This document shows, one piece after another, positions 1-64,000 of a DNA stretch of 64,000 bases; positions within the stretch are counted from its first letter, which is position 1; the number at the start of each line of letters is the position of its first letter. This DNA is from Plicaturopsis crispa FD-325 SS-3 (lineage: Eukaryota > Basidiomycota > Agaricomycetes > Amylocorticiales > Amylocorticiaceae): the NCBI GenBank assembly GCA_000827205.1, contig KN832555.1, positions 408,751-472,750 on the forward strand, written 5' to 3'. The position numbers were made by a program, and so were the translations under genes. Below the pieces are notes generated by a model. That model saw nothing but the letters and a program-made list of their open reading frames with translations, was not told the origin of the DNA and searched no databases.

Positions 1-276
1 ACCGACATGCAGGTGGCTCGACACCCCCTCATCATCAATTTCCTGACACACTGGTGGCTGCACTGGAACGCCATAGATCTCGGGGAGACCAGTCCAATCA
101 AGGAGGACATACGATATCGATATCATCCTGTTTCAATGGACCAAATCCTCGGGCGCAAACCTCATAACGGGCATGGGTTTTTACTCCAGCCAGCTAGCCA
201 GCTGCCGGCAGATGCAAAGGGGTATGATTGGGACGGATCGTATACAGCACTTTTAAAGTCTGTCGGTAGACTTTAG
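1..276 (+). CDS. Unidentified protein, C-terminal end only
   Basis: The frame is open from the window edge to a stop at 274-276, so only the last 90 or so residues of a longer protein are visible. They are Trp/His-rich early on and end in SVGRL. I do not recognise a family. The stop lies at a purine-rich run (ggggaggg) followed by TGTGTGAG, an arrangement also seen where an LTR-element coding region meets its 3' LTR. A retroelement fossil end is therefore possible but unproven; a host gene end is the alternative. Confidence 0.3.
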   Translation, partial: TDMQVARHPLIINFLTHWWLHWNAIDLGETSPIKEDIRYRYHPVSMDQILGRKPHNGHGFLLQPASQLPADAKGYDWDGSYTALLKSVGRL

Positions 277-674
277 GGGAGGGTGTGTGAGCGCCCGCGG
301 ACGTGCGCTTTTGAGAGGGGGGAACCTGTGGCTGCTGGAGCCGCCACAGCTGGAGTCACGTGACCACACCGTAGTCTACACGCGTCTTCCTGTATCGTAG
401 TCTACATCTCACCCATATCGACCGTATTCGCCCAGACCCGCCCGGACATCCCCAGCACTCGAAGAAACTATGAATCTATGATCGTAAAAGTGGGCCGCGC
501 AACCAACGCGCAACAACGACGCTGATGATAGGGGCTATATTCCGGATTTGGAAGGCAATCGGCTTCGCGATCATTTTGGCACAGATTTTTTGGCCTGTGC
601 GTCCTTGTCAATGTAAGAGTGACATCGTTGTCTGCTTTACGCTCTGCGTGTCTTCACAAAAATCTGCGGCTGCT
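277..674. other. Intergenic region upstream of UTP17
   Basis: About 400 bp with no supported gene. It contains two direct copies of CGTAGTCTACA (near 371 and 405) and a CACGTG-containing stretch (near 357). The UTP17 promoter should lie here. Confidence 0.5.
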
Positions 675-3600
675 ATGACTGCAGCATCCAGCTCCAAGGC
701 GACGTCCTCGCGAACGCCGGAAAATATTCCATTACCTCCAAGTCCTCCGCGGTCAAACCAGGAGGCAAAGCCGAAGCGGACGAAAAAATCGAAGCGGAAA
801 GATCAGGTGGAGGCTGAGGCGGTCAAGGACACGACGGGGGCATGGTCCTGGACATCGCTCACGGACTCGTCGGCGAGCAAGCTTCCCCCAATATTCACCA
901 AAGATGGGAGGTACGTGTAGATCTCTTCGTGAATTTCTGCGCGTTCTAATGTCGTGTGGGCTTTCGGTGTAGCCATTTCTTCTCCATCGTTGGCTCATCA
1001 GTAAAAATATATTCCGTGGCTACTGGTCAAGTCGTGTCGACGCTTTCCAGCCCGACACCTCCATCGCCCGAGCGGGACGGCCGCTCGAATCTCATCACCT
1101 CAGCTACTCTCAATCCACACAACGCATTTCAGCTCATCACAGTTTCTCTCGACGGCTGCATCAAAATTTGGGACTTTCTGGACGCCGTTTTGCTGCAGAC
1201 AATTGACATCGCGCAACCCATTTTACATGTATGCGCGCATGAAAATTTCAAGAATACGGTTTTCGTCGCGGCCACGCGGCCGTCGAAGAAGAAAAGTAGT
1301 AAAGGTTCGTCTGACGCGCGATTATTTTATATTTTACGCGCGATCTCATCGGTTTGGGTTACCGTGCTACAGGCAAGGATATAGAAGATAACGCGGTTGT
1401 TTTGTCTGTGTCTCTCAAACCGACCGCCGACACTGCGTCGCTGCCAGTCCAAAAGTCATCTCGGATCTCCGCCGTAGGCAAGACGCGATCGACTACCGCT
1501 CTCGCCATCTCGCCCAACGGGTCCTGGATAGTAGCAATTGCGGGTCACAAGGCATACGTTGCCCGGACCGCGTCACTCAAGTCAGGATTCACGAAGTACG
1601 TTTCCCCGGAGCGATTGACGTGCCTCGCATTCCACCCGTCGGACGAATACTTCGCTACCGGGGACAGCGAGGGACATATACGACTGTGGCACTGCCTGAA
1701 TGATCAAGTGGCGACCGAAGCTGTCGGCGTAGAGAAACGGACTCAGACGACGACTCTGCACTGGCACGCACATGCTGTCTCGTCCATAGCGTTCACGCCT
1801 AATGGCGCGTACCTGCTAAGCGGCGGTGAGGAGTCTGTTCTTGTTATTTGGCAACTGCACTCCGGCAAGAAGGAGTTTATCCCCCGTGTCGGCGCCCCCA
1901 TCAATACGGTCGTGGTCTCTAAGACGGAAGGCGCCGTAGAAGAAGAATATCTGCTAGGACTCGCGGACGCGAGCTTCGTGTTTGTTAACGCAGGAAGCTT
2001 GAAGATATCCAGAGCGTACTCTCGAATAAAATTGGGTATGGCGTCATTTCCCCCCATTTGCCGCACATATACTGACGGACCTGTCTTTCAAGACCCTGCA
2101 TCCTCTCATGTATCGCCAAGTGGCACTGCGCCCGTACCCCTCGCCGTACACTCCACATCCTCCACTCTCCTACTCCCTTCCTCCCACGCATCTTCCCTCC
2201 AAACATACTCCCCCTCAACGTCCAAACTAATCGCCGAGCTCGAAGTCTCTCCATCAAACCGAGTCTCCCGACGCGACGAAAAGCCCGTGGAGCCCTCCCG
2301 CGTAGAGCGCGCCGTCATCGCGCCGTCCGGCGAGTGGATGGCGACTGTCGACAGCCGCGAGGGCGACGAATCCTTCCGCGCGGAGATATACCTCAAAATC
2401 TGGCGGTGGGACACGAAGTCGGGCTTCTGGGCGTTGAATACGCGTATCGACCGACCGCACGGGCTGAAGAAGGTCACGGCTGTGGCGTTCAGCTCTGGGT
2501 CCAACGAGACGCTGCAGCTGGTGACTACGGGTGAGGATCGGATCATCAAGACGTGGCGGATCCGGACGGCTAAAGAGAAAAGTGGATCGACGGAAGGTCT
2601 GTCGGCTGCCCTCAAGCCATGTCTAGTAAATCAAGCTGACCTTTCCTTGAAGATTACTGGGTTGCACGCTCGACGTTCGGCTTCCGTTCGGAGATACCTA
2701 CCCATGCGTCCTGGTCTCCAGACGGTTCTTTGCTAGCGATCTCCCTGGGACCCTATGTCGCCCTCTACAACCCCTTGTCAAACCAGCTTATTCAGGCTCT
2801 GACGTCGCCCGAGTGCAAAAGTGTGTCTTCAGCGTACTTCGTCGGTCCAGGGGGGCGGTATTTAGCCGCCGTCGGGAATAAAGACTTGGTCCTTTGGGAT
2901 CTCGTTACCCGGTCCAGTGCGTCCTATATACTCGTTTCTCGCACTCTTCGTACTCACCATGTGTTTCTCAGTCCGCTGGCACCATAAAGCTACCTCGAAG
3001 ATAGACATCGTGATCCCGCACCCCCACGACGAAACCTTCGCGCTCTTCCACCACGACGACACCCCCTCCTCCTCCCCCCGCTCCACGCGAATCTCGCTCT
3101 TCACCCCATCCTCCCCAACACCCCACGCAACGCACACCCTCCCATTCGCCCTCCTCAACCTCGCATGGTACCGCCCCTCCCCCTCCCCCTCGCCTTCCAC
3201 CACCTCCTACACGCTCGTGGGCATCACGCACACATGGAGCGTCGTGCTCTTCGGCGACGAGCCCTTGGCGCCGGACGACGAGGGCGCCTCCGCGCGCAGC
3301 CTCTCCTCCGCCGCCGATGGGCCGGGTAGCGAGAAACGCACGCTCTTCCAGGACATATTCGGGAAAGCCGCGTTTGCCGACCGGTCGAACGCGCCGTCCT
3401 CTACAACGGCGGCTGCACACAAGAGCAAGAGCAAGGACGCAGCGGGCATATTCGACGCGCCGGCGTACCTGATGCCGCCGCTGGAGACGCTCTTCGACCC
3501 GCTGATGAAGGGGTTCTTGAAGCCCCGGGCGGCCGACGAGGCGCGGGATGCAGATGATGAGGATGTTGCGATGGAGGTGGAGGTGGAGGAGCCGCTCGTG

Positions 3601-3942
3601 CTGGGTGGGCAGCACAGGCGTGTGGTCGACGCGGCGGAGATAGGTGCGCTTACTGAGTTGTTCAGGGCGCATGCTATTAAGGTATGTGTAGTCCTTTGTG
3701 CATAAACTCTGCATGGGGCCTGCGTTGACGACTGATCTTTTTTTTCGCAGCCGGGAAATAGGCCAAGCGAACCGCTCCGCACCCCCGTACCCGTCCAGAA
3801 ACTCAAAGCCGCGCCGCCATCCTCGCGTGTAACGCCGAAACCCGCTGCGCACACACCGAGACCACAGCGCGAGGTGCCCCCAGCGTCGTCGCCGCCCCTG
3901 ACGAACGGGAGCAGCAAGAAGAGAAAAAAGTCTACGGTTTAA
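675..3942 (+). CDS. UTP17: U3 snoRNP protein Utp17 / WDR75-like WD40 protein
   Basis: A nucleolar WD40 protein of the t-UTP/UtpA part of the small-subunit processome, which supports pre-rRNA transcription and early 18S processing (family knowledge). ATG at 675 follows a short upstream leader. Visible introns are 911-972 and 1305-1372, with others near 2035-2092, 2600-2653, 2918-2972 and 3681-3750. The N-terminus is Lys/Ser/Pro-rich. WD40 blades follow, with typical ends such as CIKIWDF, IRLWHC, LVIWQL, IKTWRI and LVLWDL. A Trp-rich middle and an acidic stretch (DADDEDVAMEVEVEEP) come next, and the tail is basic and ends SKKRKKSTV. Order and content match WDR75/Nan1. The downstream neighbour is a convergent homeobox gene. 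Confidence 0.85.
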
Positions 3943-4333
3943 TCAATAATGTAGAGTCGGGCATCGTGTTGGATTTAAGCATTGAATTCATGTTGGCATT
4001 AAATGGCTGGGCGGGCATCAATCATCATCCACAGCGTACTCGAGTCATGTTGTGTTGTGTTGCACTCATAGTGTTCCCGTTGTACATGGACTGTAAAGTT
4101 ATCATGCACTATACAATCCGTGTGTTCGATTCTGTCCATCCAAGGTGAAGCTAGCATGTACACATGGTTCGTGAATCGTGGGTATCCGTCCGTTACAAGT
4201 GATCCATGAAGGGGAAAGGTATGAAGCGTTACATGTACAATGGAGGGGGTATTATGAAAAGGATCCTAGGTAAAAATATATACGCTGCCGGAGCCTTCAA
4301 GAGAAAACGAAAAGAAAAAGGTGACACTCCGAA

Positions 4334-5594
4334 TTACCTTCGCTCGGAGCGCTTCAGCCCCACGAGCATCGCCGCGCCGCAAATAATGTCCGTCGTCAAA
4401 TCGCGCTGCGACGCCAGGATCTCCTCCGGCACCATCGTCTGGCAGCTCGCGGTGTACGAGAGCAGCTCCAGCCCAGTGCTGATATTAGGGCTGATGTTGC
4501 CCACATGAGGACTGATGTTGCCCACATGAGGACTGTGGTTGAAGCTCCTGGACACGCCACGGAAAACGTCGTCGACGTCGCTCTCCTCGTCGTCGTCGGT
4601 CGAGTCCTCTCGCAGCCGCTTCGTCTGCCGATCACACACCCAGTCGAGGCTGTGTTTCTTTCGGTTGATGTGCGGCCTCTGCGTCCTCGATGCCATATCT
4701 CTGTACGCCGAGGAAGACCCGTTCCGCTCGCTTGGCATGTTCAAGTTGTGGGCGGGCGGGGAAGACACGATACGTGTCCATAGCTCCTGGGGATGAAGAT
4801 GAGGTTGACCTTCGCTCGACGCTGCGCTGTTTGAACGGCTGCGGGACGCCTCGGGTATATGGTGCTTGTGACTGGACTTGGAATGGCGCGCCATGCGGCT
4901 CGAAGGTTGGTTTTCGCGCCTTGAGACCGCCGCGAGCGGCGAGCGGTAGGACGCCATGCGATGTGAACGGGTCGCGAAGCTAGGGCGATTATCCATGCTG
5001 GCGGAGAGCGTAGTATTCTCTGCAGGCGAGGACACTCGAGTGCCAAGAGTAGAGCGCGGTTCTGAGGCAGGCTGACTAGAGCTAGGGTCGACGAAGACAG
5101 AGAAAGACGCAGCCTTGGACATGGAGAGAGATGAGAACGGGACGAAGGTGGTGCCGGGTCTTGCCGTTGGGGTAACGCTGCGGCCTTTCTTGATGGTCTG
5201 ACGTTTGTTCTGGAACCAGATGGTCAACGTTTTCGGCTCCCTGGGAGCAACAAAAAATCAGTTTATGCAGCGACGGGTTGAGCAGTTCAGGAGAAAGGCT
5301 TGCTCACAGTCCAAGTTTTACCGCTACGGCTTTCTTCTCCTCCCTAGAAGGATGCGACGATTTCTTGAAAAGAGCCTCCAGAGTAGCCAGTTGAGCGTCG
5401 GTCATTCGATGGCGCGGCTTCTTGTCAGCAGCCGTATCGCCCGCATTTGACTGCGCCGAGATCGATGCAGTTAGAGGAGCCTTGTTCATGTGCGGCGGGC
5501 TTGTGTTTTCGGATTTATGTTGTTGTTCGTGTTGTGGGAGTAGGAGGGGCGGACTTGTACGAAAAGAGCGGGTGGATCGCATGGGAGGACGCAT
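4334..5594 (-). CDS. Homeodomain transcription factor
   Basis: A DNA-binding regulator. Two exons (5308-5594 and 4334-5240) are joined across a 67-bp intron with GTGAGC donor and CAG acceptor. The join completes a 60-residue typical (non-TALE) homeodomain: KKPRHRMTDAQLATLEALF, then KLGLEPKTLTIWFQNKRQ, then a basic end (TIKKGR). Helix 3 WFQNKR, split just upstream by the intron, carries the invariant W, F, N and R. The rest is Ser/Pro-rich, with a basic NLS-like patch (HINRKKH), an acidic DDDEESDVDD, and a tandem HVGNISP repeat near the C-terminus. The start is the ATG (MRPPMRST) 74 codons into the open frame, since the upstream part is low-quality sequence. It resembles basidiomycete developmental Hom-type factors more than mating-type HD1/HD2 proteins; which one is unclear. 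Confidence 0.8.
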
Positions 5595-6570
5595 TATAGA
5601 GAGAAAGAGAGAAATAAGCAGAGATAAAAAGAGTGTGGGCGTGCGCTTGAAGCTCGCGGGAAACAGGAAATGCAGATAGACGCAGGAGCCAAGAACCAAT
5701 TCCCTCAAAACGCGAACAAAACGCGGAGCCATAACACGCACACGTGATCCGGTTAAAGATTCACGGGATTTCACCCGCGTCCCAAATCCCAGAGCTGCAA
5801 TCTCCCGCTTGTTCACCAGCTCTACGACTCGGACTTGTACAGCTATTCAGCGTTGCATTCAGCTTGTGTCAAGCTCTAGGAAACATACCGCTGGGTCTTG
5901 TCCGACACATTCCTTCTTGAGCGCTCCTTTGGTCGTGTTTCAACCAACCAGTGTCAAGTTTCAACAAGTCTTTCATCGCAAAGATCTGTACGCCAATGCA
6001 CTCGCGATATTTGGCATCCTTCTTACCGCAGCGTTGCACTAGCACTAAGCCACGACGAAGCTGCGCGTCTCTGAGTGAGTGAAGATGTGTCTGCAGCTCT
6101 CACCTGGATGGATCCGGGCCTACTCCGAGGCGTGTTGCAACAGCGCACCAGCTTGTCAGGTCTTTTTTGCACAGACCTGACGAAGACTAGTTGATAAATT
6201 GTGCGTTCATCATCATCCACTCATAGCTGGTGTATTGACCTCGTGCAACAGCAATTGACAGAGGGACTCGAGGATCTCAAATGCTTTAGCAAACGAAATA
6301 CTTGGCTAAATCAACGCTCAGAAAGTTGCGTTCAAGCTCTTGACGATATTTCTCTGTTTCCGTTGGAATTCTGCTTTGCTACTGCTTTGCTCTAGGGCCT
6401 AACTTCTTCCTGCACGCGCGGCCCAGCAATTCCATTCTTGACCGCGATCATGGGTGACATGGTCCCAACTCGAACTCCTGATAGCTGTTGGGCGCTGATA
6501 CAATGTCAGCCGCTAACAAGCATCCCTTATACTGCTGAACTCTCCACCATCGTACCGGACAACCAGCACC
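5595..6570. other. Divergent intergenic region
   Basis: About 980 bp between the divergently transcribed homeobox and arrestin-like genes. No coding exon, RNA gene or repeat is recognised. It should hold both promoters. Confidence 0.5.
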
Positions 6571-9554
6571 ATGTCGGTAATCAGCGATGTCCCCGCCGGG
6601 CTCGGTATCGACATATACGCCTCGCAATCCTCCTCCTTGCGCACCTCCCGATGCGATCCCATTCCCAGCATTGCTCGCCATCAGAGCGCCGACAGTGGCT
6701 TACCGGCAACAAACTCCCATCCGACCCTCAGGTCTATGACGGCCATGCAAGGGCTGCTGCTGGCCGAATCTGGTGACGGGATGGTCGAACTCGATCCGTA
6801 CGCTCGAGATGGTTCCGGCTTTCGGGAGGGACAGCGCTTCACAGGTACGGCCGGTGGACGCTCAAGACTGTCACGAACAGGAAGCAGCTACACCGACTCT
6901 TCGACCGAGGGATCCTCGCTCAGCCGCCACGGCACGCTCTTGAGCTTTGGCGCTTCTGACGGGAGGACCGCGGCCGAACTCAAGTCTCTCATGGGGAACG
7001 GCAACTCTCGCTTGAAGAGTGGTGCTACGGTTCTGCCGCCGCCAGGACAGCCTCAAAAACGCTCGAAGGACGCACTGGACACGGTCGTCCTTGAGCAGGC
7101 TAAAACACACGCGAGGGTGGAAGTCGATATCGTCCTGGAAAGCTATACCGGCATACAAGGCAATTATTTCAAGGGCCTCATCAAAGTCCGCGTACGGAAG
7201 CAGTCCAAGAAGGAGGAAGGCCCGCTCCTGCTCGGCGCGGGCAAACTACGAATTATAGGCTTTGAATGCATTCCGAACGAGGAGGATCAACATACGTTCT
7301 ATCAATGCGCTGCACCGCTGACTGACATCACGCAATCGGCGCAAAAGCTCTATGCATCAACGCCGGACAACGAGGGCTTTTGTGAAGGGAGAGAGGGTGT
7401 TCACGTACTGCCCTTTTCGATCTTCCTCCCGATTACAGGTGCTACAGGGAAGCCCAAGGGTGCTCTCCATCTCAACTCTGGCGTGACGGTGCGCTACATA
7501 GCGATTGCGTACGTCGATATGTCGACTCTATGTCTATTTCTAACCCGACGTTGTGTGTTTAGGTCGGTCAAGGTCAAAAACCCTGAGACGGGCAAGCACT
7601 CCATCGCTCATTTCTACCGCAACTGCGAGATATGGCCCCGCCTCAACCCCACACTCATACTCGCCTCCGCACCACGCCCACTACGCGCCGTCACGGCCAA
7701 GAGTCTCTTCATGGGCGGTCCCGGGAAGCTCAAGCTCACAGCGTGCATCCACCGCCTGCACTGGATCGCCGGCCAGCGCTGCCACGTCGCCGTCTCCGTC
7801 GACAACGCCACGAAGAAGACCGTGCGCAGCCTGACGCTCACGCTGGTCCGAACGACGATCGTGTTCCGCCCGCAGGCGCACCTCGACCCGCTGCCTGCGA
7901 GCGCGATGCGCAGCGCGGACCCGGATGCGTGCCAGACTACGACGACGGAGAAACACGTTGCGGAGACCAGGCTCGAGATGGGGAATCACGGTGCGAAGGG
8001 ACATGCGAGCGCGAAGGGCTGGTGGACTGGCGTCAGTGCTGGTGATACCCTCGATTTCTCGCATTCCATCGTTATCCCGGTATGTCTTCCTTTCGTGGCT
8101 TGCATGGACTAGTATTGACGGAGACTGGGTAGGAGGACACACTGTCTGTGACTCGCGGAAGACTGCTCGAAGTTGAATATTCGATACGCGTCGGCCTCAG
8201 CGCGGGAACCCTTGCGTCCGACGTTCACGTTGTGCTCCCCATCCGCATCGTCAACTTCCTGTCCATCGACCCGCCGCCCAGCTCTCCCATGCATCGTATG
8301 ACCGACTCCACCATCTCCTCCGCTTCCTCCATCTCAAGCGCCGGCAAACCGCCCAATCGCATGTCAAGGGACGGGCTGCCCCGAAGCTGCCCAAAGTCCG
8401 TGTTCAGACCGCTAGACTCCGACGAGTCCCTCTCCGCTACCTCTAGACGGTACGAAGACCCGTCTGACTACGCGGACGATGACACGCAGATGGATTCCGG
8501 TCCCCCGACGCGTACGGGCAGCCAAGTCAGCACGGCGTCTTCGACGTCCGACTACGCGAATACAGACGACGAGCTTTCGTCTGTTCTCCGCGAAGAGTCC
8601 ATTCGCGCCCCGCGGTTTGCGGACTTGTACATCGCGGAGCAGCGGGAGCGCGAACAGCAGCAGCCAGACACTCGACCACCGTACGATGCGGCCTATCACT
8701 CCCGCTCCGAGGACGATGTGGAACGCTCTGCCGCAAGACGGCGCGACCGCTCAAAAACAGTCACCGCCCGCGAGGCGCCGAGCATGCATGCAAACGCCTC
8801 CAAGCGGCAGTCTCTCGGTCCGCGCTCTCCTCCGATCGACGGAATGGTGGCAGGGCGAAACGAGGGCCCGTCGCCGTTCGCGTTGCGGGTTAAGGAAAAG
8901 CTACAGGCGGCGGCGCTTGCGGATGGATTGCTGCTGCAACGCGATCGCGTGTCGTCCATGTCGAGCTTTGGGTGCATCTCGGCTAGCGCGAGCAACCTTG
9001 GCACAGAGAGCGGCTCCGTACAGAGGACGGACGCGGAGACGGACAGTGAGGAGGATGCATTGGCTCGGGCATGGTCGCCACGCTCAGAGGAGGCGCTCCA
9101 GCGGCAGACGGTGGTTCAGCTTTCGGATTCATCCTCGTCGTCCGTGATGCGCCGCGCCGCGCGCGATCCTCGCCGCAGCGTGCTCGAGGACCATCCTGAG
9201 ATGGACGAAGACGACCATACCCCCGTGCAGCCTTCGGGCTCGCAGTTCAGGACCCTTCCGCGCACCCCGTCGATGCAAGGCGGCCTCTCCGCCCTGGCGT
9301 CGCTTCACGACGTACCTGAACACGGCCCGCCTCGTATTTCCTACACCACGTCCGTCCCTGCGCACGGACCCTCGTCATCGGCATCAGCAAATTCGACCGT
9401 GGCAGCTCGGACGCGTTCGGTGTGTTCTGGCGCGCGCGAGATGGGGCGTCCGTCGCGCACTGGTGGGTCGGAGCAGGTGAGCAGTGTGCGGAATAAGATT
9501 TTGCAGTTGGAGATAAGGGTGCAGGAGGCGGACGATTTCGAGCGTGGGGAGTAA
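6571..9554 (+). CDS. Arrestin-domain (ART-like) protein
   Basis: Arrestin-related adaptors link plasma-membrane transporters to the Rsp5-type ubiquitin ligase (family knowledge). Introns at 7509-7562 and 8080-8132 restore one frame. After a Ser-rich N-terminus (about 180 residues) comes the arrestin N fold (VEVDIVLESYTGIQGNYFKG, later FSIFLP and GVTVRYIAIA). The arrestin C fold follows (KSLFMGGPGKLKLTACIHR, GQRCHVAVSVDNATKK, HSIVIP, LEVEYSIRVGL, VVLPIRIVNF). The last 400 residues are Ser/Asp/Arg-rich and look disordered. I did not find a clear PPxY ligase-binding motif: the tail has DTRPPYD, which is only PPY. Probably cytosolic. Start MSVISDVPAG is the first ATG of the open exon. Confidence 0.82.
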
Positions 9555-9763
9555 TCGTACTTCGGGTTTATGAACATTATATATTTCTGTGGTTAATTGG
9601 GTCCACGCGGGTTTACGAGCTATCTTCAATAACAAACACGAGCGTTCCTTTTGACGTCTGCCAGCAGAGGCCAACATGGAAGGGACGGAACAGGGGATGG
9701 TACTTCAAGCTTGAAGTGAGACACTAAACCAGAGGGCACGCGAAAGTGGTGGTTTCCAAATAT

Positions 9764-10533
9764 TATTGTTGTTTGCGAATATGTTGGCGGTCGCGCCAAT
9801 TTCAATAACTTTTGCGCGCGGTACGCTCAAACAACTTTTGATTTTTATCTCTACGAATACCACACCTTTCTCCGTAATTTAAACTGATCTGAGATGCCCC
9901 ATTGCATGCCGAGGTGCGCCCAAGCAGAATTTTGAGAAACGAGCGAGGATTGTATTCGACCCAAAATGGCAGGTAGTTCAGCCACAGCTTTCTCTGCCAG
10001 TAACTTTTGATTTTTGGCTCGACGAGCACTCAACGGATGAGCAAAATTCAACCTGTTCTGAGACCCTACTGTCCTACCTGAGGTGTCCGTGAAGTATCCG
10101 GAGCATAATAACCAATATGTGATATGTACATGGATGCCTATCTCTGTAATACAATGCTGCTGTTCACTGTGCTATTTATAAGCACTTTTTTGGTCCAAAA
10201 ACCTCCCTTGCACCTCAGGTAGGACAGTAGGGTCTCAGAACAGGTCGAATTTTGCTCATCCGTTGAGTGCTCGTCGAGCCAAAAATCAAAAGTTACTGGC
10301 AGAGAAAGCTGTGGCTGAACCATCTGCCATTTTGGGTCGAATACAATCCTCGCTCGTTTCTCAAAATTCTGCTTGGGCGCACCTCGGCATGCAATGGGGC
10401 ATCTCAGATCAGTTTAAACTACGGAGAAAAGTGTGGTATTCGTAGAGATAAAAATCAAAAGTTGTTTGAGCGTACCGCGCGCAAAAGTTATTGAAATCGG
10501 CGCGACCGCCAACATATTCGCAAACAGCAATAA
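9764..10533. repeat. Foldback element with about 322-bp inverted arms
   Basis: The left arm (9764-10085) and right arm (10211-10533) are near-perfect inverted copies around a 125-bp loop. Reading each arm outward-in gives the same 75-residue open frame with only two amino-acid differences, and the outer ends are TATTG(T/C)TGTTTGCG. No transposase is present, so this looks like a non-autonomous foldback or MITE-like element. A possible TA target duplication is not clear. A transcript would fold into a hairpin of more than 300 bp. The 75-residue frames are not treated as genes. Confidence 0.85.
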
Positions 10534-10737
10534 GCATTAAGACTGTACAGCTTCTTCCAGCACAACATATACACTATCGTACATTCCATCGAAATCCCCG
10601 TAATAATGCCCTGCTCTAATCGGGTTGCCGTGAATAATATTATGATGATGGTGCGGGCGGCGAGTCAAGTCATGCGAGCGAGCGCTAATGGTGGGCACGG
10701 GCCTCAGTGCATGTGCCGCCTGCCAAAATAAAATGAC

Positions 10738-11080
10738 GCATGCGGGATGTGGGATGGTATGGGGCCCTTGATAGTCCTATGGAAAAGCACAGTGAGCGGG
10801 CGAGGACCGATAAGACGTGGGGAGCACGACGTACGAGGGTGTTCGTGTCTGGGACCAGATGGTGTACCCGAGGACGCCTTCCAAAGTGCCGAAAAGGAGA
10901 ATGGACTAGAAAGAACAATGGCGTAAGCAAAGACGTCGACACGGCTCTAAGAAGGGTACGTACGGGGACGCGGGATGCAATCATGCTAAGCATCTTGTGT
11001 AGATGGTTGGGTGAGTGGTGGTGGTTGAGTGGTGGTTGAGTGGAGTGGTGGTTATTGTTCTTCCTCTTGGAGTGAATTGG
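10738..11080 (-). repeat. Diverged duplicated unit, copy 1
   Basis: Shares a series of aligned blocks with 12225-12555: GCGGGATGTGxGATGG, GGACCAGATGGTGTA, AGTGCCGAAxAGGAGAATGG, and GGGACGCGGGA followed by TAAGCAT. On the minus strand both copies can start with the same short peptide, here MLSMIASRVPVRTLL, which continues for about 100 residues in this copy. Identity is unknown: an old repeat family or a duplicated small gene. Confidence 0.5.
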
Positions 11081-12224
11081 GTTGTGTAATTCAATGAGGA
11101 CCCAAACGGCAGGATACTGCATGACCTTTATACTCTGGCACCGGAATCTAGTTCCAGCTGTGCAAAAGACGTCGTATGATGTGTCCCGTCTATAGACAGT
11201 CGAGAACGTAGTGTAATAGAGGCAGGCAGATAGGCAGACCGTTCTAGACCGAACGACAGATAGGCAGCCCGAGAGAGGCAGCCGACTTTTCGGGCGAGAA
11301 AACATGGGGAAAGCTGAGGTCGCGGAGTAGCAATTGTGGCGACAGGTCTAGGTAGGCCCAAACCAAGTGAATGACTTCGTTAAGAATCGTCGCAGATACC
11401 TCTTTGCTCATCTAGTATCGTTTACACATGTGTGCAGTCCGAGTGAGACGGCCACGGAGGCGAAAGGTCGGTGTCCGCCACTATATCTCGGTCGCGAGTG
11501 CTCTTGAAACTGAAGCGCTGAAGCCTGACCGAGCGCGCCGCATTGCGATTCCATCAGCTATCGTAGCGTGCGTCTCGCAGAGACACAGTCTAGAGTATGA
11601 GGCGTTGTGCGATAGTGGAGATCGAGAACACAACGCTCGGCGGTCGAGGCTCCTCTTGACGCATAAAATTGTTCGCCGGGCCGAAAGGCCCCTGTCCTGA
11701 AGTGGAATCAGTACGAACCTCCGAGACGTCAACCCCGCGCTTCCCAAGTTCCCATTCATTCTGCACACTTGTAGGATTCAAATTTACAAGCATCTTAAAG
11801 CCTTGTCACCAATGTGGATTCACCCGGCCATGGCATACTCACGCGAGAGAAATATTTTGTTGACGCTGCCATAAATTTATGGAAGGTCACCGGTCATGTC
11901 TGTAGCGACTCAGAAATGCAGTGGTATTCGACTCGCAGCCACCTCACGCTTCACCTAGGGTCACCATCACGTTCTCGGCTGCACAAGGGGAGTTCTTCAA
12001 GTTAACAGACATTTGAGCTTCGAAGTTTCCGCATTATGATTCCACCGCATAGCCATCCCGAGTATTAAGGTATAGGTACAATATTACACATCCCATCCGT
12101 CGCATTAGACCTATCCGTCTCGAGGAGTCCCCGCCAATAATAGTGTGGGGTGGGCTCGGTCAGATATTTAGCGCTATTGAGCGCGGAGGTCTCAGGAAAT
12201 ATGCCGACGACCGAAGTAGAACGA

Positions 12225-12555
12225 CGCGTGCGGGATGTGAGATGGGAGAGGCCCTTTGATAGCTCTGCAAGAAGAGTGAGGTGAGACATCGGTGGAAATG
12301 GCACCTACAAAAGTTATTGAACGTACGTTGGTGCCTTCCTCGAGGACCAGATGGTGTAGAGGAGGGTACTCTCGACAGTGCCGAACAGGAGAATGGACTA
12401 TGACGGTTCGTACAGAGCGTAAGTAAATGACACGGACCCGTAAGCAAGGAGGATACGCACAGGGACGCGGGACCTGATCAAGTTAAGCATTGTAAGCAGG
12501 TAGTAGTGGACGCGTTAGTTGAGTGTTCGTGATTTATCCTCTTGCGAGTGGGTGG
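12225..12555 (-). repeat. Diverged duplicated unit, copy 2
   Basis: Second copy of the unit at 10738-11080, in the same orientation with insertions. Its minus-strand reading frame starts MLNLIRSRVPVRILL, clearly related to copy 1, but stops after about 30 residues. Whether that reflects decay or an intron cannot be told from this sequence alone. Confidence 0.5.
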
Positions 12556-13412
12556 GTGTTAGGTGTTCCGATACAGAAGAACGGCAGACATCACGCACTT
12601 TTATACCCCAAGCCTGCTCGTTTCCGAGCAGACGATGCCGTATGTCTCGTGCAGCCCATGGACAGTGGCGGGCAGTCGAGAACCAACTCCGTGAAAGATT
12701 CTAGACCAGAGGAAAGCAAGGTGGATAGAGATCGGTATCTACTCGACTTGCATAGGTACCGACCTTTCGGTCATGACAAACACGGGGTAGCTTGCGAAGG
12801 GGCGGTCTGGATTAATTGATCGGATAGCGGCGGCGAGTGTCCGAGACGGGGAACGGTTAGCGTCTTGAATCAGCTCCAAGCTCGAGTGCTCTTTCGTCCA
12901 CCTGGAAGACAACTAATCCGGAGTGAATACACACGACTGCTTACACAACGTACAGTGCGAGGACAAGGTTGGCATTAGGCATTTGCTCGTAGCCCAATAT
13001 GACTCGGATGACGTCCATTAACCCCTCCGAAAATGACATCCAAAATTGATACGTATGCTGGGGGCGGAAGGAAGTCCAGAATTACACGATGAGCAGCTCC
13101 GGCTTGATAGCAGCGACAAGGTAAGCGCAGATTCTGGTCGAGAACAACTGTAGTGTGCAGCATGTCACGTCGTGGTGTGGTCGAGGCAACGCTCGACCGG
13201 AAATTGCCGACGTCGCCCACGACACGCGTACGGAGGAGCAAGAATTAAACTGCAGTGTACACCACGATGGCACCAACAAATAGAACATGTACCGTGCTGC
13301 GCAGCATGTACGAGTCCGAAGTTGTGATAAAGTAATTACACCGTCCAAAAAAAAAACAAGATAGCAGATACAACACAAGCCGAACGCTGGCCTACGTAGA
13401 ACAGAAGAAAAC

Positions 13413-15625
13413 CTAGATGTCCGGCAGCTCTCGCTGTATAAGTCGACGCCATGTACTCTCTTTCCACCAATCCTCCATGCTATCAAGGCGCTCCCATAGC
13501 GTCTCCTCATCCACACCGTAGATCTCATATTTTCCTCCGTTCATAGGTCGTGCTTCTCGCTTGGCCACCTCTATTGCGGCCTTATTCTCACCTCTAAGTT
13601 GTGTCAGAATGTTTAGAACGCAAACACATTTGCAAAGACATACCGAAGTAATTCAAGAAGTTCCTGTTTATCGGGGAAGAACAACCGCGGTTCCAACACT
13701 GCGAGTATGGCTAAAGATGCGCGGTAGAGGAAAGAGTCGCCTTCGAGAAGGAGGACGTCCCATACTCTTGCACATGCCTCGAAGGGGAGGTGATCGAGGA
13801 AGAGCGGGAGCACCCACTCGGGAAGGTAAGACGCTGGTGATATTTGGTGTTGCTTGAAGTTGAAGTAGACTTATCGCGTAACCGTCAGTTTTGTCGCGTA
13901 AAGGCCGAAGGGCATTAAGATACTTACTCTTAGGCATACCGTCTGCTAGCAGCGTATCGAATATTCTATGGCGCGGGTGAGTGCAAGTATAAGCCACGAT
14001 TGCCAGTATTACCTATAATATGCTTCGACCTGATAGTCCTGTCAATATTTTACTGCTTCAGTGAAGGACAGTCACTCACGTCGTCTTTGGCACCCATCCC
14101 ACCATAAAAACTCCGCATACAATGTCGTTCTAGGAGATTCCTCATCACCACGAAACCTTGCTGAGCAGGCATATTGATGAGAAACATCGCAGCTATCTTT
14201 GCAATTCCTTTCACGTATCCCAGACCCTCGTCGCTACGGCTGACCACCCATGCGCACAACATATCCCGTAGATCTCCATACAGAGGGCCTGTTTCGGGGT
14301 GAAATATATGTAATGCGGGAAGCGTGCTCAGGATGTCCTCCTCGATTAGACCCAACGTCGTCGTGGGGAACGTGCCCGACGAGAGCGCGCGTTTCGCACG
14401 TGCAAGGCACATGCGGTAGGTATCTGAAAAGTGCACGGTGCGGCGACAGTGAGGGGATGAAGTTTTTACTTTGGATCGTATACGCGACAGCGGGAGGGAA
14501 AGTAGCTTTACCTTTGCTGAGCGCGAGCGCATTGCCCACGGCGCGTTCCCACATTGTAGCGCGCAGTTTGGTTGGGATGCCGCCCCACCAGAGTTTGCGG
14601 AGTGCGGGATTCTTGTGGACGACGCGCCAGTCAGGTACGATTTCCCGTTGCCACCTCTCCAGCGAGTCTTCAACCTTGCGCTCGCGTGCTAAACGTCGTT
14701 CAGCCAACGCTTTCCGCCGCTTTTCCTCTGTGGGATATAATTAGCTACAGGCATGCTGGATAAATCGGACCGGTATACCTGCAACGCGAGATAGGCGCAT
14801 CATATGTTCCCAGTCGGCCATATGTTTGTTGTCCTCTTGTCGGCTTTTGGGCGGTAGGAAGGGCGGGCGTGTCTTGCTGACGACCTTTTCCATCATACTG
14901 GGACCCACAGAACGCGTTGGTCGGTGCCCTTTGGATGGAGGTGCCGGTTGCTGCGGGCTAGGCATAGGAGACGGAGGAGCCGAGGAGGGCTTTTGGGGAG
15001 AAGGAGGCAAGTTGGGTACGGTGAGTTCTTGGACGGAGGCCGATGCGAGCTGTGCAATTTCAAGACTTGCAGGCGGCGTCACGTCCAAACTATTTTGTGG
15101 CGTTGACACGGATTCCTCTTCGGGTACAATTATTATGGGATGATTTGCAGAGTCTCCTGAAGGTTTTGAAGATGACTCTGAGGCGTCTATGATCACATGT
15201 GGGTATGGATGCGATTCGTCGTCGGGGTACTCTGGTGTCGGGGGTGTGTCAGACAGAGAGACCTGGGAAAAATCAGAAGACATCTGGGATTCGTCTGGAC
15301 TGCGTGATTGCAACGAAGGCGACGTAGATATCGACAGCGAGTCCAACGCTCGTCGGCCTATGTCGAGAGTCGATACCGACATGTCTTCGGGACGATCCTC
15401 GCCGTTCGTATGACTGTCTTCCGCACGCTCCTCTTCGTAGCTTGAGCTCCCTCGTTCCGCCTGCTGTCGCGCAAAAGCATCGCGGACAGCGGCCGAGGAG
15501 AACTCGAAGCCGATGTCGTTGTCCTCGCCATCTGAGAACGCATCGTCAAACTCGAATCGCTGTTGTCCCTGCGTAGCATGTTCGGCCTCTACCGCGCGCA
15601 TGCCGTCGTTGTAATCTCCGTGCAT
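13413..15625 (-). CDS. TBC-domain Rab GTPase-activating-like protein (TBC1D12/14 type)
   Basis: TBC proteins normally stimulate GTP hydrolysis by Rab GTPases on membranes. Exons join across short introns (14728-14778 is exact; others near 14410-14515, 14030-14095, 13930-13980, 13870-13925 and 13595-13640). A Ser/Pro-rich N-terminus of about 280 residues precedes the TBC domain: LWWGGIPTKLRATMWERAVG, IEEDILSTLPALHIF, LRDMLCAWVVSRSDEGLGYV, FLINMP, YYRIFDTLLADGMP, SYLPEWVLPLF and ARVWDVLLLEG. The order matches the TBC1D12/14 group. The two catalytic fingers are altered: IxxDxxR reads IEEDILS and YxQ reads YVK. The start at MHGDYNDG is the first plausible ATG, and a further upstream exon is possible. 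Neighbour GCP4 is divergent. Confidence 0.8.
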
Positions 15626-15881
15626 TGGCCTGGCTATATCGTGTTGTTGCGAATAATCGTGTATAAGTCCTGTGTAAGTCGCAGTTAGAGACGGAGGACT
15701 CGGGGCCAAAGACGCGGTGGTTTAGAGCAAGCTGTTTCGGAAGCTGTTGCATCCTTCCGTCGCCGTTAACGTTGACTTCAACGACGAGCACATTGCAAGT
15801 AAGTCTCCTACTTGTCATGAGCCGCAGTATGTTTCTCCCAAAACCTCTATCTGAACGCGTCGAAATCGCTTTTCAAGCTCG

Positions 15882-18271
15882 ATGATCGCGGAAATACTTC
15901 TGGTTCTCGCAGGCCATTCTTCGTCTCTCTTCCCCGCAGACCACACCCTCCACCCGGCGTTCGCGCCTCTGCTTCATCCCGGAGAACGACAATGTCTGGA
16001 ATCCATCGGCCATATCGCATTTCGCTACCGTAAAATCAAGAAATCCTGCGCGTCGTTATCGCGTTCTCCGTCGCGTTACATATGCGCTCTATGTGCGGCG
16101 CTGAACCACATCCTCCAAGACGAATATGAGAGTCTTGTCGTGGAAACTGAAGCTATGGTCCTCAAACGCGACCCCAGCCTTGTGGCAAGTGGATCCTTTG
16201 TCCCGCTCTCATCTATACGCGCAACTTTCGCTCCGTGGGACGCCCCGCTCGCCGCGCTCGAGTCTCTGGTAGAAGAACTGGAAGCGGAAGCGCATTGGCG
16301 GCCGGGCCCCCTCATAGACCTGCTGGTCTCCCGTTCGCATACGGGGATACACAAGATATCAGACATCCTATCACGCCTCTCCGTAGCCGTCCAGCGCATT
16401 TGGCGAACGCAGCTCACTGCATTCCTCGTTCACGGGTCACTGGCGTCCATCGACCCCCTCGCGTCTGATAAGTATGTCTTACTGGACGGTGCAGTACCGT
16501 CATGCGTATCCGCTCAATCGCGTGACTCCATCGCGTATATTGGTCGCGCTATCGGGACCGTCAAAGCTGCCAAGTGGCAGAAACAACTTCCACGAAGCTT
16601 GGCCTCCGAGCACACTAGCATGCTTGGGAATGTGCTACCTGAAGAACAGCACGCGTTTGACGGAGTCATTACCCAAATCAGAACCAGTGTCAGTGAGTGG
16701 CTCTGGCTAAATGTACTCACCCAAAAGGACGTAGAAGACGCGGTCAATTCATTGTAGGTCTATCTAGCGTTTTCAATGAATGTAATACATTGCTCACATG
16801 ATATTTAGAGCAAATTACTTCCTCCTACGAAATGGGGAGTTCAGTCTTTCCGTCATACGTGAAATCGAGCGTTTGAAGCTCTCCCGTTTAACCACGCGGT
16901 CGGGGACGAGCTCCATGATCCGCGAACAAGACCTCAACCTAGCCCTCCTGCGTGCTTCCCTCGGTACTACGGCTCAACACGATCCCTCTCTCGCCCACCT
17001 ACGCTTTCATCTACCCACAGGTCCTCTTCGACCTCTCCTTCCCTCGCTCGCTACAACTGGAATGAAAAACGCATCGATCTCGATGTCTGCAGCATCCCCT
17101 GAACAAACCGCCTTCGACGACCTCCTTCTTGGCACACCACTCATCCTCACGTATGGTGTCACCTGGCCGCTCGATCTCTTCTTGCACCCCTCCGATCTTC
17201 ATGTATATGCCGCGCTTTTCGGATACCTCTCTGCACTACGGAAGACGCACACGCGTATCCATATGTGCTGGACATCGTTATCGAATGCACAGCGTGCCCG
17301 GCGGCGTTGGACGGGTCTCGGGGAAGGCGGTACCGCTGAAGATCTGGAAGTGCGGAGAGGACTCTTGCGGTGTGGCTGGGGCGTAGTGCGAGATATGGAA
17401 TGGTTTCTGGACACCTTGCTCGGATACGTCATGACGGACGTCGTGGACGTGGAGTTCCGGAGACTCAAGGATCTACTGGGGCAGCCTGGACGGGGTGCTG
17501 ACGCTGGGACAAGAAGCAGAAAGAACACGTCTGTCGCGCAGCGATCTATAAACCCGCTAGGCAATGCCAATCAGCCTCCTGTTTCTCAGCGTCCGCAAGC
17601 CAATTCGATGAAAGCTACCCCTTCTACGACATCGCATCTAGACTTCACGACGTTGCGAAATATCCACAACACCTACCTTGAGCGGCTGCTCACAGGGTGT
17701 TTACTCTCAAATCCGGCCCTGACTGCAATCCTGCGGCCGATATTTGAAGTGTGTGAGCGTTTTGTGGCACAGGTTGAGCGGTGGGGTGGAGACATACTGC
17801 CTGCGCTGCTATTTGAAGGGAGCCTGGGTGGAGGGGACGATGATCCGGTTGGTGCTATGGTCAAAGAACGGTGGGCCGTTGTTGCTGAGATAAACGAGGT
17901 ATCTTGTTTCTATTATACTCGGCCATTCTGTCAACTAATTACGGGATTCACAGACGCTGCACTCGCTCATGGCAGAGTTCTACGAGCAGCTCTCGCTATC
18001 CACGTCGCAGCAGCCCTTTTCCGCCGCAACGGACGCGTCAAAGTCCATCTTGATGAACGTCAGCATGGCAAACGCATCGTCCTTTCACCATACCTTTATC
18101 CGACCGAAAGGTGCCAAGGGCCTCGAAGGTGACGGCGAGGTACGACGCCATATCGAGCGCCTGCTATTGCGCTTGGACTTCAACGGTGCGTTCTCGAAAC
18201 CGAGGACGCGGAGGGACGCGGGTGCGACAGATGGGAATGAAGAGATTTTGAAGCAGGGTGGGATTGTTTAA
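15882..18271 (+). CDS. Gamma-tubulin complex component 4 (GCP4)
   Basis: A Spc97/98-family subunit of the gamma-tubulin ring complex, which nucleates microtubules at spindle pole bodies. Three exons: 15882-16753, 16809-17898 and 17954-18271. Start MIAEILLVLAGHSSSLF is the signature GCP4 opening. GRIP1-like features are FRYRKIKKSCASL and Y.CALCAALNHIL. GRIP2-like features are ANYFLLRNGEF, LILTYGVTWPLDLFLHP, YAALFGYLSALRKTHTRI and CGWGVVRDMEWFLDTLLGY, then LDFTTLRNIHNTYLERLL. The protein ends shortly after a Ser-rich loop and a C-terminal helix (VRRHIERLLLRLDFN). Length, about 760 residues, fits the family. Seems intact. Confidence 0.9.
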
Positions 18272-18416
18272 TGGACCCATATCATTGTTTCGCAGTTTAT
18301 GTGTACCTTCTGTGTAATTTTATACGTATGGGAAGCTTTTTGTAAAACTCAGAAGCCTCGGTTCATGTTGGATTCATTGGCAGGCGATATGTATGTATAT
18401 GCCTTATGAAGCCGCA

Positions 18417-19351
18417 CTAGTAACCAGTCGCCATAGTATTAATGCAGTGATGCAGTGGGCGACATGTACTCCTCCAGCTGTTCCTTGAGATGAAGAGTAT
18501 GCCGCTGTACGTTGAGTCAATAGGCGTTTCGGCGTCAAAGACGACGTCCAGTACAGGTGGGAGCTTGACCAGCGGCGTTCTGCCTAAAGAATGGTCAGCA
18601 TCACGATGCTAGGAATATTGATTCAGCAATCATACCGTCGCATCCAGCTGCCAGGGACCCTCGTAAACATATTAGCCACGCAGAACTCGGCGGACGTTTC
18701 AGTGCCGGAGTAGTTGAGAAATCAATCTCCACAACCCTCCATGGTTGAGCGCGCCGTACCACTAAACAGAAATCCGGCGCGAAAGGATTATCCCTGCGGT
18801 CATATACGTTAGACGAGGAGAGGCGCTTGACATGGTCGAGCGCGGGTGCGAGCATGACGGAGAAGACCATGTTTAGCCTGTGTAGATGCTCGGGCGCAAA
18901 GTTGCCCTCTTCGGGAGCGTCGTGATCATTCCACTCTTCCCTAAGTCTGATATCCGAGTCGGAAACGTCGAGAGAATAAGCACACAAGCCAAGCTTCGGG
19001 GAGACTTATATTGTCCGTGTCCCAGTGAGATTTCATTTCCCGTAGGTAGGCAAGCCGCAGCTCTGTCTGAGCAGTGCGTGTCCACTCGGAGAGACAAATT
19101 CTTCCTTCAAAGTTCCGTCTTGACGTTGTTGCTGCGAGTATGGGTGTTCGTGTCGATATTCAAAGTTGTACATACAGATTGTTCACTGGTCGGCGCGGGA
19201 GAACGCGACAATCAGAGAGTATCGCTTTGAGACATGCATCGGACTCGCTGAGATAGTCGTACGCAGACATCACGAATATTGGCTTGGATGTTGAAGCTTG
19301 AAGTCCTACATCCAGATGTACGCAGCTCCAAGTCATTATAAGGGTGTACAT
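18417..19351 (-). CDS. Hypothetical multi-exon protein
   Basis: I do not recognise a family. Four exons can be linked by standard splice signals (introns about 19120-19180, 18955-18993 and 18593-18637). They give VMSAYDYLSESDACLKAIL, then NNLRNFEGRICLSEW with TELRLAYLREMKSHWD, then LPEAWLVLREEWNDHDAPEE with a long segment including FAPDFCLVVRRAQPWRVVEI, and finally RTPLVKLPPVLDVVFD before a stop at 18417. A different frame near the end (KEQLEEYMSPTASLH) also looks natural, so the last exon may carry a frameshift or a missed junction. The start is uncertain (MYTLIMTW or the downstream MSAYDY). It may be a decaying lineage-specific gene. Confidence 0.45.
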
Positions 19352-19563
19352 GTACGAGGTTCAAAGCAAGTTCAAAATGGGCGTTCATCATGGCAAGTAA
19401 GTAGGAGAGTCAGAGTCTTGATCTAAGCGAGGGTGGCCGGCTATACCCGACGGAGTTTTAAATCACGGTCTGCATCGCAAACCTAATTTTCAAGGCCAAC
19501 GGAAAGTACTGTACACCAAAATCACCGTCGCTCGTCGTCGTCGCCGCCCATCCCTCCTTCAAA

Positions 19564-19954
19564 ATGGTGAGCACGGTTTTTTGGTGGTGTAATAGAACGC
19601 ACACTGAAATTTTGTTCCTAGGACTCATCCAAAGCCCCCGTCAAGCTCGCTAAAGTCATCAAGGTCTATACTCGCCGATCTACTGCCAATGCGCTCCCCT
19701 CTCCGTTCTGACGCTTTCGATATGTTATTTAGGTGCTCGGTCGCACTGGTTCCCGTGGTGGTGTAACGCAGGTCCGTGTAGAATTCATGGACGACACCAC
19801 ACGGACGATCATCCGTAACGTGAAGGGGCCCGTCCGGGAGGAGGACATCCTGGCACTGCTCGAGAGTGAGCGTGAGGCACGGTACGTCCCAGTAAAACAA
19901 TCCGTTTTCTGCGCTATCTGACGAGAATACTACACACGCAGCCGTCTCCGTTAA
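19564..19954 (+). CDS. RPS28: 40S ribosomal protein S28 (eS28)
   Basis: A small-subunit ribosomal protein near the mRNA exit. Four exons: 19564-19566, 19622-19663, 19733-19881 and 19942-19954. They give a 68-residue protein: [51 protein letters not shown], and [12 protein letters not shown] at the C-terminus. The eS28 end ESEREARRLR is exact. The first exon consists only of the ATG, with the intron starting immediately after it (ATG|GTGAGC). This is a common layout for fungal ribosomal protein genes and a likely seat of splicing-dependent regulation. A pyrimidine-rich leader precedes the start. Confidence 0.95.
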
Positions 19955-20550
19955 AATCTAATCGCATACGCCTCCTGATTCGACGGTCCTCATCTGTTTT
20001 CATACTCTACATTGCATGTTCTATGGTCATGCCAATCCATTTGCATCTACGCCGCAAAAAAAACTATGAAAACACTCGTGTGTCCGGTCCGACTGCTAGG
20101 GATTCGCTGCTCTCGCCCGCCATCGCGAATTGACGTTGCCGCTAGTAGGTAGGTGCTTTTCAGTCCCGTCTTTGGAACGATCCGGGTTCGCTTGGAAAAC
20201 GGCTGTACAGGGTTTGGCTGCGGTGTCGACCGAAGTGTTCTCAGCGCCTACTTGTCCTGGTCTGCGGCCACCATAAGTGAACTCCTGTTTTTCGTCCTTG
20301 AAACGTGAATCCCGTCCATGATGCATCATGATGCCCATGTGCATGAGCCCCAGTCTAGTGCCGAGCACATCGGTTTCGACTGTGAAAGGGCTTTCTGCGG
20401 AAGAACTTCCAAGTTCGCGCGTTCACGAGCGGCCAGTCAGCGATCGATGCAATCGATGTCGCCTTTGATTTCAAAAAGAGCCACGGCGTCGAGATGGTAA
20501 AACCGTTGTTCCCTTCGCCCTGTTAATTTTGACATTGACGGCCTCCAGTC
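19955..20550. other. Intergenic region between RPS28 and the GT8 gene
   Basis: About 600 bp. No supported exon or RNA gene on either strand. It should hold the RPS28 3' end and the GT8 promoter. Confidence 0.45.
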
Positions 20551-21672
20551 ATGCCCCGCAAAGCAGCGTATGTGACGCTCCTCACCAAGGCCGCCTACCT
20601 CCCCGGCGCGCTTGTCGTCGCGCATACCCTGCGTGCTGCAGGCGCTCAATACCCGCTGGTCGTGATGGTCACTCCGCAGCTGCCTCAGGCCGTGCGCGAT
20701 GTCCTTTCTAGACGCGGAATTGCGATGCGTGAGGTTGACTCTCTGTACCCGGAGGAGGGCAAGCATCAGCTTGCTGGGCATGATGCGCGCTTTGGCGATA
20801 CATGGACGAAGTTAAGGTGGGTAGTTTCGTCTCAGTACCTGGGGTGTAATGGCATGTTAACAATTCCGAGTGGTTAGGGCATTCGAATTAGCGGAATTCG
20901 AGGTGCGTGCGGACGCACAGCATCGTAGCGTTCAGTATGATTGATGATGCTATGTATAGCGGATTGTGCTCCTTGACTCGGACATGATCATAAAGCGCAA
21001 CATGGACGAGCTCATGGACCTTGAGCTTTCACAAGACTGGATTGCCTCTGCCCACGCCTGTGCTTGCAACCCGCGTAAGCTCGCACACTACCCTGCTGAC
21101 TGGTGCGTACATGTCTCTTACCTGATTGCAGCCATATAACATACTCAGACACGGGCGAGGGAATTAGGATACCCGCTAACTGCGCATATACCCCACTCGT
21201 TCACCCCTCCGCGCTCACAACCCCCACCAGCATCGAGGAGAACAGCCCGCGGCCATATGGCCTGCTCAACTCGGGACTTGTCGTCCTCACCCCGTCCGCG
21301 GAACTCGCCGACGCGATCAAGCACTACCTCGCCAGCTCCCCGCTCGTCCCCACATTCTCGTTTCCGGACCAGGACCTCCTCGCCGCCTTCTTCGCGCGGC
21401 GCTGGAAGCCGCTCCCGTGGTGCTACAACGCGCTGAAGACGCTGCGGGTGATACACGCACCGCTTTGGCGAGACGACGAAGTCCGCTGTTTGCATTACAT
21501 TCTGGATGACAAACCCTGGCAGAAACGCGTCGGCGAGAAGGGGACTGGGGGTGAGTACGAAGAGTTGAATAGGTGGTGGTGGGATGCGCTTGAGGAAGTC
21601 GGTGCAGAGTTGCGGAAAGATGGTGACAAGGAGGGGTGGGCGCTCGTAGAGGCTAACGTTGCCCCGGCATAG
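20551..21672 (+). CDS. Glycosyltransferase family 8 (glycogenin/galactinol-synthase-like)
   Basis: Transfers a sugar from a nucleotide donor; the acceptor cannot be told. Exons: 20551-20816, 20878-20902, 20960-21102 and 21168-21672. The join at 21102/21168 gives HYPADWIPANCAYTPL, matching the GT8 pattern NPRKxxHYPxDWxPENCAFT; a nearer AG would make an implausibly short 29-bp intron. Motifs: AAYVTLLTKAAYLPGALVVA, then the DxD metal-binding site in RIVLLDSDMIIKRNMDEL, NSGLVVLTPS, and FPDQDLLAAFF. No signal peptide or membrane segment, so probably cytosolic. The C-terminal HYILDDKPW is also family-typical. About 310 residues. Confidence 0.87.
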
Positions 21673-21822
21673 TAGATTTGGGAGACGATGGAATGTAGAC
21701 ACTCACGCAGAGCAGAATGTATGTTGCTTGTAGTACAACCTCCGGGGGCTTATCATTAGATTGTATACTGTACAACATCGCTATTTAGTACTAGAATAAT
21801 ACATGTTCGTCTCGAAGACCGC

Positions 21823-23319
21823 TCATGCACGCCATGCTACATGCACGTCATCCGTGCGGAATCTGTAAACACTTGGTCAGTAAACAGCATCTTCGATCGG
21901 GGGATATTTTTCACCGTTGTGTACAGCTGCTATCGGAGAGGGGCGTTACCTGCCCCATCCTGTAGCTCAGCAGGCCAGCCTGGGCAATCATAATCCCATT
22001 GTCGATACAAAATCTGGATAAGAAGCACATCATGAGTTCGATCCTGTGTTCCAAAAGGATACCAGAGGGGACTGACCGTTCGTCTGTAGCAAACACTTGA
22101 CCGTTACGCTCCTTAGCCATGATCCCCATCATCTCCTGCAATCGCTCGTTGCCTAGATCATCATCGCAGCCGTGTCAGCGTTGAAGTGATACTCGTGAGA
22201 TACCCGCGACTCACAGCCTACACCGCCAACGATTAGCACCTCCTTGCTCCCTATATGCGCCATGGCCCGTTCCGTGATCTCAACGAGCATCGCATATATC
22301 GTTTCCTGCAGCGAAAAGCACAGATCGGCCGGTGTTATGATGTCATCGGTTTCGGAGGGGACACCATCTTGACGGAACCGTTTGTCCAGCGTGTACGCCT
22401 CAGTGGAGGTGAGGATTCCAGAGAGCGAAACATCCATGCCCTTCGTTGCATATGGCAGCGGTAAGAGCCGTTTTCCTCTGTAGCGGTGCCCTTGATTAGC
22501 TGTTCGAACAATATCCGCAAACGAGATCCGCGTACTTCTTCGCCTCCTGCTCGATATTATACCCTGGGCTAGGAGCGTTGCTCAGGTTGATAACGCGCGC
22601 GAATCGATCAAGGCAATTCCCGACGGCGATGTCGAGAGTTTCGCCGAATATGCGATACCGTTTTCGGGAGTACGCGATGACTTGGGTGTTTCCTCCGGAG
22701 ACATACAGCACGACGGGATTATGAGCGCCTGTTATCTGACGGCCCATTTCGATGTCTAATGGATAGTTGTATAAACAAGTAGGGATTCATGTGTGTGATG
22801 TGCTTACGGCCAACACAGTGGTTTACACCAACAAGTGGTTTGTTGTAAAGCAGAGATAGAGTGCGGGCGACAAGGGCTACCGATTGTAACGGAGCCCCCA
22901 TGCCAGGGCCTGTTCAAGCGTAATGAGCTGCGAATATGACCGATCGAATATAGATTTACGCGCCCTTCGTGAAGCATATACAGTCCAAGTCATGCAGCGA
23001 TATTCCAGCATTTTTCACCGCGTCGTTGATGATTTTGAGCGCCCACTCGCGGTGGTGCTGCGCGGTATCTCGCGGCTGAAATCCTTCGCCAGGTGGGGTG
23101 ATATAGGTGTGCCGCACGTTGGAGAGAACATGTGTGGACCCATCCGGGTCGTGTTTTACGATTCCTGCGCCAAATTTGTTGGCTGAGCCCTCGAGGCCAA
23201 GCGCAATATACGGGCGATCTATGTATAAATTGCTCGTTGTAAGCAACTACAGACAGTGCAGGTGCGGCATCCCACTGACCTACAGGCTTCAACGGCGATG
23301 CTTTTCGGACTCGCCCCAT
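21823..23319 (-). CDS. KAE1: KEOPS subunit Kae1, tRNA N6-threonylcarbamoyladenosine transferase
   Basis: Forms t6A37 on ANN-decoding tRNAs within the KEOPS/EKC complex (family knowledge). Exons, 5' to 3': 23319-23280, 23218-22964, 22909-22808, 22755-22536, 22477-22215, 22152-22078, 22013-21915 and 21862-21823. Motifs: [48 protein letters not shown]; the iron-binding [84 protein letters not shown]; and the tail [16 protein letters not shown]. It lacks a mitochondrial leader, so it is the cytosolic/nuclear Kae1 rather than Qri7. The intron 22963-22910, inside KGPGMG, only keeps frame with a GC-AG boundary (see findings). Confidence 0.92.
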
Positions 23320-23615
23320 TGTAGTAGTACTAGTACTGGCAAATATTCCTAGTATGTTTTCTTCAACAATGTTTACAAACGAATAAAATGCCGGGCGTCG
23401 AGGAGATAGTCAAATGAAGTTGTTGAAAATGACTTGAACTTGAGGGGAAGACAGGGGCTATTGCATGTATGGGTCCACGTGCCAGGCGACGCGTAAATCT
23501 TGATTTAGGAACGCGGTCAAGACTTCCTCCTGACCTTCATGTCGTTTATGTCGCGGGCCGCTGAGGGTCCTTATTTAACCCTTCAAAATGACACAGACTG
23601 TACGCGGACGACGCG
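23320..23615. other. Divergent promoter region KAE1/GH28
   Basis: About 300 bp between the divergently transcribed KAE1 and GH28 genes. No coding signal. TATTTAA at 23572-23578 is a possible TATA-like element for the pectinase gene. Confidence 0.4.
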
Positions 23616-25623
23616 ATGTATCCCCTCATATTTTTCCCACTCCTGCTATTACAACTCGTCGCAGCACACGATGCGCCTCCTACACCAACTACAGCAACTC
23701 GGCCAACGTGCACGGTGTTGCATACAAACAATGCAGACGATTCGCCAAGCATAGTGTCTGCAATTGGGAACTGCACCTCGAATGCTACAATTCTCTTCGA
23801 GAAAAACGTGGAATATAACGTGTGCGTCGTCTGCATTAGCTTCAGTGTATACTTTAGACTAATTCACTCTCTCAGCTGGTCGCCCATTCAGTTTGCTTTC
23901 GGAGAGGTAGGAGTGATCACACTGTCTCATATTTGCGACTCACCTCGTAACCCAACCCCAACAGAACGTGGAGATCAATCTGCTCGGAAACCTTAACTTT
24001 CCGAAAAATATCACGGCCGTCCAGGCCGCTGTGGCGAGTAGTAAATACAAGTCTGGATGGTTTCTCGTTTCAGGAACCAATATCTCTCTCGTTGGCCCTG
24101 CATTGAGCCTTGGTAATAAGGGCGGCATTATTCGCGGTTATGGACAGGTAAGCCCACGACGGTCGCGTTTCCAACATGGACCTCACTGACAACCCGCATA
24201 TAGGCATGGTGGGATGCTGTACAGCAGGTATGGGTGTTATGCCATCGACTGATTCGTTATTTTCTTACCGTCCTCATTATCCAGACGAACAGGCCTCTAC
24301 TCTTCGCCTGGAAAGCGAAGTAAGCTTTTTGGTAGCATGCATCTCTTCCATGATGACACTGATTTCATGGCATGCCTGCTCACAGTAACAGCACAGTCCG
24401 GGGTATAACCGTAAGCAAGGCAAGTCTTTCACAGTTTAATTTGGATCTGCCACAGCTAACAAGTCTACGGATCCGTAGCCCATAGGAAAGAGCTTCAATG
24501 TCGCAGGAAATGGGAACCTGTTCGAAAGGATCACTATTGACGCCAAGTCGGATTCTAGCGCCTTCCCTTTTAATACGTACGCTGTCGCGCTCCTCACATG
24601 CCTCTCTGTTGCTGACTATCCGACTGATATAGTGACGCCTTCGATGGTACGTCCCCAGTCCTAAAAACCTCTTCATGGTTTTATAACGGGACCTGTACTT
24701 AGCCGGTGGTGACGGCAATACGATTCAAGACACCATCGTTTCAAATGGCGATGATTGCGTGTACGCTTGTACCCTAGGCTACTTCTGGCTGGACTATTGC
24801 TAACATGCGTCCCCTCGGTCTCTTTTAACAGTGCAATTGGATCTCCCTGCTCGAACCTCCTCGTCCAGCGCGTATCATGCACAGGCTCGCATGGCATATC
24901 TGTGGCGGCAAAAGGCAGCGACGTGGCAGTCTCTAACATAGCTGTGAGGGACGTCGTCATGGTGGATTCGCTCTATGCTGCTCGGTATAAGTGCGTCCGG
25001 AATTTTCATCACCGTCCTCTTGCCGCGTCATTCTCGTCGCTCAACAATTCATGTCTAGGTCGAGCGCGGGGAACGTCGGATATGCGCGGAATATCAGCTA
25101 TACAAACGTCGCGGTTCAGAACGTGACGTTCCCTATTTATGTCACTCAAAAGTACGTTTAAAAATGACCGTTGAAGACCTAACAAGGCCGACTCTATCTA
25201 CTCCCCATTTCAAGTTATTACGACCAAAGCCAGTCAGCACCACCCCTCTCAAACACGTCGACGACCATTGAAGGGCTTTCGTTCAATAACTTCGCCGGGA
25301 CCATAAATTCGCTCCACCCAGGCAAGTCCACACTGCCAATGTGTCTCTCGGCCGCGCTAATGAGAATATCAACAGGCGACGGCTCGTGCATTTCCGATCC
25401 GTGCTGGTACGCTGTCGACGGTGTGGACGGCACGCAGTCCGTCATCTTTGACCGTCTGTACGCCGGTACGATCAAAAGCATGGACGTCAAAAACGCGGCG
25501 GGCGTCGTGCCCGGGAACGTTGGAGGGCGCCGGCTGAAACCCACCGTCATATGCAACGAGACCGCAGTGGAAGGCCTGGACGTGGGGTTCGTGTGCTGGG
25601 ATGGGGCATATATACCGACGTGA
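23616..25623 (+). CDS. Secreted GH28 family pectinase (exo-polygalacturonase-like)
   Basis: Cleaves pectin backbones outside the cell (family knowledge). Start MYPLIFFPLLLLQLVAAHDA is a clear signal peptide. The gene is split by about ten short introns; the joins NVWSPIQFAFGENVEINLLG, SFNVAGNGNLFERITIDAK and SDVAVSNIAVRDVVMVDSL are well supported. The GH28 catalytic set is visible: NTDAFD, then SNGDDC, then CTGSHGIS. The usual RIK-type motif is not clear: the best join reads YAARSSAGNVG, so that boundary may be wrong or the motif altered. The C-terminus has paired Cys (CISDPCW, CNET, CWDG). Several N-glycosylation sequons (NCTS, NITAV, NISL). Endo versus exo and homogalacturonan versus rhamnogalacturonan action cannot be settled here. 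Confidence 0.82.
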
Positions 25624-25825
25624 AAGGATAAGCAGTAGGAGCATGTGTCTTAAATTGTGGGTGCCAGCCTCTGAACCCATGGACGTCGATCGATGGGCGT
25701 GGCGCTAGATATTTTATGGCTTTGGTTATGGTGGGTAGAGAACACGATTGTCGGTGAGCAATAAGAATTGGTTTTGATCAATATGGGGCTGCGTACCCGG
25801 TACAGAGACAAAAATTCAAACATAG

Positions 25826-26010
25826 TGTCGGAAAAATCGGATTTCGCCTACCAGACCTCATAAGGTCTCGTCAGGCCTGATAAGTTGATAATGTTATACG
25901 CTACCTGACAAGGCGCAAAAAAATTGGCCAAGGGTGATCAGCCTGATCAGCCTGATGATAGCTGGTCAGCCATGATGCTGGTGATCAGGCTGGTCTTCGC
26001 TGATAAGGTC
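25826..26010. repeat. Left terminal inverted repeat and subterminal CCTGATCAGG repeats
   Basis: The 22-bp imperfect TIR is followed by clustered copies of TCAGGCCTGAT, TGATCAGCCTGATCAGCC and GTGATCAGGCTGGTC. These palindromic units recur at the right end and are likely transposase-binding sites. Confidence 0.75.
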
Positions 26011-26184
26011 TGACCAGGGATAGACAACGCCGATCCAATTTATGAGAAAAATGTATCGCTACCTGGCCCTTGGGCCCCCCTGTTTCAGTTGAACCATTGT
26101 ACTCGAGTATACCACTCTACTGTAATGGTCTTACCTGTCTAACCTACTCTAGTTAACGATTTACTGACTGACTATCAACTTATG

Positions 26185-26285
26185 CAATTTAAAGGCTTTC
26201 TTTGACTCAGGTTCGAACTCGCGACCGACTCGGTCACAATGCTAAAACTTATGGCGCGACTTACCGTTAGTCAACTCAGGCTACA
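26185..26285 (-). repeat. tRNA-like Pol III promoter sequence (SINE-like remnant)
   Basis: On the minus strand, TGACTAACGG (near 26273-26264) resembles an A box. GAGTTCGAACC (26220-26210) is a near-consensus B box, about 45 bp further on and preceded by GGTCGC, as in tRNA T-arms. The sequence does not fold into a full cloverleaf with paired acceptor and T stems, so it is not called a tRNA gene. A tRNA-derived SINE head is the best guess. Confidence 0.4.
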
Positions 26286-26471
26286 TTATTGTACCCCACG
26301 CTGTCTTTATATTACCCATTTTACTGGCTTTTACCGCACGCGCTCAACGGCGATGGACAAGCCTTGGACAAACCTCTCAACTTCGTGACTCTGAAATGAT
26401 GCCTCCCAGTCGCAGAACAGACGGACGCTGGCCTCCCCGCCGTTCTCTCCTTATATATGTTGCTATCCACA

Positions 26472-27089
26472 ATGTCTAGCTCAAACCAAGGACCAACGGC
26501 ACTCGAGGAATCACTTCCTCAATCTGGGTGGATATTGAACTCACGGCAACAACAAGTAGTAATGCTCGAGGACGTTCGACGCCACGTCCAGGTGTCGCTT
26601 AGAGGCACAACGGAATACATCGTACTACGTGTGATGCTGTTGAATTGACGATCACCCTCCGTGTTGACCTGACGCCGTCGCTGCACCGACACTCTTCCAA
26701 CAGGGCGCACTTACTCTACGAGGAACATGGGCTTACATTTGCTCCAACCGGGATGTTATGTTGGGTGAGAAACAGGAAGGAATGGTGTGCTTAGTGGCAA
26801 GGTCTAGTGAGTTGTTGCCATTTCATGTTTTGTACAGCAATGATCTCGACTCAAGGGGAAAGCATTGCAGACGTTGCACTAGGCATTCTCCCCTGCCGCC
26901 CCATCAATGCCTCACATTCCCTCTTTCAGGATCCAAATATTGTCAAGTTCAACATTGCGACTAGTGTTCCCACAGGTAATTCGCCCTATCTCTTATTTCT
27001 GCCGTCAGATATGCATTAAAATTGTCCTCTCCACCACAGAAACACATCGTCGTCGGCTTGCGTCGCATTTACCACTGCATCCGGAGTGA
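26472..27089 (+). CDS. Small unknown protein inside the Plavaka element
   Basis: Four short exons join on standard splice sites (introns about 26632-26702, 26803-26856 and 26977-27040). They give roughly 140 residues: MSSSNQGPTALEESLPQSGW, VVMLEDVRRHVQVSLRGT, GALTLRGTWAYICSNRDVML, GESIADVALGILPCRPINAS, and the end ETHRRRLASHLPLHPE. A TATATAT box lies about 20 bp upstream of the start. No family is recognised. It may be an accessory protein of the transposon or a captured host fragment. Exon joins are my inference. Confidence 0.35.
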
Positions 27090-27722
27090 TTCCGAGTGGG
27101 CGCCAGCAAACGATAGCATACCACGCACACCACAAAGCCCTACGTTCGCGACGGAAGGTGGCCAAAGGCACAAACGCCGGCGCTCGCGCAACGCGACATG
27201 GTACGCACGATCACGATAAGTCCGTGACACGGACGAGATGTTGCCGTACCAAGTGACAATAAGGAGAAACGCGATCCTACCGTTTTCTACCTCCATCAAG
27301 ACTCCGCCTTTCCTCTTCATGACCCCATCAGCACCAAGAGCACCTCCGACAGTCCTCGCGGTCATCATGGCCTGCCCGCACCATCCACGCATCCGAGTCG
27401 TTCTCGCTGATGCTGACGGAGCTGCCGCTGGAAGGTTCCATCGAGATAGGCCTGCTGACATTGACTGGAACATCCACGCACCAACTTGCATACAACGAGC
27501 ACATCTTATATGTCCCCGCCATGTACATATTATATTGATAATATTTATGAAGAATGTAATAGTGTTGACAGAGAGAGAAAGATATCGTATCGTTCAGCAA
27601 GACAAAAGGAGTGCAAAAGCAGAATGAGAACATAGAGGAAAGCGGGAAGAAAGCAAAAGAAAAACACGGATAAAACCTATCACATCTATATCGTTAGATT
27701 CGTCACAGTCATATGCCCAACT
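27090..27722. other. Non-coding stretch inside the Plavaka element
   Basis: About 630 bp. It ends in an AT- and purine-rich part (27520-27690), the likely 3' side of the minus-strand gene. No supported gene; open frames on both strands overlap and lack family signals. Confidence 0.4.
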
Positions 27723-29271
27723 CTACTCAGCTCCACTTCCCCCGGGCGATCCCTCCGCTACATCTCCCTCAGCCGCAATCATTTCGTCCAAGAGTGCCAT
27801 CGCTTTGTCCCTGCTAGCCTTCGAAGCTCTTGTCGACGGCCCTGCGGGAGTTCCTAGCCCGGAGGAGGTACCAGGGAAGAGGAGATCGTCCCAGACACGG
27901 AATATATTCTGCACTGGCTTAGCGCGCTTACGGAGCCCATCGATGAGCATTGAGAGGTAAAGGTCAAAATCGTCGGCATAATTGATGCCCGTCGATGCGC
28001 CTTGCGCTTGCAACGCGATGTCAGCGGACACTGTCCAGCGCGCCTATCGATACATAAGAAATAGCTTGTAAGAAGACAGTACTTAAACGAGAGTTGTCCG
28101 ACTCACTAGAACGCAGGCCATCGCAATGGCGCCGGGGGTTGTGTGACGAATATCTAATTTACTCTGCAGCGTCTCGGACCTTACACCCCCGGTCGGTTTC
28201 TTCTCCACTTTGAGGGCTCTTGCGCCTCCGGGACCACGGATGATAGATTGGAAAGTCTGGTCGAGTGTAATTGTCAGTGGGAAAAATGGATGAGAGGCAG
28301 CATAGAAGGATTTCCTTACAAGCATCAATACTGGATTCAAGAACGCGGTATCCCAACTAAATTCGCCCGTGTAATCGTCGGAATGAAGAATAGACGCCTC
28401 AATGGCATCATATTCGCCGCCACCGTTTGCTTTGGCTTTCCATCCGATTCTCTCGCGAAACTGGGTATGCCTTTGTTGCGGCGAGTGCAGCGAGTCCACG
28501 TCCACGTCAAAAATCATCGGTCCGACTTCGATGCGCATACGGTGGGCCATATTGGAGCGCTGTACGCCCATGGCCTCAAGGAACTTTGCCGTCAAGTCAG
28601 TGATCAATGTAAATGCCATACGCGCGCCTGACTTACCGATTTTGAAACCCATGTCGTTTGAAATAACCCTATGTCGTGGAATTGGTCTGGAAAGTGCGCC
28701 CGAAGCTCGCGCAGCTGGCCTTGAATCTTTGAATCGTCATCCTCAAACCGGGCGGATTCCGTGTAATACTCCTCGTCGAGCTTCACATTGAATATGCTCT
28801 CCCCACCTCGGAGCCACATCCCGGTCATTATGACAAATTTGTGGCCGAGATTCTTGACAATTGTGAGTGCGTTTGAGTCGCCCTTCTTATCGTCTTCACT
28901 AGCGGAGGATTCAGCGTCTTCTTCAGCCTGCCGTCGACGTCTCTTCTGACTCCGCCCACCACCATCAGCGGCATTCTCATAGTCTGCCAGTTTACGGCGC
29001 AGAGCTGCGTTCTCCGCGCGAACGTCACTGGCTTTCAACTGGAGATCCCGGACGGTCTATTGGATGCGTGAGCACTTCTCCAGACTGTAGAAGCCATAGC
29101 TATTGGACTCACTCGATACAAAGTGCGGGGTGTCGTGTTCGGACTCACGTGAGGCGACTGAGTTCCTGACCGACTCAGACTCCGCGTGCGACTCCGTGCG
29201 CGCCTCGCAGGTGGCCTATTCTGCGAGTTCGATGAGCTCCTGTTATGCTTGTTAAAGCGAGGGGGTGTCAT
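27723..29271 (-). CDS. DUF6698-like transposon-associated protein
   Basis: Basidiomycete proteins of this type have an acidic/basic N-terminus and a conserved C-terminal domain of unknown function. Exons run from 29271 (MTPPRFNKHNRSSS, then an Arg/Ser-rich RRARSRTRSLSRS) to the stop at 27723. Introns: about 29061-29113, 28580-28636, 28258-28320 and 28044-28106. A coiled-coil-like segment (VRAENAALRRKLADYENA) and a basic NLS (KRRRRQ) come before KFVIMTGMWLRGGE. The domain itself includes IIRGPGGARAL, TTPGAIAMACVLARWTVSAD and YADDFDLYLSMLIDGLRK. It is transcribed divergently from the transposase gene, with about 200 bp between them. Assignment to DUF6698 is from memory of its C-terminal pattern. 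Confidence 0.6.
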
Positions 29272-29471
29272 TATCTTGGTGGTTGTAGACAGAGGTATCC
29301 TGCGAAGTGGAACATCCGGCGTTGCCTCAGTTAATTAACGGTGGCTGGGGCTGGCAACAGAACCCACAACTCTGGCACTTACCGTCATATGCCCTCCAAA
29401 CCGTCATCGAATCTGCATACTACCGCCCAGGCATTTCCAGAGATCGTATAAAGCCCTTAGGATCGACAGCC

Positions 29472-32400
29472 ATGGTCTGGTGCAAATGGTGTCAGCAGGA
29501 GAAGCGCGGACAAGGCTTCAAGAAGCACGTCAATGCCTGTCGTATTCAATTTGAAGCAAGAACAACACACCTCAAGCCGCCACCTAGAAAACGAAGGAGA
29601 CTCGATATCGCGTCCCACAGTCCCGAGCTTCAAGTCGAGGTATGAGCTGACTGAGGGACTTTGCGCGAAGCGGTACTGATAAAGAAAACTGATCTAGCCG
29701 CAACTCGTGGGGAGGGAATCAACTGTTGGTGCCGATGACACCGAACCAGTGGCGAGTGGCAGTACTGGTGCTGGCGCTGCCGGTTCAGCAAACGGTAAGC
29801 ACGTGTCTCTTCGCAATATGCCTGAGCGTTGGACAATGACGGTACTATACATGTACTTATAATCAACATTTCCTTGTACTATAGATCCGAATGCATCGAC
29901 ATCCCAGGCTGCGCAGGAACACCAGCCACTGGCATCCCCATACATCAAAATAGTACCCCACCATCAGGAAAAAGGGGGATTCTTAATTCCGTGAATATGT
30001 CTGAATTGTCGGAAATTAAGGCTAATTAGTGAAAATTTGCGGTAAATAAAATTAGAGGTTTTAGCTACCCCCCCCTCTAATTTAGCATCACATTAAGAGC
30101 GTTAGTAGACTTTGATGTGAACTTCATGCTATTATTGTGCAGTTAGAGCAAAGCTAATAGTCATTTGATACAGCTTAAGACTAAAGGACAGTCATTATAC
30201 GAGTAGGCACTCAATGATAGGTACAGATGTTATGAATTTTTTCAGACCAGTAGATGAAGGGGAAAAACATATAGCATTCTCGTGGTATACTGATACACAG
30301 AGCAATAGCCTACTACAGACATGATGTACCGACCCTATCCTTCTATGATATCGGGGGCATCTGAGTTTGTTTGAGGTTAGCCCGTACACTCCTGTGAACA
30401 CATAACCAACTAACCTTTGTAGTGCGTAGCGCATGTGCGAGACCACCTCGAACGCGTGGGAGCGCAACTACGGATTGGATGGCTAAGAGCTGAGAAAGAA
30501 GTAGTTAGCAATCAACAAACTGGAAGAGCAAAATTTGAGACGCACCATATCGCATCGCCGCGCCTGTCCGACCAGAAACGACGCGGCAGAGCAGTGCCAC
30601 GTGCGTACTAGCTTGCGAGTGGCGGGCTAGTGTAGACGATGGCACGGGGGTACAACGAAGTGTGCTACAAAAGCTATGAGCAATCGCAAACGACGGAAAA
30701 TAACTAACTCACCCTGGCACTGGACCACAGAAGTTCCCTTACCAAATGATAACAAGCTAAGAGAGCTTGCACGAGCCTTAAGTGGGACACGGACGACGAC
30801 AACGATGGAAGGGAGGGAGGCCGCCAGAGGACAAGACAAAGCAAGGAGAAGAATGGGAAGGAAATGGAAGAACAAGTAAAACGTCGAATTGTCGACGTGG
30901 CAAACAAGTTGAAGCGGAGTTTCAATTTCCACCGGTGCCGCGCGGACTTGTCCGATTTCTGCCACGTCGACACATCAGCGCTGCAGCGCTCAGCGCTCAG
31001 GCCTCAGGACTGCATCAGCATGGCGAGACGAGCTGCCGCTACTTGCTGCCATGTTCAGCGCAGGGCGCACTCGATGCCAAGGCCAACGGACTAGACGCAA
31101 AGGTGGTACGGTACGTATGCCTTCTCTATTGCGAGTTCCACTTATTTGTCTTATTTCGTTCGTGTTATGCAGTGTCGCCTCTCGACTTCAATGCACCTGC
31201 ATCGACAACCGTGACAGCAGCGCACGCCCTTTCCCCGCCCGTGCATGGTGCCGCGCGCCAACGCTAGCGATTAGCATTGCTCAAACACCTGGTATGTCAA
31301 CCTCCTCGAACTGTATTCACTAAGTTAACTCGAGCACATTCACACCGGCAGCCGCACATCCAATATCGACAACGCACCCACCGCCCACTGTCTACCGCCC
31401 GCCCTTCGTCATCTCCTCCTCCCCCTACCCCTCCCGCGTGTGCGCACGCCCGTACCCGCGCATTTGCACTACGACGTCGTCCCACCTCGCGCCTGCGGCG
31501 TAGCTGCTTTGATTTGTGCTCAAGCAGCACGTGCCCGTCAACATCCTGCTGCACCTCCCTGTCGCCCGCGCAGATGCGCTGCGCCGCGACATGGACTGTG
31601 TATGCACCGTGCAGATGGATGTCAATGACAGATGCACGGCTTTGCGTACACGTTTGTTGCAGGACTCGTACATCCTGATTTATGTTATCCTGTATCAAGC
31701 TACTTCACAATAGAATATACTTTTCTCGAGAAACATTGCGATTGAAGACCACAGATACAATTTGGAGTTCGGCTTTGAATACAATCACAATGAGCTACAG
31801 TAGACATACACTGATACTAATTACAATTATACTTGTACAACATTGAGACTACTTAGCATGAAGCTTTCTAACTTACGAAAACTTAGGGACTTAAAGACAT
31901 TAGTGCCCTTTACCGCCGTTATGCAAAATTAATACGAAATTAATGAGTCTTAAGGATTTTTAAGAATCCGGGGTTTTCCTGATGACCCGCATAGCCGCAT
32001 CGCGCATCCTATAATCATACCGCTCGATGGCAGTGATACTAGCGGTCTCGATACTCATCCGCTTATTTGTGCTTCGACTTCCTTCTCGCTGCCTGGCGGT
32101 GTGCAGCAGGACATCAAGGCTGGCCTCCAGCCTTGGGCACCCTTCCGAAACTTGCAAGACTTTGAGTTCACAGAATTTGCTCTTCATGGTCGCCTTTCTG
32201 ACGAGCTCATCGACTTGGCTATCAAACGCATGCCTACCTGGATCCCCGGAGGTTCATCGAGAATCACGTTTCGCAATCATGTAGACATGGACCGTTCCCT
32301 CGAATCAGCGCGTAAATATGTGGTCGAGGTGCGTTCAACAGCAGTTTCTTCGATTCTTGGAAAGCTCGCTCACATGGATCTAGTTCAAGAAAGGGAGCGT

Positions 32401-35032
32401 TGAAGCAATATATCGAAACACCCCCTACGAGTTTAAATTCGAGTACCGCGACCCTTGGGACTGGATTCTCAGCATCGTCACGGATGAGACCCTTGCATCT
32501 GAGAGCATGTGGTACTCTGTCCGTAAGTATTACTGTGAGAATGGGGTCGAGGATCGGCTTTTCGACGAACCAAACACCGGCGAAGCGTGGTGGGAGGTTG
32601 ATGTAAGCTACTTTCTTCCCATATTCATCTCAGCAAACCTCACGGCGCAACGTCTGTCACAGGATGCCCTTCCCGACGATGAGGATTATCCCCACTGCTT
32701 CCTTCCCCTGCACCTCTGGCTAGACAAAGCAAACATCACAAAACGAGTCAAGAAACACCCAATAGTTCTACGAGCGGTTTGGCTACCTCGACGCATCCGA
32801 AATGCTTCCGGAAATGGCGGCGGCATTCTTATCGGTTATATGCCGATCGTATGTACTTTGCCTCCCGATACTCGAATATCATTAATGGTGCGCGGCACAG
32901 GTTGCTGATCCAGCAAATCCGTCCGATCGAAATGCGTCTGAAACGCTAGAATTTGCCAATTTCAAGCGCGACGTATATCAGAAAGTCTTGAATGTGGTGT
33001 TCGAACGCTTGCGCCGTCGATCACATCATGGCGAGACCGTGCGCTGCGGTGATAAAATCCCTCGAATCCTCCATCCAGGCATCCATATCGAGTCGCTTGA
33101 CGGAGAAGAGGCCTCGACATTCTGCTGCGTCAGAGCAGCTCTCGCTAACCACCCGTGCCCAAAATGTCTCGTCCATAAATCGAAACTGCACGAGCTGACA
33201 ACGACATTCGAGCCGCGCACGACAGAGTCGATGCGCGCAGTCTTCAGACGTGCAGCCTTGGCAGGATCGAAGGCAAAGACGGAGAATATCCTCAAGGATC
33301 ATGGCCTCAACAATGTAGAGGTGCAGTGTGTTGTTTCGCATCGAACTGTACACAACCTCTGACATAGACACTGCTCGCTCACTTAGCATTTTCTTTGGAA
33401 GTTCCGATTTTCTGACCCATACGCCGCTTACTGTTACGACACACTACACTCGGACGACATCGGCAAGTGGGGAAAACACCTTTGGCCACTGGTACTGGGT
33501 GTCCTTACCGAGAGAGGCTGCTTAGGTCGCTTGGCAAAAAAGTACGTGTTCCTCCACCGCGAGCACTCATACTCTTGCAAGCTCGGTGTTCTGACTCTAT
33601 TTCAAATGTCCAGTTTCAAGGCTATACCTCGCCTGTCAAATCTCAAAAGCTTTGACAATGTTACGACCATCGAATATACCGACGGACAGGGTTATCTCGA
33701 TATCTTAAAGGTGCGTCACTTCATATCAGACTACGGCAATTGAGTAACCTTGCATGTACATCTCCGCAACAGGGGATATTACCGTGCATTGTACAGCTGC
33801 TTCCGAAGAATTCCCCCCTCGTCCACTGTATCCGTGCTTATGCACGCTATCGCATGATGGTCGGAATGCACTGCATGTCGGAGAGTCGTCTCAAACGACT
33901 CGAAGGCTACCTTGCTGCATACGAGCACTGGTGCACGGTATATAGTCCCCATTAGTATGCTGCCTTCCGAAGTTCTTCTGATAGATTATCCTCTACGCTG
34001 AACAGATGCTGGGCGATCTGAAAGATTTCGACTTCTTCAAACAGCACGCATCTTCGCATGCCCCACGCGATATACGGGCGCGCGGCTCGACGGACAATTT
34101 TTCAACGCGACCCGGTGAGGGCGTTCAGCAGGAAGTCAGGGAAGCGTACGAGGAAACCAATGGCAAGAATGCCGAGTCACAGGTACATGATTGGCCTTTC
34201 GAAAGCTGTAAAATGTCCTGAGACACTCGCGGCTCAACAGATGACTCGTCGTGATGCTAACCATGAGGCAATCGCGCGGATCCGTATGGCAGTAGACGAC
34301 GACAACCGCGCGAGACTGGACGACGCCGAGCTAGACGACGACGTCGAGGCTGACACTCCTGCGCCTCCCGGATCCGATTCCATTAGACACTGGAAACTGG
34401 GGTCGCCAGAAAGTCGCCGCACGGACTCGATGTCCCTGGAAGCTTCCAAATTGAAAGCCGCATCCCCGGAATTCAGCTCCTTTCATACGAAACTGAGCAG
34501 TTTTCTTGCTCTGCACGTTCCTCAGTACCCTTCCGGGCACCATGGCTCCATAACGGTTCGCTCTGTTCATACTGTGGGATACGTGATGATATATACTGAT
34601 TAGTCACAGATCCGAGAGTACAAGTGCGTGTATATACACTATCAGTCCCTTGAGGACTGGACCGCGGCACGCGATATCTTGCGGTGCAGTGCGGATTTCC
34701 ATGGTCGCTCTCGTCGCGACTGTTTTATCGTAAACATGGACTCCCCTCGATTGACTTGCGCACGCCTCCTGGGAATGTACCGCTGCACGCTTCCCTCTGG
34801 AGATTTTCAAGACGTTGCCTTCGTTCGCATGTTCCGGCCAAATAGCTGGAGACCGAACACTCTTTGGGACGGATGCTATGTTAGCGACGAGGAGGCTGAA
34901 CCTACGTTCGTGATGATGCAGTACATGGTGCGAGGGGCCCATATGATCCCTGCTTTCGATTCTCCCAGCGACCGTCGCTTCTATTTAGACGATCTAGCTG
35001 ACCCAGATATGTTTTTGCGTGCGGGGAATTGA
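29472..35032 (+). CDS. Plavaka transposase gene, split by a nested element
   Basis: The Plavaka N-terminal C2HC finger is visible (MVWCKWCQQEKRGQGFKKHV followed by NAC). Later parts appear in order: QPWAPFRNLQDFEFTEFAL, EYRDPWDWILSIVTD, FLPLHLWLDKANITKRVKKH, VLRAVWLPRRIRNASGNGGG, FANFKRDVYQKVLNVVF, CVRAALANHPCPKCLVH, FRFSDPYAAYCYDTLHSDD, IPRLSNLKSFDNVTTIEYTD, CIRAYARYRMMVGMHCMSE and the tail WRPNTLWDGCYVSDEEAEPT with DPDMFLRAGN. These match Plavaka proteins of agaricomycetes. Many short introns separate the blocks. A 2-kb TIR element (29963-31983) lies between the N-terminal part and the body. The frame on both sides agrees if the insert and one AT are ignored. Confidence 0.75.
29963..31983. 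mobile_element. Nested 2-kb TIR element inside the Plavaka transposase gene
   Basis: The ends mirror each other: left ATCAGGAAAAAGGGGGATTC followed by TTAA, right TTAAGAATCCGGGGTTTTCC followed by TGAT. More diverged inverted similarity continues for about 100 bp (ATTAAT- and GCGGTAAA-containing parts). AT flanks both sides, but the true target duplication is unclear. No transposase was recognised; the longest internal frames (about 30680-31700) are low-quality and overlap on both strands. Most likely a non-autonomous element that jumped into Plavaka. Confidence 0.6.
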
Positions 35033-35099
35033 TTGGCGGTCTAAACTTCTGTCCGTCTTCAGCGTAGAGTGCTCAGTTCAAATTCGATAAAAAGCGCAA

Positions 35100-35238
35100 T
35101 TTATTATTTTTTAATACATCTCATACGTCCTGACGAGGCCTTGTCAGGCCTGATCATCCTGATGCGTGAACATTGCCAGGCCTGATAATGCGGCAAGGTT
35201 GTGTCATGCCTGATCAGGCGAATCCTGTTTTTCCGACA
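35100..35238. repeat. Right terminal inverted repeat and subterminal repeats
   Basis: Contains GTCAGGCCTGATCATCCTGA, CCAGGCCTGATAATG and CATGCCTGATCAGGCG before the terminal CTGTTTTTCCGACA. It mirrors the left end at 25826. Confidence 0.75.
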
Positions 35239-35598
35239 AGACGACATAGATCATGGCCACTGGTCCACCCAATGTGCCACTATGTTACTTATTGGAACCC
35301 GACGAAGCATGTATCTGCTTCATCACCAGCCGCACTTGTTGAGACATGAAATCTCTCTCTTCTTTGTCTATATCGACAGCTATTTGCATGTCGATACTTA
35401 GACTGCTTTCCGTTCCCTTTCGCTTTTGTTTTTCTGTTTACATTTCGAAGCGATCAGACAGTTACAGTACTCGAAAGTGTTGGTTGCGCGCTCAGAGCTG
35501 CCTTTTGTGGCCGTTTTCAATGAAATCCGTCAGGGCAATCTGTTTGGTTGGCTCCACTCGTAAACAGAAAGCGAAAGCGAACGGGAAAGCAAAGTGGT

Positions 35599-36409
35599 CT
35601 ATCCACATGCGAAGGGAGCAAGCAGCTGGAAGAAGACCTTTGCCGTCCGGAGCGAACACTCCAGCTCGATGTGTGTACCTGTACGCAGCACAGGGATCTT
35701 GACTGCCCACAGCTTCCCTTCAGAATATAAAGCATCCAAAGCTGCTGTCTGAGCGGACGAGGGTGTGTCGGCAATCACCCCTAGGGTATCCTTGTACACG
35801 GCCGACTTCACCTGGTGCGAGCATAAGTACGATCAAACCCGCAAACCAGCCGAAACCACTTGTCAAATTGAATCGACGCACTTCGGGAGTGAATCCAACA
35901 AACTCGTCGGCAGAAACCTGCTCTAGATTCGCGTGCGACACGGTGTACGTCCCGAGATAAAATGTCTGTCTTCCGATGGTCATTATGAGTTCGTACGCCT
36001 TCTGTGTGGGGAGAGTCCGGTTTCGATGCCCAGGAGTTGGAGGGAAACGATGCTCGTCGGTAGTGTACTTGAAGTAAGGCTTTATCAAACACCCTCTGCC
36101 TATGTGACCACGATCGAATACGATTTCATCGCCGATTGAAAGCAGGGGACATCTAGATCATGCTGAAGTTATGAGTGGTTACTCGGTGACTGCCGATTTC
36201 GAGAGCTCACTCACTTTTCCCGCCCAAATTGATCAAGTCTAGCCCGAGTTATCCGGCCCAAGGGCACTCTGAGTTGCTGATGTTATTCGGGGAATGATAA
36301 TATGAGACCCAACCATTACTGACTGTTGTGCCATCGTTTCTAGCTCACGTTGAGTAAGGCGTTTGTCCGTGCGAACAGCCTGTATCGCCACGTGAGGGGC
36401 TATCACCAT
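35599..36409 (-). CDS. Hypothetical protein, DUF6697-like
   Basis: Exons inferred from splice sites give MVIAPHVAIQAVRTDKRLTQ, then RVPLGRITRARLDQFGREK, then SIGDEIVFDRGHIGRG and YELIMTIGRQTFYLGTYTV, then NLEQVSADEFVGFTPE joined to VKSAVYKDTLGVIADT, and finally ALYSEGKLWAVKIPVLR. Exact junctions: 36320/36276 and 36215/36152. The pattern of a YLGTY strand followed by an (A/E)EF helix and TPEVK resembles DUF6697, a domain of unknown function frequent in Agaricomycetes; this is from memory. The C-terminus is uncertain: another splice choice would extend it to 35492. A further N-terminal exon is possible. It lies 360 bp from the Plavaka right end. Confidence 0.45.
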
Positions 36410-36979
36410 TTTGTCACCAAGAATTTTGGGACGCGCGCTGCCGCTGTTTATTGGAGTTGCTGAATTCCTGTCGAACCGTTAGCGCCACATTCTGAGCGAT
36501 CGAAACAGCGGGAGCATACGGTTGGGCAGCCATATCGGCCTGCGAGGTTGGGACTGCAGGAACGAGCGATTTAGTGGCGATCGACGTTTTGTAGCTCTGT
36601 GGTGGGGGTGGGGGAGCTCAAGTAGAAAGCGAAGGGTTCCTCTAGATAGCTGTACTGCGGTCACACGAGGCAGGCTCCAACGTGCCAGCCCATAACAAGT
36701 GGGTGAGCGCTAGAATACGGCTATACGGCATAACGTTAGCTCGTTATGAATAGGACACTGCGGAATAGAGACGCGTACCGTAACAGTATCGTGAATGACG
36801 CCCGAGCATAGTACATGACCTGAGAAACTCACATTGTCCAAAATATTGGCGCCCGGGCGACGTAACTGGCTGACTGACATCGGAGCGATGAAAAATCAGA
36901 TCACAACAACGCATTCAGTCCTGATTAACATCAAAAAAATCCACTCGTTACAGCCCGAAGTCCGTCTATGGAGTAGTCT
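36410..36979. other. Intergenic region
   Basis: About 570 bp between the DUF6697-like gene's 5' side and the 3' end of the aminotransferase gene. MAAQPYAPAVSIAQ can be read at about 36530 on the minus strand and could belong to an extra first exon of the DUF6697-like gene. Nothing else is supported. Confidence 0.35.
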
Positions 36980-38488
<1,509 letters not shown>

Positions 38489-38760
38489 TTTGGGGGATAT
38501 AGATAGGTCTGTAGCGGGAGTACAGCGAGAAACAGAGAAAGAAATACAGAAACGAAAGACCGCACTGAAGCCGCAGGTGTTTTGGCAGGAGGAAACCGGG
38601 GCGAGCAAGACGGAGTCATTCGGGCCAGGCCATCAGCCACTTGATTCTCGACGACGAGGCTCGACCGCAAACGCTCCTTGCTCTCGACAACAACGCGCTC
38701 GTCGGTCGACTTTTCACGTACCGGGCCATTGCTAGGCGAAACTCGCGAGAGCAGTCTGGA

Positions 38761-38768
38761 CGCACTTA
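38761..38768. repeat. 8-bp target-site duplication, left copy
   Basis: CGCACTTA directly abuts the left KDZ end (CACCTGTGAC). The identical octamer abuts the right end at 49350-49357. Confidence 0.9.
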
Positions 38769-39075
38769 CACCTGTGACTCCCATATGATGGGTGTTGTTA
38801 GACCTGTTATCGTGGGGGTCTCGCACGGCTAAGTCGGCTCAAATTTGCTGATCTACCGCCTCCTTCAATAAATGCTCGTTATCGATCACCTGGCACTTGT
38901 TAGATTCCCATGAAGTACCACTGTTAGATAGTCTTAGAGCACGTAGCATTCACGCGCCGATCGACAAGGCGCCTAGAGTGTGCGCCGTGGCGTCGCCGTC
39001 GCCAAACACGCGAGCTCGCTGTTCCCCACGACGAGCACGCGTTTTTGCTCAGTTTTTCGATTCCCGCCGCCGTAC
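38769..39075. repeat. KDZ left terminal inverted repeat
   Basis: Starts CACCTGTGACTCCCATATGA. Paired with 49046-49349, it holds CACGACGAGCACGCGTTTTT near its inner end, shared with the right repeat. The two repeats are nearly identical in the outer 100 bp and more diverged in the middle. Confidence 0.9.
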
Positions 39076-39158
39076 TTATGTGGTTGGAGCTCAATTACTC
39101 CGGGGGCTGTTCTTAGAGATAATATACTTTGTTATTAAGTAGAACAATACACAGTGTG

Positions 39159-41142
39159 CTAATGAGGTCCCGACGATTCGTCGCTAGACGAGTCTGAGTC
39201 CACGATAGCTGCGCTTTTGGGAGCCTTCTGCACCCTTCCCTTGCCCTTAGACGCCCTCGCCGTGCCTCCATTGGTCTTTCTCGCCCTCTTCGCCGATCCC
39301 TGAGGCTCAGCTTCAGTGTCTTCAGGACCGAGCGCTGACGCCGACGTGCTCTTCCTCTTGGTACCCTTGTCCGATCGTTGCTTCCGTGGCGGCTTCTCGA
39401 TGGTCTCGCCCCGGTCACGGCGTTCCTCCAGGTCGGCGAGATGCGAGGCAAGCTGACCCTTCGTCATCTTCTCCCAACGGCAGGCGCCAGATTTCCAGGC
39501 ATCTCGTAGTTTCCGGATGTCACCAACGGCGCCGATGGTAGAAGGGCTGGCGAATTTGACGTCCTTTGGCCATCCTATGATCCGAACGCTGAATTTTTCG
39601 ACGATGTCCTTTTCGTAGTTGCGGTAGCACATAAGTATAGTTCGGATGTGCGTAGTAGACTCTGCACACGACTAGGATTAAGTAATGCATGTCCGTAGAA
39701 AACATAAGGAATAACTCACTGAGTGCTGTCAGGATCATGCGCGTACATTGCCTGCGCACGTTTGCTAGGTTGTCGCGCTCGACAATATCTATTGCACCGT
39801 TACCGCGATTAGAGACAGGGCAGTGAACGAGGCTTGACGGACTCACTCTGGTTAAGGGCACATGCCCACTGCTCGTACTGCCGAACGATCGTGTCGGGGT
39901 CCATCTTCAAAACATCCTCCCAGAAATCCATTGAGTTGTGCGTGCCATAGTACGTTGCCTGGGCAGTGTCGTTGACGTGGCCTCTGGTCAAGAAGAAGCA
40001 AGCATATGCCCCTGTACGACTTGCCAGATTGTCGAGCTACATTGTGTCGAATGCGTACACATCAGCATTTGTATAAGTGATATACCTATGCCAAAGGATG
40101 CTCACCAGCTTGATTATCGCTTCGACGGTGGCCAGTACATCGCGAGCTGCAGCGGCGTTGTTAGCGCGTAATCCGGTGAACTTCGTCTCGCGATGCTCTT
40201 GAAGCTTCTCAAGATAATGCTGTTTCTCCGCCTTAGTCAGGTTTTTCATGTCGGGATCGTTGGCGACAAGGTCTGTTAGCTCGGCGAGGCTACGGCGACT
40301 GCCCATGGGTAGATCTAATGATAGTCAATGGCCTGTGATAGAAGATAGAATGACCTCGTACCCGCATTCACTTCTTCGGCCTTGGCGTGGATGAGCGCGT
40401 TTTTCAATGTCACTTTGCGAGTGCTCTTCGTGCGCGTATGAATCCCGATGAGTTCCTCCACCTCCTTGGGACGCATGTCAAACCTCGTCGCAATCTCCTC
40501 GACCCTGGCCTCCATATCCTTGACAACTTCGCGGACCGCATCGTTCAGTCCTTGCGTCCTCGCCGCACGTTGCTCGCGCGCGATGTCCTGCGAGGCTTTC
40601 TGTGCGTCTGTAGGACGTCCGCGTCCAGGCCGAATAGCGAGGATAGGTCGGCCGGGGTTGCGATCCTTCCAAGATGATTCATTGGCCATGTCGTCAGCTG
40701 GAGCCTTGCGCGATGAGCCCACGACTTGCGATTGCACATCGATTAGCTGTGAGTCTGAGATTGCTGATGGTACGTGGATATCGGGGGTGTGCACCGGTGG
40801 CGATGGTTCAGAATTGTAATGCAGGTTTACATCGCCAACTGAAGCAGTCGGAATGGATGTGAGACCGTCAAAGAGGACAGGGTTGGTGTGGGTAGACTGC
40901 GCTCTGGGGTCCGTCTGGTCATCGTATAGATTATCGAGGTCTAGTGGATCAGCAGGATGGAGAAGCTGGTATAGCGGATCTGGGTGGTAGAGCGGAGCAT
41001 TGAGATCAACTGCGCTGGGTATGTTGAATGAAAAACTGTCATATTCCAGTCCGCCGTGAGGATCACTAGAGCCTGGTGGGAGGGGTGGTAAAAAGTTGAG
41101 GCTGTCCAGGAAGCTCCCCGTAAAATTTGGTTGATCGTCCAT
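39159..41142 (-). CDS. KDZ-borne companion protein of unknown function
   Basis: Joined exons give about 550 residues. An acidic, Pro-rich N-terminus (MDDQPNFTGSFLDSLNFLPP; YHPDPLYQLLHPADPLDL) precedes an AT-hook-like GRGRPTDAQKASQDI. A helical part follows (VKDMEARVEEIATRFDMRPK, KNALIHAKAEEVNAG, NLTKAEKQHYLEKLQEHRET, AAARDVLATVEAIIKL), then RGHVNDTAQATYYGTHNSMD with FWEDVLKMDP, then NYEKDIVEKFSVRIIGWPKD with FASPSTIGAVGDIRKLRDAW. The C-terminus is Lys/Ser-rich (RKQRSDKGTKRK). Families of this architecture are common in agaricomycete genomes without an assigned function. It is divergent from the TET/JBP gene and shares a 700-bp promoter region with it. A DNA-binding role is inferred. Confidence 0.65.
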
Positions 41143-41851
41143 GCGCGAAGAGTGGGGGTGGAAGGGTGGTGTGCTTTGCGGGCAGGAAAAAGCTGCAGTG
41201 GTGCGCCACATTGACCGTCGACATCACGTGCGATTTGTCGCGTTGAACTTGGGCGGTAACTTTCAGTAAATTGACGCTGGCATATGCACCGTATCAGACT
41301 CACCTCACACATAGCACAGGTAGATGGGTGGTGCGTAACAGTGCCACGTACTTGCAGATAAATCGCCAAGCGTCAAACCTGCAATAATGAGTTTATATTG
41401 TCAGTGTGGTGTTGCAGAGCTAGATAGCCGGCGACGCACCTTCATATCTCGAATTATAATAGTCGTTTGAGCGTATGAATGCCTGCATTCGAAGCCCTGC
41501 CATGAGTACGGTCAAAGAGCGCTGTGCTCTGCAAGGCAACGTTGCGAGACCTACCGAGCCAGGCTGTCACTGCTGCAGATGGCGGGTGACTCGGACATAG
41601 ATTCTGTACAGATGATGAGTATTTGAATTGCGCCTACCACGGCTGAGATATGCTAGTAGTTACCCACAAAATTTGCAGCGACTCGCCGTGAGCCTGAGAT
41701 TCCGTGTGGGCATGTTTTGTTGTGGAGAAATACCTGCCACTGTCCAGTGGCGCAACTTGTCGTCTGTCGCGGGTGGTAGAGAATCTCGGGTAGAGTACTG
41801 CAAGGGTTTAGAATCACACAGCTGAGAATTCGAGAGCCTCGAGGCATCAGC
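41143..41851. promoter_or_regulatory. Divergent promoter region inside the KDZ element
   Basis: About 700 bp between the companion gene and the TET/JBP gene, which are transcribed away from each other. No coding sequence is supported. It should drive both genes. Confidence 0.45.
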
Positions 41852-44062
41852 ATGGGCGATCCCTCGCAAGCATTTGTGGATCCTAATCATAACACTTTCC
41901 TAGTTTGGACGTTGATTTGTTTCCGCGTCGGAGTTGGAAAGTTCAGCTCAGCAGACGGAACCTTCTCCTCAGTGAACACTCGAAGTCATCTCCTCCCTCT
42001 CTTTTCCTTCTCCACATACTACCCCACGCTGGTTCGCACCGTGCTGCTCAACATGCGCATTGTCCCGAAAGTAGTGAAAGGTCAGCAATATTTTTTATTG
42101 AACTCTCGAGAGAAGCTGTAGGCTGCCTGGACAATATTTCGCTGCTTCATTCCTGGACCTGCGGGTGGACTCCAGCGCTGACTCCAGCTTCTCTCTCTCT
42201 CCGTTCTTGTCCACGGAATTGCTGCTGACCGAATCTCTGTATTTTTGGGTTTTAGAAGTTGTATGCGACGTTCTCGGTAAGCTTCAACATCTGTACGCAG
42301 GATGCAGGCGCTGACGCGTTTTTCCTCACAGTGTACGCGACAGAACCGTCGTTCAGGCGTGTAAGTTACTCTCCATGTTTGGGAAACACATATACTGACG
42401 ATTTCTTCACGTAGACGCGCACGGGAAAGAAGTTCTCGCCGTGGGCCACGCCGGTCACTGCAGCCAGCGGCGCGAACTTTGACTTCGACCGCCTACTTTA
42501 CGACGCCGTCCAAGCAGAGCGCAGTCTCAAGGATGACGAATGCGAGGGCCAAGAACTTGACTATGCAATTGATTGCAACTCGCCCGCGCCCGCGCTGCCT
42601 GTCAAGTACTTGCACACCCACACGCCGTCCCCATCATCACTGGACCTAGATACACCGGCTCCATGCCAGCAAGCATCAACCAGCAAAGATGCACCACAAA
42701 ATTCGCTCCAATTTGCCACGCAAGTCTTCCATCCACGAAACCGAGAATACCCCGATGGCGAGTTCGAAAAGGCCCATCGCAAGGATGCGCACAACAGGCG
42801 TCGCGCTGAACGACGTCAACGCCAGCGCGAGAGCGCGCCATACGGCGAGTACAATTTGCGCCCGTCAGTCATCAACAAATATGTCCGGCCGGCTGTCGCG
42901 CTCAAAACTACACTCGACACCCCGAATCTTCCCCATACGATCAACGCGTACACCGGTGGCAGGGACACGGGCGCTCCGCGTAAGGTTTACACCCTTGAGG
43001 AGCTTTTGAAGCTGGGGTTCAAGTACGAGTCTTGGAGTGGCAAGTAGGTCTACAGTTATGTGTACTTCGCGATTCTAACTGACATCCTTCTAGCGACTCT
43101 AGGCCAATTACTGATGATCGTGGTAAGGTCATCGGTGCTCTTTGCTGCCAACCAGAGGATGCGGACTGGCACGAAGGCGCCGCTGATGCAATTGACAACG
43201 CGCGCTCAAGGATGCGATTCCCGAAAAAGGATTCGAATCACCGTCGCGGGGCCTTCTGCGCACAGGCGGTGGGATCGTCTTTTGGCGGTGGACAGAAGGT
43301 TTGTTTATGCCGTACCGTGTCTTCAGTCAACGCCTCACTCCCTCCTCAGATGCCTGGGAATCTTGTCAACACCGCCGTCAATGCTGCCGTCCTTGCCAGT
43401 CTACTAAGCAATGTTTATATCATCCGCATAGCCGGCTTTGCATCTGGTAGGTCTTCGACATGTTACGCTTTGTTACCGTGGCCCCTGACACCTCAGTTCT
43501 AGCTGCGTTCGCAACCTGGGCCCCGAACCTATATGCCTACTACGTTGATCACCTCAGGCCCCTCCACACTACGTATCCGCGCCTTAAGCGCAACTTCGCC
43601 AACAGTGTCTTCGCTGCAGCCACCTTCAACTTTGGTCCAGTCACCTGCACCTACCCGCACCGCGACCCAGGAAACCTTCCGTTCGGGTGGTGCGCAATTA
43701 CAGCCTTAGGCAAGTTTGATCCGACGCGCGGGGGCCATCTTGTACTCTGGGACATGCGCCTTATCATCGAGTTCCCGCCCGGTGCTACCATCCTGATCCC
43801 TTCCGCAACCATACGACACTCCAATGTGGCAATACAGAAGGGCGAGACTCGCTTCTCGTTTACGCAGTATACAGCTGGCGGCCTCTTTCGCTGGGTGGAT
43901 CAGGGATTTCAACCGAGCTCCTCATTTATGGCAGGGCTTTCGAGTCATGAGGTCAAGGAGGAGAAGGATCGCGCAAAGATCCAGGAGCGGTGGCACATGG
44001 GAGTAAACCTTTTTTCTAACCTCGCCTCTCTGCAGCAGCCTCCTAACTTTGACGCAGTTTAG
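41852..44062 (+). CDS. TET/JBP-family 2-oxoglutarate/Fe(II) dioxygenase on the KDZ element
   Basis: TET/JBP enzymes hydroxylate 5-methylcytosine or thymine in DNA (family knowledge). Start MGDPSQAFVDPNHNTFLVWT. Short exons follow (KLYATFS; VYATEPSFRR) before TRTGKKFSPWATPVT, a long basic region, VYTLEELLKLGFKYESWSGK, IGALCCQPEDADWHE and LVNTAVNAAVLASLLSN. The double-stranded beta-helix core starts near NFANSVFAAATFNFG. The iron ligands are His and Asp in YPHRDPGNLPFGWC (His at 43658-43660) and the distal His in IPSATIRHSN (43817-43819). The 2-oxoglutarate-binding Arg is in KGETRFSFTQY. All catalytic residues are present. It ends at PPNFDAV. Confidence 0.88.
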
Positions 44063-44144
44063 CTATCTTGCCTATGTTATACACTTACAGAGTCAATGAC
44101 CGTTAGTTTCTTGGCACTCTCAGTCTATTTTCTATGCTCACCGT

Positions 44145-44276
44145 GTGTTCACCATACGTTCGCCAAATGTTCACTATGAATTCGCCATACGTTCGCTATG
44201 CGTTCGCCATATGTTCGCTATGAGTTCGCTATGTGTTCACCATGAGTTCGCCATACGTTCGCTATGTGTTCACTAG
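44145..44276. repeat. 11-bp tandem repeat, 12 units
   Basis: Twelve consecutive variants of an 11-bp unit, consensus about RYGTTCGCYAT (for example ACGTTCGCTAT, GAGTTCGCCAT, GTGTTCACCAT). They lie between the TET/JBP stop and the next gene inside the KDZ element. Confidence 0.85.
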
Positions 44277-44358
44277 GTTTTTTGACGGTGCACTGAACTC
44301 ATTTCTGCCTTGCGCTGTCTAGTATCATTGCGACCACTGGCAGCACCACAAAACTTAG

Positions 44359-45260
44359 ATGGGGAAAGGACAAGGGCACAAACGGACGTCCGAAAGTGCG
44401 AGATTGGCAACCAACCGCTGGATGAATAAAGCTGGGTAATATGTCGATTCCATTCACTGTTCTGTAGCATCTTTACTCATCCAGTTCTGTAACTTCTAGG
44501 GTCCGCGAAAAGCAAAATGAGAAAGCCCGTTTACGCGTAGCGAAAAATCGTGCACGGTAAGTCCTGAATCACATATAGAATACACAATGTGCTGATAGAT
44601 AACATGTATAATAGGAACAAAGCTGCGGCGTCAGTGGGCATGTCTGACCTGCAGTCCGCCGGTACTTCAAAAAGCACCAGTGGACGGGTTGCATCGTCAT
44701 CTGCCATTATCCCACCCGTTTCTCTACGCCAGTACCGACGTTCCGCCAGTCTTGATGATATCAATGGCAGTCAATCCTCGGACGGTCAGTCGGACGAAGG
44801 CCGCAACCCTTTCGACGAGGGCTCGGACGGTCTTGTTACACTCGAAGAGCCGGATGATATCGCGCACAACCTACGACGCTGCCGCCTTGAGATGATGAAT
44901 TGGCAGTGTAATTGGGGGAGTGATGTCACCTACTGGGAGAAGCATTTCTCGGAGCTACTTGAGGAGGCACGCCAGCTCGGGGACTCGGAGATCAGTGATG
45001 GTGTGGTCAATTTCTTCCAGGAGTTCGAAGCTCACGTTCAGGAGGGAAAGGACATTCTGGAGGACTTGAAGCATGTCGCTGTGTGTACGTGCGATTCCAC
45101 GCCTGATGAGATCCGTGACCTTTTTTTCCAAGGCTTCGAGATGGTCATGGCGGTGTGCTCAGAAGTGAAGTTTTTCGAGACGAAGCTTTCTCAATACGCG
45201 CCCGCTATACCGTTGTCAAAGGTCACTGATTATAGATCGTACGGGAACTCTAGCACGTAG
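44359..45260 (+). CDS. Small basic-headed unknown protein on the KDZ element
   Basis: Exons 44359-44435, 44500-44556 and 44615-45260 join cleanly. The N-terminus is strongly basic and helical (MGKGQGHKRTSESARLATNR, then VREKQNEKARLRVAKNRARN), reminiscent of a bZIP-like basic region but without a leucine zipper. A Ser-rich linker and an acidic patch (SDGQSDEGRNPFDEGSDG) follow. The rest is a helical C-terminal part: HNLRRCRLEMMNWQCNWGSD, YWEKHFSELLEEARQL, GVVNFFQEFEAHVQEGKDIL. About 260 residues. No family recognised. Lying between TET/JBP and the transposase, all on the plus strand, suggests a role in the element (inference). Confidence 0.65.
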
Positions 45261-45409
45261 TTGTACCAAGGCTGATTACCAGTATATACAAGTACTTAAA
45301 ACAGGACAGGCCAAAATATTGACATAGCTCTGCTGAACTTGTCGCCGCCACACGATAACATCAATAACCAGTGTCCCTTGGTCGTCGTGTCTTCCTCTTG
45401 CCTTCAGCT

Positions 45410-48400
45410 ATGGCCAAGGGTCACGGTCGTGTCAGAAACCGTACCAATCTTTCAACTAGAAAGGTCCGGCATCCAGGGCCATCTCGCGATGCATCAGGCT
45501 GTAGTATACCTCTCACGCACGAGGTCTTGGGACCCACAGCGCTTGCGAAACGGGCAAAGGACATGCACGAAAAACGGAAGATAAGATTACAGGGTGAGTA
45601 TTTCAATGCTGCTTGGTACATGTAGACCATCCTTACAGTATATTCATCTGTAGAGATGACTGTCGACGAACGGCGTGCACTCGAGGCACTCCGAGAGCTT
45701 CCCATCGCAAACGACGACAATCGTGATCACACTTTCGAGGACGTCAACATCGAAGATATACTTGATGGCTCCGAACCGTTGAATATCAGCCATGCTGGCG
45801 GGGAGTTCATAGCCCTTACCGAAGAACTCAACAGTGAATTATGGAAAAAGTAAGCCCGAGCCCCAAGTCGACTTGACTGACTGTAACTAACTATGTGAAA
45901 GTCAGTACCGTCGGATACCTAGGCAAATTGACTACCGGACGCGGCGAGATCGACAAGAGCGCCGGGATCGTGCATTCAACAGGCAGATGGATGCTCTCGT
46001 AGACGCCTATCTGGTCTGGAGCTTAGACCGAGCTGAAAATCACGACGCGGGATTTTTCACGAGGTTAGCTGATTGGACTCGTGATGCCAGTGCAGATTCA
46101 GGATGCACTGAGGTCACAGTTGTTGACATATTCAGTGCATATGTTTTTTTCCTCTATATTGAGCAGCGTACTGAATGCCAGCGTTTGTTTGTAGCTGTCA
46201 AAAAAATATCTCTCCCCATCCTCCCCACTGATCGATACGTCGCATCAGCATTCGTGAGGCAAGGTGTCATGCCTTGCTCTCCTATCGCTCCTACTGTGGG
46301 GATCACAACAGATGCTCTCGAGCTCTATCGTGTAGCCCATCTGCGTAATCCTCACTTTTCTATCCAGGCCTTTGTGAAGACTCTCTGTGACCTCCATACC
46401 GTACGAGGATCTTCTGTTACTTGCCGAACACTGTGTCCTAATGTATTCTGCAGGTTCCATTCCGCCGACATCTATCTCGGCAGTTTTCGATCGCCTTCGA
46501 CCTCTACCTTGCCATCCGAGCGGATGTTGACAAAGCCGTGCATGCCGCATTACATCGCAGTTCACCCGATTGGCGTCTAAAGCATGCCTGTCCTGCGTGC
46601 ATGTACAAGCTCAAGGACGAGGACCCGCTGCTTTTCAGTATGCTATACACGCAGGACGGCAACGACTCTTTGCGGCGCGTAGTCAAACGCTCACCATCGG
46701 ACGAGGATGGAAAGCTTGGTCCATCATCCGAGCTCCCGACCGCGCGGCAAGTGAAAGGTGATCGCTATCTTTCACGCGAATACGTCAACAAGTGGGCCAA
46801 TAGAGAGCTACAAAATGCTACGGCTGTGGCAGATGATTTGGACAAAGTAAGTGGCAGCTGCATCAAGTATTTACTATGCCCAGTCGCTCATTGACTTACC
46901 ATGGCAGGACCCCGACTCCGATACCCCATGCGGAGGTCGCTGGAAGAATATGAACCAGGCCATTCTCGATAGAATGTGGGGTGTTTTTGATGAAACCGGC
47001 ATATTTTTGGCGCTCTGCCGGCACGGCTTTTCCCTGCTTATTGCAGACATGGTGCGGAGCGGAGAACTGTAAGCTTTCCACACAATATCCAATGCTCGAT
47101 GTTGACCAGTTTAACAAGTGCGAAATACCCTCTCGCTATCACCGAAAAACTCCTCGATGCATTCGGTGACAGGCTTGGAGGTGGCTACGACATCGGTTGC
47201 AAATTTAAGACCACGCTCAACAACAGCTCCCTTGGGGCTCGTGCCCGCTTACTTCATCACACGAGTCTGGTGGGTGCGTTCCATGGGCACGCTCACCAGC
47301 GGTTGTGCCAGCTCTCGCACCTTGCTACATATGTCAAGGGATTGGGCCTCGAAGACCTCGAAGGATGTGAACGGGCCTTCTCCCAGTCAAATGCTCTTGC
47401 CCCCGCTATCCGATACGCCAGTGTCTTCCATCGGCAGCAGGCCATTGCAACGTATTTCGAGCACCATGACAATTTCGAAATCTACGCAAATCTCAGTGAG
47501 CGCAACCCTATAGCGTCTATCCGGCATGATATCTAACTGTATTTGTTCGTGATTACCACAGCTACGTTTCTGTTCAATAACTACAAGCAAGCTCTCGACA
47601 TCCTATCTGATGGTGAAGTCGCCCTCCCCCTTGCTATGGCGAACCTGAATATAACCGACCGTCAAGTTTTCGAGCTCTGGCTAGCCGAAGAGAAAGAATA
47701 TCTGGTTGGCCTGCAAAAGGAACCAGAGGAGGAGACACTACAGATGGAGTATTGGCAAAAACTTGTCAATCTGCGCGGGAGCGAGTGAGTTCGACTTATG
47801 CTTTCCGAGTGAACTTGCCCATGGATACTCACATCTATGTCTCTGGTAGGAAGGACCTAGCAAGTGCAACGCCTGCTGTCTGGGATATAACAACACCCGG
47901 GACCCATGCACAGGACCACAGGGATACCACTCGTGCTACCGAGACAACACGCCGCCATGCTGTTGAAAACTACGAGAAGGACTTAAAGGCGGTGCAGGTC
48001 CTCGAACTGAGGCTCGATATCCAAGCACGCTGGATGCCAACAGATCTCGAGTGGCAGAATGCAGGCCGGCTCGTGGCGATGCGCAAATATCAGCGCGCGC
48101 TGGACACGCTCGAGGGCCTGATCGTCGCGCGGATGTTTGAGCTGACAAAAATGAACAGATCACAAACTGGTGAGTGGCGCAAGATCACGAACCACAGACA
48201 CTCACCACTCCATCCTTCTAGGCTACGCGCTGCGGAAGCACATTGGTAAGGCACTCCAAGCACGGTCCTCGGCCATCCGCACTGCACTAGAGAAGTACAA
48301 TGCATCCGCCGCATCCCTCTCTCCACCTCGTCGTACGCTTGAGTGGAAGGAGGTAGTCGAGTACGCCTTCCTAGCGGACTTTGACCTCCTTCGCGACACT

Positions 48401-48997
48401 CGCCAGGACATCTCGCAACGGCCGTGGGCAACACCAGCTGGACGATTGGCCATGGACATGCACTTCAAGATGCACCGTGCCGAAGAAGAAATTCAGCGCC
48501 TTAACATCGAGATCCGCCGGGTTGCCACATACCTTCGTGACGAGACCAGTTATCTTCATGCATGCGAGGAGCAGGTGCGCCCTTCGAATGCGGCCCTCGC
48601 TTACCAGATATCCGTGCATCGTCTACAACGCGGCCGCTTCAACTCCCAGCATGTCCGACGACTCCAGGATATTGCCAAGCTACGTGGGTTCAATGGCACC
48701 ATCTCCCCTGGCCACAGCGATGCTACAGGTCTCGGCGAAAGTGCGAGCCGACCACTGTCAGTACCCACACCGATGCCCGCGTCCCCGATGACTCTTGACC
48801 CTCCGGAGGACATTGCAGGCGCCTCACGCCCTGGGAACAGTACTGGAGCTTTCACGACCGACGATGCTTCCCCAGACGAGGAGCAGTATGTAACAGACAC
48901 TCTGGAGGAATTGGAGAGGGACGAAGACGAGGATTCATCAGTCGAAGAGGTATCTCAAGCGCTGTACACCATCTTACATGTATCGGGTGACGAGTAG
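45410..48997 (+). CDS. KDZ transposase
   Basis: Carries out cut-and-paste transposition (family knowledge). Start MAKGHGRVRNRTNLSTRKVR. Visible parts: PLTHEVLGPTALAKRAKDMH; ALRELPIANDDN; MDALVDAYLVWSLDRAENHD; HACPACMY of the cysteine cluster; TQDGNDSLRRV with the first catalytic Asp; CGGRWKNMNQAILDRMWGVF; DETGIFLALCRHGFSLL; KYPLAITEKLLDAFGDRLGG; GYDIGCKFKTTL; GAFHGHAHQRLCQLSHLATY; VKGLGLEDLEGCERAFSQSN; then NNYKQALDIL. A long helical, coiled-coil-like C-terminus follows, with an acidic end (ELERDEDEDSSVEEVSQ). Introns include 45594-45655, 46411-46453, 46852-46908 and 47072-47109. Every block reads open, so the gene looks whole. Confidence 0.92.
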
Positions 48998-49045
48998 CTG
49001 TATGCACGCTACTAGTATAGCATTAGCTTCAAAATCGAACTCAAC

Positions 49046-49349
49046 AATGTAAATACGGCGGTGTTAATCGCAAAACTGAGCAAAAACGCGTGCTCGTCGT
49101 GGCAAACAGCGAGCTCGCATGTTTGGCAACGGCGACGGCATGCGCCACGTGGATTTTGCAGCGCTTACACGTCATGCACTCTAAAGCTATCTAACAGTGC
49201 GATTTCACGGAAAATTCACGAGTGCCAGGCCAGCGATAATGGGCATTTAATGAAGGAGGCGGTAGATCAGCAAATCTGAGCCGACTTAGCCGTGCGAGAC
49301 CCACACGATAACAGGTCTAACAACACCCATCATATGGGAGTCACAGGTG
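49046..49349. repeat. KDZ right terminal inverted repeat
   Basis: The inverse complement of 38769-39075, with the outer 100 bp nearly identical and more divergence in the middle. It ends GGGAGTCACAGGTG just before the target duplication. Confidence 0.9.
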
Positions 49350-49357
49350 CGCACTTA
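49350..49357. repeat. 8-bp target-site duplication, right copy
   Basis: CGCACTTA, identical to 38761-38768. Confidence 0.9.
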
Positions 49358-50163
49358 TGTATACGACGCGTTTCCCGACGAAGAATGGTGCCAAGTGCCG
49401 CCAAGACTACCATGTCACATCCTTCACCGCGCGTTCTTTGCTACTGAACGCTCTAGCGTCGAGCCCTATACAGCCGGGGTGTAGTAGTTGCGACGTAGGC
49501 CAACTATGTGTGTTCTTTCAAAATATCAGACAACCCAGCACTGCGTCGCGATATCCGACTCCTTCACAAGAGCCTGCCAGTGCATCCACCTCCATTCTGA
49601 TATCATGGCCCAGCTTTGTACGGCGCTCAGACCTAAACAGACGGTGAGCAAACCTGGTCAGGAGTCCGTCACCGCAAGCAGTGCACCTAGCTGCTCAGCT
49701 CTCAAGGCTCGATCCTGGCTCGATCGACTGACTTCCAGATAGTCTGTTCGAATTTCTACTGGGAACTCATATGCTGTACTCGAAAGGCATCGACATCCGA
49801 GACGTCGGTTGAACATCGACACGACCAACCAACGACCAACGTACGTGCTCCTTGATTCGTACGGCATTTCCAAAGGCTTGTGCAAGCACAACGCTTCCGA
49901 ATTTCAATACAAGCCCTCACGATACGGAGCGCTAAGCACAGGATGCACCCACACAAGTAAGCACTGCAAAGTCCTCCGAAAGTTCTATACATCCCAGAAC
50001 ACAATTGCACATTGTAAGTACACGGAGACATAAAAATGGTATGGAGAAGGTGAAGGTATAATCAGTAAACGAGCCCGGCACAGCACAAGCTGAACTTTCG
50101 ATTGAGCAAAGGACAACAACACATGAAGTAAAAGATACTGAGCTAGCGAGACCGATCGACATG
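49358..50163. other. Intergenic region right of the KDZ element
   Basis: About 800 bp with no supported gene. Two short plus-strand frames (near 49500 and 49820) have no family features. Before the insertion this was continuous with the sequence left of 38768. Confidence 0.45.
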
Positions 50164-51434
50164 TCAGACTGAGAAAGTCCACCAGAGCACAGGGAGCACG
50201 GAACCACTTATCAAAGCTGCGAGATAAAGTGTACCAATAACACGGGTCGGTGCGGAGTTAACGGGCACAAATCCAGAGTTATCGACTGGTGAACCGCTCA
50301 TAACGGCAGTAGTCGTTGACAACGATGTGACACTAAACAATGGGTGAGTACTTTTCCGTGAAGCAGGGAATCGGGACATACGTCTTTGTCGTCACGCCTC
50401 CAGGCGCCGTGGACGTTATGGTCTCCATAGACTCGACGACGACGGTGATCGACACAGGCGGCAGTGTCATCGTGTTCGTTGCAGTGGCGGTGACAGTCAG
50501 CACGGAGGGCACTGCTAACGGGGGGATGGAGTACAGTGGCCACGGGAGCACGCCTGAGTTAATGGTCACAGTCATAAGGCCCGGGACGGTCGTTGCCGCC
50601 ATCCCGGTGCCCGTTACGACAGTGAGAAAACCAGATGACTGCCCTGCAGAGCCGGGGAGGAAGGGGCTCTGCGCAGCGGGCGACGAGTCCTGTGGCTGGT
50701 CCTGGATGGCGTTGACATTGTCCCCGCACGCACCGGACGGATTTGCATTGTTGATCTGTACGGGGACTGGGGAGATAGTGAAGAATGCATTGTTATTGAT
50801 GTGTGACGCCTCGTAGAATGTTAGCTAGACACATAATGAGTCTGATGCTGTGGACGTGATCAGCGCGCGCGAAAACATACGTTGTATTTTCCAGCAGGTA
50901 CGCAAGTGGGAATGGCGAAATTTAAGTGCTTGACAGTGCTTCCAGGCTCCTGCATGAGGAGGCCTGTGCCGGAGGAGACGGTCATATTTAATTGGGTCTG
51001 TGAGGACACGAGGTATATCTCGAGGCTATCGTAGCGCGTCGCGAGACCCGACCCAGGCACTGCAGCGTTTTGCGGAAGCTTGCCGTCCCCAGATATCTAC
51101 GCAGCCTTGTAAAGATTAGCCTCAAAAGCCAAAGGTAGCAGGGTCCTCACGTCGATGGCGATAGGCATGTTTGAACCAGCTGAGAACGAGCTGGTTGCGC
51201 GTGTGAGCTTCGTTAACAGTGAATCTTCTGACGGACGTACCTGCTAGGATTTGGCGCGTCGACGATAGCCAGACCATTCGTGAATGTTTGACCATTGACC
51301 AGAACCTGCGCTGTGACGCCGCATATCGCAGATAGAACAGACAGCAATGTCACAAGAAATTGAAGAAAGTAGTAGGGCCGGCCGCGGAAGAGGGGGATTC
51401 TATGCCGCCCGTGGTGAGCCTGCACCTGGAGCAT
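50164..51434 (-). CDS. Secreted or GPI-anchored Ser/Thr-rich fungal protein
   Basis: A type common in basidiomycetes, function unknown. Start MLQVQAHHGRHRIPLFRG is followed by a hydrophobic signal or anchor (YYFLQFLVTLLSVLSAIC). The globular part contains VLVNGQTFTNGLAIVDAPNP, GLATRYDSLEIYLVSSQ, LLMQEPGSTVKHLNFAIP, CVPAGKYN and FYEASHINNNAFFTISPVPV. A long Ser/Thr/Pro-rich stalk follows (VTATATNTMTLPPVSITVVV). The C-terminus is hydrophobic (LAALISGSVLPVLWWTFSV), fitting a GPI-signal. The intron 50333-50381 (GTATGT...TAG) is needed to keep frame before the tail; others lie near 50825-50880, 51100-51150 and 51215-51240. Cell-surface location is inferred. Confidence 0.65.
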
Positions 51435-51642
51435 TGGAGACACCGTCAACGAGAGTCTCTGCGCCGCCTGTGCGACTGTCAGAAAAGAAACGAGCGACAC
51501 AGACTGAGAGAGCTTTGCCGTGTGGGCGTTGAGTATAGAGAAGCAATTTACCGAGCAGCCCGTGAAAGAGACCGACCCCGCGTCGGCGTCGCGACAAAAT
51601 TGATCGGACTCACGATACCCACGAGATCTGCTATTTCATTTC

Positions 51643-52876
51643 ATGGCTGCCCTTACCACCACAACCACATCCGAGTCAGAGTCCTCGACGTCCAGCAAAA
51701 AACCGCTGTATGAGAACAGCACGCAGTTCAGAAACTGGAGGTTCTCGCCAGAACAGCTTGCCCACACCCGCGCTACATTGAACGTGGCAGCCGTCGCCGT
51801 CATTCGCAACACTTTTGAGGCCGACGAGGTGCGCAATCTACATCAGTCTGGTACATATGGCATGCTGACGGTCGCGCGATGCAGCCAGGATCATCCGCAA
51901 ATGTATCATTCATTGGCGCAGACGAGGAGCACCTCCTCGTGAAACTGTACGCGGGCAAAATTACCCAACTATGCGGGCACTTTCGCTTCCCGGAGGAGGT
52001 CGAAGCGACTGCAGTTAGCTATCTGAAGCGGTTCTACTTGAAGAACACAGTGATGGATTGGCACCCGAAGAATGTCATGTGCGTTTCATGATGTCTCGCG
52101 TCTCCCTCTGATTTACTCCCTGCACGTTCAGGCTAACAGCGCTGTTCCTGGCGACCAAAACAACGAACAACCCAATATCACTGGAGGCGTACACGTCCAA
52201 TATCCCAAAAACATCACCGTCCGATGTCCTCGACTTAGAATTCCTGGTCGCGCAAAGTCTCGGTTTTGAATTTGCCGTATGGCACGCGCACAGAGCGCTA
52301 TGGGGCATATGGCTCGACCTTCAGGTGCGGTGGCGTACCTGATTCTATCTGCCGACATTTAATTATAGCGACCAGAGCATTCCCGTGGCTGTGGAGGATC
52401 GGCCACAAGAAATCTACACTACAGCATTGAACCAGCTTCGCGCGTCCCGGCTCACAGACGCCGAGTTGATCTACACGCCGTCCCAAATCGCCCTCGCATG
52501 CCTCTCTCTTGCCTCCCCGTCTCTAGCGTCGCAATGGATCGCCTTCAAGTTACCGTCGCCCAGTAGCTCGAGCACTCTTGAAGCCACGGTAGATGCGATA
52601 AAAAATATGATATCGACCTCTGGACACGTACCGGACGTCGAGAGTGTACGGGAGGTCGATCGGCGTCTAAAATTGTGCAAGAACCCGGAGAAGGTGGTGG
52701 GCAGCAAGGCATACCTAGCGCGGCGTGCTGCAGAGGAGAAGCAGGCGGAGGAGAAAAGGAATCGGAAGGCACAAGTCGTGCGGCAAGCTATGGAGGACGA
52801 TGACCCCTTCGGAGACGAACTAGGCGGGAAACCAGCGGCACTAAAATTACAGGACCTAGACGACGACGACGAATAA
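51643..52876 (+). CDS. CCL1: Cyclin H (Ccl1), TFIIH-associated kinase cyclin
   Basis: Partner of the CDK7/Kin28 kinase in TFIIH, which phosphorylates the RNA polymerase II C-terminal domain. Start MAALTTTTTSESESSTSSKK, then the cyclin H signature YENSTQFRNWRFSPEQL. The cyclin box follows: RFPEEVEATAVSYLKRFYLK, NTVMDWHPKNVM, TALFLATKTTNNPISLEAYT, and VLDLEFLVAQSLGFEFAVWH. The second fold holds IYTPSQIALACLSLASPSLA and the tail LKLCKNPEKVVGSKAYLARR, then an acidic end (LQDLDDDDE). Introns lie about 51829-51880, 52079-52132 and 52325-52359. Family length fits. Intact by reading. Confidence 0.9.
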
Positions 52877-53135
52877 TTATTAGCAGTGGTGTACCGTGCA
52901 ATTTGTTGTACGATGGTCGCGACGGCCCCCCATTTCCGCCAATTTCCATTCGATTTTGGTCGAGACTTCACGAGTGCGGCTTGAGTGCGGCAATACGGCG
53001 TTGGACTGTGGCGTTACCGTGGCGTCGGTACGTAACCATTCTTAGGGTAGATATAAAGGCGCCTTTCCTCTCCGCCGCGTTTTCTTCACTACCACCACGA
53101 CTGGTCTATCTACTAACATACCATCCGCTGAAAAA

Positions 53136-54009
53136 ATGGCACCCAAGCGTAAATCTGATGTCTTGGAGCAACCTTTGGCCCCGCCCATCGCGGTGCTAGA
53201 AGAAGGCGCCCCTACCGACGCCCCAGCGGCCAAAGAAAATGTACCCGTTGCGAAGAAAGCGCGTACCTCTGACGCGTCGGGGGATGCTGCAACCAAGCCC
53301 AAGCCTAAGGGCAAGGGTAAGGCGAAGGACGCGGCACCCGCTGTGCCTGTGAAATGGACGGAGGTCAAGCTCGATGGCGAAGACGAGGTACGTCGACGCG
53401 TTCGACGCGTCGTCAACGTGCAGGATTAATGCTGACGCGTCATATCACTGTAGGATGCGGTGCCGGTCTAGTATGACGCGTCTTGTACAAGGATCGACGC
53501 GTAACTGACTACTGTATCGCTTTAGCGACGACTGCAACGAGGTTAGGCGCAAGATACGCTTGCTGCAGAAGGAGCCCAACTGGAAGGTATGTTGGCTCGT
53601 GGTAGACATCCAGCAACGACCTTCCTAAGCTCTTCTATGTAGGTCACGCATTGGCTGAAGGAGATCGGCGGTATCAACAACAACTCGTATAGTCGCTTCA
53701 GTGCGTACCTTCCCGCTACCCACGCTCCAGTGCCTTTGCTAATCGTAGACGCGGATGTAAAGTGAAGGAAACGGGTCCCGACGGAGGCGCGAGCAACGGC
53801 ACGTACAAAGCAGCGTGCGTGTTCTTACTTCTTACCTGCCGGTGACGCGTTCTGAGGACACATTGTCTTACAGGTACATATACTTCGAAAAGGTCCGCAT
53901 CGCAGAGGGGAAGAAGAAGACTGCCAAGCGTTCTCGCAACGAGATAGAGCATCCCAACGGCTTTCCCTTGGAGGCTCGCCGCCGTTACATGTGGGTTGGA
54001 CCTGCGTGA
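53136..54009 (+). CDS. DUF7726-like small nuclear protein
   Basis: Fungal proteins of this type have a basic N-terminus and a helical domain of unknown function. Start MAPKRKSDVLEQPLAPPIAV, with a Lys/Pro-rich KPKPKGKGKAKD. Introns (about 53388-53453, 53471-53525, 53587-53642, 53702-53761 and 53818-53873) link VPVYDDCNEVRRKIRLLQKE, PNWKVTHWLKEIGGINNNSY, SRFMKETGPDGGASNGTYKA and AYIYFEKVRIAEGKKKTAKR with RNEIEHPNGFPLEARRRYM. The CxEVRRKIR...YxxFMxxxGPxxG pattern is what suggests DUF7726. The last codons are uncertain: reading through gives MWVGPA, and a further intron is possible. It is convergent with the Fap7 gene. Confidence 0.65.
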
Positions 54010-54202
54010 CCCACTCAAGTCGTCGACAGTTTCGACAAGATGCGATAGAATGCTCGACTCGAGATCTACAGGGGCGTGGAGAGGAGGAGGTGTATGGTGC
54101 GGTGTGCTTCTTGCTATTGTGTCTGTACTCGTAATTGCTCGTAATTCGCTTGCTTTGCTTAGATGTTCCATCCCAACGAGAAGACGCCATAAGTCGATGG
54201 TA

Positions 54203-54887
54203 TCAGGAGCTGTCTGTAAGACCTCTATCGCTCCTCCAGGCCTTTATCCATTCGACAATCCGCCCGACATTTGCCTCTAAATCTTCTGTCCCTTCGCTCT
54301 TCAACTCAACCACTATCTCCGGCGCATATGATGACCGCGCCTCGTCCAGAACAACCTCCATGATCTCCGCCTCGTTGTTCTCTTGTATCTTTTTCAACGC
54401 GTAGCCGCTGTGCACGTCCAAACGTTCGTCAAGCGCCGATCTGGACATCTGGAAATGAGATGGCTACGAACCGTTTTTCTAACCGTTCCCAGAGTTGCGT
54501 ATGGTCGCAGCGCAGAACGACGACGAGATCTGCCCATCGCTCCGGGAATGCTTCGCAGGTATGCCAATCGAGGATGACCCCGCCCTCGTTCACATACGGT
54601 TCTAATTCATCGAGGACCTTTCATCACTCCCAGGTAAGCACATTTTTCTTTCCCTTGTTCTCGATCGCACTCACCTTGTCCTCATCTACCGTGTAGCTCT
54701 GCCACTCCTCATCGAACCCTGAGTGCAGCCCCCGCTCTTTTACCCAGTCACCGACATTGATGTGCTTGAGCGGCACCGGGGACTCGTCGACGAGAAGTTG
54801 GGCGTGAGTGGATTTTCCTGTGCCGGGGGTGCCTGTTATAACGATTACGGGCGCTGTTCTTGGTGATGGATCCGACATTGTGGTCAA
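54203..54887 (-). CDS. FAP7: Adenylate kinase isoenzyme 6 homolog Fap7/hCINAP
   Basis: A nuclear ATPase/adenylate kinase that acts with uS11 (Rps14) in 18S rRNA 3' maturation. The P-loop is exact (VIVITGTPGTGKSTHAQLL). Then follow INVGDWVKERGLHSGFDEEW and DELEPYVNEGGVILDWHTCE, the NMP-like AFPERWADLVVVLRCD, LWERLEKR, YALKKIQENNEAEIMEVVLD, EARSSYAPEIVVELKSEGTE, and the end NVGRIVEWIKAW. Two or three short introns; the join after LEKR uses a 31-bp intron, which is very short and may be misplaced. The ATG at 54887 (MTTMSDPS) or its neighbour three codons on may start. It overlaps no neighbour but is convergent with the DUF7726-like gene. Confidence 0.88.
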
Positions 54888-55520
54888 GCAGCGAGCTCAA
54901 TTGTAATCTTTGAGCGATACGATGGAAAATATATCACGTCGATAGTGGGCGCTTGATTAACAAAAAATTTCCTCCTGCTGGTGACACTCAAAGCTGGCGC
55001 GATGGGGTAGACGACTAGATTTTTTTTTATTTTTCAGTCAGCTGCAAGACGGCGAGGGAAAACTCGAGCTGAGTACGGAGAAACGGAGAAATACGAGTAG
55101 CAACAAGGCCAAGAAAAGGCGGGCGTCGCCAACTGTCGTAAGCGACTGTGAGAAAACCATCCAGCGGTCCGCGAGCGGCTGCAGTTTTAATATGTCTCCA
55201 ACATCTCACCCGTCCGACTGCGTCCCCGTAATTGAATGCTGCTGGCCCCGGTGATCCCAGGAGCTGTGTTCTTTCAACGAGAAAGGACAATTTATCATCG
55301 ACCCAGGACTAATGCAACTCTCCTCTTACCTACACATCCATCTTCGTGCTGTTCGAGACAGAGCGCGCCGTAGCGCGAGTTCTTATGGTCCCCGTATCCT
55401 CCTGGAGAGGACTGTTCTGATTCCTCCAGTTCTCTCAGCTCTTTCACTTTCGTTCGGACGCGGTTTGTCACTCGTTTGAACCCGCTTTAGCACCGAGAGG
55501 AGCCTATAGTAGATCCTACT
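54888..55520. other. Divergent intergenic region
   Basis: About 630 bp between FAP7 and the membrane-protein gene. It contains an A/T run (near 55020-55036). No coding signal. Confidence 0.45.
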
Positions 55521-57770
55521 ATGCCGGCCGCTGATACACGGACTGTCCCCACCGCGACAAGACGAGGCACCGGCTGGATTTACGAAAAACGCACCAACGA
55601 TGGCGCTGTGCCAACCGCCCCTACCGCCGCCAGGCATACCGCCAACTCACGAGAGACCACGCATAAAGTGACCTCGCCAACCTCGCTCCCTAACCAAGTC
55701 GACATTCAGCTCTCGACCACTATCAACATCCCAAATTATACCCGTTACTACCACCAGCCCATAGAATCCTTCCGGCCCACGTATGTTGCTCTCCAGGATG
55801 GCTCCCTGGTCGCCCCGCCGTTTCTCGTCGATATGCGCAATGCAAGCATACATCTTGCCATCACAGGCGCAATGCTCCTGGTCTTTGCTAGAAACACCGT
55901 CGTTTCGGCCGAGTACATACGCCGAGCCAAAGTGAAGAGAAAGACGCTCTTCTACCTTCTGTTCGTCAGCCAATTTCTGGGTGTGGTCTCGAGCATACCT
56001 ACCATAGTTGGGTATTTCGACCAGTCGACAAACTGTGTATAGTGAGTTCGGCCAGCAATCAGTTCCATGCAGCTCATTTACACATTACTAGCGTCAATGC
56101 CATCACTACCATAGCTGCAGCTTTGTCGCTTGGTATCCTAGTCAGTCTGCAAAGGCTCAAGGCATAGCGATGCTGCTCATAAGCACCTTTATATACAGAT
56201 CACAGGAATTCTAGGCGTCAAAGCCTACCGATGCCTCAACAACTCTCGAATCGTTCTTGTGATGTTGACACTTTTCCGAACTTCTTCGACTGTCCTTACT
56301 ATCCTTGACCTGGTGACCGTGCCTGGGGAGAAAAGACTCACCGGTGACTGGGTCCATATTCTCTCTCTTTCGGGCAGCTAGCTCAATCAGTGTACTCTAG
56401 GTGATTGCTGCCGTGGAGGTGCCAAAGGATTCCTAGCCGTGTTCGTGATAATTCAGTGCCTCGAATCGGCATTTATATGCGGTTGCTGTAGGTCCCTTGG
56501 TCTTGGTAGTAGGAATCCATCTACATCTAACTTGGAATAGTCGTCGTAGCCCTATGGCGCTCACGAGGAAAACCCTCTGTGCGCGGTCGCATATCGATAC
56601 AACTGTCTATGGCCGACGACAACGACGCTACAGCGGAGGGCGGTGACACTGTAGACCGGCGAGGTTGGTGGGACTACATCCCCAAAGCGAGCGGCGACGC
56701 CGATGCGCGAAGCGTAAACGGGCCTCCTGATGGGATCATATCCCGGATCTCAGAGAAGAGACCCCCTGCAGCTACATTGCACGCACATCAGCCGTCATTA
56801 CCGAGCACGCTGCATGAATCCCATCCACCTCGACCGACCACCGTGCGGATATCTGAGGCGACGGACACGCCAAGCGAGCGGCGCAGGGAGTCCAGTCCAG
56901 CCCGTGCCCCGTCTCCAACCTCATCGACTAGGCTCAGCAGGCTCATGCCCCGGATGGTCGTCTTCCGCGAAGTGATGCGAGACGAGGTGGGTCTCTCGCT
57001 GCCGTTGTACACCCTTCCGTCGTAACGCCTGCAATGCACAGCTCTGCTACACGACATTTATCACGGCATGTTTTGTCGTAGCACTCGTGTTAGCCGTCAT
57101 CGGTATCAGCATGCTAACCGGATTATCCTCCTGGATAGGTGTAACGTGTTCGTGACGTCTTTGCCCCTCCGCGAACATCCCATTAACGCGGCTTTCATTA
57201 GGGATCATAATCTCCGTGTTCGCTATGCACAGCTTCTCCCGCGTAATCCGCCGACACGAGCACGACGCGTTACTGCAGCACCCATCGGCGTGGAATAACG
57301 TTCCACCACCCCGACTCAGTGAAAAGGCACACCCACAGGAGGGCAGATTGCGAGGCTTAAGGTCCCCCATGAGCATCGGCTCGTATCCCCACATGCGGCG
57401 GATCCACCGCCCGGGCCTCTCTGCAGACATTTCAGACGCAGACGACCCGTTCGAGAATCCGTCGCAGCCGGCTACCGCATCATGGTACTCTGGGGCCTAC
57501 CCGCGTACCGCAACCTCCATCCCCTGTATACCCTCCTTGCCCGACACAGACACCATTCGCGAAGTACAATCTCCCGTCCCTTCAGTAAGCACGCTCGGTA
57601 GGGGGACGCCGCCGGCCCAGGAGTGTCCTGACATATTGCCATCCCCGAACATGGAGATGTTCCCCACGTCGGGCCGCAATACGCCAATAGCTGACGACGA
57701 GCGCGCAAGCATCTTTCCACGACGGTTGACGCCGGGTGGTCTGACGCCAGAGAGGTCCGAGGAGGGCTAG
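55521..57770 (+). CDS. Multi-pass membrane protein with long cytosolic tail
   Basis: Family not recognised beyond resemblance to basidiomycete proteins with several membrane helices. Start MPAADTRTVPTATRRGTGW, then a hydrophilic segment and helices around ASIHLAITGAMLLVFA, TLFYLLFVSQFLGVVS, NAITTIAAALSLGILI and SRIVLVMLTLFRTSST, AVFVIIQCLESAFICG, and FITACFVVALVLAVIGI. Charged loops (RRAKVKRK) flank the helices. A Ser/Pro-rich cytosolic-type tail ends at RSEEG. The CVY|VNAITTI join uses the GTGAGT at 56042 and removes an apparent stop. Middle exons (56190-56580) are approximate. Plasma-membrane sensor or receptor roles are only a guess. Confidence 0.55.
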
Positions 57771-58133
57771 GACTGGTGTATTCAACAATACATCGGGCGG
57801 AGTCGTGCACGTGTAGGATGGTGTACCAACCATGTAGTAAAAATGTTCTTGTATATTGCGTTCCTCATTCCCATTCACCATCGCTGTCCAAATGCTATCA
57901 CCCGCTTTTCGTAACCGTCGATGCATCGTTTGACGGATACCGATGTGCAAGTACCAAAGACCGAGTGCTTCCAGTAGCAGAACTCACATTGCGATGTACG
58001 ACGAAGTGGATGAATATACAGCATCAATTATATATATGCATTACACTACTACAGGTCCACAAGGCTGAGTGAGTGGGTAGATAGGATTCGAGGACAAAGA
58101 CAAGAAAAGGGCCCAGCACGCCAGACATGAACC
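57771..58133. other. Intergenic region between convergent genes
   Basis: About 360 bp between two convergent 3' ends. It is AT-rich around 58018-58040 (likely poly(A) region). No gene. Confidence 0.5.
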
Positions 58134-61100
58134 CTATATGTGGAGCTTAGCCAAAAGATGCACAGGATACATGAATATTTGATGGTCTTCTCCACCGACT
58201 TCAATGGGTCCATCGGCTTTAGGGTCCCCATAGACGGTGACTTTCTCGCCCCTCCTTTCGCCGTAGATGACGAGACATCTATCCTTCGTCCTGTCGGGCG
58301 GTACTGGCACCAAGTACTTGATTTGGACGGTCGTTGGGCCTTTGGCTTCCAGTGCGGGTGATAGGAACTTGATCGTAGCAGTACTCTGGTCTTGTTTACC
58401 ACTATCGAGGACGGAGTCGACGGAACCCTCTTCATTCTCAAGGTCGCCGTCGTACCACCGTGTGACATTCGTCCCTTGAATTTTGACGACCACGCCTTCG
58501 TAGTTGGGCAGGTCAAGGAGCCACCGGGTCGGCAATTCTAACAGCAAGTTAGTTTCGACGGTAGCGGGAATAGCGATGATTCTCACCAAATGCATCCTCG
58601 TCACGAGTCGCTCCTGGTGTTGGCGCACTGCTATACATTCCAGCTCCGGGAGTAGGAGCTTGCATGACGCGAGCCGGTTGCCTGCTAGAAGCAGCCGGAG
58701 TGTAGCCAGCAGACGGGTTATTGAACCCACCATAAGCTGGCGTCGGGGCCCCACGAAGCCCTGGCGTCTCCGCGGTGGCGGCAGGAGTAGGTGCTGAATT
58801 CTAATGACCAGCTTCAGTCAATAAACTGTGCATCACATGCCAAGGACAACATACCCCCCACGAGTCTGAGGCACCCCAGGAATTGTCGCCGCTACCCCAT
58901 GCATTATCACCACCGCCACCCCAATCATTATTAGAGCTAGCAGGTTTGGGCGTCGCACCCCCGAACGAATCGTGCCTTGGCGTAGCACCGCCAAAGTTAC
59001 CTGCGCCGCCGCCGCTACTGTACGGATTGGGTGTTCGAGCAGCGGCATTCCAGGCGGGCGTCCGTCCCCCGTCGGCGTAAGGATTGGGCGTCCGCGAAGA
59101 GGCATTCCATGCCGGCGTTTTGCCGCTGTCATACGGATTCGGCGTGCGAGACGACACGTTCCATGCTGGTGTTTTGCCACCGTCGGCGGCATAGGGGTTG
59201 GGTGTTCGGCCAGTAGCTCCCCATCCAGGAGTACGATTGCCAGGCTGCGCGTAGGGGTTTGGCGTACGAGAGGCGCCGAAGGAGCGAGGGGGACCCATTG
59301 AACTGTTGCCAAAACCACCACCAAAACCGCCGCCCTCGAGGGGTTCAGTACTGCCGTTTGGACTGTGGAAGAGAACAGTTAAGATACCAGAATCTCGAAA
59401 GAGTAGAGAAAATAAAATGCGTACTTTCTCCGCTTGAGCTTGTCCTTTTCTATCGATATCACCTTGTTGCCTGTGTGCAGCTCGACACGGGCCAGGGGAC
59501 CATTCGTATCCTTGATGATACCAACGTAGCCCTTATGCGGGCCTTTCACCACGACGACGGTTACGCCGATTAGACGATCGCGTGGTCCGCGTCCCATCTT
59601 GCCGGAACCAACCATACCTCCCGCAGACGCACCACCGACTGCCGCAGGATTCATTTTTGATAAGTCGGACGCTGCAGGTCTTGCAAGGTTCCCTTTTGGC
59701 GCAAGGGAGGCTAAAGATCGTGCCCGCGTGACGAAGATACCGCCATTCTCAACGATGTCCCGATTGTGCAGGAAGGCAAAGAAGGACTGGTGTATGTGAA
59801 CGACTCGTCCTTTGCGGCCCTGGGTGAAGTTGGTCAGTGGGTGACAGCTCGGGCAAGTGAGAGATGGTTACCTCGCCGTCGATTTCTTTAACGTTGTCGT
59901 CTGGCCTTAGCTCATGCCCTTCTGAGTCCGTCGCGATGGCCCTATCCGAATCCCTGCGCATGGAGATTTGGTGTGGTTGGACAAGGCGAACTTGACCGTT
60001 CTGGTCAAGCACACGGAACGAATCTCGCTCGGTTTTGAAAATGACACCGACAGTCTGGAGGCTACGGAGAAGTCAGCGAAATTATCGCGGGCACTACTAA
60101 GCACAAATACTGACTCTAATTGCACAAGGTCGTGTAGCTCATAATTTCCAACGATATTGGTACCCGACCCAACCTCGGCTGCCTCACGAAGGTCTTTAGA
60201 GAACACAGACACCTGGAACAATAATGATTAGCCTCATCAATCACGGGCAAGGTAATGAAAACGCACCTCTTGCATCGACATGTCTGATAAGAAAGTCACG
60301 ACGTTGTCGGTCACTGCCACCACGAGACCCGTTTCGTCCGCGTTCTGCCCGGCCATGACTTTGACATGGTCTCCAGGCTTGAATCGCTTGCGCACACTGC
60401 GGGCGGGAACATCGACTCTCTGTCCGTCAATGTCAACGCCCACAGCACTGAGAGTAACGATATCCTGGTTGATGGTCTGCACAACACCGTGTACGCCTGA
60501 CTGTTCGCCCTCGAAAACCTCGACGTGGTCACCGGGCTGAAGCACGGAGATGGCGGCTTTGCGAGACGCTTCGGCGATTACAGACAGGTCAACGTTGTTC
60601 TCGTTTTCGGCGCCATCCATCCCGCGTGCAAACCGTGTGATCTCGTCCAGAGTAGGGTTGACGTTGTCCAGGATGAGGGAAGTAAGCTTGGCATCCTTTT
60701 CTATGAAGCCATCCTTGTAGGTGTCCGTTTGGAATACGTAGACCTGATTCCGCTTGGAGACTTGTTTCCGTCCGTAGACTTTGATGACTTCCTCGTAGTT
60801 GAAGAATCGTTGCGGAGGTCGCATAGTTGCAGAACTGCCGGCGCCAGCTTTTTTTCGTTTTCCGTTGACGGTTAACGCGCCTGCGTCATCATTGGGGTTG
60901 AGATCAATGCGTGGAATGAATTTGAGGCCGACGTCTTCGCCATTCTCCGTGATGTCCATGACTTTGGCTAGATCACCCGCATACTTGCCTCGCCTCATGC
61001 GGACCCAGCTGCCTGGCGTCACTGTCAAGTCTTGCTTCTTTATTTGCAGCAGGCTAGCCATTTCGTCGATAGGCACTAGCGCAATGCCACGGCTAGGATA

Positions 61101-61997
61101 GACGCCGACTAGGCCTTGTAGTGCCTGGCTGACTTGTTGGGAACTCCGCGCCTCGACGTAGATCATGCCCTGTAGAGAGTCACGTTGGAATGCTGACAAG
61201 ATGGAGAGCGGGCGAGCGGTGTATTCGAGATCGATAGCTTTTCGCATGAGACTGAAGACGATGTCACGTTCTCTGCCGGTCTGAGATTCGCGGTCAGAAG
61301 TCAATACTTCGTTGGGGGTTCTAATTCATGACGCACCTTGACTCTGACTTGCCACAAGTTGGCGTCGTGGACGGAAGGCATCAGCAATCTCTGCGGAACT
61401 TCATTCATGTCTCCGGTGTAGCGGACAGCCGTCCGTCCATGGCGTTTCTTGAGGTCCTGGGCAATCTGCGCGAGGTCCTGCTCGTCCAGCTCTCGGTCCC
61501 GCCTGTCCAGCCGTGCGTGGTTTGCAGCTCTTCGGTTGATATCTTCGTCCTCGCCTTCATGGCCCTCGGCGATGAATTCGTCTAAAGGATAATATGTTCA
61601 ATATAGCGTTTCGAGCCCAAGTTGAAATCTCTACTTGTTTCGTAATCCTCCTCCTCTTCATCTAGGTCTTCGTCGTCGTCTACCTCAGCCTCAATATCTA
61701 GGAAGCGGTTGGCGTTATGACGCCGCTGCAACAGAGTTCATACATACAATAACAATATAATCACAATTTGGAACTCACCCGTTTGTGCCCTCGAGCTACA
61801 CCCGGGTCTTCATCCTCATCTTCGTCCTCTTCATCTTCGTCCATGGCCGCAGCATTGCCCTCTTCCTCTTCCTCTTCTTCCTCCTCCTCGTCCTCCAAAC
61901 GACCGCGGCGGACTTCTGTTGACCCCGCAGCCTCGTCAAAAGGGTCCGAGTCCGCGGTGTTTTGTGCGCCGTACTCCATATCGTCTACGTCGGACAT
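58134..61997 (-). CDS. SPT5: Transcription elongation factor Spt5
   Basis: With Spt4, binds elongating RNA polymerase II and recruits capping and elongation factors. The acidic N-terminus (MSDVDDMEYGAQ with a Glu run) is followed by FLDIEAEVDDDEDLDE and the NGN domain (DIVFSLMRKAIDLEYTARPL, IYVEARSSQQVSQALQGL, PIDEMASLLQIKKQ). KOW motifs follow: GSWVRMRRGKYAGDLAKVMD; PGDHVEVFEGEQSGVHGVVQ; GDHVKVMAGQNADETGLVV; GVVVKIQGT in the last. The C-terminal repeat has five TPNPY units alternating with TPAW or TPGW (about 59100-59270), typical of Spt5 phosphosites. It ends at LLAKLHI. Introns cluster near both ends. Confidence 0.93.
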
Positions 61998-62913
61998 GAT
62001 GGGAGAAGCAAAGCAAGCAGGGAGATGAAGCGACCGCCCAGACCAAGAGGTTTTGACTCTGAGTAAACTTGAAGTTCGCAGGCGCGCTGAATTCTGTCAC
62101 CACTTGTCACGCTGCATATGTGACGGACGGCCTGTGACGATTTGTCAGCAGCTTCTGAGTCTTGTGAGACGCATTTCCTCTTTTGACTTTCGGTTCAAGA
62201 ACGTTGAGCACAAGTTCAACAGCCAACTCCCTGCTTGAGTCTCTATCATTCTCCTGGTCTCACTCGTTACGTCTCATGGTCAGCAATAACGCTATGTCCT
62301 TGTTATATCGTCCTTTCTTCGGAATGATATCGCAATATCGCACTTGATATCGTATACTAGGCCCATTTACATTCAGCCCACCGTGACTCGGCGAGCAGTC
62401 ATCATTGGAACCCCTCCGGGCCCTCCCAATCTGCCAATTCAAAGTCGCTCATATTCCTTTCAATATGATTGATGAGGAGCGCTAGTGACCTCTGACTTCT
62501 ACTGATAGTAAGTAAGTGCTGAGTGGACAGTCTATTCGCATAGACGACTCACGCCGCTCGTTAGGACCTACGCTTACGAGCTGGCACTTCCCAGAGCAGA
62601 TTAATATCCTACAGTGGCATCGTCCTATAGCAATATCCGCCAGCAAATTTTATCTCCGACCGCCGCTAAACCGACGCCGACAATTTGCTTCCGCGTGCTA
62701 TCCGCGTCCACGTCAGGAAATCCGAATTAATGTCGGGCGTGTCCTCCATTCGCATCCGATGTCTGACTCTCCTGAGGCTCCTATTGATATCCGCTCGTCC
62801 TATATATTCTTTATTGCCAATTTCCTCGTCGAAATCGCTCCGACATCAAGCTCATCAACCTCGCATGCGCCCCTGGTTCTCCTACCTGTAACCTTACACC
62901 TCTGCATTTCGCT
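61998..62913. other. Divergent intergenic region
   Basis: About 900 bp between SPT5 and the membrane glycosyltransferase-like gene. Open frames here are short and overlap; no gene or repeat is supported. Confidence 0.5.
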
Positions 62914-64000
62914 ATGATCACACTACTACAAGAGACGCTGGCTCCACTTCTACCTGGCGGTTCCTCGCGACCCCGGCGGTCATGGAAACTGTTCACTTCA
63001 AGACTCAGCCGGACCAATGCTCTCGCTATTGTACTGGCCGCCTTCACCTTTATGATCATCGTGTCGGACGTGATCACATGGCACTCTTCAAGCGGCCAAG
63101 GAGACGTGTACTTCGCAAATCCTTACTCGTGGGGCAAAGGCCATCCTGATGCTTTCCTCGAAGAACTCCCTGTACCCGCGGAGCCTGATAACGAAAGTGT
63201 TCCATCCGCAGAGGGGCCAACCGAAGTGGTTGTAGAGCATCCTATCCCCACCGTCGTAAATGTCCCTGCTGGTCCGCGTCCGGTATTCGGGACTCCCGTC
63301 CCTCTCGACGAACTCGCACAACTCCACAAGATGGTCTCAGGAACTAAGGGCTACTACACCCGTGATTTCTCATTGGGACTTGGATTCAATAATGTAAGCG
63401 AAAGGTTCTGAATCTTTGATTCGGCAAATTGATTTCACTTGTTAGGTCCGATACATCATCGAGGCAGCCCTTGCGCACGCGCAGATCCTCAATCGAACAG
63501 CCGTCCTCCCCTCTTTCATTTATGCTCGCGCGTGCGAGTACAACATGTCAGTTGTCTATCCTTCCTGCTGCTGCCAATTTGGTGCTGACTTCAACATTCA
63601 TTAGTTCCGTGTGCGCGCAATACGCAGAAATGGTGAATAAAGGCGACATGGTTGGTTGGAACCAGTGGAGAAATCAACCCATAGAGAAACAGATGGGATT
63701 CCGCATTCCATTGACGCTCATGCTCAACGTTACCCGTCTGCGTCAGTACCAGCCGGTCCTCCTCGTTTCCGAGTACCTACGTTTGCACGGTCTGCCTGCG
63801 AGTACCGAACGCAACAATGGCGCATGGGACGCGACGGCCTACCACAAGAACGCGAACATTTACGACAAGTCCGGGAGGAAGCCTGAGCTGTATAAAATCG
63901 AGAACAACTGGTTCGACCCAACCAATGTTACCCGAGTAGATCGGCTGCCGCAGGACATGCAAGAACGAGGTCGGTTTGTTTCGGACTACCAGGATGCGAG
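62914..64000 (+). CDS. Type II membrane protein, O-fucosyltransferase-like, partial
   Basis: The gene runs off the window. Start MITLLQETLAPLLPGG, then a single membrane anchor (NALAIVLAAFTFMIIVSDVI) with a basic cytosolic flank, a Pro-rich stem, and then the luminal part: FSLGLGFNNVRYIIEAALAH, AQILNRTAVLPSFIYARACE, VCAQYAEMVNKGDMVGWNQW, QMGFRIPLTLMLNVT and YKIENNWFDPTNVTRVDRLP. The GxNNxRxxxExAxxxAxxLNRTxVLP pattern is close to the N-motif of protein O-fucosyltransferases, suggesting a Golgi sugar transferase. Similar proteins are common in basidiomycetes without a known job. Introns at about 63394-63446 and 63548-63603. Activity unproven. Confidence 0.6.

Follow-up and report, generated by a model that had tools for sequence, protein, structure and literature searches.

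A bounded KDZ transposon of Plicaturopsis crispa carrying a divergent dioxygenase of predicted TET fold

Our favoured reading of a 64,000-nucleotide stretch of the genome of the wood-rotting fungus Plicaturopsis crispa FD-325 SS-3 (the window) is that it contains, at positions 38769–49349, a complete, probably autonomous KDZ transposon whose divergent TET-fold oxygenase aids expression or mobility of the element through 5-methylcytosine; we hold this with moderate confidence. The element would be a cut-and-paste KDZ transposon with long inverted ends and an 8-bp target duplication, and its transposase would act on the inverted ends, as its family suggests. The dioxygenase most likely acts on 5-methylcytosine in double-stranded DNA and would thereby keep the element expressed or mobile in a DNA-methylating host. 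The element may be mobile today.

The boundaries can be placed exactly. The inverted ends start and stop at 38769 and 49349, and the perfect 8-bp duplication CGCACTTA lies directly outside them (38761–38768 and 49350–49357). In a blastn comparison of the region with itself, the left terminal inverted repeat (38769–39078, plus strand, starting CACCTGTGACTCCC) pairs with the right one (49050–49349, minus strand) at 83% over 312 columns (E 2.5e-73). The outer 100 bp contain three differences. By chance, the flanks of such ends would match perfectly over 8 bp with a probability of about 4^-8. A search of the genome (33.2 Mb in 49 contigs, labelled C2, C3 and so on) with the left end returns four places, namely both ends of the window element and both ends of one further copy at C3:525678–538277, which is flanked on both sides by its own perfect 8-bp duplication, GGATTATG. 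The two independent duplications, together with the ends common to both copies, identify the element as a transposon. A sequence-only reading of the window had proposed these limits, inverted ends of about 305 bp with roughly three differences in the outer 100 bp, and the 8-bp duplication, and had suggested a genome search for copies sharing the ends; the proposal holds in each of these respects, and the second copy with its own duplication argues against chance. Long inverted repeats were absent from the nine other dioxygenase/KDZ regions scanned. At C10 and C19 there are short inverted pairs, of 95 and 78 columns respectively, but neither encloses a dioxygenase and a KDZ gene. To the left of the element, window positions 37771–38163 hold a frame that resembles an aminotransferase exon by eye.

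All four genes of the element read open once GT..AG introns of 47–175 bp are removed. The KDZ transposase gene (45410–48997, plus strand) encodes 1042 aa in our first splice, and its product matches PF18758 over the full length of the model (1–217 of 217, E 2.8e-73). A stretch of 20 residues is missing from the NCBI model (P0121, 1022 aa) and from seven further homologues, which indicates one more intron, of 60 bp, at 46135–46194; its removal gives 1022 aa. The window transposase corresponds to PLICRDRAFT_383096 (98% identical). The acidic blocks FDETG, YDIGC and LEGCER align in all eight homologues compared, apart from small exchanges, and presumably include the catalytic residues. A CPAC motif ahead of the core is common to the homologues. 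No CxC cysteine cluster is matched in the spliced transposase or in P0121, a single exon gives a weak CxC3 match (E 0.078), and weak CxC1 or CxC2 matches occur in four of six other homologues scanned.

Two further genes accompany the transposase and dioxygenase. Gene A (39159–41142, minus strand) has five exons (41142–40362, 40314–40106, 40036–39847, 39788–39720 and 39661–39159) and encodes 583 aa; its predicted structure is of low confidence (pLDDT 61.3) and has no PDB match at E ≤ 0.001. Gene C (44359–45260, plus strand) has three exons and encodes 259 aa, with homologues in this genome in the C3 copy, at C3:203.6k and, weakly, at C2:8.1k. Neither product belongs to a Pfam family above cut-off; both are best explained as element genes. 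NCBIfam and defence-system models give weak matches only (E 0.017 or worse). The ends, the spliced frames and the PF18758 match together bear out the earlier description of a whole KDZ element with correct ends, an open transposase gene and its full cargo.

The dioxygenase gene (42053–44062, plus strand) comprises seven exons and encodes 522 aa. We aligned its exon with 44 of 120 listed homologues, these being the best 120 of 508. The first two iron ligands, His and Asp, are encoded by the HRD codons at 43658–43666 and are present in 45 of 45 aligned rows. The third iron ligand, His (43817–43819), is found in 44 rows with one gap, and the 2-oxoglutarate Arg (43850–43852) in 43, with one gap and one Cys. 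Counted without gaps, an Asn follows at His+5 (43673–43675), in the place of CcTet Gly331 and TET2 Asn1387 (PMC11040006), and a Cys at His+11. This HxDxxN5xC motif recurs in 117 of the 120 listed homologues and in all 12 loci read among the 15 found in the genome. Directly 3′ of the stop codon lies an 11-bp CpG-bearing tandem array of GTTCGCCATAC-like units (44138–44273, plus strand), which is also present in the C3 copy (L005 7059–7194); under the criterion applied, no such cluster occurs in the relative at C3:200501–210500 or at the other loci scanned.

PLICRDRAFT_103115 is a protein encoded by the C3 copy. The fold model was built from the sister enzyme P0001 of that copy, which is 92% identical to the window enzyme over the 55% that aligns. 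The model is a TET-type double-stranded beta-helix. CcTet, NgTET1 and TET2 lead the structural matches by about 4 Z units, with CcTet the closest of the solved structures; next come FTO, AlkB and prolyl hydroxylases, and CMD1 does not rank above FTO. At the sequence level, P0001 has no match to Pfam PF12851 (Tet_JBP), and neither the 522-aa protein nor the 45-row profile matches CcTet in searches against the PDB. PF12851 appears at E < 0.01 in six of 45 relatives, the best reaching 1.2e-6 with 28.3 bits, below the cut-off of 34.9. A contrary point is P0069, for which a database listing gives a precomputed PF12851 assignment. As a positive control, locus L031 of the same genome matches Tet_JBP at 2.6e-18 and CcTet at 1.4e-21. 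The sequence-only reading had called the gene a TET/JBP dioxygenase with all iron and 2-oxoglutarate residues: the residues are indeed complete, and the modelled fold of the sister product supports the TET part, but the Pfam family cut-off is not reached.

Judged from the model, the enzyme is a divergent 2OG-Fe(II) oxygenase with a TET fold, of a class unlike the best-studied fungal TET. AG-type identity (the CcTet class) can be rejected, as the enzyme matches neither Tet_JBP nor CcTet and is without Gly/Ser331 and Asp337. The PE type (HxE) is ruled out by HRD in the window and HxD in 45 of 45 rows. The enzyme may still equal the PU type or the AG type of Auriculariales. Assignment to PF20515 (2OG-FeII_Oxy_6), a family also called Tet-like, was rejected, the genome's sole match being at C10:78283, outside the 15 loci. 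This place (C10:78283–78573) represents a further dioxygenase family in the genome.

The second copy makes it possible to follow the history of the element. Between the copies, the left ends agree at 95%; within each copy, the left end agrees with the right at 83–85%. The asymmetry of the ends therefore predates both insertions, and youth cannot be read from end similarity. The element had been described as apparently young, a view we cannot uphold, since the sole other copy with these ends has diverged from it to dS of about 1.1. The assembly contains the left flank of the window element a single time and thus shows no allele with an empty site. Identity between the copies is 88–98% from the left end to about 40.27 kb (the first 1.5 kb) and 41–88% beyond, a mosaic that rules out a simple recent duplication. 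Window positions 38769–40270, with the left end and the 3′ part of gene A, look exchanged between elements on this pattern of identity.

Selection was estimated between the two copies, with dS above 1 being near saturation. The dioxygenase has a dN/dS of 0.091 at dS 1.19 (513 of 522 codons) and the transposase 0.081 at dS 1.09 (1036 of 1042 codons, including about 20 that the comparison with P0121 assigns to an intron). Selection on the dioxygenase is thus close to that on the transposase. Gene A gives 0.26 at dS 0.48 (579 of 583 codons) and gene C 0.23 at dS 1.26 (250 of 259 codons). CpG decay, as a trace of methylation, is little.

In the C3 copy, a 1,766-bp insert (C3:534352–536117) breaks the transposase gene; it has an AT duplication, and its ends read CATCAGG..CCTGATG, like the PlavakaB ends in Kojima 2025 (PMC12730594). 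To the left of the C3 copy (C3:524.4–525.7 kb, L005 420–1690), the flank runs up to GGATTATG and is followed by 301 N, by the flank again (415 identical bases) and then by the element. Possibly this second copy is present in one nucleus and absent from the other; the alternative is an assembly fault.

The dioxygenase class is repeatedly found beside KDZ genes. Of the 15 dioxygenase places in this genome, 10 have one of the 31 KDZ loci (merged from 43 exon matches) at a distance of no more than 10 kb. Among the matches listed, the best 120 per search, dioxygenase and KDZ pairs also occur in Athelia (HWV62_13787 and 13791), Hypsizygus (Hypma_012873 and 012874) and Lyophyllum, with placement on one contig assumed from matching organism and contig size. 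The P. crispa genome also contains CcTet-type Tet_JBP loci at C1:3185061, C28:22529, C28:82369, C31:73867 and C5:3040. Three of six Tet_JBP places are within 10 kb of a KDZ place, and the two of these three KDZ genes that entered the KDZ tree form another lineage.

Comparison of the partners indicates that the dioxygenase has likely passed between KDZ lineages, as far as short fragments allow. The window transposase fragment shares 15–22% identity with its counterparts next to seven further dioxygenases of this class, and those seven transposase fragments are 40–51% identical among themselves; the dioxygenases are 46–54% identical between the window and the seven others and 43–58% among the seven (close pairs, at 69–94%, are excluded from these ranges). 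A tree of the dioxygenases, built from 12 of the 15 loci, groups the window and C3 genes with C25, C12, C10a and C19 (support 0.95). In the KDZ tree (fragment of about 130 aa; 20 of 23 regions, three having no usable frame), the window lineage joins C6, C36, C38 and C21, away from C25, C10a and C19 (0.95 for the split from the rest). A doubtful case is C24, whose dioxygenase is 84% identical to that of C9: its KDZ neighbour, 31% identical to the window transposase, is of another lineage and 5.4 kb away, and may be there by chance.

Gene A and KDZ genes are also linked where no dioxygenase is found. Ten of the 27 contigs with a gene A homologue also carry a listed KDZ homologue, nine of them outside the host in genera that we take to be Boletales. 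Among the matches listed, gene A shares a contig with a dioxygenase in the host only. A relative at C3:200.6–209 kb has KDZ, C and A. A search of it with 121 dioxygenase queries found no dioxygenase: one match at E ≤ 1e-3 covers the gene C frame, and between C and A nothing is better than 0.081. In the 10 kb examined around this relative (C3:200501–210500, L037), long inverted ends are absent. On this linkage, in other species and at C3:200.6–209 kb, the window element looks like a gene A/KDZ element to which a dioxygenase was added, or one whose relatives lost it.

Such relatives, in which no dioxygenase was found, would also fit an enzyme that was captured and rides along as a passenger, contributing nothing to the life of the element. 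We regard this as very improbable, given a dN/dS of 0.09 over a dS of 1.19, comparable to the low value of the transposase, and given that the same class stands beside KDZ genes of different lineages. A TET fold might also reflect shared ancestry alone, with the enzyme acting on RNA, protein or a small molecule in a service to host or element unrelated to DNA methylation. The missing Tet_JBP match above cut-off would agree with this, as would the fold lists, where FTO, AlkB and prolyl hydroxylases come next and FTO stands level with CMD1; the gap of about 4 Z units that separates CcTet, NgTET1 and TET2 from the remaining folds and the repeated linkage to KDZ genes make it improbable.

A somewhat stronger, though still unlikely, candidate is an enzyme that marks the DNA of the element durably, with 5hmC or a base modified beyond it, or that acts on another base such as 6mA. 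CcTet acts on both 5mC and 6mA (PMC11040006), and hypermodification is raised as an alternative in Kojima 2025 (PMC12730594). The window enzyme, however, has Asn in place of CcTet Gly331, and side chains at this position (Asn1387, Asp234, Asp350) bind N4 of 5mC and clash with 6mA (PMC11040006). As genes A and C fall into no Pfam family above cut-off, no glycosyltransferase is recognised. We retain the action on 5-methylcytosine, in support of expression or mobility, as the preferred reading.

Complete TET-bearing KDZ and other fungal transposons, with termini and duplications characterised, three TET types and an anti-silencing proposal, have been described in Kojima 2025 (PMC12730594), the one paper on complete TET-bearing transposons among those listed in our literature searches. 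The completeness and clear limits of the copy, which had been singled out at the outset, are real but not new in kind. The expected association of KDZ and TET also stands as regards a TET-fold cargo, which is not the CcTet-type (AG) TET of Agaricomycete Kyakuja elements. As characterised in the main account of that study, TET-bearing Kyakuja share with the window element a KDZ transposase and a TET-fold dioxygenase in one bounded Agaricomycete transposon, as well as CA..TG termini. Two Laccaria families have 7-bp duplications and no inverted repeats, whereas the window element has 8 bp and repeats of about 310 bp; the AG-type enzymes of Kyakuja keep Asp337 and Gly/Ser331, in contrast to Cys and Asn here. 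Amylocorticiales, to which the host belongs, is absent from the five orders that the study lists. TET-bearing Zisupton and Dileera have 8-bp duplications like the window element, and Zisupton also has inverted repeats; the main account reports the former from Auriculariales and Agaricales only and the latter from rusts, with enzymes of AG, PE (HxE) or PU type.

In overall build, the window element resembles KDZ1, KDZ2 and KDZ3 of Cryptococcus neoformans, which are experimentally mobile (PMC12810828). In the passages of that paper compared here, these measure about 9–11 kb and have inverted repeats of 139–241 bp, duplications of 8 bp (4–8 bp for KDZ2/3) and a transposase with a CxC1 domain; those passages mention no dioxygenase.

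Boletales-type transposases, at 48–64% identity, are among the closest outside the host in the matches listed, and 25 of the 27 gene A matches come from Boletales-type genera. The gene A and KDZ contigs of Suillus, Leucogyrophana, Hygrophoropsis and Hydnomerulius (presumably all Boletales) are known from protein matches alone and, unlike the window element, show no dioxygenase among the best 120 of 508. The finding differs from known TET-bearing transposons in enzyme class and in its long-repeat build.

Oxidised cytosines are reported to be enriched in transposons of two mushrooms (PMC8889193). We tentatively suggest that two TET-fold sorts, without clear sequence kinship in our searches, are in use side by side among the DNA transposons of a single fungal lineage: the CcTet sort and an HxDxxN...C sort with the base-reading Asn of human TET2, the latter in more than one KDZ lineage and not yet described as transposon cargo. 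The residue pattern of the window enzyme predicts activity on 5mC and little on 6mA, unlike the bifunctional CcTet. Should the enzyme prove to oxidise 5mC, fungal KDZ elements would have two TET-like tools of distinct sequence at their disposal within a single genome. The anti-silencing idea could then be put to a direct test in one saprotrophic fungus, which offers a bounded element whose transposase gene is open as well as relatives of it that carry the enzyme and others that do not.
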